IMG/VR virus record: IMGVR_UViG_3300011113_000416
Location: 1 to 36,059 of that record
DNA from: a virus
Strand: one strand, 5' to 3'
Length of the DNA stretch: 36,059 bases
Below are positions 1 to 36,059 of the stretch, in pieces. A program made the position numbers and the translations under genes. Under the pieces are notes generated by a model. The model was not told the DNA's origin. It saw only the letters and a list, made by a program, of their open reading frames with translations, and made no database searches. The number at the start of each line of letters is the position of its first letter. The stretch's first letter is position 1.

Positions 1-398
1 AATCCTATGGGATGTATTCAACCGGAGCGGCAGCGTATCGCTTCTATGTTGGCTGGGGTGGCACGGTTTACGCGACCAACACAACCATCAGCGCCATCTC
101 TGACCAGCGCCTGAAGGAAAACATCCGCGACCTTGATGCCGGACTTGACGCAATCATGGCGCTCAAGCCTCGCAAGTTTGACTGGAAGGAAGGCAAGGGC
201 AAGGACATCAAGAACGACCGTGGGTTTATCGCTCAAGAGTTTGAGCAGGTGTTCCCCGACTTGATTGACACTTGGAAAGACCCTGCACCGGAAGGCGAGG
301 AGCCGTACAAGGCGGTGCGTGCAGACCTCATCCCTGTCCTCGTCAAGGCTATCCAAGAACTCAAGGCCGAACTCGACGCGCTGAAAGGAGCCAAGTAA
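1..398 (+). CDS. Tail fibre protein, C-terminal part with S74 chaperone domain (5'-truncated by the window edge)
   Basis: The reading frame is open from position 3 (first whole codon TCC) with no start, so this is the end of a longer gene. It carries the S-D-x-R-x-K signature (ISDQRLKENI, Ser codon at 99-101), followed by a GFIAQEFEQVFP-like stretch and a helical end. This is the intramolecular chaperone / peptidase S74 domain, which in endosialidases and related fibres trimerises, helps fold the fibre and cuts itself off just before the serine. The N-terminal part is almost certainly the gene that runs off the other end at 36059, which carries matching beta-structured fibre modules. The two frames do not join directly; one extra base at the junction would restore the frame. 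Confidence 0.85.
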   Translation, partial: SYGMYSTGAAAYRFYVGWGGTVYATNTTISAISDQRLKENIRDLDAGLDAIMALKPRKFDWKEGKGKDIKNDRGFIAQEFEQVFPDLIDTWKDPAPEGEEPYKAVRADLIPVLVKAIQELKAELDALKGAK

Positions 399-556
399 TG
401 TCCGACATCACCCTTAACCTCACCCTTGAGGAAGCCGTCGCCATGACCAACCTCGTCGGTTCGCTGCCGACCTCGCAGGGCGCGTATCCGCTCTTCGTTA
501 AACTCAAGTCGCAGGTCGAGCCGCACCTGCCAAAGCAAGAGGAAATGAAGCAATGA
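398..556 (+). CDS. Small hypothetical protein downstream of tail fibre
   Basis: A 52-residue protein. Its ATG overlaps the stop of the tail fibre gene (TAATG), with a GGAG ribosome site about 10 bases upstream. The sequence starts MSDITLNLTLEEA and is a short acidic/amphipathic protein without membrane segment or recognisable domain. It is translationally coupled on both sides, because the next gene's ATG overlaps its TGA. Small genes of this type often follow tail fibre genes in environmental phages and may be fibre-assembly accessories; that role is inference from position. I do not recognise a named family. Confidence 0.65.
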   Translation: MSDITLNLTLEEAVAMTNLVGSLPTSQGAYPLFVKLKSQVEPHLPKQEEMKQ

Positions 557-873
557 CTACGATTACTTGGACAATCTCCCAGTTGGATTGCGTCCCGCAG
601 GCTCCCGAAGGCGCGGACTATGTGGTAACCGCCCATTGGCAATGCACCGGCGTGGATGGCAATTACTCGGGGCAGGTCTACAGCACGACCTCGTTCTCGG
701 TGGTGCAGGGGCCGTCCTTCACGCCCTACGCTGACCTCACCGAAGCGCAGGTGCTGGGCTGGGTCTGGGCCAACGGCGTGGACAAGGACGCGACCGAAGC
801 CGCCGTCGAGGGCCAGATTGAGGCCCAGAAGAACCCGCCGATTGTCGCGCCGAAGCTGCCCTGGGCCGCGTGA
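553..873 (+). CDS. Conserved phage tail-module protein (DUF7936-like)
   Basis: A 106-residue protein starting ATG inside the stop of the previous gene (ATGA overlap). The pattern ITWTISQLDCVPQ, then a beta-rich stretch with YVVTAHWQC and a C-terminal helix with VLGWVW, resembles a family found beside tail fibre genes in cyanophages and other marine phages (DUF7936 as I recall it; the number is from memory). There is no signal peptide or transmembrane helix. The function is unknown. The location between the fibre end and a small membrane protein suggests a tail or fibre accessory role. Confidence 0.7.
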   Translation: MTTITWTISQLDCVPQAPEGADYVVTAHWQCTGVDGNYSGQVYSTTSFSVVQGPSFTPYADLTEAQVLGWVWANGVDKDATEAAVEGQIEAQKNPPIVAPKLPWAA

Positions 874-888
874 TCCGCTAGGTGAGCC

Positions 889-1113
889 ATGTCAGACGAA
901 CGGAATGACGCCGTGGAGATCGCGCTCTTGCGAAAGGATCTAGAGGCGCTTCAGTCGGATATGTCCGAGGTGAAGGGCGACTTGAAGAAACTCGCAAACG
1001 CATGGGCCACGGCCGAGACGCTCGTCGCCTTCGTCAAGTGGCTCGCCGGCCTCGCGGCCGCCATCGCGCTGCTCACAGGAATGCTCAAGGGCTGGTTCTT
1101 CCCGAAGGAGTGA
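889..1113 (+). CDS. Small coiled-coil/membrane protein (holin- or XhlA-like candidate)
   Basis: A 74-residue protein with an AGGTGA ribosome site upstream of the ATG. Residues about 8-40 form a charged amphipathic helix (LRKDLEALQSDMSEVKGDL); residues about 45-70 form one hydrophobic segment ending GWFF and a short charged tail. This N-terminal coiled coil plus C-terminal membrane helix resembles XhlA/haemolysin-type phage membrane proteins, some of which act with holins. A second and better holin candidate sits in the lysis block at 8481, so this one could be an accessory holin, an antiholin or a tail-associated membrane protein. Confidence 0.6.
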   Translation: MSDERNDAVEIALLRKDLEALQSDMSEVKGDLKKLANAWATAETLVAFVKWLAGLAAAIALLTGMLKGWFFPKE

Positions 1114-1115
1114 CG

Positions 1116-2588
1116 ATGCTCGTACCCCTCAACATCCAGCCGGGCGTGTACCGCAACGGCACCGATTACCAGAGCAAGAGCCGCTGGCGCGACGCCTCGC
1201 TCGTGCGATGGTACGAGGGCACGATGCGACCCGTCGGCGGGTGGCGCAAGCGGTCGAACAGTCAGCTCACCGGCAAGTGCCGGGGGCTCCTCACCTGGCG
1301 CACCAACGCCAACGCGCGCTGGATCGCCGCCGGGACGCACTCGAACCTCTACGCGATGAACGAGGCCGGGACGCTGACCGACATCACCCCGGCCGGGTTC
1401 ACGGCCGGCAGCGCCGACGCGACGCTGAACCTCGCCTACGGCGGCGGCCCCTACGGGTTGTTCTCCTACGGCACCCCGCGCCCCGACACCGGCACCGTGA
1501 CGCCGGCGACGACATGGAGCCTCGACAACTGGGGCGAGTATCTGCTCGCCTGCTCCAACGCCGACGGCAAGATCCTCGAGTGGCAGCTCAACACCGCCTC
1601 TGACGCGGCCGCGCTCGCCAACGCACCGACCGGAAACAAGGCCGTGATGGTCACGGCCGAGCGGTTCGTGTTCGCGCTCGGCGCGGGCGGCAACGCGCGC
1701 AAGGTGCAATGGTGCGACCAGGAGAACAACACGCTCTGGACGCCGGCCGTCACCAACCAGGCCGGCGACATCGAGCTGGAGTCGGTCGGCTCCATCGTCG
1801 CCGGCAAGAGACTGCGCGGCGTGAACCTCATCTTCACCGACGTGGATGTCCACACGGCCCAGTACCAGGGTCCGCCGTTCGTGTACGGCTTCGAGCGCAT
1901 CGCCACCGGCTGCGGCCTCATCAGCGCCCAGGCCGTGGCAGCGGTGGAGTCCGTCGCCTTCTGGTGGTCGCCGTCGGGCTTCTTCACCTACGACGGCTTC
2001 GTGCGCCCGATCAAGTGCGACGTGCTCGACTACGTGACCAACAACCTCTCGCAGACGCAGCGCTCGAAGGTCTACGCCGTGGCGAACAACCAGTTCGGCG
2101 AGATCTGGTGGTTCTACCCGAGCATCAGCAACACCGAGAACGACTCCTACGTGGTCTACAACTACCGCGAGCAGCACTGGACCATCGGGTCTCTTGCCCG
2201 CACGGCCGGCACCGACCGTGGCGTCTTCAGCTACCCGCTCATGGTCTCGCCGGACGGCTACGTCTACGAGCAGGAGGTCGGCGTCACCTATGATGGCGCG
2301 ACGCCCTACGCGCAGACGGGGCCGATAGAGTTCGGCAACGGCGACCGCATCATGGTGGCGCGCCAGCTCATCGCCGACGAGAAGACGCAGGGGTCTGTCG
2401 GCGTGCAGTTCAAGACGCGATTCACCCCGCTCGGGAGCGAGGTGGTCAAGACCTACACCATAGACTCGCCATACACCCCGGTCCGCTTCAGCGGCCGTCA
2501 GGTCGAGATGAAGGTCACGGGCGACTCCATGACCGACTGGCGCGTCGGCACCATGCGGCTCGATGCCGTGGCGGGGGGCGAGCGATGA
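1116..2588 (+). CDS. Tail hub / packaged-DNA stabilisation protein, P22 gp10-like
   Basis: A 490-residue protein. The ATG at 1116 lies 2 bases after the previous stop, with CCGAAGGAG upstream as ribosome site. The protein is beta-rich throughout, with recurrent Trp/Tyr and short blade-like segments (FVFALGAGGNARKVQW, SVAFWWSPSGFFTYDG, EIWWFYP), consistent with a beta-propeller. Its length and blade pattern match P22 gp10 (472 residues), the tail hub that closes the portal channel after packaging. The assignment rests on overall architecture and on its place in the tail module of a phage with a P22-type portal; no specific catalytic motif exists to confirm it. Confidence 0.6.
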   Translation: MLVPLNIQPGVYRNGTDYQSKSRWRDASLVRWYEGTMRPVGGWRKRSNSQLTGKCRGLLTWRTNANARWIAAGTHSNLYAMNEAGTLTDITPAGFTAGSADATLNLAYGGGPYGLFSYGTPRPDTGTVTPATTWSLDNWGEYLLACSNADGKILEWQLNTASDAAALANAPTGNKAVMVTAERFVFALGAGGNARKVQWCDQENNTLWTPAVTNQAGDIELESVGSIVAGKRLRGVNLIFTDVDVHTAQYQGPPFVYGFERIATGCGLISAQAVAAVESVAFWWSPSGFFTYDGFVRPIKCDVLDYVTNNLSQTQRSKVYAVANNQFGEIWWFYPSISNTENDSYVVYNYREQHWTIGSLARTAGTDRGVFSYPLMVSPDGYVYEQEVGVTYDGATPYAQTGPIEFGNGDRIMVARQLIADEKTQGSVGVQFKTRFTPLGSEVVKTYTIDSPYTPVRFSGRQVEMKVTGDSMTDWRVGTMRLDAVAGGER

Positions 2589-2962
2589 TGCAGGCCGATT
2601 ACTACGAGCGCGAGATACTGAACCGCTACCGCGAGCTCATCGACAGGGCGCTCGCGGAGGGGTATGGTCAGATGACCTTCGAGGATGTCGTCGAGCGCAT
2701 CAACTCGGGCGAGTTCCAGTTCTGGTGCTCGGAGAGTTCGTGCGTCGTCACGACCATCGACATCTTCCCGCGCATCAAGCAACTGACGGTCATCATCGGG
2801 GCCGGAGACTTGAAGGAGATCAACGACCACATCCGACCGATCATCGAGAAGTGGGCGCGCGACATCGGCTGCGACACGATGCTGATAATGGGTCGCCCTG
2901 GATGGCAGAGGGCGCTTGAAGGATACCGCCGCACCGCCGTGGTGCTGGAGAAGAAACTGTGA
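2585..2962 (+). CDS. Conserved hypothetical protein, possibly GNAT-like virion protein
   Basis: A 125-residue protein whose ATG overlaps the stop of the hub gene (ATGA) and whose end overlaps the next start. It has a mixed alpha/beta pattern: an N-terminal helix, a strand with LTVIIGAG, a helix DHIRPIIEKWARDIGC, then MLIMGRPGWQRALEGY. The last part resembles the end of acetyltransferase folds seen in T7 gp13-like internal proteins, but no acetyl-CoA-binding loop is clear. I infer a virion or assembly role from its place between the hub and the coiled-coil ejection-type gene. Remote structure comparison would be needed to decide between GNAT-like and unrelated. Confidence 0.5.
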   Translation: MMQADYYEREILNRYRELIDRALAEGYGQMTFEDVVERINSGEFQFWCSESSCVVTTIDIFPRIKQLTVIIGAGDLKEINDHIRPIIEKWARDIGCDTMLIMGRPGWQRALEGYRRTAVVLEKKL

Positions 2963-4740
2963 GCAAGATTTTTAGTTCCAAGAAGAAGGAAGTCTCCAAG
3001 ACGGAGATCGACCCGCAGATCTACAATCGCGTCCTGCAGAACCTGCAGTTCGCCGAGGACGTCGCGGCGATCCCCTACGAGCCGTACCGCGGCTTGATGG
3101 TGGCGCCCTTCACGCGCGACTACATGGCCGGCGAGGCCATGACGCGCCGCATCGCGCAGGAGGGCGGCTTCGTCCCCGAGGTGGAGCAGGCCGCGCGCGC
3201 GGCGCAGCGTGAGCTCGGCTTCCAACCCGAGCGCATCGCGCCGGGCGCCGTCGGGACGCAGTTCGGCGCGCGCGACATCGGCGGCGCACTGGCGCGCGGC
3301 CCGGAGCGCGTGAGCGCCGGCGCGGTCGGGACGCAGTTTGCCCCCAGCCGCGTCTCTGCCGGCCGCGTCGGGACGACCTTCGCGGCGCGTGACATCGCCG
3401 CCCCGGGCGCTGCGCCCACGGCGCAGGCGGCCGGGTTCTTGGAGCAAGACCTCGGCCGCTACATGAACCCCTTCGAGGCGGCCGTCACCCAGGCTGGGCT
3501 TGAGGACATCGGCCGCGCCGAGGAGCAAGCCCGTGGCGCTCGCGCTGCCCGCGCCACCGCGGCCCGTGCCTTCGGCGGGTCGCGCGCGGCCATTGAGGAG
3601 GGCATCGCCGCGGGCGAGGCGGCGCGCGAGCGTAACCGCTTCGTGGCCGAGCAGCGTGCTCGAGGCTTCCGCGAGGCCGCGGCGCTGCGCGAGGCCGACG
3701 TCGGCCGCGAGCAGGCGGTGCGGCTCTCGAACCAGCAGGCGGCGCAGAATGTGTTGGAGCTCGCCCAGCGTGGGCAGATCTCGAACCAGCAGCGCGACAT
3801 GGAGCTCGCGCGTCTTGGGCTCACGGCCGAGACCGCGAATGTCGACGCGCAGATGCGCGCCGACCTCGAGAACCAGCGCGCGGCGCAGGAAGCGCAGCGA
3901 CTGGGTCTCACGGCCGAGCAGTTCAATGTGGAGCAGGCGATGCGCGCCGGCACGGCGAACCAGCAGGCCGTGCAGGACTACATGCGGATGGGCCTGTCTG
4001 CGGAGGAGGCGAACCAGCGCGCGCAGCTCGACGCGCAGCGCCTCGGGACCGCCGCCGAGCAGTTCAATGTCGGCACGGCGATGGAGGCCGCTCGCGCGAA
4101 CCAAGCCGCGGGAATGCAGGGCGCAGAGCTCCGGCTCGGCGCCGGGCGCGACTTGGCCGGCTACGGCCAGACGGCGCTCCAGAACCGCTACGGCGCGGGC
4201 GCTGCGATGATGGGCCTCGGCACGCAGCAGCAGCAGCTCTTCCAGCAGTTCCTCAACGCGCAGCGCGAGGAGGACTTCCGCCGGCAGCAGTTCCCGCTCC
4301 AGCAGCTTGCGATCCGTCAGGGCGCGGTGCAGGCGTCGCCGATGAACACGACCACGACCGGCACGGTTACGAGCCGCCCGTCGTACTTCAACATGGCCGG
4401 TCAGGTGGCGTCGGCGTTTTTCCCGACCCCCGGGTCTGATGAGCGCATGAAGCGCGACATCAAGCCCATCAAGAACCCGCTCGACAAGGTGCGTCGGTTG
4501 AAGGGCATCGAGTTCAAGTGGGAAAACGGATACGGCGAGAACGAGGGCGAGGACAACGGCGGCGAGGAGGACATGGGTATGTCCGCGCAGTCGGTGGAGC
4601 GCGCCATGCCGCAGGCCGTCTCGCGGCGCGAGTCGGATGGTATGCGGCAGTACGATCTGCCCCAGGTCGTCGGCCTTTTGACCGAGGCCGTGAAGGAGCT
4701 CGACAAGAAAGTGGGCGGCAAGCGCCGCGGGAGCGTGTGA
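2959..4740 (+). CDS. Large coiled-coil virion protein with C-terminal S74 chaperone domain
   Basis: A 593-residue protein starting at a GTG that overlaps the previous stop (GTGA). Residues about 60-170 are Ala/Arg-rich with repeated PGAVGTQFGARDI-like segments. Residues about 170-440 form a long helical rod. Around residues 285-400 the rod holds imperfect 29-residue repeats (LGLTAEQFNVEQAMRA...NQQA); one copy is shortened by 11 residues to 18, which fits hendecad packing. The C-terminus has SDERMKRDI and GMSAQSVERAMP, an S74 self-cleaving trimerisation domain. A trimeric needle, fibre or ejection protein processed during assembly is the best inference. It is unusual for a non-fibre gene of this genome to carry a second S74 domain. 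Confidence 0.7.
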   Translation: MSKIFSSKKKEVSKTEIDPQIYNRVLQNLQFAEDVAAIPYEPYRGLMVAPFTRDYMAGEAMTRRIAQEGGFVPEVEQAARAAQRELGFQPERIAPGAVGTQFGARDIGGALARGPERVSAGAVGTQFAPSRVSAGRVGTTFAARDIAAPGAAPTAQAAGFLEQDLGRYMNPFEAAVTQAGLEDIGRAEEQARGARAARATAARAFGGSRAAIEEGIAAGEAARERNRFVAEQRARGFREAAALREADVGREQAVRLSNQQAAQNVLELAQRGQISNQQRDMELARLGLTAETANVDAQMRADLENQRAAQEAQRLGLTAEQFNVEQAMRAGTANQQAVQDYMRMGLSAEEANQRAQLDAQRLGTAAEQFNVGTAMEAARANQAAGMQGAELRLGAGRDLAGYGQTALQNRYGAGAAMMGLGTQQQQLFQQFLNAQREEDFRRQQFPLQQLAIRQGAVQASPMNTTTTGTVTSRPSYFNMAGQVASAFFPTPGSDERMKRDIKPIKNPLDKVRRLKGIEFKWENGYGENEGEDNGGEEDMGMSAQSVERAMPQAVSRRESDGMRQYDLPQVVGLLTEAVKELDKKVGGKRRGSV

Positions 4741-4741
4741 C

Positions 4742-5017
4742 GTGGACCTAGATTTTCTTAGGAAACTCGCCGGCATGGGCGGCGACGGGCTGGGCGCATC
4801 CGCGGCCTCGCGCTACGGCGACGCCTACTCCAAAGCCGGCAAGCTCGGCAAGCTCGGGATGCGTCTCGCGTCCATGCCGCAGGGCGAGGAGGAGGACCTT
4901 AATTCCTTCGCCTCGGCGCGCCCGCGTATGCCGGACGGCATGGACCCGCGCAAGATCTACAGCAATCTGTATTCATCCTACGGCGGCCGCAAGATGCGCG
5001 GCCTGCTCTTTGATTGA
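4742..5017 (+). CDS. Hypothetical virion-module protein
   Basis: A 91-residue protein starting at a GTG one base after the previous stop. The N-terminus MDLDFLRKLAG is followed by a Gly/Ala/Lys-rich segment (SKAGKLGKLGMRLASM) and a C-terminal half with tyrosines (IYSNLYSSYGGRK). There are no membrane segments or known motifs. It sits between two large probable ejection proteins, so it may be a virion or assembly component. I do not recognise the family. Confidence 0.55.
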   Translation: MDLDFLRKLAGMGGDGLGASAASRYGDAYSKAGKLGKLGMRLASMPQGEEEDLNSFASARPRMPDGMDPRKIYSNLYSSYGGRKMRGLLFD

Positions 5018-5025
5018 GGTGACGT

Positions 5026-6294
5026 ATGGCAGAGCGTGAAGGACTCTTAAAGCGCCTCGGGCGCGGATTTGACCGCTATGTCGGCGGCTTGCTGGGCGAG
5101 GATCTTGAGGGCATGAGCCCCGAGGAAAAGGCAGCCGCGCGTCGTTCAATCATCGGCGTCATCGGGCGCGGCATGATTGACCCGTCTCAGGGATCAGAGG
5201 CGCTCGGAGCCGTGACGCAGGCTCGCGCCCAGCGCCGCGCGCAGGCCGAGCTGACGCGCCGCACCGCCGCGGCCGAGGCGGAGATGCCGCGCATCACGGG
5301 CAGGCTGCTCGGTGGCACCGCGGGGGCGCTCGAGAGCCTCCCAGGCGGCGAGGGCGGCCCGTTGACCGCCCGCTACCGTCAGGCCCCGCAGGAGGCCCTG
5401 GCGCGGCTCTACGGCACGCAGGCGGGGCGCGATGTCGCCACGATGGCGCCTGATCTTTCCAAGCTCGCCACCGAGGGCGTTACCGGTGTGACGGTTGGCG
5501 GCTCTCGGCTGTACCCGCTGACGGGCCAATTCGTTAGGCCGCCGGAGGCAAAGGTTGAGACGCTTACTCCGCAGGAGGTGGCTCGTCTTAACTTGCCGCG
5601 CGGAACAATCGTGCAGCGCGATTCTAGCGATGAACTCAAGATCCTGCGCGAGCCGCCGCGGGTAGCCGTGGGCGGCGGGGGCGGCGCGGGCGGCGCGAGT
5701 GGCGCGGCAGGGGGCGGTGCGCCGGACCTGTCCAAGAGCGAGCGCGACCGCATCTTCCAGATCCGCGAGCGCATGGCGTCCTTACAGGAGGGCGTGGCCG
5801 GACTCACCGAAGCGCGCCGGTTGAGTGACTTGGCCTTTGAGGGACCGATGGCCGGCTTCAGGGCAACGGCGGGAGCGGCGCTTCCCGGCGCCATTGAACC
5901 CGAGGGGGCGCAGGCGACGATTGAGTTCGACATGCTCTTGAAGCAGCAGGTGTTGCCGCAGCTCAAGTCCATCTTCGGCGCCGCGCCGACCGAAGGCGAG
6001 CGCAAGATCTTGCTGGAACTACAAGGCTCGAGTTCGCTTCCGAGGGCAGTACGCAACAAGATCCTCGACCGCGCCATCGCGGCCGCGCAGCGGCGCATGG
6101 CGTTGGACCAGCAGGAGGAGGCGGCGCTTCTCAGCGGCTCGTACTTCCGCGCTCCGATGCCATCGCCGGCACGGCCGGCCGCGGCTCCTGCCGCCCCTGG
6201 CGCTCCTGCCGCCCCGGCCGCGGCTCCTGCCGCCCCGGCGGTTCCGCAGTTCATCTACCGCAACGGCCGGCTCGTGCCGGCGCAGCCGAGGTAA
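5026..6294 (+). CDS. Putative internal virion / ejection protein with Pro-Ala tail
   Basis: A 422-residue protein. The ribosome site TGAGGTGACGT precedes the ATG; near-identical sites precede 27790 and 35013. The N-terminal ~100 residues are helical and charged. A glycine-rich linker (VAVGGGGGAGGASG) lies near residue 215, and a helical region follows. The C-terminal ~40 residues are a low-complexity Ala-Pro tract ending QFIYRNGRLVPAQPR. No enzyme motif is visible. The position between the coiled-coil S74 protein and a hydrophobic Gly/Ala-rich protein matches the ejection-protein block of podoviruses. The role is inferred from context. Confidence 0.55.
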   Translation: MAEREGLLKRLGRGFDRYVGGLLGEDLEGMSPEEKAAARRSIIGVIGRGMIDPSQGSEALGAVTQARAQRRAQAELTRRTAAAEAEMPRITGRLLGGTAGALESLPGGEGGPLTARYRQAPQEALARLYGTQAGRDVATMAPDLSKLATEGVTGVTVGGSRLYPLTGQFVRPPEAKVETLTPQEVARLNLPRGTIVQRDSSDELKILREPPRVAVGGGGGAGGASGAAGGGAPDLSKSERDRIFQIRERMASLQEGVAGLTEARRLSDLAFEGPMAGFRATAGAALPGAIEPEGAQATIEFDMLLKQQVLPQLKSIFGAAPTEGERKILLELQGSSSLPRAVRNKILDRAIAAAQRRMALDQQEEAALLSGSYFRAPMPSPARPAAAPAAPGAPAAPAAAPAAPAVPQFIYRNGRLVPAQPR

Positions 6295-6300
6295 TCCGCC

Positions 6301-7968
6301 ATGCCGAAGGTCTTTGTCGAGGGTCTCGGGAACATCGACTTCCCCGACTCCATGCCGCCCGCGCAGATCGAGGCGGAGATCCAGCGCATCCTCAAGCAGC
6401 GCGCCGAGCCGCCGATGGGCGGCTTGGAGCAGTTCGGCCGCGGCGCGCTCCAGTCCGTCAAGGACATCGGCTACGGGCTACAGCAGCTCGGCGCCGAGGC
6501 GGGCGGCGCGGCGGGCCTCGTCGCGCCCGAGACCGTGCAGCGGCTGCGCCGCAAGCAGGACATCCGCGCCGCCGAGAACGCGCCCTTCATGGAGTCCGGC
6601 GCAGGCATGGCGGGCTACACCCTCGGCTCCATCGCGTCGCTGCTGGTCCCCGGCACCGCGCTCGCGCGCACCGGCGGAATGGCCGGGCGCGTTGGGCAGG
6701 CCGTGGTCGCCCCGCGCACCGTTGCAGGAGCCGCCACGGCGGGCGGACTGCTCGGCGCCGCGCAGCCCGTGGGCGAGGAGGAGAGCCGCGCCGTGAACGT
6801 CGGCACCGGCGCGCTCGGCGGCATGGTCGGTAACGTCGCCGCGCGCAGCATCGCGCGCCTCGCGCAGCCCGTGACCAGCGTCCAGAGGCCGCAGGTGGAG
6901 CAAGCCGCGCAGCGCCTCTTGGCCGCCGGCGTGCCGGTGGATGTCGCCGCCCGCACCGGGTCGGAGAACCTGCGCGCCGTGCAGCGTTTCCTGACCGATA
7001 ACCCGATTTCGGCGGGCATCATGCGCAAGGGCGAGGAGGCCAAGCAAACGGCCTTCAATCGCGCCGCCCTCAAGCTCATCGGCGAGCAGGGCGACGCAGC
7101 CATCCCGCAGGTGCTTGACGCTGCCGACAACCGCATCGGCGCCGTTATGGATAGAGTGGCGCAACAGACCGGCATCAAGATTGACGATAGGATGATTTCC
7201 GAGTTGGCGGCCATTGAGGAAGGCGCCAGAATGACGCTGGATCCTCCCACTCTTGCGCCTCTGCTCGCTCAATTTGAAAACATCTTGAGCAAGGTCGGGC
7301 CAGGAGACAAAATCTCTGGAGAGGCTTATCAAAGAATCCGCACGCTGGCGGGCGAACTTGGCGAAAACCCAGCACGCATTGGTGTGTCTAGGCAACTTCG
7401 TGAAACCATCGACTCGGCGCTTGAGCGCTCTGCTGGCCCAGAGGCTAGAGATGCCGTCAAGCTGGCGCGCAAACAATGGCGTAATTTTTCGCGCGTCAAG
7501 GAGTCTATAGGATTGACTGAAACTGGCGACATACCGATTCCGGCGCTCGCGCGCGCGACCTCGGTCAAGCGTGAGCGTGGCGCTGCCCTTATGGGCCGCG
7601 GCGATGCCGACCTCGCGCGGCTTGCTCGCTCGGCCAACACCATGCGCGACGCCTTCCCGCAGTCGGGCACCGCGCCGCGCGCGGCGCTGCAAGCCTATGG
7701 TCAGGCGCTCGCGCCGGGCGTCGCTGGTGCGACCTACGGTGCGATGCAGGGCGAGACGCCGAGCGATGCCGCGATGGCGGCGCTCGCCGGCGGCGCCCTC
7801 GGCCTTGCCGCTCCGCGTGGCGCTGCGCGCCTCTACCAGAGTCCCGCCTTCCAGCAGTACCTCCAGCGCGGCATCCAGATGGACCCGCTGCGGCGCATGA
7901 TGCTCTCTCCGGCGTTGCGTGGCGGGGCTACCTACGGCCTCCCGGCCGGCCTTCTGGCGGGTGACTGA
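6301..7968 (+). CDS. Putative ejection/internal virion protein (hydrophobic, Gly/Ala-rich)
   Basis: A 555-residue protein. The N-terminus (FVEGLGNIDFPDSMPPAQIE) carries an F-P-D-x-M-x-x-x-Q-I motif common at the start of large phage internal virion proteins. Residues about 95-185 hold several weakly hydrophobic Gly/Ala segments that could insert in membranes (SIASLLVPGTALARTGG, AATAGGLLGAAQP); residues about 470-510 hold another (AAMAALAGGALGLAAP). The middle is helical and charged. These traits fit an ejection protein that forms a channel across the cell envelope. Bases about 7170-7540 are visibly richer in A/T than the rest of the gene, suggesting an internal recombination segment. Confidence 0.6.
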   Translation: MPKVFVEGLGNIDFPDSMPPAQIEAEIQRILKQRAEPPMGGLEQFGRGALQSVKDIGYGLQQLGAEAGGAAGLVAPETVQRLRRKQDIRAAENAPFMESGAGMAGYTLGSIASLLVPGTALARTGGMAGRVGQAVVAPRTVAGAATAGGLLGAAQPVGEEESRAVNVGTGALGGMVGNVAARSIARLAQPVTSVQRPQVEQAAQRLLAAGVPVDVAARTGSENLRAVQRFLTDNPISAGIMRKGEEAKQTAFNRAALKLIGEQGDAAIPQVLDAADNRIGAVMDRVAQQTGIKIDDRMISELAAIEEGARMTLDPPTLAPLLAQFENILSKVGPGDKISGEAYQRIRTLAGELGENPARIGVSRQLRETIDSALERSAGPEARDAVKLARKQWRNFSRVKESIGLTETGDIPIPALARATSVKRERGAALMGRGDADLARLARSANTMRDAFPQSGTAPRAALQAYGQALAPGVAGATYGAMQGETPSDAAMAALAGGALGLAAPRGAARLYQSPAFQQYLQRGIQMDPLRRMMLSPALRGGATYGLPAGLLAGD

Positions 7969-8471
7969 TGAACACCAGCCGATCCATCGCGGAGCCAACA
8001 TGGGTCGTGGAGGGCCGCAAGCACCTCGGTCTGCGCGAAATTCCCGGCAAGGGGCACGCGCCGACCATCACCCGATGGCTGCGCGATCTGCGCGCATGGT
8101 GGGCCGATGACGAGACCGCATGGTGCGGCACCTTCGTCGCGGCGATGCTGCGCGGGCGACCGACCCCGCTGCCGCGACACTGGTACCGCGCGCGGTCGTG
8201 GCTGGAGTACGGCGTGGCACTCGAGGCGCCGTGCGTCGGCTGCATCGCCGTCTTTGAGCGCGGCGGCGGCGGCCACGTCGGCTTCGTCGTCGGCACCGAC
8301 GAGAGGGGGCGATTGATGGTCCTCGGCGGAAACCAGGGCAATGCAGTCAGCGTCGCGCCGTTCGACAAAAATCGCGCCCTCGGGTACCGATACCCGGCCG
8401 AGAAGCTTTTGGCCAGCGCCCTCCCGGTACTGCCGTCCAATGGGGCGAAGTCGTCCCGCAATGAAGCGTAG
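7968..8471 (+). CDS. Endolysin, cysteine peptidase/amidase of the TIGR02594 (CHAP/NlpC-like) type
   Basis: A 167-residue protein whose ATG overlaps the previous stop. Motifs fit a papain-like Cys/His wall hydrolase: an N-terminal WVVEGRKHLGLREIPGKGH stretch, the catalytic Cys in DETAWCGTF (Cys53), and the His in GGGGHVGFVVG (His103), followed by VLGGNQGNAVSV. This matches the TIGR02594 phage lysis family. There is no signal peptide, so release through a holin is expected, and a holin gene follows directly. It would cut peptidoglycan peptide or amide bonds in the periplasm. Confidence 0.85.
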   Translation: MNTSRSIAEPTWVVEGRKHLGLREIPGKGHAPTITRWLRDLRAWWADDETAWCGTFVAAMLRGRPTPLPRHWYRARSWLEYGVALEAPCVGCIAVFERGGGGHVGFVVGTDERGRLMVLGGNQGNAVSVAPFDKNRALGYRYPAEKLLASALPVLPSNGAKSSRNEA

Positions 8472-8480
8472 GAGTAAACC

Positions 8481-8660
8481 ATGACCGCTGAACAGTTCGC
8501 CGGCATCTGCCGCGCCATCGTCGCCGCTCTGGGCGGCTACCTCGTCGGCAAGGGCATCACCGACGCCGAGACCGTCGCCGCCGTGGGCGGCGCCGTCGCC
8601 ACGATCGGCGCGGCCGTGTGGTCGGTCCTCTCCAAGCGTCCGCCGGCGCCCCAGGCTTGA
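8481..8660 (+). CDS. Holin, Pam3-gp28 family
   Basis: A 59-residue protein. An AGGAG ribosome site precedes the ATG at 8481, 9 bases after the endolysin stop. It has an N-terminal MTAEQFAGICRAIVAALGGY helix, the motif GYLVGKGITDAETVAAVGGA, a hydrophobic second helix (VATIGAAVWSVLSK) and a basic/proline tail. This two-helix layout with the G-K-G turn is typical of the Pam3-gp28 putative holins. The order endolysin-holin-Rz supports the call. Its TGA overlaps the next gene's ATG. Confidence 0.8.
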   Translation: MTAEQFAGICRAIVAALGGYLVGKGITDAETVAAVGGAVATIGAAVWSVLSKRPPAPQA

Positions 8661-9097
8661 TGCGCCTCTGGCTGGGGGTCGCCCTGGCCGTCGCCTTGAC
8701 CGCCGCCGGGTTCCTCGGCTACCGTAGCGCGCACCGTGCGGGCTACGAGGCCGGCGCGGCGGCTGTCAAGGCAGAGTGGCACGCAGACAGGGCCAGAGCG
8801 GCAGAGGCCGCCACGGAGGCCCTGCGGGCCGCTGACGCGAAACGCGAGGAGGTGGAGCGTGACCTCGAGGCGAAACTGGGCGACGCTGATCGCCGTGGGC
8901 GCGAGCTTGCTCGCAGGCTGCGCCACCCCCAAGCCTGTCCCCTGCCCGCCCCCGCCGGCGCCCCCGCCCCGGCTGATGACGCCCCCGGAGTCCCCGGCGA
9001 CGCGGGAGAGACTGGAGCGGCTCTTGCCGCCCACCTCGGCGCCTGCGAGCGAGACGCGACCCGCCTCGGGGAGCTCCAGCGGTGGGTAAGCCGGTAG
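8660..9097 (+). CDS. Rz: Rz-like i-spanin
   Basis: A 145-residue protein whose ATG overlaps the holin stop. Residues 2-20 form one N-terminal membrane anchor (LWLGVALAVALTAAGFLGY). A long charged coiled coil follows (about residues 25-85, HADRARAAEAATEAL and onward), then a Pro/Ala linker and a Cys-containing C-terminal helix. This is the inner-membrane spanin plan. A second reading frame inside this gene encodes a matching Rz1 lipoprotein, which makes the assignment strong. The pair would fuse inner and outer membranes at the last step of lysis, so the host should have an outer membrane. Confidence 0.85.
   Translation: MRLWLGVALAVALTAAGFLGYRSAHRAGYEAGAAAVKAEWHADRARAAEAATEALRAADAKREEVERDLEAKLGDADRRGRELARRLRHPQACPLPAPAGAPAPADDAPGVPGDAGETGAALAAHLGACERDATRLGELQRWVSR
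8859..9089 (+). CDS. Rz1: Rz1-like o-spanin lipoprotein, embedded in Rz in another frame
   Basis: A 76-residue protein read from a GTG at 8859 that follows a very good ribosome site (GAGGAGGTGGAGC). The start is VTSRRNWATLIAVGASL, followed by the lipobox LLAGC, which predicts acylation of Cys about residue 21. The mature part is proline-rich (PCPPPPAPPP), as in classical Rz1. The whole gene lies inside Rz in a different frame, the fully embedded arrangement known from lambda. The frame stays open further upstream, but those codons lack a start with a ribosome site. Confidence 0.85.
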   Translation: MTSRRNWATLIAVGASLLAGCATPKPVPCPPPPAPPPRLMTPPESPATRERLERLLPPTSAPASETRPASGSSSGG

Positions 9098-9417
9098 ACC
9101 GTTACAAGCAGCTCGGCATCCCGCGGCGGTTCCAGATCCACGGCCACCGCATCACCGTCAAGATCTTGACGCCCGCCGGGTGGACCCGGCACAAGTTCCC
9201 GAAGGACTCGGTCGGCATCTACGACCCGACGACCCATGTTATCGGTCTGCGGAACGAGCTCGGAGACACCGAGATTGGCCAAGCCTTCTGTCACGAGCTA
9301 ATCCATGCCCTGCTCGACGAAATGAACCACAAGCTGTCATTCAACGAGGTATTCGTCGACAACCTCGGGAGCCTGCTGCACCAGGCGCTCCAGACGTTCT
9401 CGACCGCCAAGAGATGA
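9082..9417 (+). CDS. Small HELIH zinc metalloprotease-like protein
   Basis: A 111-residue protein starting at a GTG, overlapping the ends of Rz and Rz1. It has an HExxH zinc motif, HELIH at residues 71-75, with downstream acidic candidates for the third ligand (Glu89 or Asp93 in FNEVFVDNLG). This resembles minimal gluzincin-type domains that many phages encode. There is no signal or membrane segment, so it should act in the cytoplasm or in the virion. Substrate unknown. The next gene overlaps its stop by 4 bases, so it is co-translated with the phosphoesterase. Confidence 0.65.
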   Translation: MGKPVDRYKQLGIPRRFQIHGHRITVKILTPAGWTRHKFPKDSVGIYDPTTHVIGLRNELGDTEIGQAFCHELIHALLDEMNHKLSFNEVFVDNLGSLLHQALQTFSTAKR

Positions 9418-10184
9418 CCCCGAAGCGGCACCTCATCATCCCCGACGCGCAGATCAAGCCGGGGGCCAACACAGAACACGTCGACTGGGCCGCCCGCGCC
9501 ATCGTCGAGTACGAGCCGGACGTCATCGTCTGCATCGGCGACTGGTGGGACTTCCCGTCGCTCAACGCGCACTCTGAACCCGGCTCCGAGGAGCTTGAGG
9601 GCACGCGATACCAGGAAGACGTCGAGGCCGGCAACGAAGCCTTCCGGCGCCTGTGCGCGCCGATGATGGCCGAGCAGGATCGGCGCGTGCGCGGCAAGCG
9701 CAAGCATTGGAACCCGCGTAAGGTGTTCATCACCGGGAACCACGAGGCACGCGCCGACCGGGTAGCCAAGCGCACGCCCAAGTGGAAGGGCATCATCGGG
9801 TCGCACAACTGCGAGACGCTGGACTGGCAACGCGCGCCGTTCCTCGAGATCGTGGAAATCGACGGCATCAAGTACTGCCACTACTTCCCCAACCCGTTCA
9901 GCGGTCGCCCCATCGGCGGGACCATCCCCAACCGCTTGGGGCACATCGGGTCGAGCTTCGTGCAGGGGCACCAGCAGGGCTTCATGTACGGCTCGAAGCA
10001 GTACCCCGACCACGTGAAGCACGGCCTCGTCTGCGGCCGCTTCTACATCGACCACGAGGGATACAGGCCCGAGGACGTGCAGCGCTCCGAGTGGAGCGGC
10101 ATCGTGGTCCTCAACGAGGTACGCAACGGCAGCTACGACCTCATGCCCTTGAGCATGGATTACTTGCGGCGCAAGTTCGGGTAG
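9414..10184 (+). CDS. Calcineurin-like metallophosphoesterase
   Basis: A 256-residue protein whose ATG overlaps the preceding stop. Motifs occur in order: LIIPDAQ (residues 7-13), GDWWD (42-46), GNHE (108-111), HYFPNPFSGRPIGG, and FVQGHQQG near the end. These are the metal-binding blocks of the calcineurin-like fold, in the version common in phages. Two usual histidines appear changed: the D-x-H block reads DAQ and the G-H-x-H block reads GHQQ, which may alter metal binding. The family hydrolyses phosphoesters; the substrate is unknown. It is the last plus-strand gene before the convergent early operon. Confidence 0.8.
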   Translation: MTPKRHLIIPDAQIKPGANTEHVDWAARAIVEYEPDVIVCIGDWWDFPSLNAHSEPGSEELEGTRYQEDVEAGNEAFRRLCAPMMAEQDRRVRGKRKHWNPRKVFITGNHEARADRVAKRTPKWKGIIGSHNCETLDWQRAPFLEIVEIDGIKYCHYFPNPFSGRPIGGTIPNRLGHIGSSFVQGHQQGFMYGSKQYPDHVKHGLVCGRFYIDHEGYRPEDVQRSEWSGIVVLNEVRNGSYDLMPLSMDYLRRKFG

Positions 10185-10186
10185 AT

Positions 10187-10210
10187 GCCGGCTGCGGAGT
10201 AGGGGCCGGC
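10187..10210. terminator. Weak hairpin between convergent gene blocks
   Basis: GCCGGC at 10187-10192 can pair with GCCGGC at 10205-10210 across a 12-base loop. It lies in the 60-bp gap between the phosphoesterase stop and the stop of the minus-strand DUF3310 gene. Being self-complementary it could act in both directions, but there is no T-run on either side, so intrinsic termination is only a possibility. Confidence 0.25.
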
Positions 10211-10244
10211 GCTCCTTGGAGGGTCGCGCTCCGCTCGTTGATGG

Positions 10245-10553
10245 TCAGTCTCCTAGCGCCTCATCCTCGAGGATGGTCGCCGCGTGCGAACAGTACCAGG
10301 CGGCCTTGCGCAGATCGCGCGCGTGGTTCTCCTTCTTGTCTGCGCGCATCAGGTACTTGATGGCCGCGCCCCGGCAGTAGGCCACCGTCCCGGCCGCCCC
10401 GAGCGCGGCCTGGATGATGTCGATGGCCTCCACCGGGTCGCCGTTAGGCAGCGTCATCTGGTAGTGCCGCGGGTGGTTCACCAGGTCGTCGTCCACGTCG
10501 CCACGGATGAGGTCGGCGAACTCATCGTCCTCGATGCGTATGCCTTGCATCAC
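10245..10553 (-). CDS. DUF3310 protein (T7 gp1.7-related)
   Basis: A 102-residue protein, last gene of the minus-strand operon, whose ATG overlaps the exonuclease stop. It carries the DUF3310 pattern: LVNHPRHYQM, VEAIDIIQAAL, YCRGAAIKYLMRADKK and DLRKAAWYC. DUF3310 is related to the C-terminal part of T7 gp1.7, a nucleotide-kinase-associated early protein. A role in nucleotide metabolism is plausible, but a lone DUF3310 domain has no proven activity that I know of. Confidence 0.85.
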   Translation of the reverse strand: MMQGIRIEDDEFADLIRGDVDDDLVNHPRHYQMTLPNGDPVEAIDIIQAALGAAGTVAYCRGAAIKYLMRADKKENHARDLRKAAWYCSHAATILEDEALGD

Positions 10554-11257
10554 GCGGCCCTCTTCTTGAGCTTCTCGTTGAGGTCGTACAGCGCCCGCAG
10601 GTGCAGGAACGCCGGCCAGCCGTCATCATCCAGGCTCGGGTAGAAGTGATGCCCGAAGTCGCCGTTCTCCTTCGAGAACCGCAGCAGGTGGTACCCGCCG
10701 TCGATCTTGTTGCCGGTCGTCTCCTCGTACGCCTTCGCGTAGGCCGCGAGCTGGCACAGGTACTCCGGCCAGACCCCGTTCGAGGTCTTGAAGTCACCCA
10801 GCACCAGTTTGCCGTCGAGGCGCCCGATGAAGTCGAGCGTCCCGCCATAGCGGTGCGCCTCGCTGATGACGGCGACCTCGCAGTCGACAATCTCGAGCTG
10901 GGTGCCCTTGCACCAGAACTCGAACGCCGAATACGCCGAGCTCGCCTGCCGCTTGAACGCATCACGGTCCACGACCGTCTTCGCGTCGAGCGCCTCGGTG
11001 AGCACGGCCTGCGGGTCGCCGCCCTTGACCCACGCCTCGCACATGGCGTGTACGGCGGTGCCTATGGCGAGGATGTCGCTGCCCTCGTAGAGGCCGGCGG
11101 GGGATGGCTCCCCCCGCCCCTCCAGCACCCCGTGCTCGCGCCCGGTCTTGTAGGCCCAGTTGATCAAGGCGCCGGGGTCCTTGATCTTGAGCACCGTGGT
11201 CACGGACGGGATGCGCTTCCCGTCCGCGGTCCTGTAGCCCTGCTTCGCGGTGGGCAC
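10550..11257 (-). CDS. PD-(D/E)XK exonuclease (Cas4/lambda-exo-like)
   Basis: A 235-residue protein. The start lies 2 bases after the SSB-like gene's stop. Near the N-terminus is RIPSVTTVLKI; next come GTAVHAM (RecB-family helix), GGTLDFIGRLDGKLVLGDFKTSNG with its acidic residues and D-x-K core, and QLAAYAKAY. This is the order of motifs in phage exonucleases of the PD-(D/E)XK group. With the SSB-like protein next to it, it probably processes DNA ends for recombination or replication. No Cys cluster for an Fe-S site is visible, unlike true Cas4. Confidence 0.8.
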   Translation of the reverse strand: MPTAKQGYRTADGKRIPSVTTVLKIKDPGALINWAYKTGREHGVLEGRGEPSPAGLYEGSDILAIGTAVHAMCEAWVKGGDPQAVLTEALDAKTVVDRDAFKRQASSAYSAFEFWCKGTQLEIVDCEVAVISEAHRYGGTLDFIGRLDGKLVLGDFKTSNGVWPEYLCQLAAYAKAYEETTGNKIDGGYHLLRFSKENGDFGHHFYPSLDDDGWPAFLHLRALYDLNEKLKKRAA

Positions 11258-11259
11258 GG

Positions 11260-11904
11260 TCAGAAGCTCAAGGATTCGTCGTCTTGGAACGACTCACCGC
11301 CCGCCGGCGTCGGCGCGCGCGCGGCAGGCTTCGCGGCCCTCGGCTCGGCGACGATGCGGCCGGCGATCTTGTCCTGCATCCACTCCGGCAGCTTGTCGAA
11401 GACCGCCGGGTCCGACGCGTCGGTGGAGTAGACGAGCGCCTCGCCCTCGAGCGCCGGCGCCGGCATCCCCTTCGGGATCGGCATGATGCTGGTCAGGTTG
11501 GCGTAGGTGCGGTCGCCCTTCGTCGCGTGCGTGACGTTCACGAAGGCGGGCTTGCCGGCGACCTTCGACAGGTCGAACGCCTTCAGCTCTTCCGGCGTGA
11601 ACGACTTCCCGCGCCACGACGTGAGCAACGCGTAGAGCGTCGACTTCTCGTTGAGCGAGAGGCCGACCGTGCGGCTGATGACCGCCGGGAGGTCCTTCGT
11701 CTCGCCGTCCTTCGTGATCTCGACCCGCACCGAGGGGATCTGGAAGCGCAGCACGACCGTGCGCTTCGGGGCGAACTGACCGCCGGGCGAGGGCTGCACG
11801 CCCAGGTCCACGATCATGTCACAGACCGCCGCGTATGCGCCGGCCTCGATGGGCTTGCGCGGCTCGAACGAGCCGCCGCCCGTGTTGCTGATGATCAACG
11901 ACAT
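11260..11904 (-). CDS. SSB-like phage replication protein (NGO0469-type)
   Basis: A 214-residue protein with a good ribosome site (AAAGGAGAGAAGAAG) before the ATG. The pattern ISNTGGGSFEP, a beta-rich middle, LLTSWRGKSFTPEELKAFDL, GKPAFVNVTHATKGDRTY and SIMPIPKGM matches a phage OB-fold family annotated as SSB-like or replication initiation protein of the NGO0469 type. The C-terminus ends DDESLSF, an acidic tip with terminal Phe like that of bacterial SSB proteins, which recruits partners. The next gene is a DNA exonuclease, in line with joint action on single-stranded DNA. Confidence 0.75.
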   Translation of the reverse strand: MSLIISNTGGGSFEPRKPIEAGAYAAVCDMIVDLGVQPSPGGQFAPKRTVVLRFQIPSVRVEITKDGETKDLPAVISRTVGLSLNEKSTLYALLTSWRGKSFTPEELKAFDLSKVAGKPAFVNVTHATKGDRTYANLTSIMPIPKGMPAPALEGEALVYSTDASDPAVFDKLPEWMQDKIAGRIVAEPRAAKPAARAPTPAGGESFQDDESLSF

Positions 11905-11976
11905 CTTCTTCTCTCCTTTGCTACGGTTCGCCAGTTGACGGGTGCCTCGCGGCTTGCCCGGTCGATGGAGGGGAAC

Positions 11977-12084
11977 CTACCCCATCAATTCGATGATGAC
12001 ACCCACCACGACCATGAGCAAGAACCACAGCACGACCGCCGCCAAGAGCGACTCGTAGATGCGGGTCCAGTCGGGCGGGGTCAC
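11977..12084 (-). CDS. 35-residue single-pass membrane protein
   Basis: It starts at GTG 12084, overlapping the upstream stop (GTGA). The sequence begins MTPPDWTRIYESLL, then has one strongly hydrophobic helix (AAVVLWFLLMVVVGVIIEL). It is short but supported by the overlapping start and the clean membrane segment, and it continues the 4-bp overlap chain of this operon. Function unknown. A 72-bp gap without clear features separates it from the SSB-like gene. Confidence 0.5.
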   Translation of the reverse strand: MTPPDWTRIYESLLAAVVLWFLLMVVVGVIIELMG

Positions 12085-12305
12085 GGTTGCTCCGTGATGA
12101 GCCGCGCCAGCTCGTCGAGCTCGGCCCGCACGAACCCGCCGCCGTCGCGCGCGTGGCTCTGCACGTACCGCTCGTCGATGATTTTGAGGATGCGCTTGCG
12201 CTCGGCCTCGGTGGCGCGCAGCGCCAGGTGCTGCCAGATGCGCATCGTCGTGTCGCGGATTCCGACCTCCGCGGCCCAGACGGCAAGTTGCGACTTTGAT
12301 GTCAA
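12081..12305 (-). CDS. Small helical hypothetical protein (TTG start)
   Basis: A 74-residue protein. I place the start at a TTG at 12305 because it overlaps the upstream TGA (TTGA) and has GGAGGA seven bases before it; starts further upstream would run into the previous gene. The sequence is helical (LAVWAAEVGIRD, RATEAERKRILKIIDERYVQSH, AELDELARLITEQ). The first half could be a small HTH-like fold, but this is uncertain. Overlapping stops and starts on both sides indicate coupled translation. Confidence 0.6.
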   Translation of the reverse strand: MTSKSQLAVWAAEVGIRDTTMRIWQHLALRATEAERKRILKIIDERYVQSHARDGGGFVRAELDELARLITEQP

Positions 12306-12481
12306 GTTGCATCCTCCTCGAACACGAACCACTCCTCGACCTCTTCCATCACCGCGCGCTGGATCGCCTGCACGACCTCGGCCTCGGTCGGCGCCTCCTG
12401 GTGCTTGCGCGCGCGGTTGAGGCCGAGCTTGATGCCGACCTCGACGCAGCGCTCGAGCACGAGGCTGTCGCGGGCTTTCAT
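12302..12481 (-). CDS. Small acidic hypothetical protein
   Basis: A 59-residue protein from an ATG overlapping the upstream stop. The helical sequence starts MKARDSLVLERCVEVGIKLG and ends with an acidic run (VMEEVEEWFVFEEDA). A similar charge layout occurs in small phage proteins of unknown function. Its stop GAT GCA ACT TGA provides the TTG start of the next gene. Confidence 0.6.
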   Translation of the reverse strand: MKARDSLVLERCVEVGIKLGLNRARKHQEAPTEAEVVQAIQRAVMEEVEEWFVFEEDAT

Positions 12482-12594
12482 GGAGACTCCTGCCGCGCGG
12501 TGGCGGCTCTGGATCGCTCGTGCAGGATGCCGGCGACCAGCCCGAGCAGGTACCCGAGCGCGGCGCAGAAGATGCCGATGGAGAAGGGCGTCAC
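12478..12594 (-). CDS. 38-residue membrane protein
   Basis: It starts at GTG 12594, which overlaps the stop of the glycosyltransferase gene, with GGAGG seven bases upstream. The sequence is MTPFSIGIFCAALGYLLG, continuing hydrophobic to LVAGIL, then a charged tail. It is a single membrane helix with a cytoplasmic tail by the positive-inside rule. The function is unknown. The start region is part of an exact 16-bp sequence also found at 13717-13732. Confidence 0.5.
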   Translation of the reverse strand: MTPFSIGIFCAALGYLLGLVAGILHERSRAATARQESP

Positions 12595-13490
12595 GGCCCG
12601 TCCTCCTTGTTTGGTGGTTTTCGAGACCCGTTAAGTGATAGCACCATCCCGTAATCATTGACCCCTGGGTCTATGACAATGCCCTTCCGGAGCTCAGGAC
12701 GCTGTTTGAACACCTTGTAATTCACATGGTGATGCCACCGCCCATACTTCCAGATCACCTTCGAGCAGTCCGGGTGCATGGCAACAAGCATCTCACTCTT
12801 TGCCTTTGTCCCCTCCTGGAGGTAGAACTCGTCTGTGTTCCCCCCTCTCATGCCTTGTGTCTCTTTTTTCTCCTGGATGAAGGCATTGAACTGCACCGTC
12901 ACATGCCCCGCCTTCAGTGCCCTCAGACACAAGTCGGTGTCTTCGTTGTACCGGCCGCGCCATCTGAACGGAAGGTCGTTTCTGATCAACAGGCAGGAGT
13001 ACACCCTGGTGTTGAGGACATAGGGCGGAAAGGCGTACTTGCTAGGCAGGAAAAAATCATACTGAGGGCCGCCGATAACGACATTTTCGTATCGGCAACA
13101 CCAGTCTTCCATAGCGCGGAATATCGCGCCCCCGGAGACCCGGATCTGAAGGTTGTTGTGCAGCCTTCTAAAAGACCCGATGTTGTCATCCATGACCCAA
13201 TGCCACTTGTGGCCGTTGTCCATAGAATGCTGCCATGCGAAATTACGAGCAGGTCCTGGGCCTGTCTTGCCGTCGTCAAACTTCCCAAACAAATCGTAAT
13301 CGAGCTTATAGCTTTCCGGTAAGACGAGACACCGCTCGGCACCTACCGCAGCGGCGTATTGGGCAAGCTGCGACTCCTCGACAACTACAAAGTACGGGAT
13401 TTTCATGCTATCGAGCGCGCGCGCAGTAAGGCGCATTCGGTGTTCCCACCGCCCCTTCGACACGATGTAGATGGGGTGCTGCGGGATCAC
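12591..13490 (-). CDS. TET-associated-type glycosyltransferase (TAGT family)
   Basis: A 299-residue protein. I choose GTG 13490, which overlaps the upstream stop (GTGA) like its neighbours; GTG 13505 is an alternative. Motifs run in order: IYIVSKGRWEHRM near the start; VVVEESQL; GPARNFAWQHSM; HWVMDDNIGSFRRLHNN with the D-D metal site; NTRVYSCLLIRND; WRGRYNEDTDLCLRALKAG; FIQEKKETQGMRGGNTDE. This is the TAGT family, GT-A-fold enzymes proposed to add sugars to modified bases in phage DNA. No TET/JBP oxygenase or hydroxymethylase is visible here, so the acceptor is open. The gene is distinctly richer in A/T than its neighbours, a sign of recent transfer. Confidence 0.8.
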   Translation of the reverse strand: MIPQHPIYIVSKGRWEHRMRLTARALDSMKIPYFVVVEESQLAQYAAAVGAERCLVLPESYKLDYDLFGKFDDGKTGPGPARNFAWQHSMDNGHKWHWVMDDNIGSFRRLHNNLQIRVSGGAIFRAMEDWCCRYENVVIGGPQYDFFLPSKYAFPPYVLNTRVYSCLLIRNDLPFRWRGRYNEDTDLCLRALKAGHVTVQFNAFIQEKKETQGMRGGNTDEFYLQEGTKAKSEMLVAMHPDCSKVIWKYGRWHHHVNYKVFKQRPELRKGIVIDPGVNDYGMVLSLNGSRKPPNKEDGP

Positions 13491-13720
13491 TTTGTGTCTT
13501 CCCACACCTTATCCGCCACTCTGCGAGCTTCTGCGGCAGGGTACCAGTAGCTCTTTCTTTTTGTACGGCGCTGCTTAATCAGCTCAAAGAACTCGTTCAT
13601 GTCCGATTCGTTCCGGAAGTGGATTTTGACCGTGAACATCGGTCCCTGGTCCTCTTGCTTGAACTCTGGCATCTGGTGCCACAACGGATCGTCAGCGTCA
13701 AAAAGCTCTAGCTTGCTCAC
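13487..13720 (-). CDS. Conserved small protein next to TAGT glycosyltransferase
   Basis: A 77-residue protein from GTG 13720, overlapping the upstream stop. The pattern is WHQMPEF, then KIHFRNESDMNEFFELI, then KSYWYPAAEARR. I recognise this W-x-x-MPEF ... F-x-x-LI ... WYP layout from phage early regions, but know no proven function. It shares the low-GC composition of the adjacent glycosyltransferase gene, so the two may have arrived together. Confidence 0.65.
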   Translation of the reverse strand: MSKLELFDADDPLWHQMPEFKQEDQGPMFTVKIHFRNESDMNEFFELIKQRRTKRKSYWYPAAEARRVADKVWEDTK

Positions 13721-14031
13721 GGCCCGTCCTCCAGCATGTCCTCGAGCGTGCTCACGACCTGCTCGAAGTCCTCGTCGGCGATCTGCTCCTGCCGGTGCAA
13801 CTTGCACCAGGCGGGGTCGGTGCGCCGCAGCGCATCGCGCAGCGTCCGCAGCATCGCCCAGGCAGCGTCGCCGCGGCCCAAAAGCACATTCGCCTCGACG
13901 CTGAACCCGTGCGCCCGCAGGCGCGTAACGGCTCGCCATACATCAATCGGCGCCGGAATCGAGTCGAGCTCGGCCATCGCCTCATACACTCCGTCATCCG
14001 GCGACGGGCGGTTGTCGTTATCGCCGGTCAC
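13717..14031 (-). CDS. Hypothetical acidic protein
   Basis: A 104-residue protein starting at GTG 14031 inside the stop of the upstream gene, with GGGAGGAG as ribosome site. The frame stays open further upstream, but that part is out-of-frame translation of the neighbouring gene. It is helical, with FSVEANVLLGRGDAAWAMLRTL and an acidic end DFEQVVSTLEDMLEDGP. There are no membrane segments. Family not recognised. Confidence 0.6.
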   Translation of the reverse strand: MTGDNDNRPSPDDGVYEAMAELDSIPAPIDVWRAVTRLRAHGFSVEANVLLGRGDAAWAMLRTLRDALRRTDPAWCKLHRQEQIADEDFEQVVSTLEDMLEDGP

Positions 14032-14252
14032 GCGCGCTCCTCCCTCTTCTCGGACGGATGGATGACCAACACGCCGTCTCGGTTCGTGATGACGAGCCCG
14101 CTGTACCGCAGAGCCATCATCAACTGACCGATGGTCACGGCCTCGAGCTCCACCGGGATGCGCGGCGGCTTGTCGGTGAACGGGATCGACATCACCCGCA
14201 AGAGGTCGCGCATCAGCGGGTCGAACTGGTCGAGGGGGTCGCGCGCGCTCAT
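14028..14252 (-). CDS. Hypothetical protein
   Basis: A 74-residue protein with an ATG overlapping the upstream stop. It contains FDPLMRDLLRVMSIPF, IPVELEAVTIGQLMMALRYSG, and a beta-hairpin-like end LVITNRDGVLVIHPSEKRE. This resembles small helix-plus-wing domains, but no assignment is secure. It is part of the early operon chain. Confidence 0.6.
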   Translation of the reverse strand: MSARDPLDQFDPLMRDLLRVMSIPFTDKPPRIPVELEAVTIGQLMMALRYSGLVITNRDGVLVIHPSEKREERA

Positions 14253-14431
14253 TCCGGCACCCTCCAGCGGCGGTAGACGCGCGCGCGGACATTGGGCGGC
14301 GGCAAGCGCTGCTCACGCTCCCGGCGCCACTCCATGCGCGACTCGATGATGGCGGCGATCACGGAGCCGATGCCGAGGGCGATGATGAAACCGCCCACCA
14401 AGATGACCCAGTCGAAGGCTTCGGTGCTCAT
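14249..14431 (-). CDS. Small membrane protein with basic tail
   Basis: A 60-residue protein whose ATG overlaps the upstream stop. Residues about 8-29 form one membrane helix (VILVGGFIIALGIGSVIAAI). The rest is arginine-rich (RMEWRREREQR, ending RVYRRWRVPE), so the C-terminus should face the cytoplasm. It is an early gene of unknown function. Confidence 0.6.
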   Translation of the reverse strand: MSTEAFDWVILVGGFIIALGIGSVIAAIIESRMEWRREREQRLPPPNVRARVYRRWRVPE

Positions 14432-14727
14432 GCGGCCACCTTGCGCGAGAAGGCGTAATAGCCCGCGCCGGTCGGGACATAGGTAAATCCGCCGGTCGAC
14501 TGCGCGGAGACCGGGATGTTGCCGTTAGAGTTGCGCCATTTCGACCATCGGCCGGTGCGGCCCTCCCGTCCCTTGAATCCGATGTGCACCGACTCCTCCC
14601 AAATGCGGGTAAAGACCACGCCGCTCAGATTCCGGGCGTACTGGAGGCGGACCGGGCGCCCGGTCAGCGTGCAGGTACGCTCGAAGATTTCGGCGCGGAC
14701 TCGGTAATTGGTTTCAGGGGTGTTCAT
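14428..14727 (-). CDS. Hypothetical early protein, first gene of minus-strand operon
   Basis: A 99-residue protein. GGAGGG lies 7 bases before its ATG, and a plausible sigma70-type promoter lies about 50-80 bases upstream. It contains VRAEIFERTCTLTGRPVRLQY, ARNLSGVVFTRIWEES, and a Gly/Arg/Trp-rich stretch (HIGFKGREGRTGRWSKW). It is basic and beta-rich without membrane segments. As the first gene it is likely to be made early and abundantly. Family not recognised. Confidence 0.6.
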   Translation of the reverse strand: MNTPETNYRVRAEIFERTCTLTGRPVRLQYARNLSGVVFTRIWEESVHIGFKGREGRTGRWSKWRNSNGNIPVSAQSTGGFTYVPTGAGYYAFSRKVAA

Positions 14728-14778
14728 CGTCAGACCCTCCAGCCTGTTTGCCGCGGCACCGCGCCGGGCATGGGTAAG

Positions 14779-14807
14779 ACTGTACGCGCTTAAATCTGGA
14801 AATGCAA
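14779..14807 (-). promoter_or_regulatory. Candidate early promoter for the minus-strand operon
   Basis: On the minus strand TTGCAT (14807-14802) and TACAGT (14784-14779) are separated by exactly 17 bp in a locally A/T-rich stretch. They match the -35 and -10 consensus at 3 of 6 and 4 of 6 positions. Transcription would start near 14772, giving a leader of about 45 bases before the ATG at 14727. Confidence 0.5.
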
Positions 14808-14857
14808 CCCCCGGTTAAAATATTTTTCGCATGACCACAGAATGGGCAGGAATCCGC

Positions 14858-14887
14858 TTGCGTGGCAGAATAACCACAAGTTACTAT
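14858..14887 (+). promoter_or_regulatory. Candidate promoter for the regulator/replication operon (possibly leaderless)
   Basis: TTGCGT (14858-14863) and TACTAT (14882-14887) are 18 bp apart. The -10 is only 6 bases before the ATG at 14894, so transcription would begin at or next to the start codon. No ribosome site precedes that ATG, in line with a leaderless mRNA such as lambda cI from PRM. An imperfect inverted repeat (CTTG-C-GTGG at 14857 against CCACAAG at 14874) lies between the two elements and could be an operator. Confidence 0.4.
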
Positions 14888-14893
14888 ACCCGC

Positions 14894-15106
14894 ATGAAAC
14901 AGAAGATAGCGCCGCTGCACGCGGCAACCATCCATGCCGTCGCCCAAGCCGGCGGCCCGTCCGCGCTCGCGCGCGCTATCGGTATCGCCCCGGCCGCCGT
15001 GTCAAGGTGGCTGCGCAAGGGCCGCGTCCCGCCGCTGCGCGTGCTTGCGGTCGAGGCGGCCTCTGGGGTATCTAGGAAGGCTCTCCGGCCGGACATCTAC
15101 CCATGA
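14894..15106 (+). CDS. YdaS/Cro-like helix-turn-helix regulator
   Basis: A 70-residue protein from ATG 14894. It shows the classic short HTH: AVAQAGGPSALARAIGIAPAAVSRWLRKGRVP, followed by PPLRVLAVEAASGVSRKALRPDIYP. The R-P-D-I-Y-P ending and spacing match YdaS-type Cro-like proteins. It lies at the divergent control region and overlaps the primase gene by 4 bases, so it probably regulates both early operons. Longer starts upstream lie inside the promoter region and are not preferred. Confidence 0.8.
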   Translation: MKQKIAPLHAATIHAVAQAGGPSALARAIGIAPAAVSRWLRKGRVPPLRVLAVEAASGVSRKALRPDIYP

Positions 15107-17157
15107 GCAAGCCCGAACTCTCCACCATCGTCCCGGTCGAGCGCGTCCTCGAGCTCGCCAAGCGCGCCCCGGTCTTCCCCTGCCGGCGCGCCGACCTCGA
15201 CCTCGGCGGCCGCGTCTTGAAGGCCAAGAGTCCGCTCACCAAGAACGGGTTCAAGGACGCCACCCAGGACGAGCAGCAGATCCGCCGCTGGTGGGCCGAG
15301 CACCCCGAGGCGCTCGTCGGCGTCCCGACCGGGCACCGCACCGGCCTCGTCGTCGTCGACTTCGACACCGGCGCGGCGGGCCACGCCACGCAGGAGTGGC
15401 TCGCCGAGAACCAACAGGCGCTCACGGCGACGCGCGTACACCAGACCGGCGGCGGCGGCCGGCATTACCTCTTCCGGCTCCCGCCCAACGTGCGCATCCG
15501 CGGCGGGGTCTCTGTCCCGCTCGGTAAGGTCGTGCGCCCCGGCCTCGACATCCGCGCCGAGGGCGGCTACATCATCTGGTGGCCGCTGCATACCGCACAG
15601 CGCGGCGAACTCACCGAGGCGGCGCCGCTCCCGGCGGGACTCCTCGACGAGCGGCGCATGGACCTCGAGCTGCCGCCCGATCTCGCCAAGCGGCTCCCGC
15701 CGAAGCCCGGGACCAGCCAGGACTTCCAGCGCGACCTGCCGCGCATCACCGAGGCGCTGCCCTTCGTGGACCCCGAGGTCTACGACGCCTGGCTCATGGT
15801 CGGGATGGCGCTGCACCACGCCTCCGGCGGCGCCGACGACGGCCTCGAGCTCTGGGACTCATGGAGCTGCGGCGGCCTGACGGGCAACCTCCCGCACAAC
15901 TACGCCGGCCGCGCCGACATCGAGTACCGCTGGCAGTCGTTCCACCTCGACCGCAACGGCGGGGTGACCCTCGGGAGCCTCTTCAACGCCGCACGCGCCG
16001 GCGGCTGGACGCCGATCCCAGACGCCGTGCGCATCGGGCCGCCCCAGCGCGACGAGCCGCCCGGCGACTACGACGACGTGCCAGAGGCCAGAGGCATGGA
16101 GCGCGCGCGCGAGCCGGACCAGACGCTCCTCTCCATCGGCGCGCCCGCGACGCTCGGGCGGCGCTTCATACTGCGCCCCATCGGTGAGATCGTGGCCGAG
16201 CGGCGCGAGGCGACCTGGCTCATCCACAACGTCATCGAGGCCAACGTGCTGGCGGTGCTCGCCGGGCCGCGCGCGTCGTTCAAGTCGTTCATCGCGCTCG
16301 ACTGGGCGATGCGCGTCGCGGTCGCCGAGAACCCGGTCGTGATCCTGTCGGGCGAGGGCGCGGGACTCGGCAGGCGCGCCGAGGCGTGGATGCAGGAGCA
16401 CGGACGCGGCGGCGCACTCGACGAGCTGCGGCTGCTCGCCCTTGAGTCCGTCGCCAACCTCAACGCCGAGGCCGAGATGGAGGCGCTGCAGCAAGCCATC
16501 GACCAGGCAGGGATACGGCCCGCCCTCGTAGTCGTCGACACCTTCAGCAAGTTCTCCGCCGGCCTCGACGAGAACAGCAACCAGGAGGTCGCCGAGTACC
16601 TCTCGAAGCTCACCATCGGGCTGCGTGAGCGATACACGGCCACGGTGTTGCTCGTCGCACACTCGGGCCACGGCGACAGCAAGCGACCCAGAGGCGCGTC
16701 GGCACTCATGGCCAACCCCGACGCCGAGTACATCGTCGAGCGCCCGGACGTGCAGGGCATGGCCGTGACCGTCACCCGGGAGCGCTTCAAGGACACCGCC
16801 AGCATGGCACCGCTCGCCTACGAGGCCGCCGAGATCGACCTCGGCCGGCGCGACAAGTACGGAGAGGCGGTCAAGTCGCTCGTCATGCGCGAGGGCGTCG
16901 CACAGGGCCGCCAGCGCCCCGATCCGATGCCGCAGGGCAAGGCACAGCGCCAGCTCTTGCAGGCGCTGCGGGAGCGCCAGAGGGCGTCCGAGAGCGGCCT
17001 TATCTGGGGCCTGGCCGACCTTCGACAGGTCGCCAGGGAGTGCGCCATGAGCAAGACGACCGCCCACACGGCGGCCGAAAGCCTCGCCCTGTCGCCGTTC
17101 ATGACCCCGACCGTGGGCGGGTATAGGCTCTCAAAGGAGGGAAACGACTGTGGCTAA
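15103..17157 (+). CDS. Bifunctional primase-polymerase and RepA-like helicase
   Basis: A 684-residue fusion whose ATG overlaps the regulator's stop. The N-terminal PriPol domain has the metal site VVVDFDTG (Asp86, Asp88) and GGGGRHYLF (His121), then a Lys/Arg-rich segment and LDIRAEGGYIIWWP. A middle domain follows (PFVDPEVYDAWLMVGMALHH, as in DUF-type linker domains of primases). The C-terminal AAA ATPase has a Walker A GPRASFKS near residue 390, Walker B ALVVVDTF near 475 and LLVAHSGHGD, as in RepA-type hexameric helicases. A final winged-helix-like tail holds LRQVARECAMSKTTAH. It likely primes and unwinds at the phage origin. Confidence 0.9.
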   Translation: MSKPELSTIVPVERVLELAKRAPVFPCRRADLDLGGRVLKAKSPLTKNGFKDATQDEQQIRRWWAEHPEALVGVPTGHRTGLVVVDFDTGAAGHATQEWLAENQQALTATRVHQTGGGGRHYLFRLPPNVRIRGGVSVPLGKVVRPGLDIRAEGGYIIWWPLHTAQRGELTEAAPLPAGLLDERRMDLELPPDLAKRLPPKPGTSQDFQRDLPRITEALPFVDPEVYDAWLMVGMALHHASGGADDGLELWDSWSCGGLTGNLPHNYAGRADIEYRWQSFHLDRNGGVTLGSLFNAARAGGWTPIPDAVRIGPPQRDEPPGDYDDVPEARGMERAREPDQTLLSIGAPATLGRRFILRPIGEIVAERREATWLIHNVIEANVLAVLAGPRASFKSFIALDWAMRVAVAENPVVILSGEGAGLGRRAEAWMQEHGRGGALDELRLLALESVANLNAEAEMEALQQAIDQAGIRPALVVVDTFSKFSAGLDENSNQEVAEYLSKLTIGLRERYTATVLLVAHSGHGDSKRPRGASALMANPDAEYIVERPDVQGMAVTVTRERFKDTASMAPLAYEAAEIDLGRRDKYGEAVKSLVMREGVAQGRQRPDPMPQGKAQRQLLQALRERQRASESGLIWGLADLRQVARECAMSKTTAHTAAESLALSPFMTPTVGGYRLSKEGNDCG

Positions 17158-17458
17158 AAAGCAACAAAGTGAGGTACGAAAAGTACGAAAAGCACGAAAT
17201 GTACCCGTTCGTACCGTACGAACCGGGTACGAAAAGTACGAGAGTCCTTTAGGACTCGTACTTTCCGTACCGTACCAGCGGATGGAACTTGAACCCGCCG
17301 AGGCCGATAGCCCTCTGGCAAAAAGATTGCTCAAGGCAGAGGGGGCCGAGGCGCTGTCGCTGGTCAAGACCCTCCAAGCCCGGTTCGGGGCCAAGCCGGT
17401 CTGGTACCAGGACGCCGAGGGCGAGGTCGGCAAGAGGCCGGGGTGGGTCGACGCATGA
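17150..17458 (+). CDS. Hypothetical protein whose 5' end overlays a GTAC repeat cluster
   Basis: A 102-residue protein. GTG 17150 follows a strong ribosome site (AAAGGAGGGA) inside the end of the primase gene. Residues 8-45 are encoded by a dense set of direct and inverted GTACGAAAA-type repeats, giving VRKVRKARNVPVRTVRTGYEKYE. The same DNA word is read as V-R-K in one place and Y-E-K in another, so the repeats are probably kept for a DNA function. Residues 45-102 look like an ordinary small domain (SPLAKRLLKAEGAEALSLVK, FGAKPVWYQDAEGEVGKRPGW). ATG 17282 is a possible second start but lacks a ribosome site. Confidence 0.55.
   Translation: MAKKQQSEVRKVRKARNVPVRTVRTGYEKYESPLGLVLSVPYQRMELEPAEADSPLAKRLLKAEGAEALSLVKTLQARFGAKPVWYQDAEGEVGKRPGWVDA
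17174..17276. repeat. GTAC-rich direct and inverted repeat cluster (candidate origin/iterons)
   Basis: Ten GTAC tetranucleotides occur in 103 bp (17174, 17183, 17201, 17211, 17216, 17227, 17236, 17258, 17267, 17272). Forward 9-mers GTACGAAAA sit at 17174, 17183 and 17227, with variants GCACGAAAT (17192) and GTACGAGAG (17236). Inverted copies are TTCGTAC (17208) and CTCGTAC (17255). Two dyads result: a near-palindrome centred at 17215 and a hairpin at 17233-17264 with a TTTA loop. The place right after the primase-helicase gene suggests iterons recognised by that protein. Confidence 0.75.
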
Positions 17459-17748
17459 GTCAGTCCGAGATGAAGCTCAACCCAACCGGGCCGCTCGAGT
17501 GGGAGCAGAGCGATCGGTGGGGGCTGCTGTCCAAGTGTGGACGGTTCGCCATCAGCGGACAGACGGTCGCCGGCAAGACCGAGCATGTGCTCTGGGCGAG
17601 GGGGGCGGACGGGAGACACATCCCGAAGTGGCTCGGGGCCTTCCCAACGGTCGAGGCCGCACAGGCCGAGGCCGATGAACGGAAGTACGGAGAGACCCCG
17701 AAGCGCGACCGCATCTTCGACTGGAAGCCAAGATGGCCGAAAAGGTGA
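17455..17748 (+). CDS. Hypothetical protein
   Basis: A 97-residue protein with an ATG overlapping the previous stop. It contains GPLEWEQSDRWGLLSKCGRFAISGQTV, then VLWARGADGRHIPKWLGAFPTVEAAQAEADE, and a basic end FDWKPRWPKR. The pattern is a small beta-sheet domain plus helix, similar to short proteins found in phage replication regions. No catalytic motif is evident. Confidence 0.65.
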   Translation: MSQSEMKLNPTGPLEWEQSDRWGLLSKCGRFAISGQTVAGKTEHVLWARGADGRHIPKWLGAFPTVEAAQAEADERKYGETPKRDRIFDWKPRWPKR

Positions 17749-18119
17749 AGCGCCTCTGCCCGATCTGCCTCGCCGAGAACACCGGCGGGTTGCCTCATCG
17801 ATGGCACAAGATGGGGGCCAGGAAGAAAGGCAGGACGCAGGAGGAACTCGCCGCGGCAGCGCGCGCGGTCATCGAGCACAACGCCGTGACCGCCATCGTG
17901 CGCGATGCGGTGGACGAGGCGAGGTATCCAGACCATTGGCGGTCGAAGCCGAAGACGCGCGCCGAGTATCACCGCGCTTACTACTGGCGCAAGGTCGAGA
18001 AGCGCCGAGCGACGGCGAGAGAGTCCCGCAAGCGCGCCAGACTCACCAAGAAGCTGCGCCCCTTGATTCTTGACCTATGCCATGCGGTAGACTTGGGGCG
18101 GGTAACTGCGAGCTGGTGA
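17733..18119 (+). CDS. Basic Cys-containing hypothetical protein
   Basis: A 128-residue protein that overlaps the previous gene by 16 bases. It begins MAEKVKRLCPICLAENTGG; one C-x-x-C pair is present, and a His at PHRWHK could help bind a metal. The second half is strongly basic and helical (YHRAYYWRKVEKRRATARESRKRARL), suggesting nucleic acid binding. The family is not recognised. A TAGACTTGGGG element lies in its last codons, ahead of the next gene. Confidence 0.6.
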   Translation: MAEKVKRLCPICLAENTGGLPHRWHKMGARKKGRTQEELAAAARAVIEHNAVTAIVRDAVDEARYPDHWRSKPKTRAEYHRAYYWRKVEKRRATARESRKRARLTKKLRPLILDLCHAVDLGRVTASW

Positions 18120-18120
18120 C

Positions 18121-18444
18121 ATGGGGCTACGACAAAGGCAACGCGGCGCCGAGACCGAGCGTGAGGTCTGCAAGATCGTCACCGAGAAGACGGGGTGGCA
18201 GACCAATCGCATACTGGGCCAAGCCCGAGACGGTGGCGCTGACATCCGGCTCGCCCGGTGGGTGCTTGAAGTAAAACGTCGGAAGTCCATCGCGGTCTAC
18301 GACTGGATCGACCAAGCGACAAAGGCGTGCGCGCCCTACGAGATCCCTGCCGTGGTCTGCCGCGGCGACAAGCGTGAGCTTCTGGTCATCCAGCGCCTAG
18401 ACGACTGGCTCGACCTTGTGAAGCCTCAACTGCCCGACCGATGA
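18121..18444 (+). CDS. PDDEXK nuclease, Holliday-junction-resolvase-like
   Basis: A 107-residue protein. Motifs: GAETEREVCKIV (Glu of the first helix), NRILGQARDGGADIRL with the catalytic Asp, LEVKRRKS with the E-x-K, and DQATKA. The spacing is that of small phage/archaeal resolvase-like PD-(D/E)XK enzymes. It probably resolves branched DNA made during recombination or before packaging; genes for terminase follow two genes downstream. There is no second domain. Confidence 0.75.
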   Translation: MGLRQRQRGAETEREVCKIVTEKTGWQTNRILGQARDGGADIRLARWVLEVKRRKSIAVYDWIDQATKACAPYEIPAVVCRGDKRELLVIQRLDDWLDLVKPQLPDR

Positions 18445-18734
18445 AGTGCCCGAAGTGCCGCGGCTCAAGCGAGGTCTTGAAGGTTTACCAGTTCGAGACC
18501 GAGGCTCGGCGTCGGCGCGAGTGTACGAGGTGCGGGTTCCGGTTCAGCACTAGCGAGAAGGTCTGGCGCAGGGTCTACGCTGACGAGACCAGACCGAAGC
18601 CGGCGCACCGCAAGCCGATCCGTAAGGTCGAGGAGCGACCGAGGCGGTCCTACTCCAACTTCGACGTGGTGGCGCTTGAGGGCTATGACCTCGACTACGA
18701 GGATGTCTCGACCTATGTCCATGTGAGCGACTGA
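18441..18734 (+). CDS. NrdR-like zinc-ribbon protein without ATP cone
   Basis: A 97-residue protein with an ATG overlapping the nuclease stop. The N-terminus MKCPKCRGSSEVL ... RRRRECTRCGFRFSTSEKVWRR copies the zinc ribbon of NrdR, including the Arg-rich stretch before the second Cys pair. Cellular NrdR (about 150 residues) continues with an ATP-cone; here a short basic/acidic tail follows instead (KPIRKVEERPRRSY, then YDLDYEDVSTYVHV). It may bind DNA or RNA polymerase, or imitate NrdR at host ribonucleotide reductase promoters. Confidence 0.7.
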   Translation: MKCPKCRGSSEVLKVYQFETEARRRRECTRCGFRFSTSEKVWRRVYADETRPKPAHRKPIRKVEERPRRSYSNFDVVALEGYDLDYEDVSTYVHVSD

Positions 18735-19255
18735 TGGCAGGAACACCAATCAAGCGGGCCAAGCAAGAGAAGGCGCTGGCGATCCTCAAGACCGGGGACT
18801 TCTGGGAGCTGCTCTGGGAGCATCTTGCGCAGGGCAACACCTTGCGGTCTTTCGTGTCTGGCAGCGATGTCCCTTACGGCGTGCTGTGGCGGTACATGCA
18901 GACCAATCCAGAGCTGATGGAGCGGTACGAGGTGGTGCGCAACGCGCGCGCCCTGGTGAACGCTGAACGCATCGAGGAGCTGGCCGAGCGGGTCGAGACC
19001 GAGCAGATGGACCCGAACGCCGCGAAGGTGGCGATGAGTGCGAGGCAATGGCTCGCCGAGCGGATGGACCCGAAGCGCTGGGGCAACAAGATCCAGCAGG
19101 ACATCAAGGTGACGGACACGACGCAGCTGCACCTCGAGGCCGTGCGCAACCTGATGCGGACGGTGAGCGTGCAGGAACCCGAGAAGGGTACGCGCGACAC
19201 CTCGACGGACGCGGCGCTAGGCGCGCGCGGGTCATCAGATGTGGATAACCTGTGA
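18734..19255 (+). CDS. terS: Terminase small subunit
   Basis: A 173-residue protein. The ATG shares its A with the previous TGA. It has an N-terminal HTH-like region (GNTLRSFVSGSDVPYGVLWRYM), a helical middle with NPELMERYEVVRNARALVNAERI, and the diagnostic KVAMSARQWLAERMDPKRWG. The large subunit gene follows after a 309-bp gap. TerS recognises the packaging site; its own 3' end overlaps the DnaA-box-like repeats, so DNA sites in this area could serve packaging as well as replication. Confidence 0.8.
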   Translation: MAGTPIKRAKQEKALAILKTGDFWELLWEHLAQGNTLRSFVSGSDVPYGVLWRYMQTNPELMERYEVVRNARALVNAERIEELAERVETEQMDPNAAKVAMSARQWLAERMDPKRWGNKIQQDIKVTDTTQLHLEAVRNLMRTVSVQEPEKGTRDTSTDAALGARGSSDVDNL

Positions 19256-19283
19256 ACAACCTGTGGATATCCTGTGGATAACT
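19240..19283. repeat. Four tandem 11-bp DnaA-box-like repeats
   Basis: TGTGGATAACC, TGTGAACAACC, TGTGGATATCC and TGTGGATAACT start at 19240, 19251, 19262 and 19273, exactly 11 bp apart. The first and fourth contain TGTGGATAA, the perfect complement of the E. coli DnaA box TTATCCACA; the third has one mismatch and the second two. One-turn spacing puts all sites on the same face of DNA. The array begins in the last codons of the small terminase gene and enters the gap before the large subunit. Confidence 0.85.
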
Positions 19284-19368
19284 TCGGGACAGGCGATCAG
19301 CGCAGCTCGACGCATTCTGTCGCATCGCGCAAGTGCTTGATTATGCTAGCATTGTCGCGTGAAGTGCG

Positions 19369-19384
19369 CATAATGCCCATTATG
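19369..19384. promoter_or_regulatory. Perfect 16-bp dyad, operator-like
   Basis: CATAATG and CATTATG are perfect reverse complements with a 2-bp CC spacer. The half sites also contain TAAT/ATTA elements. It lies in the only A/T-leaning part of the terminase intergenic region, so a dimeric regulator or the terminase could bind here. The first CATAAT could also act as a -10, but no good -35 lies at the right distance. Confidence 0.45.
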
Positions 19385-19443
19385 TCAAACGCACCATCAG
19401 GCGGACACCGAGTGCGTAACCCATTGATTCCCCTCGAAATCGA

Positions 19444-19530
19444 CCCCCCCTGCCCCGTCGACCGCGCGCGGCCGGCGCGGCCGGCCCGGCAGACCCCCCC
19501 CCGGGGGTGGCCCCCGGCGGGGGGCGGGCG
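19444..19530. repeat. Extreme C-run/G-run block with hairpin
   Basis: It holds C7, C4, a tandem 9-mer CGCGGCCGG twice (19467-19484), C9 directly followed by G5, and later G6. CCGGGGG (19501-19507) pairs perfectly with CCCCCGG (19511-19517) over a TGG loop. Both strands have several G-runs, so G-quadruplexes are possible. It is far more extreme than any other part of the window. Confidence 0.6.
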
Positions 19531-19564
19531 CTTGCGTAACCCCACACGGGCCGTCTGAAAAAAA

Positions 19565-20962
19565 ATGCAGAACCCATACCTCGACTTCGTGAAACGCTAC
19601 CACGCGGCCCCTGTGGCCTTCGTGGAGGAGGTGCTTGGGGTCACCCCAGACCCCTGGCAGCGTGACCTCCTGCGCCTTCTGGCTGCGGGCGAGCGAAAGG
19701 TCTCTGTCCGCTCGGGCCACGGCACGGGCAAGTCGACGGTTGCCTCCTGGGCGATGCTCTGGTTCATGCTCACCCGCGTCCCGGTCAAGGTCGTCGTGAC
19801 CGCCCCCACGGCCTCGCAGCTCTTCGACGCGCTCTTCGGCGAGTGCCGCCGCTGGGCCAAGCTCCTGCCCCCCGCCGTGGGGGAGTTGCTCGAGATCAAG
19901 TCCGACCGCATCGAACTGCGCGCCAGCCCCGAGGAGGCCTTCATCTCGGCCAGAACGAGCCGCGCCGAGCAGCCGGACGCCTTGCAGGGCATCCACGCCG
20001 AGTGGGTGCTGCTGGTGGTCGACGAGGCCCCGGGCGTCTCCGAGGCGGTCTTCGAGTCGGCGGGTGGCTCGATGTCGGGCCACAACGCGACGACGCTCCT
20101 CCTCGGCAACCCCACCCGGACGCAGGGGTACTTCTACGACACCTTCCACCGTCTTGCCGGCGAGTGGAAGAACCTGCATGTGTCCTGCCTCGACTCGCCC
20201 CGGGTCAGCGACGACTACGTCAAGGAGATGTCGAGCCGGTACGGTGAGGGCAGCAACGCCTACCGGGTGCGCGTGCTGGGCGAGTTCCCGGTGGCGGACG
20301 ATGACACGCTGATCGGCCTCGAGTTGGCGCAGGGCGCGGTGGACCGTGACGTGGTGCAGAACCCGGGCGCGCCGGTGCTGTGGGGGCTGGACGTGGCGCG
20401 GTTCGGGACGGACTCCTCGGCGCTCTGCCGCCGGCAGGGCAACGTCGTGCTGGGCGCGGTCAAGACCTGGAAGAACCTTGACCTCATGGCGCTGACCGGC
20501 GCGGTGATGCACGAGTGGGACACGACCGACCCGAGGGACCGCCCGGCCGAGATACTCGTCGACAGCATCGGCCTGGGCGCGGGCGTGGTGGACCGGCTGC
20601 GGGAGTTGAGGCTTCCGGCGCGTGGCATCAACGTCGGCGAGTCGCCCGCCTTCAAGGGCCAGTACGCCAACCTGCGCGCCGAACTCTGGTCGAAGGCGAA
20701 GGCGTGGTTGCAGGCGCGCGACTGCAAGTTGCCGCGTGACGAGCGGCTGGTTAATGAACTATCCTCGCCGCGCTATTCGTTCATGTCGAACGGGAAGCTG
20801 AAACTCGAGAGCAAGGACGACATGAAGCGCCGCGGGTTGGCCTCGCCAGACGTGGCCGACGCGTTCGTGCTTACGTTTGCGAGCGAGGCGGCGACCGGGA
20901 GCGGCGCGTATGCGCCGACGTGGACCAAAGCGGTGAAGCGGCAAATCCGGGGAGTGGTATGA
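19565..20962 (+). CDS. terL: Terminase large subunit
   Basis: A 465-residue protein. ATPase domain: Walker A SGHGTGKST (about residues 50-58), VVVTAPTASQ, Walker B LLVVDEAP (about 149-156), and the coupling stretch LLLGNPTRTQGYFYD. Nuclease domain: GLDVARFGTD (about 274-283), ILVDSIGLGAG and SPDVADAFVLTFA, which supply the acidic metal ligands. Length is normal for the family. It would drive genome packaging with TerS and the portal. There is no clear ribosome site at the ATG (GAAAAAAA precedes it), so translation may be weak or use another feature. Confidence 0.9.
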   Translation: MQNPYLDFVKRYHAAPVAFVEEVLGVTPDPWQRDLLRLLAAGERKVSVRSGHGTGKSTVASWAMLWFMLTRVPVKVVVTAPTASQLFDALFGECRRWAKLLPPAVGELLEIKSDRIELRASPEEAFISARTSRAEQPDALQGIHAEWVLLVVDEAPGVSEAVFESAGGSMSGHNATTLLLGNPTRTQGYFYDTFHRLAGEWKNLHVSCLDSPRVSDDYVKEMSSRYGEGSNAYRVRVLGEFPVADDDTLIGLELAQGAVDRDVVQNPGAPVLWGLDVARFGTDSSALCRRQGNVVLGAVKTWKNLDLMALTGAVMHEWDTTDPRDRPAEILVDSIGLGAGVVDRLRELRLPARGINVGESPAFKGQYANLRAELWSKAKAWLQARDCKLPRDERLVNELSSPRYSFMSNGKLKLESKDDMKRRGLASPDVADAFVLTFASEAATGSGAYAPTWTKAVKRQIRGVV

Positions 20963-21519
20963 GCATCGAGCACCTGGGCGGGTACATACCCGAGGGCGAC
21001 CGCGCGACCTGGATGCCGGACATCTGGGGCTATATCGCGTTGCGTTATAGCATCCGCTCGGTGATCGACGTCGGCGCCGGCATGGGCCACAACATCCGCT
21101 GGTGGCACGACCTCGGGTTCGACGCGCGCGGTGTCGAGGGGCACCCGGTCGCGCTCGCCCAGAGTCCGGTGCGCGAGATTCTGGTCCAGCACGACTACGA
21201 GCGCGGCCCCTATGACCCGGGGCGCGGGTACGACCTCGGCATCTGCACCGAGTTCGTCGAGCACGTCGAGCGATCGTGCGAGCCTAACTGGTTCGCCACG
21301 CTGCGCCGGTGTCGTTATGTGCTGATGTGCCACGCCGTGCCCGGGCAGGGCGGGCACCACCACGTGAACGAGCAGACGACGGAGTATTGGGTGGACAGGT
21401 TCTACGAGTACGGGTTCAAGTGCGATTGGCTTCTGTCGCAGAGGTTCCGTGACACGGACAAGCGGCAGGGGTCGAGCTGGGGCCGCCCGACGCTGCTCTT
21501 CTTCGAGAGGGAAGCATGA
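20959..21519 (+). CDS. Class I SAM-dependent methyltransferase
   Basis: A 186-residue protein whose ATG overlaps the terminase stop. Motif I is SVIDVGAGMGHNIRWW, followed by ARGVEGHPVALAQ (acidic end of strand 2 is the Glu) and DLGICTEFVEHVE (motif IV/post). It resembles small-molecule or sugar methyltransferases of the Methyltransf_23/FkbM sort more than DNA methylases: there is no N-P-P-Y. It is translationally coupled to a GT25 gene, which points to methylation of a glycan. Confidence 0.7.
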   Translation: MSIEHLGGYIPEGDRATWMPDIWGYIALRYSIRSVIDVGAGMGHNIRWWHDLGFDARGVEGHPVALAQSPVREILVQHDYERGPYDPGRGYDLGICTEFVEHVERSCEPNWFATLRRCRYVLMCHAVPGQGGHHHVNEQTTEYWVDRFYEYGFKCDWLLSQRFRDTDKRQGSSWGRPTLLFFEREA

Positions 21520-22124
21520 AGTACTACTGCATCACGCTCGCCGAGACGCCGGAGCGCACAGAGCACGCGAGGGCGCAGGCCGCGAAGGCCGGCATTGAGC
21601 TCGACTTCATCCAGGGCATCTTCGGCAAGACGATGCAGGTCAAGTCCGAGATCCCGATGCACTCGGACTATTTCGTGACCCGCGGCGCGACCTGTCTGGT
21701 GTTGTCGTGGCACATCGCGTGGCAAATCGCGTGGCGCGAGGGACACGAGGAGTTCGTGATATTCGAGGACGACATCTTGCTGCCGGACGACTTCCAGCAG
21801 CGCTTTGCGCAGGTGCGCGCCGAGACGCCCGACTGGTGCGACCTCGTGTACCTCAACTCCTGTTGCACGGACCAGAAGCCGGCGAAGAAGGAGTCGGCGA
21901 ACCTCTGGGAGATCAAGTACCCGCTCTGCACGGCGGCCATCTGGCACCGCCGGCGCGCGATACCGACCCTGCAGGCGTACACCAAGCCCGCGAACACGCC
22001 CGTCGACATCCTGCTCGAGTGGTACGCTTTGCCGCACCTGCGGGTCTTGACGGTGGTGCCGCCGCTTGTCGCGCAGGCGACGCAGGACCTGCCCGTTCCG
22101 ATGCCCTCGACCATCCACATGTGA
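21516..22124 (+). CDS. Glycosyltransferase family 25 protein
   Basis: A 202-residue protein starting in the stop of the methyltransferase. It starts MKYYCITLAETPERTEHAR (the GT25 I-x-L-x-x-x-x-x-R start), then LSWHIAWQIA where GT25 proteins have S-H-x-x-x-W, and FVIFEDDILLPDDF with the E-D-D metal site. A C-terminal segment IWHRRRAIPTL and VPPLVAQ completes the domain. GT25 enzymes transfer sugars in LPS synthesis. Here it may alter host surface sugars or decorate the virion. Confidence 0.8.
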   Translation: MKYYCITLAETPERTEHARAQAAKAGIELDFIQGIFGKTMQVKSEIPMHSDYFVTRGATCLVLSWHIAWQIAWREGHEEFVIFEDDILLPDDFQQRFAQVRAETPDWCDLVYLNSCCTDQKPAKKESANLWEIKYPLCTAAIWHRRRAIPTLQAYTKPANTPVDILLEWYALPHLRVLTVVPPLVAQATQDLPVPMPSTIHM

Positions 22125-22131
22125 GGAGACG

Positions 22132-23157
22132 ATGAATGCTAAAGCCAAGCGACGTCGCGCTGTTCCAGCGCCGCCTCGACCGGAAGGCCCCGTCGAAGCC
22201 CCAGAAGCCGGAGCCGCCGGAGCCGCCGAAGGGCGGCGGGAAGCCCCCGCCGGCTGCGCCTTCCCGGCGGGCGGCCTAGTCCTACTAGACCAGCTCCCGG
22301 CGTCGGCCTTCCGGCGCATCGAGATACCGGGCGAGGCGTACGCGCCCTGCAACCCGTCCATCGCCGCAGATGGCGCGGGGAATCTCGCGTGCATTGTCCG
22401 CACGGTCAACTACGAGCTGGGCGAGGAGGACGGGATCTGGTTCCGCGGCGACCCGGCGCCGAACACCCGTAACTGGTTCGTGCCCATAGGCTCAAATCTT
22501 GAGCCTGGCGCGCCGGTGCTTGTCGATGACATCGACCTGCGCCGCGGCCGCCCGGTGTGCGAGCACGGCCTCGAGGACGCGCGGCTCTTTTGGCAGGGCG
22601 GCGCGTGGTGGTTCACGGCGACGGGCCTGCACCACGGCGCGCGGGTGCGCACGACGATGGTGCTGTGCCGCCTGAACAACTCGCGGGTGGACGTGATGCA
22701 GGTCCTGCACAGTCCGCACGGTCGGCCGACCGAGAAGAACTGGATGCCGTGCGTGCGCGGCGACCGTCTGGGGTACGTCTACTCGCACCACGTCGCCGAG
22801 TCCTACGAGCTGTCGCCGCCGAAGCGTTTGCATATCGGGTACTTCCCCGACCTCGAGGGGTGGTCCGGCGGCTCGCAGATCGTGCCCTTTGAGGGCGGCC
22901 TCCTCGGGGTCGTGCACCAGCGCCGCAAGCACCGCAACCGGGTGCATTACGTGCACCGGGTGGTGCGCTACGGCGAGAACCTGGACCCGATCAAGGCCGG
23001 GCGCGAGTTCTGCTTCCGCGGCGAGCAGGTCGAGTTCTGCGCGGGCCTCGTGCAGCACGGCGAGGGGTTCGTGATGAGCTTCGGGGTCAAGGACCGCGAG
23101 GCGTGGCTGGTTTCGTTGACCGCCGGCCAGATTTCGGCGCTTTTGGCGCGAGAATAG
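22132..23157 (+). CDS. GH130-like five-bladed beta-propeller protein
   Basis: A 341-residue protein with GAGGAG before the ATG. Residues 1-50 are a low-complexity Pro/Ala/Arg tract. Then come motifs that recall GH130/GH43-type propellers: YAPCNPSIAADG, HGLEDARLFWQGGAWW, TEKNWMPCVRGDRLGYVY, GGSQIVPFEGGLLGVVHQRR, and EFCAGLVQHGEGFVMSFGVKD. Such proteins phosphorolyse or hydrolyse mannosides, and related ones occur next to glycosyltransferases. Catalysis here is unproven. It closes a three-gene sugar cassette between terminase and portal. Confidence 0.65.
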   Translation: MNAKAKRRRAVPAPPRPEGPVEAPEAGAAGAAEGRREAPAGCAFPAGGLVLLDQLPASAFRRIEIPGEAYAPCNPSIAADGAGNLACIVRTVNYELGEEDGIWFRGDPAPNTRNWFVPIGSNLEPGAPVLVDDIDLRRGRPVCEHGLEDARLFWQGGAWWFTATGLHHGARVRTTMVLCRLNNSRVDVMQVLHSPHGRPTEKNWMPCVRGDRLGYVYSHHVAESYELSPPKRLHIGYFPDLEGWSGGSQIVPFEGGLLGVVHQRRKHRNRVHYVHRVVRYGENLDPIKAGREFCFRGEQVEFCAGLVQHGEGFVMSFGVKDREAWLVSLTAGQISALLARE

Positions 23158-23191
23158 GTATACCCACAACTTCGGCACGGGTGCCGGTTTC

Positions 23192-25381
23192 ATGTACAAC
23201 GCTGACGGTTCCATGATCGAGCAGACCGAGGAGGCTGTCGGCCTGCGTGAGCCGATGGACGACGCCGACCTCGAGTCCCTTGTCGGGTCCGAGCTGACCG
23301 ACGCCACGTCGTTCGTGGACTCGGAGCTCTCGCCCGTCCGTGCCCGTGCGATCCAGTATTACCGCGGCGAGCCGTTCGGCAACGAGGAAGAGGGCCGCTC
23401 GCAGGTCGTCTCGACCGACGTGCGCGACACCATCAACGGCGTCATGCCGTCGCTCATGCGGGTGTTCTTCGGCTCGAAGAAGGTGGTGCAGTTCGTGCCG
23501 CGCGGCCCGGAGGACGTCGCGTCCGCCGAGCAGGCGACGGACTACGTCAATTTCATCTTCACGCAGGACAACAACGGCTTCCTTCTCTGCCACAGCGTCT
23601 TCAAGGACGCGCTGCGCGGCGCGCTCGGCGTCGCCAAGTATTACTGGGAGGAGAAGGTCGAGGTCAAGACCGAGCACTACAGCGGCCTCGACGAGTCGTC
23701 GCTGACGCTGCTCTTGAACGAGCCGGGCGTGGTCGGCAGCGCCGTGCAGTCGATGGACGACCCGTCGTACCAGCCCCCGGTGGACCCGATGACGGGTGCG
23801 CCCGTGGTGGACCCGATGACGGGCCTGCCGCCGCCGGCGCCGCAGATCTACTCGGTCGAGCTCAAGCGTGAGACGAAGGACGGCCGCGTGGTCGTCGAGG
23901 CCGTCCCGCCCGAGGAGTTCCTCATCGACCGCCGCGCGCGCTCGGTGGAGGACGCGACGCTGGTCGCGCACCGTCGCATGATGCGCGTCTCCGACCTCGT
24001 GGCCCTCGGCTACGACGAGGACGAGGTGCGCGCGCAGATGGGCGCCTTCGAGCTCGACACCAACGACGAATACATCGCCCGCAACCCCTACGCGGAGTCC
24101 TACGGCCCGGGCGGCACGCAGGACGACAAGCGCGTGCTCTACGTCGAGGCGTACGTGCGCGTCGACTTCGACCGCGACGGCATCTCGGAGCTGCGCAAGG
24201 TCTGCACCATCGGCCCCGGCTACAAGGTCGTGATGAACGAGCCGTGCTCGCACCGCCCGTTCGCCACCTTCTGCCCCGACCCCGAGCCGCACGCGCTCAT
24301 CGGCCTGTCCATCTTCGACATGACCGCGGACCTGCAGCGCATCAAGTCGGCCATCATGCGCAACATGATGGACTCGCTGTCGCTGTCGATCCACCCGCGC
24401 ATCGGCGTGGTCGAGGGTCAGGCGAACATGGACGACGTGCTGAACACCGAGGTCGGTGGCGTCATCCGTATGCGCCAGGCCGGCGCCGTGCAGCCCTTCA
24501 GCGTGCCCTTCGTGGGCCAGGCCGCGTTCCCGATGCTCGAGTACCTCGACAGCGTGCGCGAGACGCGCACGGGCATGTCGAAGGCTGCTATGGGCCTCGA
24601 CGCGGGCGCACTCCAGAGCACCACCCGCGCGGCTGTCGCCGCGACCGTCAGCGCCGCGCAGCAGCATCTTGAGCTGATCGCCCGCGTCTTTGCAGAGACC
24701 GGGATGCGCGCCCTGTTCAAGGGCATTCTCAAGCTGGTCGTGGAGAACCAAGACCGCCCGCGGGTGGTGCGCCTTCGCAACCAATGGGTGCCCATCGACC
24801 CGCGGTCGTGGAACTCGGGCATGGACGTCGAGGTGGATGTCGCGCTCGGCGGCGGCACCGAGGAGCAGAAGGTCGCGGTCCTGACCTCCATCGCGCAGAA
24901 GCAGGAGCAGATCCTCCAGACGATGGGGCCGATGAACCCGCTCGTGACGCCGCAGCAGTACCGCAACACGCTGGCGAAGCTGACCGAGTTCTCTGGCTTC
25001 AGAAACGCCGACGAGTTCTTCTTGAACCCGGCGACGATGCCGCCGCAGCCGCCCCCGCCGCCCCCGCCGCCTGACCCGGCGCAGATTCTCGCCCAGGTCG
25101 AGCAGCAGAAGATCATGGCGGACATCCAGAACAAGCAGGCCGAGCTCGAGATGAAGCGCCAGCAGATGCTGCTCGAGGACGACCGCGCGCGCGACAAGCA
25201 GGAGGCGGAGCTTATGCTGCGCGCCTACGAGGTGCAGCTGAAGTACGGCACGCAGCTCGACCTTGACGCCATCCGCGCCATGACCGAGCGGCCGCGCGTG
25301 GCGTCGCCCTCGGTGCAGAACCCGGTAATCCCTGAAATTGGTCCCGCGCCGCAGATAGGGCCGGGGCCGATGGCCGTGTGA
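23192..25381 (+). CDS. Portal protein, P22-like
   Basis: A 729-residue protein. It has the P22/podovirus portal pattern: an N-terminal YYRGEPFGNEEEGRSQVVSTDVRDTI, GVAKYYWEEKVEV, VPPEEFLIDRRARSVEDA, FATFCPDPEPHALIGLSIFDM, SAIMRNMMDSLSLS, and RTGMSKAAMGLDAGALQSTT. A short proline repeat (PMTGAPVVDPMTGLPPP) sits near residue 205. The C-terminal ~120 residues have a proline run and a long helix (barrel-type region). The start at 23192 lacks a good ribosome site; ATG 23213 is an alternative. It is the DNA channel of the procapsid. Confidence 0.9.
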   Translation: MYNADGSMIEQTEEAVGLREPMDDADLESLVGSELTDATSFVDSELSPVRARAIQYYRGEPFGNEEEGRSQVVSTDVRDTINGVMPSLMRVFFGSKKVVQFVPRGPEDVASAEQATDYVNFIFTQDNNGFLLCHSVFKDALRGALGVAKYYWEEKVEVKTEHYSGLDESSLTLLLNEPGVVGSAVQSMDDPSYQPPVDPMTGAPVVDPMTGLPPPAPQIYSVELKRETKDGRVVVEAVPPEEFLIDRRARSVEDATLVAHRRMMRVSDLVALGYDEDEVRAQMGAFELDTNDEYIARNPYAESYGPGGTQDDKRVLYVEAYVRVDFDRDGISELRKVCTIGPGYKVVMNEPCSHRPFATFCPDPEPHALIGLSIFDMTADLQRIKSAIMRNMMDSLSLSIHPRIGVVEGQANMDDVLNTEVGGVIRMRQAGAVQPFSVPFVGQAAFPMLEYLDSVRETRTGMSKAAMGLDAGALQSTTRAAVAATVSAAQQHLELIARVFAETGMRALFKGILKLVVENQDRPRVVRLRNQWVPIDPRSWNSGMDVEVDVALGGGTEEQKVAVLTSIAQKQEQILQTMGPMNPLVTPQQYRNTLAKLTEFSGFRNADEFFLNPATMPPQPPPPPPPPDPAQILAQVEQQKIMADIQNKQAELEMKRQQMLLEDDRARDKQEAELMLRAYEVQLKYGTQLDLDAIRAMTERPRVASPSVQNPVIPEIGPAPQIGPGPMAV

Positions 25382-25385
25382 TGCC

Positions 25386-26747
25386 ATGTCGGAGCCGCTA
25401 GAGGGGGTATTTGTTCCGCAGCCGCCGAATCCTAATGTCGCCCCTGCGGCCTACTTCCCCCAGTATTTCAACCAGGCGAACAACCAGCTCAAGTTGTATT
25501 TGAGCCTGTTGGCGTCGAACCAGCTCGAGATCGTCAAGTTCATCAACAAGCTGACGGACCTCAACTTGCTAGCAAAGAACAACTTTGATGCTTTCGGGCG
25601 GTTGCGTGTCTCGCAGCCGTTCACGCTCTTTGACAGCCAGAACAGGTACGCGGCGGACCCTGCCTTCGATACATCGCTGACTGGCTCGGGCACCTCCACC
25701 TTTTTGCCAAACGAGTCGGCCGTGAGCCTGGCCGTTACGACGGCCTCCGGCGACAAGGTGGTGCGCCAGACCAAGCGGTACTTCCCGTACCAGCCTGGGA
25801 AGAGCCTGTCGTTCCTCTCGACGTTCGTGATGTCCGCCGCCAAGGCGAACCTGCGCCAGCGCGTCGGGTACTTCGACGCCAATAACGGTCTTTTCTTGCA
25901 GCGCAACGGGACAGAGCTCTCGTTCATCATCCGCACCTACACCGGCGGTTCTGTCGACGACACCCGAAAGGTTGTCCAGTCTTCGTGGAACGGCGACCCG
26001 TTGGACGGGAGCGGCGCGAGCGGTATCACGCTCGACACCACAAAGGCGCAGATCATGTTCGCGGACTTTGAGTGGCTCGGCGTCGGTTCGGTGCGCGTCG
26101 GGTTCGTCATCGACGGCAAATACATCACGGCCCACACGTTCGACAACGCCAACCAAGTGACGGCGGTCTACATGCAGACCGCGACGCTGCCGCTGCGCAT
26201 CGAGATCGAGAACACGGCCGCGACCGCGAGCAGCTCGAGCATGAAGCAGATCTGCTCGACGGTGCTGTCGGAGGGCGGCTATGAGCAGACCTCTGTCGAG
26301 CGCGTGGCCCGAAGGTCCACGACGCTGACCGGCATCGGGACGTCGTTCGTTCCTCTGGTGTCGATCCGGCTCGCGTCTGATTCGCTCGGCGCGGTCATCT
26401 TGCCGAAGCAGGTGCGCGTGCTCCCGATCGCCAACGGCGAATACGAGATAGCGCTGGTTAGGAACGCGACGCTCACCGGCGCGTCCTACAACACGACGAC
26501 CTTTGCGAGCGTGGACTTTGATGTGACCGCGACCGCCATGTCTGGCGGCGATATCGTGTTGAATGAATACGCCACGGCGAGCAACCAAGCCGGCGCCCAG
26601 GCGCAGAACGATCTGCTCTACAACTTCGATATGCAGCTCGGCGCGACCATCGCCGGGACGAGTGATGTCTACACGGTCGCCGTCAGGATATTGAGCGGCA
26701 CCGGGTCTGCCATCGGTTCATTGGCTTTCTACGACTTGTCGGAATAG
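25386..26747 (+). CDS. Virion structural protein, beta-rich (head or neck fibre candidate)
   Basis: A 453-residue protein starting 4 bases after the portal stop. The N-terminal ~60 residues are helical (NQLKLYLSLLASNQLEIVKFINK). Then follows NFDAFGRLRVSQPFTLFDSQ, a segment I recognise from structural proteins of marine phages, and RYFPYQPGKSLSF. The rest is beta-strands of jelly-roll or fibre type (TLPLRIEIENTAATASSS). A coiled N-terminus with a beta-rich end suits a trimeric fibre or whisker. The precise location in the virion is not known. Confidence 0.65.
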   Translation: MSEPLEGVFVPQPPNPNVAPAAYFPQYFNQANNQLKLYLSLLASNQLEIVKFINKLTDLNLLAKNNFDAFGRLRVSQPFTLFDSQNRYAADPAFDTSLTGSGTSTFLPNESAVSLAVTTASGDKVVRQTKRYFPYQPGKSLSFLSTFVMSAAKANLRQRVGYFDANNGLFLQRNGTELSFIIRTYTGGSVDDTRKVVQSSWNGDPLDGSGASGITLDTTKAQIMFADFEWLGVGSVRVGFVIDGKYITAHTFDNANQVTAVYMQTATLPLRIEIENTAATASSSSMKQICSTVLSEGGYEQTSVERVARRSTTLTGIGTSFVPLVSIRLASDSLGAVILPKQVRVLPIANGEYEIALVRNATLTGASYNTTTFASVDFDVTATAMSGGDIVLNEYATASNQAGAQAQNDLLYNFDMQLGATIAGTSDVYTVAVRILSGTGSAIGSLAFYDLSE

Positions 26748-26754
26748 GTGACTC

Positions 26755-27780
26755 ATGAGCAATGCATACATGGGCCAGCGCCAGTTCTCGCCCTCTCCCA
26801 TGATGGGAGGATATGGCGGCTATGAACGCCCTTACCACACGGGAGCGTTTGGCCCTCCGGCCGGTGGCGGCTTTGACGCGAGCCGCGACTTCGCCGGCAT
26901 GGGCGGCTTCGGCGGCTTCGGGGGCGGCTACGGTTCGCCCTACGGTGGCGGCTACGGCACGCAGTTCGGCGGCTTCGACATGGGCGGCGGCTTTGGCGGC
27001 TTTCAGCGGCCCTCGCCGATGCCCCAGTTCCAGCCGACCGTGAACGACCTCTTCGGGCAGTATTTCTCGCAGCAGTATTACGGTGGTCCGGCCTTCAATC
27101 CGTTCGCGGCGACGTCGATGTTCGGCGGCGGCTTCGGCGGCGGCCGTGGCGGCGGCATGGGCGCCCGGATGCGCCGCCGGCGTCAGATGTTCGAGGACTT
27201 TTTCCAACCGGAGCAGCCGCCGCAGACGCTGCCCGCTCCGCAGCCGGCGCCGCAGATGAGGCCGCAGCCTATACGGCCGCCGCAGATGGCTCCGCAGCCG
27301 AGCGAGCCGATGATGTACGCCGGCGGCAGCCCCAACTTCGACATGACGGGCACGCGCGAGCTGCAGGCTCTTCCGCAGCCGATGCCGATGTTCCAGCCGC
27401 TGCCGCAGCCGTACATGGGGGGCTTCTCGTTCCCTTTTGACCAAACCCTGCCGGCCAAGAGTGAGGCGCTCCCCGCGCCTGCCGCGCAGGGTGTTGAGTC
27501 GATCATGCCGGTGCCGGCGCAGGATGCGCCCGTCACCGCGCCGCCGGTCTACGATTTTGCGCCGCTGCCGCAGCCCGCGCCGTTTGTCGAGCCGCTGCCG
27601 TTCATCCCGATGATTCCTTCCGTTGAGCCGCCGCTGCCGACGTACTTTGAGCCGCTGCCGTTCATCCCGGCCCCCGCGCCGCCGGTGCAGGATCTGTTCA
27701 TTGAGCCCGCGCTGGAGCCGGTGGTGCCGTCTCCCTTCATGCGGCCCTCGCGTGGTATGTTTGGGACAGGCTTTCGTTGA
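26755..27780 (+). CDS. Low-complexity Gly/Tyr/Phe- and Pro-rich protein
   Basis: A 341-residue protein with AGGTGACTC before the ATG. Residues 15-140 are rich in Gly with spaced Tyr, Phe and Met (FGGFGGGYGSPYGGGYG). An Arg patch (RMRRRR) lies near residue 142. Residues 150-330 are Pro/Gln-rich with repeats of FxPLPQP and EPLPFIP. No folded domain is seen. It resembles disordered or prion-like proteins. Its place between structural genes and small basic proteins suggests a virion or assembly role. Confidence 0.7.
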   Translation: MSNAYMGQRQFSPSPMMGGYGGYERPYHTGAFGPPAGGGFDASRDFAGMGGFGGFGGGYGSPYGGGYGTQFGGFDMGGGFGGFQRPSPMPQFQPTVNDLFGQYFSQQYYGGPAFNPFAATSMFGGGFGGGRGGGMGARMRRRRQMFEDFFQPEQPPQTLPAPQPAPQMRPQPIRPPQMAPQPSEPMMYAGGSPNFDMTGTRELQALPQPMPMFQPLPQPYMGGFSFPFDQTLPAKSEALPAPAAQGVESIMPVPAQDAPVTAPPVYDFAPLPQPAPFVEPLPFIPMIPSVEPPLPTYFEPLPFIPAPAPPVQDLFIEPALEPVVPSPFMRPSRGMFGTGFR

Positions 27781-27789
27781 GGTGACACC

Positions 27790-27939
27790 ATGAAGCAGGG
27801 ACTTTATTCGAACATCTGGGCCAAGCGCGAGCGCATCGCGGCCGGCAGCGGCGAGAAGATGCGCAAGCCTGGGGCGAAGGGCGCGCCGACGGCAAAGGCT
27901 TTCAAGGCCGCGGCGAAGACGGCCAAGAAGCGCAAGTGA
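27790..27939 (+). CDS. Small basic conserved phage protein
   Basis: A 49-residue protein with a TGAGGTGAC ribosome site. It starts MKQGLYSNIWAKRERIAAG, then SGEKMRKPGAKGAPTAKAF, and ends with Lys/Ala repeats. This family is very common in phages close to the portal/capsid block. It carries many positive charges and no Cys, and could bind DNA. Function unknown. Its stop overlaps the next GTG. Confidence 0.75.
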   Translation: MKQGLYSNIWAKRERIAAGSGEKMRKPGAKGAPTAKAFKAAAKTAKKRK

Positions 27940-28268
27940 AGACCCCGGCGTGGCAACGCGCCGCCGGGAAAAACCCGCGCGGCGGCTTGAACGCGAAGGG
28001 CCGCGCGTCGTACAAGGCCGAGACGGGCGGCACGCTGAAGGCGCCCGTGAAGGGCGCGCCGACCACGCCGGAGCAGATGCGCAGGAAGGGGTCGTTCCTG
28101 ACGCGCATGGGTTCGATGCCTGGGCTGCTCACCGACGAGCAGGGCGACAAGACGCGCCTCAAGTTGAGCCTCGAGGCGTGGGGGCATCGCGGAGACAAGG
28201 CGAGCGCGGTCGCAAAGGGGCGGCGGCTCTTGGAGCGGTACAGGAAGCGAAAAGATGGCGGAGCGTAA
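27936..28268 (+). CDS. DUF6321-type protein
   Basis: A 110-residue protein from a GTG overlapping the preceding stop. The pattern TPAWQRAAGKNPRGGLNAKG, RASYKAETGGTLKAPVKG and RRKGSFLTRMGSM, followed by LSLEAWGHRGDKAS and a basic helix, matches DUF6321. It is basic and compact. It pairs with the upstream small basic protein in many phage genomes, which suggests a joint role near the DNA or head. Confidence 0.75.
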   Translation: MKTPAWQRAAGKNPRGGLNAKGRASYKAETGGTLKAPVKGAPTTPEQMRRKGSFLTRMGSMPGLLTDEQGDKTRLKLSLEAWGHRGDKASAVAKGRRLLERYRKRKDGGA

Positions 28269-29712
28269 GGCGTGGTGGGAAATCCTGCGCGATCAGTTTG
28301 CGTCGCGCGGTTTGCTGGACCCGGAGTCAGAGCGGGTCCAAGAGACCGTGCGCGCGGCCCCCGCCGCGCAGCGTCAGGCCCGCGGCCTGCTGTCGCTTGA
28401 CCCGCAGGCCGAGAGCGACACCGCGCTCGAGATGGGCCTCGGGGCGCTGCCCGGCGTCGGCCAGGCGATGGCGCTGCGCGATCTGGAGCGGGCGCGAAGG
28501 GCGAGAGACCCGGAGGCCGCGGCATGGGCGGCGAGTAATTTTATCCCCTTCGGCAGGATCATGGACTCTGTACGCGGAAGGGCTCCCGTCTTAAATATGG
28601 CTCCACCAGACGGGAGTAATTTTCCCGGCAACGCGCTGGAGGTTGTCACAGAAGATGCCCCGTATTTCAACCTTGAGGGGATAACGACCCAACCTTCAAG
28701 AAAGGTCGACATCCCAAGGTATAACCCGCCGCGCGGCGCCCCTGCATATATGCAGCGCCTTATGAATAACCCAGAGGCATACGATAGGGTGCTCTCTTGG
28801 GCCAGGCGAGGCATGACCGACGAGGGCCTCGGCTGGTACAACACGGAAGAGCTCCGAAAAGAATTTGTGAAAGAATTCGGAGAAGAAATTGGCCAGAAAA
28901 ACTACGAGAGATACATCGACCTCGTGGCGGCCACCAGCGCCGGCGCAAAGACTCCAGCCAACGCAAAGATAGCGTCCTATTACTATGTCCAAGGGGCGCA
29001 GGGACAGCCGGCGACCAAGCCGCCAAAAGGGTCTGGGTACGGCCACAAGATGCAGGCGCTGCACTTCAAGAATGCGGCAGAGATACTTGCCGGGGGCCAA
29101 CTTGACCCTATCGCCAACCCAAAAAGGTACACGTTTGGAGAAAACCTCAAGGGGAACTGGGACTTCGCAACGGTCGACAAGCACAACGTGCGCGCGTTTG
29201 CGATAGCGTCTCGTGATCCAGACTTTATCGAGACTAGACTGGCAGACCCAGCCGGGACGCCGGCGCCAGAGTGGTGGAATCCAAAAAAATACGGCGCATG
29301 GGACCCCGAAAAGTTTAACCCGCGAGAATTCACCCAAAAGAACAAGATAAAGTGGGAGACGATTCCGCCGACATGGTTTAAGGAAGCGCCGACCAAGACC
29401 GACTACAAGGCGTTTGAGGACTTGAACAAGAGAATCGCTAAAGACCTCGGCGTGTCTCCGGCAGCCGCTCAAGCCGCGCTTTGGCTTGGTGCTGGTGACG
29501 TCACGGGCCTTGGGTCTCCTCCGGTCGCGTTTATGAAAATCATAGAGGGCAGGATTGCAGAGACGGCAAAAAAGAGAGGCATCTCAAAAGAGCAGGCCCT
29601 AAAAGAATTTATTCGTGGACAAAGAGCGCTTCTACAGTTTGGTGGATTAGCCGTCGGCGCCGGCCTGCTTGGCGCGGCACAAAACGGAGAAGGTACACAA
29701 AATGCCCAGTAA
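28255..29712 (+). CDS. Conserved phage protein of unknown function (TVDKH motif)
   Basis: A 485-residue protein that overlaps the previous gene by 14 bases. Residues 1-95 are Ala-rich and helical like those of other virion proteins here. Residues about 150-430 form a conserved domain with YERYIDLVAATSAGAKTPAN, GYGHKMQALHFKNA, ENLKGNWDFATVDKHNVRAF, DLGVSPAAAQAALWLGAG and EFIRGQRALL. I know this domain from other phage structural regions without a function. The V-D-x-H-x-x-R segment resembles the HhH-GPD glycosylase signature, perhaps by chance. From about 28540 base composition shifts to more A/T, so the domain was probably acquired. Confidence 0.65.
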   Translation: MAERKAWWEILRDQFASRGLLDPESERVQETVRAAPAAQRQARGLLSLDPQAESDTALEMGLGALPGVGQAMALRDLERARRARDPEAAAWAASNFIPFGRIMDSVRGRAPVLNMAPPDGSNFPGNALEVVTEDAPYFNLEGITTQPSRKVDIPRYNPPRGAPAYMQRLMNNPEAYDRVLSWARRGMTDEGLGWYNTEELRKEFVKEFGEEIGQKNYERYIDLVAATSAGAKTPANAKIASYYYVQGAQGQPATKPPKGSGYGHKMQALHFKNAAEILAGGQLDPIANPKRYTFGENLKGNWDFATVDKHNVRAFAIASRDPDFIETRLADPAGTPAPEWWNPKKYGAWDPEKFNPREFTQKNKIKWETIPPTWFKEAPTKTDYKAFEDLNKRIAKDLGVSPAAAQAALWLGAGDVTGLGSPPVAFMKIIEGRIAETAKKRGISKEQALKEFIRGQRALLQFGGLAVGAGLLGAAQNGEGTQNAQ

Positions 29713-29872
29713 GTCAGCAAAACAAGCCCGCCTCATGGCCGCGGCCGCCCACGACCCCGCCTTCGCCAAAAAGGTCGGCGTGCCGGTGAAGGTGGCGAAG
29801 GAGTTCAACAAGGCCGACAAGGGCGGCAAGCTCCTGCGCCGCAAGCGCCCGAAGAGCGGCCTCCTCGCTTGA
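29702..29872 (+). CDS. Small basic conserved phage protein (MPSKSAKQARLMAAAAHD type)
   Basis: A 56-residue protein starting within the end of the preceding gene (11-bp overlap). The sequence MPSKSAKQARLMAAAAHDPA, then FAKKVGVPVKVAKEFNKADK, and RRKRPKSG is a widespread phage type found close to portal and scaffold genes. It is highly basic. Unknown function; a DNA- or capsid-binding accessory is plausible. Confidence 0.75.
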   Translation: MPSKSAKQARLMAAAAHDPAFAKKVGVPVKVAKEFNKADKGGKLLRRKRPKSGLLA

Positions 29873-30138
29873 CCGAGCGCGACCTCTACGGTGACCAGCG
29901 CCGCGGCGCGGAGGCGCGCGCTCTCCTCGAGAGTCCCGCCCTGGAGGATGCATTCAAGACCCTCGAGGCCGAGTACCTCAAGGCGTGGCGCGAGAGCAAG
30001 CCCGCCGACCAGGAGGAGCGCGAGCGGCTCTGGCTCGCGGTCGGCATCTTGGGCGAGATCAAGCGCCACCTGCGCATCGTCGTGGACGCCGGCGCGATGG
30101 CGAAGCGGGACATCGACAAGTTGAGCGGTAGGAAGTGA
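29869..30138 (+). CDS. Small helical protein upstream of scaffold (TTG start)
   Basis: An 89-residue protein. The start is most likely TTG 29869, overlapping the previous TGA (TTGA). It is all-helical and amphipathic: EARALLESPALEDAFKTLEAEYLKAW, ERERLWLAVGILGEIKRHL, and AKRDIDKLSGRK. Similar proteins sit just before the scaffold in other podoviruses of this kind. It may assist head assembly; this is inferred from its place. Confidence 0.7.
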   Translation: MTERDLYGDQRRGAEARALLESPALEDAFKTLEAEYLKAWRESKPADQEERERLWLAVGILGEIKRHLRIVVDAGAMAKRDIDKLSGRK

Positions 30139-30164
30139 CCGCTTGAATCCCGCACAATAGGGTT

Positions 30165-31130
30165 ATGAGCGAAACCGGCACGGGTGTACCCCCGGGAAGC
30201 GTACAGGCCACGCAGGATGTCTTCGAGCAGATGCTCGCCGCCGATGAAGGCGAAAACGAGCAGCAAGAGACGGAGAGCGTGACGGAAGAGGTGCTCGAGG
30301 CGGCGGATGGCGAGTCCGACGCCGAGGGCGAAGTAACCGAAGGCGAGGAGGATGCCGACGAGGCGCCCCAGCCGGGCCAGACATTCCGCGTCAAGGTTGA
30401 CGGGGAAGAAGTCGAGGTCCCGCTGGATGAGCTGCTGAAGGGCTACTCCCGCACCGCGGACTACACGCGCAAGACGCAGGCAATCGCCGAGGCCCGGAAA
30501 CAGGCCGAGGTAGAGCTTCGCCAGGCGCGGGAAGAGCGGCAACGGTATGCGCAGACGTTGGAGGCGCTCGACCAGAGCCTCAAGCAGCTGCAACCGCCCG
30601 AGATCGACTGGGACCGTCTCTACCAAGAGAACCCGGTCGAGTGGGTGAGACAGCGCGAGATCGCACGGTCGAGACAGGAGCAGGCGGCTTGGGTGCAGAC
30701 CCAGAAGCAGACCCTGGTCGAGAAGCAGCAGCAGGAAGAGCAGGCCGAGGCCGAGAAGACACTCGAGGCCGAGCGAAGCAAACTCCTGGAGGCGCTTCCC
30801 GAGTGGCGCGACGCCGAGAAGGCGCGCACCGAGAAGGCGAAGATCGTCGAATATGCCACCGAGAGACTCGGCTTTTCAGTCGAGGAGATCTCGGACATCT
30901 ACGACGCCCGTGCCGTCTTGGCGCTGCGCAAGGCGATGATGTTCGACGAGCTGATGTCCAAGCGTGACAAGCTCCGCCCGACCATCACGCAGAAGGCGAA
31001 GCCCATGAAGGCTGGCGCGGCCAGCACTCCGCAGTCCTCTCAGGTCGTGTCATCCAAGAACGCTCTTTCTAAGCTCGCCAAGAGTGGCAGCACGCGCGAC
31101 GCGGCTGCCGTGTTTGAGCAATTCATTTAA
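30165..31130 (+). CDS. Scaffolding protein
   Basis: A 321-residue protein. Residues 25-75 are very acidic (EGENEQQETESVTEEVLEA and onward). VDGEEVEVPLDELLKGYSRTADYTRKTQ follows, a segment typical of phage scaffolds, then a long coiled coil (residues about 105-215), and a basic C-terminus (AKPMKAG, SKLAKSGSTRDA). It lies directly before the capsid gene with a 12-bp gap. It guides procapsid assembly and then leaves. Confidence 0.85.
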   Translation: MSETGTGVPPGSVQATQDVFEQMLAADEGENEQQETESVTEEVLEAADGESDAEGEVTEGEEDADEAPQPGQTFRVKVDGEEVEVPLDELLKGYSRTADYTRKTQAIAEARKQAEVELRQAREERQRYAQTLEALDQSLKQLQPPEIDWDRLYQENPVEWVRQREIARSRQEQAAWVQTQKQTLVEKQQQEEQAEAEKTLEAERSKLLEALPEWRDAEKARTEKAKIVEYATERLGFSVEEISDIYDARAVLALRKAMMFDELMSKRDKLRPTITQKAKPMKAGAASTPQSSQVVSSKNALSKLAKSGSTRDAAAVFEQFI

Positions 31131-31142
31131 AGGACCATTTCC

Positions 31143-32123
31143 ATGTCACAGACTGCAAATACTTTTGATACGTTTGCCGCAAAGGGCATCCGTGAGTCTC
31201 TCTCCAACGTGATCTACAACATCTCGCCGGAAGAGACCCCGTTCATGTCGAACATCGGCCGCGAGAACGTCAAGAACACTTACTTCGAGTGGCAGACGGA
31301 CTCGCTCGCCGCGGCCTCCACGACCAACGCGCAGGTGGAAGGCGACGACGTTTCGTCGTTCGATTCGACCTCCGCCACGACCCGCGTGGGCAACTACACG
31401 CAGATCAGCAACAAGACCGTGCTGATCTCGGGCACGCTCGAGGCCGTCGACAAGGCCGGCCGTCGCTCGGAGCTGGCGTACCAGCTCGCCAAGCGCTCGG
31501 CTGAAATCAAGCGCGACATGGAGAGCACCATGCTCACCAACCAGGCCGCCTCGGCTGGTTCGGCTGGTGTCTCGACCGCGCTGCGCAAGACGGGCTCGCT
31601 GCTGGCCTTCCTCAAGACCAACACCGACAAGGGCACGGGCGGCGCTGATCCGGTCTACACGAGCTCGCCGAACGCGACCCGCACGGACGCCACCGCGGCG
31701 AACCTGCGCACCTTCACGGAGGCCATCCTCAAGACGGTCATCCAGAAGGTCTGGGCCGCCGGTGGATCGCCGAAGCTGTTGATGGTTGGCCCGGTGAACA
31801 AGGCCCGCGTGTCGAGCTTTGCCGGCATCGCGGAGATCCGCCGCGAGGTCACGGGCAACCGCCAGGCGACCATCATCGGCGCCGCGGACGTCTACGTGTC
31901 CGACTTCGGCTCGGTCTCGGTCGTCCCCAACCGCTTCCAGCGTGAGCGTGACGCCTTCGTGCTCGACCCCGAGTACGCGAGCGTTGCCTTCCTCCGTCCG
32001 TTCCAGACGGTGGAGCTCGCCAAGACCGGCGACGCCGAGAAGCGCTTGATCACCGTGGAGTACGGGTTGAAGGTCAACACCGAGGCCGCGCACGGCCTCG
32101 CCGCCGACCTCACCACGACCTAA
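31143..32123 (+). CDS. Major capsid protein, SU10/DUF5309 family
   Basis: A 326-residue protein with an AAAGGA ribosome site. The N-terminus has GIRESLSNVIYNISPEETPF and MSNIG; the middle KRSAEIKRDMESTMLTNQAA; the C-terminal half VWAAGGSPKLLMVGPVNKARVS, ADVYVSDFGSVSVVPNRFQR and EYGLKVNTEAAHG. These mark the SU10-type HK97-fold capsid proteins. The length is normal. A GC-rich hairpin lies just after its stop. Confidence 0.9.
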   Translation: MSQTANTFDTFAAKGIRESLSNVIYNISPEETPFMSNIGRENVKNTYFEWQTDSLAAASTTNAQVEGDDVSSFDSTSATTRVGNYTQISNKTVLISGTLEAVDKAGRRSELAYQLAKRSAEIKRDMESTMLTNQAASAGSAGVSTALRKTGSLLAFLKTNTDKGTGGADPVYTSSPNATRTDATAANLRTFTEAILKTVIQKVWAAGGSPKLLMVGPVNKARVSSFAGIAEIRREVTGNRQATIIGAADVYVSDFGSVSVVPNRFQRERDAFVLDPEYASVAFLRPFQTVELAKTGDAEKRLITVEYGLKVNTEAAHGLAADLTTT

Positions 32124-32141
32124 TAGCGGTGGTGTAGACTT

Positions 32142-32171
32142 GGGGGCGGCGGCAATCTGGCCGTCGCCCCC
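32142..32171 (+). terminator. Strong GC hairpin after the capsid gene
   Basis: GGGGGCGGCGGC (32142-32153) pairs with GCCGTCGCCCCC (32160-32171) over an AATCTG loop: 12 pairs, one of them G-U. It lies 19 bases after the capsid stop. No T-run follows, so it may be a partial terminator, an RNA-stability element for capsid mRNA, or the leader of the next gene. Confidence 0.6.
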
Positions 32172-32184
32172 GAGTTGAGGCAGC

Positions 32185-32505
32185 ATGAACTCGACAGGCA
32201 AGCGCCTATTCGACTACGACCCGGAGACGGGCACCACGAAGTGGTGGCACTACGACGCCGACAAAGACGAGGCCACCATCGAGACGGTCTTCGATGTCGG
32301 CGACCTGGTGGAGCAGAACAAGCGACGATTCGCCGAGACCGACGAGCGGTCCCGGTGGGGCGAGTGGAGTCAGGTGGCGTCGATCCCGATGCCGCTGTAT
32401 TACCGGCTCAAGGCGCAGGGCATCGTGGATGACCCGAAGCGCATGAAGGCCTGGCTCAACGACGCCGACAACAGATTCTTCAGAACCCGCCCGGGGCGCG
32501 TATGA
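32185..32505 (+). CDS. Conserved small phage protein after capsid gene
   Basis: A 106-residue protein. The ATG lies behind TTGAGGCAGC. It contains KRLFDYDPETGTTKWWHYD, then VASIPMPLYYRLKAQGIVDD and MKAWLNDADNRFFRTRPG, a pattern familiar from podoviruses in the same place after the major capsid. The last part is strongly conserved in such phages. Its role is unknown; it may be a head-completion or assembly protein. Confidence 0.7.
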   Translation: MNSTGKRLFDYDPETGTTKWWHYDADKDEATIETVFDVGDLVEQNKRRFAETDERSRWGEWSQVASIPMPLYYRLKAQGIVDDPKRMKAWLNDADNRFFRTRPGRV

Positions 32506-33170
32506 GCCGCTCGGTGGCGATTCTGGTCCCGGCAAGGGACACGGTGATGACATCGTTCGCGTACGATATGGCGCGCGCGATGTCGTACCACACCGCGACA
32601 ACGGACGACCGTGTGCTGCTCTACACCAGCCACGGGACTCTGATCGCCTCTCAACGGATGGAGCTTGCGCGTCAAGCCCTGGAGGAGAAGGCGGACTATC
32701 TCCTCTGGCTCGACTCGGACATGCGGTTCCCGAGGGAGACCATCGGGCACCTCATCCTGCGCGACAAGCCCATCGTGGCCGCGAACTACGCGACCCGTCG
32801 TATGCCGGTCAAGCCGGTGGCGATGCGCGACGCGCGCGGCCAGATCGAAAGGGTATACACCGGCCCGGAGTCCGAGGGCCTCGAGGCCGTTGATTATGTC
32901 GGAATGGGCGTGATGATGGTCAAGCGTGAGGTGTTTGAGAAGGTCGAGCAGCCGTGGTTCGCCATCCCGTACTCGACGGTCGGCAACCACTACATCGGGG
33001 AGGATGTCTTCTTCTGCCGCAAGGCGAAGGAGGCGGGTTACGAGACGCTCGTCGACCATGACCTCTCGCAGCACGTAAAGCACATCGGCACCTTCGAGTA
33101 TTCGCACGAAGGCGCATGGGCGGTGAAGGAGCAGGTGGAAGGTGGCACTAGCCTCATACAGCAACCTTAA
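32502..33170 (+). CDS. Glycosyltransferase, GT-A fold
   Basis: A 222-residue protein with an ATG overlapping the previous stop. It starts SVAILVPARDTVMTSF, has TLIASQRMELARQALEEKADYLLWLDSDMRF with the D-x-D metal site, PIVAANYATRR, GMGVMMVKREVFE and YIGEDVFFCRKAKEAGY with the catalytic-type E-D. This fits the phage GT2-like group. It sits between capsid and adaptor genes, so the target could be a virion protein. Its end overlaps the adaptor gene by 29 bases. Confidence 0.8.
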   Translation: MSRSVAILVPARDTVMTSFAYDMARAMSYHTATTDDRVLLYTSHGTLIASQRMELARQALEEKADYLLWLDSDMRFPRETIGHLILRDKPIVAANYATRRMPVKPVAMRDARGQIERVYTGPESEGLEAVDYVGMGVMMVKREVFEKVEQPWFAIPYSTVGNHYIGEDVFFCRKAKEAGYETLVDHDLSQHVKHIGTFEYSHEGAWAVKEQVEGGTSLIQQP

Positions 33171-33774
33171 AGCGTCGCTCGCCGACTGGCTGAACCGCGA
33201 CGATTTGACGTCGGTCATCCCCGACTTCATCTCGCTCGCCGAGGCGCAGATCGAGCGCCGGCTGCCGACGCAGAAGATGGTCAAGCGTGCGACCGCGACC
33301 ATCGACACGCCGTTCTCGGCGCTGCCGTCGGACTTCCTGTCCGCGAAGTCGCTGGTGCTGACCTCGACCTCGCCGGTGCAGCCGCTTGAGTTCCTGACCG
33401 AAGACGAGCTGGACGCAAAGAAGCAGGTCTTCCGCACCAGCGGCAAGCCGCGGTACTTCGCGCTCGTCGGCGGCCAGATCGAGGTCCTGCCGCCGCCCGA
33501 CACCGGCTACACGGCCGAGCTCACCTACGTGGCGACGCTCGCCAAGCTGTCGGATTCCAATGCGTCGAACTGGGTGCTAGAGCGGCACCCCGACGTGTAC
33601 CTCTACGGGTCGCTCTTGCAGGCGGCGCCGTACCTGCGCGACGACGAGCGGGTGGGCCTCTGGACCCCGCTCTACGCGCAGGCCATCGAGGACATGATCG
33701 TCCAGAACGAGCGCGCGGCATTCAGCCAGGGGCGCCTGTCCATGAAAGTCAAACCGACGAGGGTTATCCCGTGA
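33142..33774 (+). CDS. Head-tail adaptor protein (SU10/gp6 type)
   Basis: A 210-residue protein starting at a GTG inside the glycosyltransferase gene. The pattern is SYSNLKASLADWLNRDDLTS, IPDFISLAEAQIERRLPT, then a beta-rich middle (KPRYFALVGGQIEVLPPP), and YLYGSLLQAAPYLRDDERV with a final helix. This is typical of the adaptor that binds beneath the portal in SU10- and P22-like phages. Length is normal. Confidence 0.8.
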   Translation: MALASYSNLKASLADWLNRDDLTSVIPDFISLAEAQIERRLPTQKMVKRATATIDTPFSALPSDFLSAKSLVLTSTSPVQPLEFLTEDELDAKKQVFRTSGKPRYFALVGGQIEVLPPPDTGYTAELTYVATLAKLSDSNASNWVLERHPDVYLYGSLLQAAPYLRDDERVGLWTPLYAQAIEDMIVQNERAAFSQGRLSMKVKPTRVIP

Positions 33775-34154
33775 GTGCATTTTCCAACTACCTTGAGAAC
33801 AAGATCCTCCTGCACGTGCTGTCGAACACGGCGTACACCTCGCCGACGACGGTCTACCTCGGCCTACACACGGCCGACCCGACCGACGCCGGCACGGGCA
33901 CGGAGGTGAGCGGCGGCAGCTACGCGCGCCAGTCGTTCGCCTCGACCATCTCCGGCAACGCGGCGTCGAACACCTCGGCGATTGAGTTCCCGACCGCCAC
34001 GGCGTCGTGGGGCACGGTCGGCTGGGTCGCTGTCTGGGACAACCTGACCGGCGGCAATCTTCTGTTCCACGGAGCGCTGACCTCGAGCAAGTCCATCGCA
34101 TCGGGCGATGTGTTCCGTATCCCGGCGGGCGACCTCGACATCACGCTGGACTGA
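33771..34154 (+). CDS. Phage tail fibre-associated structural protein
   Basis: A 127-residue protein from a GTG overlapping the adaptor stop. It shows YLENKILLHVLSNTAYTSPT, TVYLGLHTADPTDAGTGTEV, SYARQSFAST and DVFRIPAGDLDITLD. This is a widely seen phage family annotated as tail fibre protein. It is a compact beta-sandwich by pattern. It probably forms part of the tail fibre attachment. Confidence 0.75.
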   Translation: MSAFSNYLENKILLHVLSNTAYTSPTTVYLGLHTADPTDAGTGTEVSGGSYARQSFASTISGNAASNTSAIEFPTATASWGTVGWVAVWDNLTGGNLLFHGALTSSKSIASGDVFRIPAGDLDITLD

Positions 34155-34157
34155 TAG

Positions 34158-35003
34158 ATGGCCGGCTACGGCTCGGGGCTGTATGGCCGTGGCAGGTATG
34201 GCATCGACCCGAAGGAGGGCGCTGCCAGTTTAAGCGCGGCCGCCTCGCTCTCTTGCATAGGCGTGAGGGTGAGGCTCGGCGCGGCGGCCGTGAGTGGCGC
34301 CGCGACGGTGACGGCGGTCGGGGTGCGTGTGCGCCTCGCCGCGAGCGCCATGTCGGCCTCTGCGACGCAGACGGCCGCGGCGGTCATCGTAGAGGACGCC
34401 TCGGCGTCTCTGGCGGCCTCTGGGGCGCTTGCGTGCTCCGGGCAGCGTGTGGCGCTTGGCGCCGCGGCGATGTCCGGCGCGGCCTCTCTGGCGGCCGTAG
34501 GGGTCCGCGTGCGGCTCGGTGCCGCGGCGGTCTCTGGGGCGGCCACGCTCGCGGCGGATGCGCGGCGGGTGCGGCTCGCGGCCTCGGCGATGTCCGGGGC
34601 GGCGAGCCAGTCGGCCGCCGGGGTCCGGGTGCGGCTCGGGGCGGCGGCGCTCTCTGGGGCCGCGACGCAGACCGCGACCGCGAACGTCGTCTACATCGAC
34701 AGCGCGGCCCTCTCTGGGTCGGCTGCCCTGGCGGCGGCGGGCGGGGTCATACAGTCTGCGGCGGCGGCGCTCTCGGGATCGGCCGCTCTATCGGCCGCCG
34801 GGCGGCTGAAATGGGAACCGGAGCCGGACACGGCCGAGAGTTGGACGCCGCAGGCCGACACGGCAGAGAGCTGGGCCGCGGCGAGCGATACGGTCGTCGC
34901 GTGGACCGCGGCGAGCGACACGGCAGAGACATGGACGCCGGCGAGTGACACGGCGGAGACTTGGACAGAAAAGACACACCCGGCCTATTTGCAGGCCGCT
35001 TGA
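34158..35003 (+). CDS. Tandem-repeat fibre-like protein (20-residue and 10-residue repeats)
   Basis: A 281-residue protein starting 3 bases after the previous stop. Residues 1-20 are Gly/Tyr-rich. Residues 21-220 hold about ten 20-residue repeats of the form GAAAVSGAATLTAVGVRVRL, most with exact period. Residues 224-273 hold five 10-residue repeats (DTAESWTPQA, DTAESWAAAS, DTVVAWTAAS, DTAETWTPAS, DTAETWTEKT). A short end follows (HPAYLQAA). Strict repeats of small residues and alternating Val/Arg suggest a thin beta-solenoid or trimeric fibre. It sits between tail genes, so a fibre shaft or adhesin is likely. Confidence 0.75.
   Translation: MAGYGSGLYGRGRYGIDPKEGAASLSAAASLSCIGVRVRLGAAAVSGAATVTAVGVRVRLAASAMSASATQTAAAVIVEDASASLAASGALACSGQRVALGAAAMSGAASLAAVGVRVRLGAAAVSGAATLAADARRVRLAASAMSGAASQSAAGVRVRLGAAALSGAATQTATANVVYIDSAALSGSAALAAAGGVIQSAAAALSGSAALSAAGRLKWEPEPDTAESWTPQADTAESWAAASDTVVAWTAASDTAETWTPASDTAETWTEKTHPAYLQAA
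34218..34817 (+). repeat. 60-bp tandem coding repeats
   Basis: About ten diverged 60-bp units in phase, each coding a 20-residue segment; two units near the end differ in length by one or two codons. Nucleotide identity is partial, with blocks such as GTGCGGCTCG and TCTGGGGC recurring. Confidence 0.7.
34827..34976 (+). repeat. 30-bp tandem coding repeats
   Basis: Five consecutive 30-bp units start at 34827, 34857, 34887, 34917 and 34947, each beginning GACACGG or GATACGG. They encode the 10-residue DTAESWTPxx units at the end of the fibre-like protein. Confidence 0.85.
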
Positions 35004-35012
35004 GGTAACGAC

Positions 35013-36059
35013 ATGGCTGACACGACAACCACCAACCTGGGACTGACGAAGCCGGAAGTCGGCGCGTCTTCTGACACCTGGGGCACGAAGCTCAACACCA
35101 ACCTCGATCTCGTCGACGGGATCTTCCCCGGCGCCGGCAACGGCACCTCGGTGGGCCTCAACGTCGGCACCGGCAAGACCCTGACGGTCGGCGGCACGCA
35201 GAACATGGCGGCGCTCACGGCCTCGACGGCGCTCGCGCTCGATGCGAGCAAGAACGTGGTGTCGGTCACGAACACCGGCACGGGCAACAATGTCCTCGCC
35301 GGATCGCCGACCCTTACCGGCACAGTCAGCGCGGCGGCGGCGACCCTCTCCGGCAACCTCACCCTCTCCGGCGGCACCGCCAACGGCGTCCTGTACTTAA
35401 ACGGCAGCAAGGTGGCGACGAGTGGGTCGGCGCTGGTGTTTGATGGGACGAATCTTGGCATCGGCACGGCGAGTCCGGGTGGCAAATTAGAAGTTGCTCT
35501 GACCAGCACATCTGACCCATCGCTTCGGCTGCGCTACAACAGCACAAGTATATACGCCAATCATTTGATGAATGGCGGCGGCGACTATGTTGTTGAATCT
35601 CCAGCAGCAAACGGTGTCACCAGCGGAAATATGCGGCTTCGTGCCGGAGCAACTTTTTCTATTGCTACCAATAACTCCGCAGCAACATCACCTCAATTAA
35701 CCCTCGACACCTCCGGCAACCTCGGCATCGGCACGGCGAGTCCGTCGCAGCGGCTCCATGTGGTCGGCACCGCAAGAGTTTCTGGCCCAACCAATACTGC
35801 GACATTTCAATTGTGGGGGCAGAATTCTGTCACGGACGGCGCGTGGTCGGTAAACTGTCAAGCAACTCGCTCATTGGTGTTCTCTGACGATTATCAGGGT
35901 CTTGAGCGTATGCGTCTCGATGCCTCCGGCAACCTCGGCATCGGCACGGCGAGTCCGGGCTATAAGTTGGATGTGCGTGGCGTAACGGCGTCTGGCAACG
36001 GAACAATCACGACCGGGTTTACTTACGACACGCGAGGATTGGTTGGGACATTCTCTAAC
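35013..36059 (+). CDS. Tail fibre protein, N-terminal part (3'-truncated by the window edge)
   Basis: 349 codons open to the window end. The N-terminus [20 protein letters not shown] and [15 protein letters not shown] is a typical phage fibre attachment region. Gly/Thr/Ser-rich beta-strands follow ([21 protein letters not shown]). Three modules of the type [14 protein letters not shown] occur at about residues 150, 245 and 315. Such modules usually precede an S74 chaperone, which is present at positions 1-398. The full protein would be about 480 residues if the ends join. It should mediate host recognition. Confidence 0.85.
35710..35957 (+). repeat. 35-bp perfect direct repeat in tail fibre gene
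   Basis: Positions 35710-35744 and 35923-35957 are identical for 35 bases and 213 bp apart, an exact multiple of three. A shorter copy of 23 bases lies at 35457-35479. They code the LGIGTASP modules. Such repeats could drive fibre gene recombination and can confuse assembly near the window end. Confidence 0.85.

Follow-up and report, generated by a model that had tools for sequence, protein, structure and literature searches.

What is an array of DnaA boxes doing at the boundary of the two terminase genes of a virus? The stretch analysed here, which we call the window, covers 36,059 bp, and the preliminary description had reported in it four DnaA-box-like repeats at an exact spacing of 11 bp, two perfect and two near, partly inside the end of terS. 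Coordinates and mismatch counts bear this out (Table 1). The four 9-mers follow each other head to tail over 19240–19281 with start-to-start spacings of 11, 11 and 11 bp, and the first repeats encode the last codons of terS, whose stop codon occupies 19253–19255. No match to TTATNCACA exists in the window outside the array, and among 2000 simulated order-1 Markov genomes none had at least three boxes (≤1 mismatch) within 60 bp, nor did any of 2000 have two perfect boxes within 60 bp. It is reasonable to read the repeats as DnaA boxes, given their fit to the E. coli-type consensus, which may not be that of the host, and the 11-bp spacing kept in relatives. On the other hand, such a cluster had been called unexpected between terminase genes, and this does not stand: 38 of the 111 DnaA arrays outside the TerS-related family sit at most 3 kb from a related TerL gene. 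Moreover, the 21-mer TTATCCACAGGTTATCCACAG, made of two perfect boxes at 11 bp, is present in at least 120 IMG/VR contigs, so that adjacent 11-bp box pairs are not rare among phages generally.

Table 1. Features of the terS–terL region of the window. DnaA box sequences are given as the reverse complement of the window strand; conservation refers to 31 dereplicated relatives.
Feature	Coordinates	Strand	Sequence	Remarks
terS, Sf6-type terminase small subunit	18734–19255	+		PF20901, phrog_1482
DnaA box 1	19240–19248	−	TTATCCACA	perfect; inside terS
DnaA-like box 2	19251–19259	−	TTGTTCACA	2 mismatches; straddles terS stop
DnaA-like box 3	19262–19270	−	ATATCCACA	1 mismatch
DnaA box 4	19273–19281	−	TTATCCACA	perfect
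IHF consensus 1	19330–19342	−	AATCAAGCACTTG	perfect WATCAANNNNTTR; ends 20 bp before XerC arm; spacing conserved
XerC-binding arm (predicted)	19363–19373	+	AGTGCGCATAA	dif-like match; 97% conserved
Central hexamer	19374–19379	+	TGCCCA	plasmid-type, not chromosomal dif
XerD-binding arm (predicted)	19380–19390	+	TTATGTCAAAC	dif-like match; 95% conserved
IHF consensus 2	19417–19429	−	AATCAATGGGTTA	perfect; 26 bp after core
G/C homopolymer hairpin, then GCGTAACCCCACA	19494–19545			repeat analysis; kept in nearly all relatives just before terL
terL	19565–20962	+		phrog_2, phrog_5902

The preliminary description had missed an XerCD core and the IHF sites flanking it. About 80 bp downstream of the array, in the 310-bp gap between terS and terL, the 28-bp sequence AGTGCGCATAATGCCCATTATGTCAAAC displays the layout of XerCD recombination sites, i.e. 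an 11-bp XerC arm, a centre of 6–8 bp (6 bp here) and an 11-bp XerD arm. Its arms are identical to E. coli dif at 19 of 20 scored positions, the best score in 60 simulated genomes being 15/20. Perfect matches to the IHF consensus WATCAANNNNTTR number only two in the window, one on each side of the core. On the strength of its sequence, we class the core as an XerCD recombination site, at which XerC and XerD would carry out recombination.

We then considered the IMG/VR relatives, which were gathered through TerS, the core not being used as bait, and amount to 62 distinct regions, of which 31 remain when dereplicated at 90% identity. The Xer core is present in 62/62, that is, in every complete region. 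Besides the highly conserved arms, mean column conservation is 89% in the hexamer and 44–63% in the outer flanks and in a slot lying about 100 bp upstream, on the XerC side. This slot is occupied by a DnaA array in 41 regions, by a Zur-type palindrome in 17 and by a Fur-type box in four, and is empty in none; all 62 thus carry a motif between −82 and −134 from the core, next to the XerC arm, where the cer/psi class has its accessory region. The Fur-type box, AATGAGAATCATT, is what we take to be a Fur box from general knowledge of such boxes, and the consensus may not be that of the host. The Zur-type box has a 17-nt stretch, ATGTTATAACATAACAC, in common with the Zur site of E. coli hlyII, for which EMSA demonstrated binding (PMC5916954). 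Over 78 loci, motifs near the core outnumber those in the 508 kb elsewhere for IHF (138 vs 5), DnaA (220 vs 3), Zur (18 vs 0) and Fur (8 vs 0); as these counts take in close relatives, they show linkage and not independent events.

In some Fur- or Zur-type phages the core is also followed by a second Fur box or by a short DnaA array. In three loci (L047, L186, L282) the core is flanked by Fur-type palindromes at roughly equal distances (about −115 and +91), an arrangement that suggests a looped complex. Zur- and Fur-type relatives also carry TTTTATGCAC repeated at −83 and −62 from the core, readable as a weak DnaA box or half an Arg-box.

The preliminary description had proposed to count the repeat over the genome and in relatives. 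The array is the only such cluster in the window, and it is absent from 21 of the 62 distinct relatives, an outcome that the preliminary description had itself named as refuting. The slot then holds a Zur or Fur box, and the core is always kept. By this test a reading based on DnaA alone is weakened. The array is probably not a stand-alone origin; it is a swappable part of a larger phage element.

The strongest rival explanation is nevertheless a replication origin, since there are also DnaA arrays near terL that no Xer core accompanies. The array would load host DnaA, IHF would bend the DNA and the phage primase-helicase would take over, the Xer core being a separate neighbour. The window does encode a PrimPol-helicase, its only DnaA and IHF sites cluster here, the array is a DnaA-box cluster of the kind expected of oriC, and DnaA boxes with 2-bp gaps resemble ordered oriC arrays. 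Most of the near-TerL arrays tested outside the family are likewise without a Xer core. An origin, however, leaves unexplained why a strong array is replaced by a Zur or Fur box in a third of the relatives (21/62), and in phage Mulock the element adjoins terL though the O/P-type replication genes are far away. We consider this explanation unlikely. Arrays of up to 11 boxes, about 0.8–1.5 kb from TerL and with no recognisable Xer core, were seen at L375, L325, L343, L412 and about 25 more loci. The array was discarded as a hallmark of the Xer element, most scanned near-TerL array loci having no core above shuffles. Since no Xer core is recognisable at the terL-side arrays of many phages, the DnaA array may have a function of its own.

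Could this function be that of a sink, a datA-like element lowering active host DnaA during infection? The window combines DnaA boxes with IHF sites, and datA is built from the same two elements. In E. coli there is support for a box-dense region titrating DnaA (PMC12371093). Yet the phage array has only three to four boxes, Zur or Fur boxes substitute for it in the same slot and its position is tied to the Xer core, so that we hold a sink to be very unlikely. Thus, the DnaA-box reading of the repeats is kept, while the origin or sink function initially attached to them is not the best supported one.

The geometry of the element points towards plasmid Xer sites. Spacings were measured on a set that takes in regions retrieved with the dif pattern as well: between the end of the upstream IHF site and the core they are 20 bp in 56 regions, 19 bp in 15 and 7–9 bp in nine, the last spacing being about one helical turn shorter than 19–20 bp. 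The proximal DnaA box starts at −90, −99/−100 or −110, i.e. in 10-bp steps; Zur boxes mostly start at −102/−103 or −111 and Fur boxes at −103 to −122, and the centre of the slot is at about −94 to −113. In ColE1 cer the distance from the XerC site to the upstream Arg-box is 98 bp (PMC2409434), and the centre of that box, as measured here, is at −106. The phage slot and the cer Arg-box hence occupy the same position. No Arg-box was found in the window slot with up to the 4 mismatches of the functional cer box; over the slots of the freshwater family, the best matches have 4–6 mismatches against mostly 5–8 in shuffled slots, and in the window this is not better than chance. PepA, for its part, is without a usable consensus (PMC2409434). 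Since an Arg-box was sought in the slot and not found, we do not file the window site as cer or psi; by analogy, it is best read as a site that would work like them, though outside that class.

Similar Xer cores are found beside terL in Klebsiella temperate phages (Mulock, ST340-VIM1phi10.1 and others) and in E. coli chromosomal prophages, e.g. GGTGCGGGTAA-CAGTCA-TTATGTTAAAT. In these Klebsiella and E. coli prophages the Xer-type site is internal and intact, and Mulock and ST340-VIM1phi10.1 each encode an integrase at another place in the genome. The terL-side site is therefore not their attP, being internal and, in those fully annotated, accompanied by an integrase. In EKP1, a gene placed like terS is followed by two boxes spaced by 11 bp (TTATGCACG at −88 and TTATTCACA at −77), then by the core and the terminase gene (terL). 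The enterobacterial motif TTTATGCAYGNTTTATTCA can be read about equally well as a DnaA pair or as an Arg-box. A second TerL lineage (L353 3315–3560, L376, L364, L389 and others) combines DnaA boxes, a weaker dif-like core, AGTTAACATAATGGACATTGTATTAAAT, and a perfect IHF site; this element lies upstream of the terminase, between PrimPol and the terminase genes, several members having further DnaA boxes. In other phages (L203, L257) the Xer-type site is upstream of terS or several kb from terL, and the stretches scanned in the distant phages MW202879, MW202711, MW202496 and phiM5 contain no dif-like site.

Xer-like sequences were also noticed in other settings. Phage C72C1 (L112 9847, minus strand) has a weak core with 6 mismatches and the centre CGTCCA between terS and terL, to which we give no weight. 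Good cores occur in gene-poor stretches of two large lytic-type coliphages, Escherichia phage 18-1-2 (L444 3001–3031) and SLUR75 (L445 3001–3027), away from annotated terminase. Two E. coli plasmids of 47–48 kb (L447, L448) carry GGTGCCGATAA-CGTCCA-TTATGTTAAAT, with repA about 1.4 kb upstream in L448.

Dif-like arms naturally raise the question of integration, the site serving as attP for XerCD-mediated insertion at the host chromosomal dif, as with CTXphi or Jorvik-type phages. Phages integrating via XerCD are indeed known (PMC5357621, PMC10589892), the core resembles dif and no integrase was found among the window proteins scanned. The central hexamer, on the other hand, is unlike that of chromosomal dif. 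The phage type is YRCCCA, whereas in 185 genomes of one GTDB class nearly all arm matches have centres such as TGTATA, TATATA or TACATA and the phage-type centre appears once; identity with chromosomal dif was rejected on this ground. Among 84,980 genomes, most occurrences of the phage-type core are in Acinetobacter contigs, some of which are named plasmids, with a few other taxa making up the rest. The dif pattern identified no host of the TerS family in these genomes, and a TerS peptide-pattern scan of the same set detected no prophage of the family, which also argues against integration, as does the internal, intact site of the enterobacterial prophages. An attP role appears improbable. The idea of a phage-plasmid was dropped, the PLSDB matches to TerL being below 60% identity and unspecific. 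One other window gene (12591–13505, minus strand) encodes a TET-associated glycosyltransferase (PF20691), suggesting modified bases in the phage DNA.

The location in the terS–terL gap, together with IHF sites, could also fit a packaging signal, i.e. a pac or cos region bound by TerS, in which the repeats would serve TerS or IHF, as at lambda cosB. The direct terminal repeat of phiM5, just upstream of terL, speaks for this, as does the conserved G/C hairpin with GCGTAACCCCACA, which is a possible packaging element, regulatory element or assembly-breaking structure. However, TerS is 67–82% identical across the relatives and yet the repeat slot is swapped wholesale, and the conserved part is the Xer core, not a TerS iteron. 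That the array is the packaging signal seems highly improbable; like integration and the DnaA sink, it is less supported than the origin. Among about 84 right contig ends of relatives no fixed genome terminus was apparent; 12 of them fall 0.5–1 kb past the start of terS, a mild enrichment for which the G/C hairpin could account. Other lineages (L203, L212, L353) likewise have similar G- or C-runs close to their Xer core.

On balance, we regard it as somewhat probable that the element is a Xer site of the plasmid type, resembling cer and psi but carrying non-canonical accessory modules, placed by the expected packaging start and used in the manner of P1 lox for genome circularisation and multimer resolution. 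At plasmid Xer sites, ArgR or ArcA plus PepA build the accessory complex onto the core (PMC11724359). Here the DnaA array would be the accessory module beside the XerC arm, its slot being filled by a Zur or Fur box in relatives. Host XerCD would bind the core, and IHF bends on either side would fold onto it the accessory complex, made of a DnaA oligomer in this phage and of Zur or Fur in its relatives, so that two direct copies of the site on one molecule could synapse and recombine. Two such copies are conceivable: the site adjoins the terminase genes, close to where packaging is expected to start, and should therefore be part of the terminal redundancy or direct terminal repeat. It would thereby be duplicated, either by terminal redundancy (Sf6-type TerS) or by a direct terminal repeat such as that of the related phage phiM5. 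Joining of the two copies by host XerCD would make the injected linear genome circular; multimers would be resolved later and the genome kept single-copy. The core, the motifs, where they lie and how well they are conserved are what the sequences show, and each step after these, beginning with protein binding, is inferred. In a strictly lytic phage, concatemer resolution could be harmful to packaging, which counts against circularisation.

More tentatively, tailed phages of several lineages may carry terminase-side sites for host XerCD with a swappable regulator socket (DnaA, Zur, Fur, possibly ArgR), where host proteins that signal replication or metal status would both drive and gate circularisation or monomerisation; we see this as possible, but rather doubtful. 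The coupling with packaging, suggested in the preliminary description, survives in another form, since several lineages of phages have the element next to their terminase genes. If the proposed role is true, integrase-free and integrase-bearing tailed phages would have in common a way of making their genomes circular or monomeric by means of the host enzyme for chromosome resolution. The set of Xer accessory proteins (ArgR, ArcA, PepA) would be extended to DnaA, Zur, Fur and IHF, and a simple assay of accessory-protein interchangeability would be at hand. The enterobacterial versions, in Mulock-type phages and E. coli prophages, make the idea testable in E. coli. A Xer site beside terminase in a tailed phage was not found in searches of the open-access literature, which is weak evidence of novelty.

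Several known systems can be set beside the element. With cer (ColE1) and psi (pSC101) it shares a 28–30-bp XerC-centre-XerD core, an accessory region by the XerC arm and, with its centre some 100 bp upstream, a site for a host regulator (PMC2409434, PMC11724359). It differs from them by DnaA, Zur or Fur modules in place of ArgR or ArcA, by IHF sites flanking the core and by its residence in a tailed phage beside terminase genes. Chromosomal dif has nearly identical XerC and XerD arms; however, its centres are of NNNATA types instead of YRCCCA, and the phage site has accessory motifs and lies outside the chromosome terminus. The proposed job, circularising the infecting genome and resolving multimers, is that of P1 loxP-Cre, and loxP is also situated near the packaging start. 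P1 relies on a phage recombinase, whereas the site described here would use host XerCD. Borrowing of host XerCD at a dif-like site is common to the integrative phages CTXphi, VGJphi, TLCphi and Jorvik and to vibrio non-tailed phages; theirs is attP, while the similar site in integrase-bearing temperate tailed phages stays internal. Acinetobacter plasmid pdif sites resemble the element in the core, which with the phage-type hexamer occurs for the most part in Acinetobacter contigs including named plasmids; pdif modules, in contrast, flank mobile genes. Finally, datA and oriC arrays have the same head-to-tail DnaA boxes and IHF sites, whereas the phage array is linked to a Xer core and replaceable by Zur or Fur boxes.
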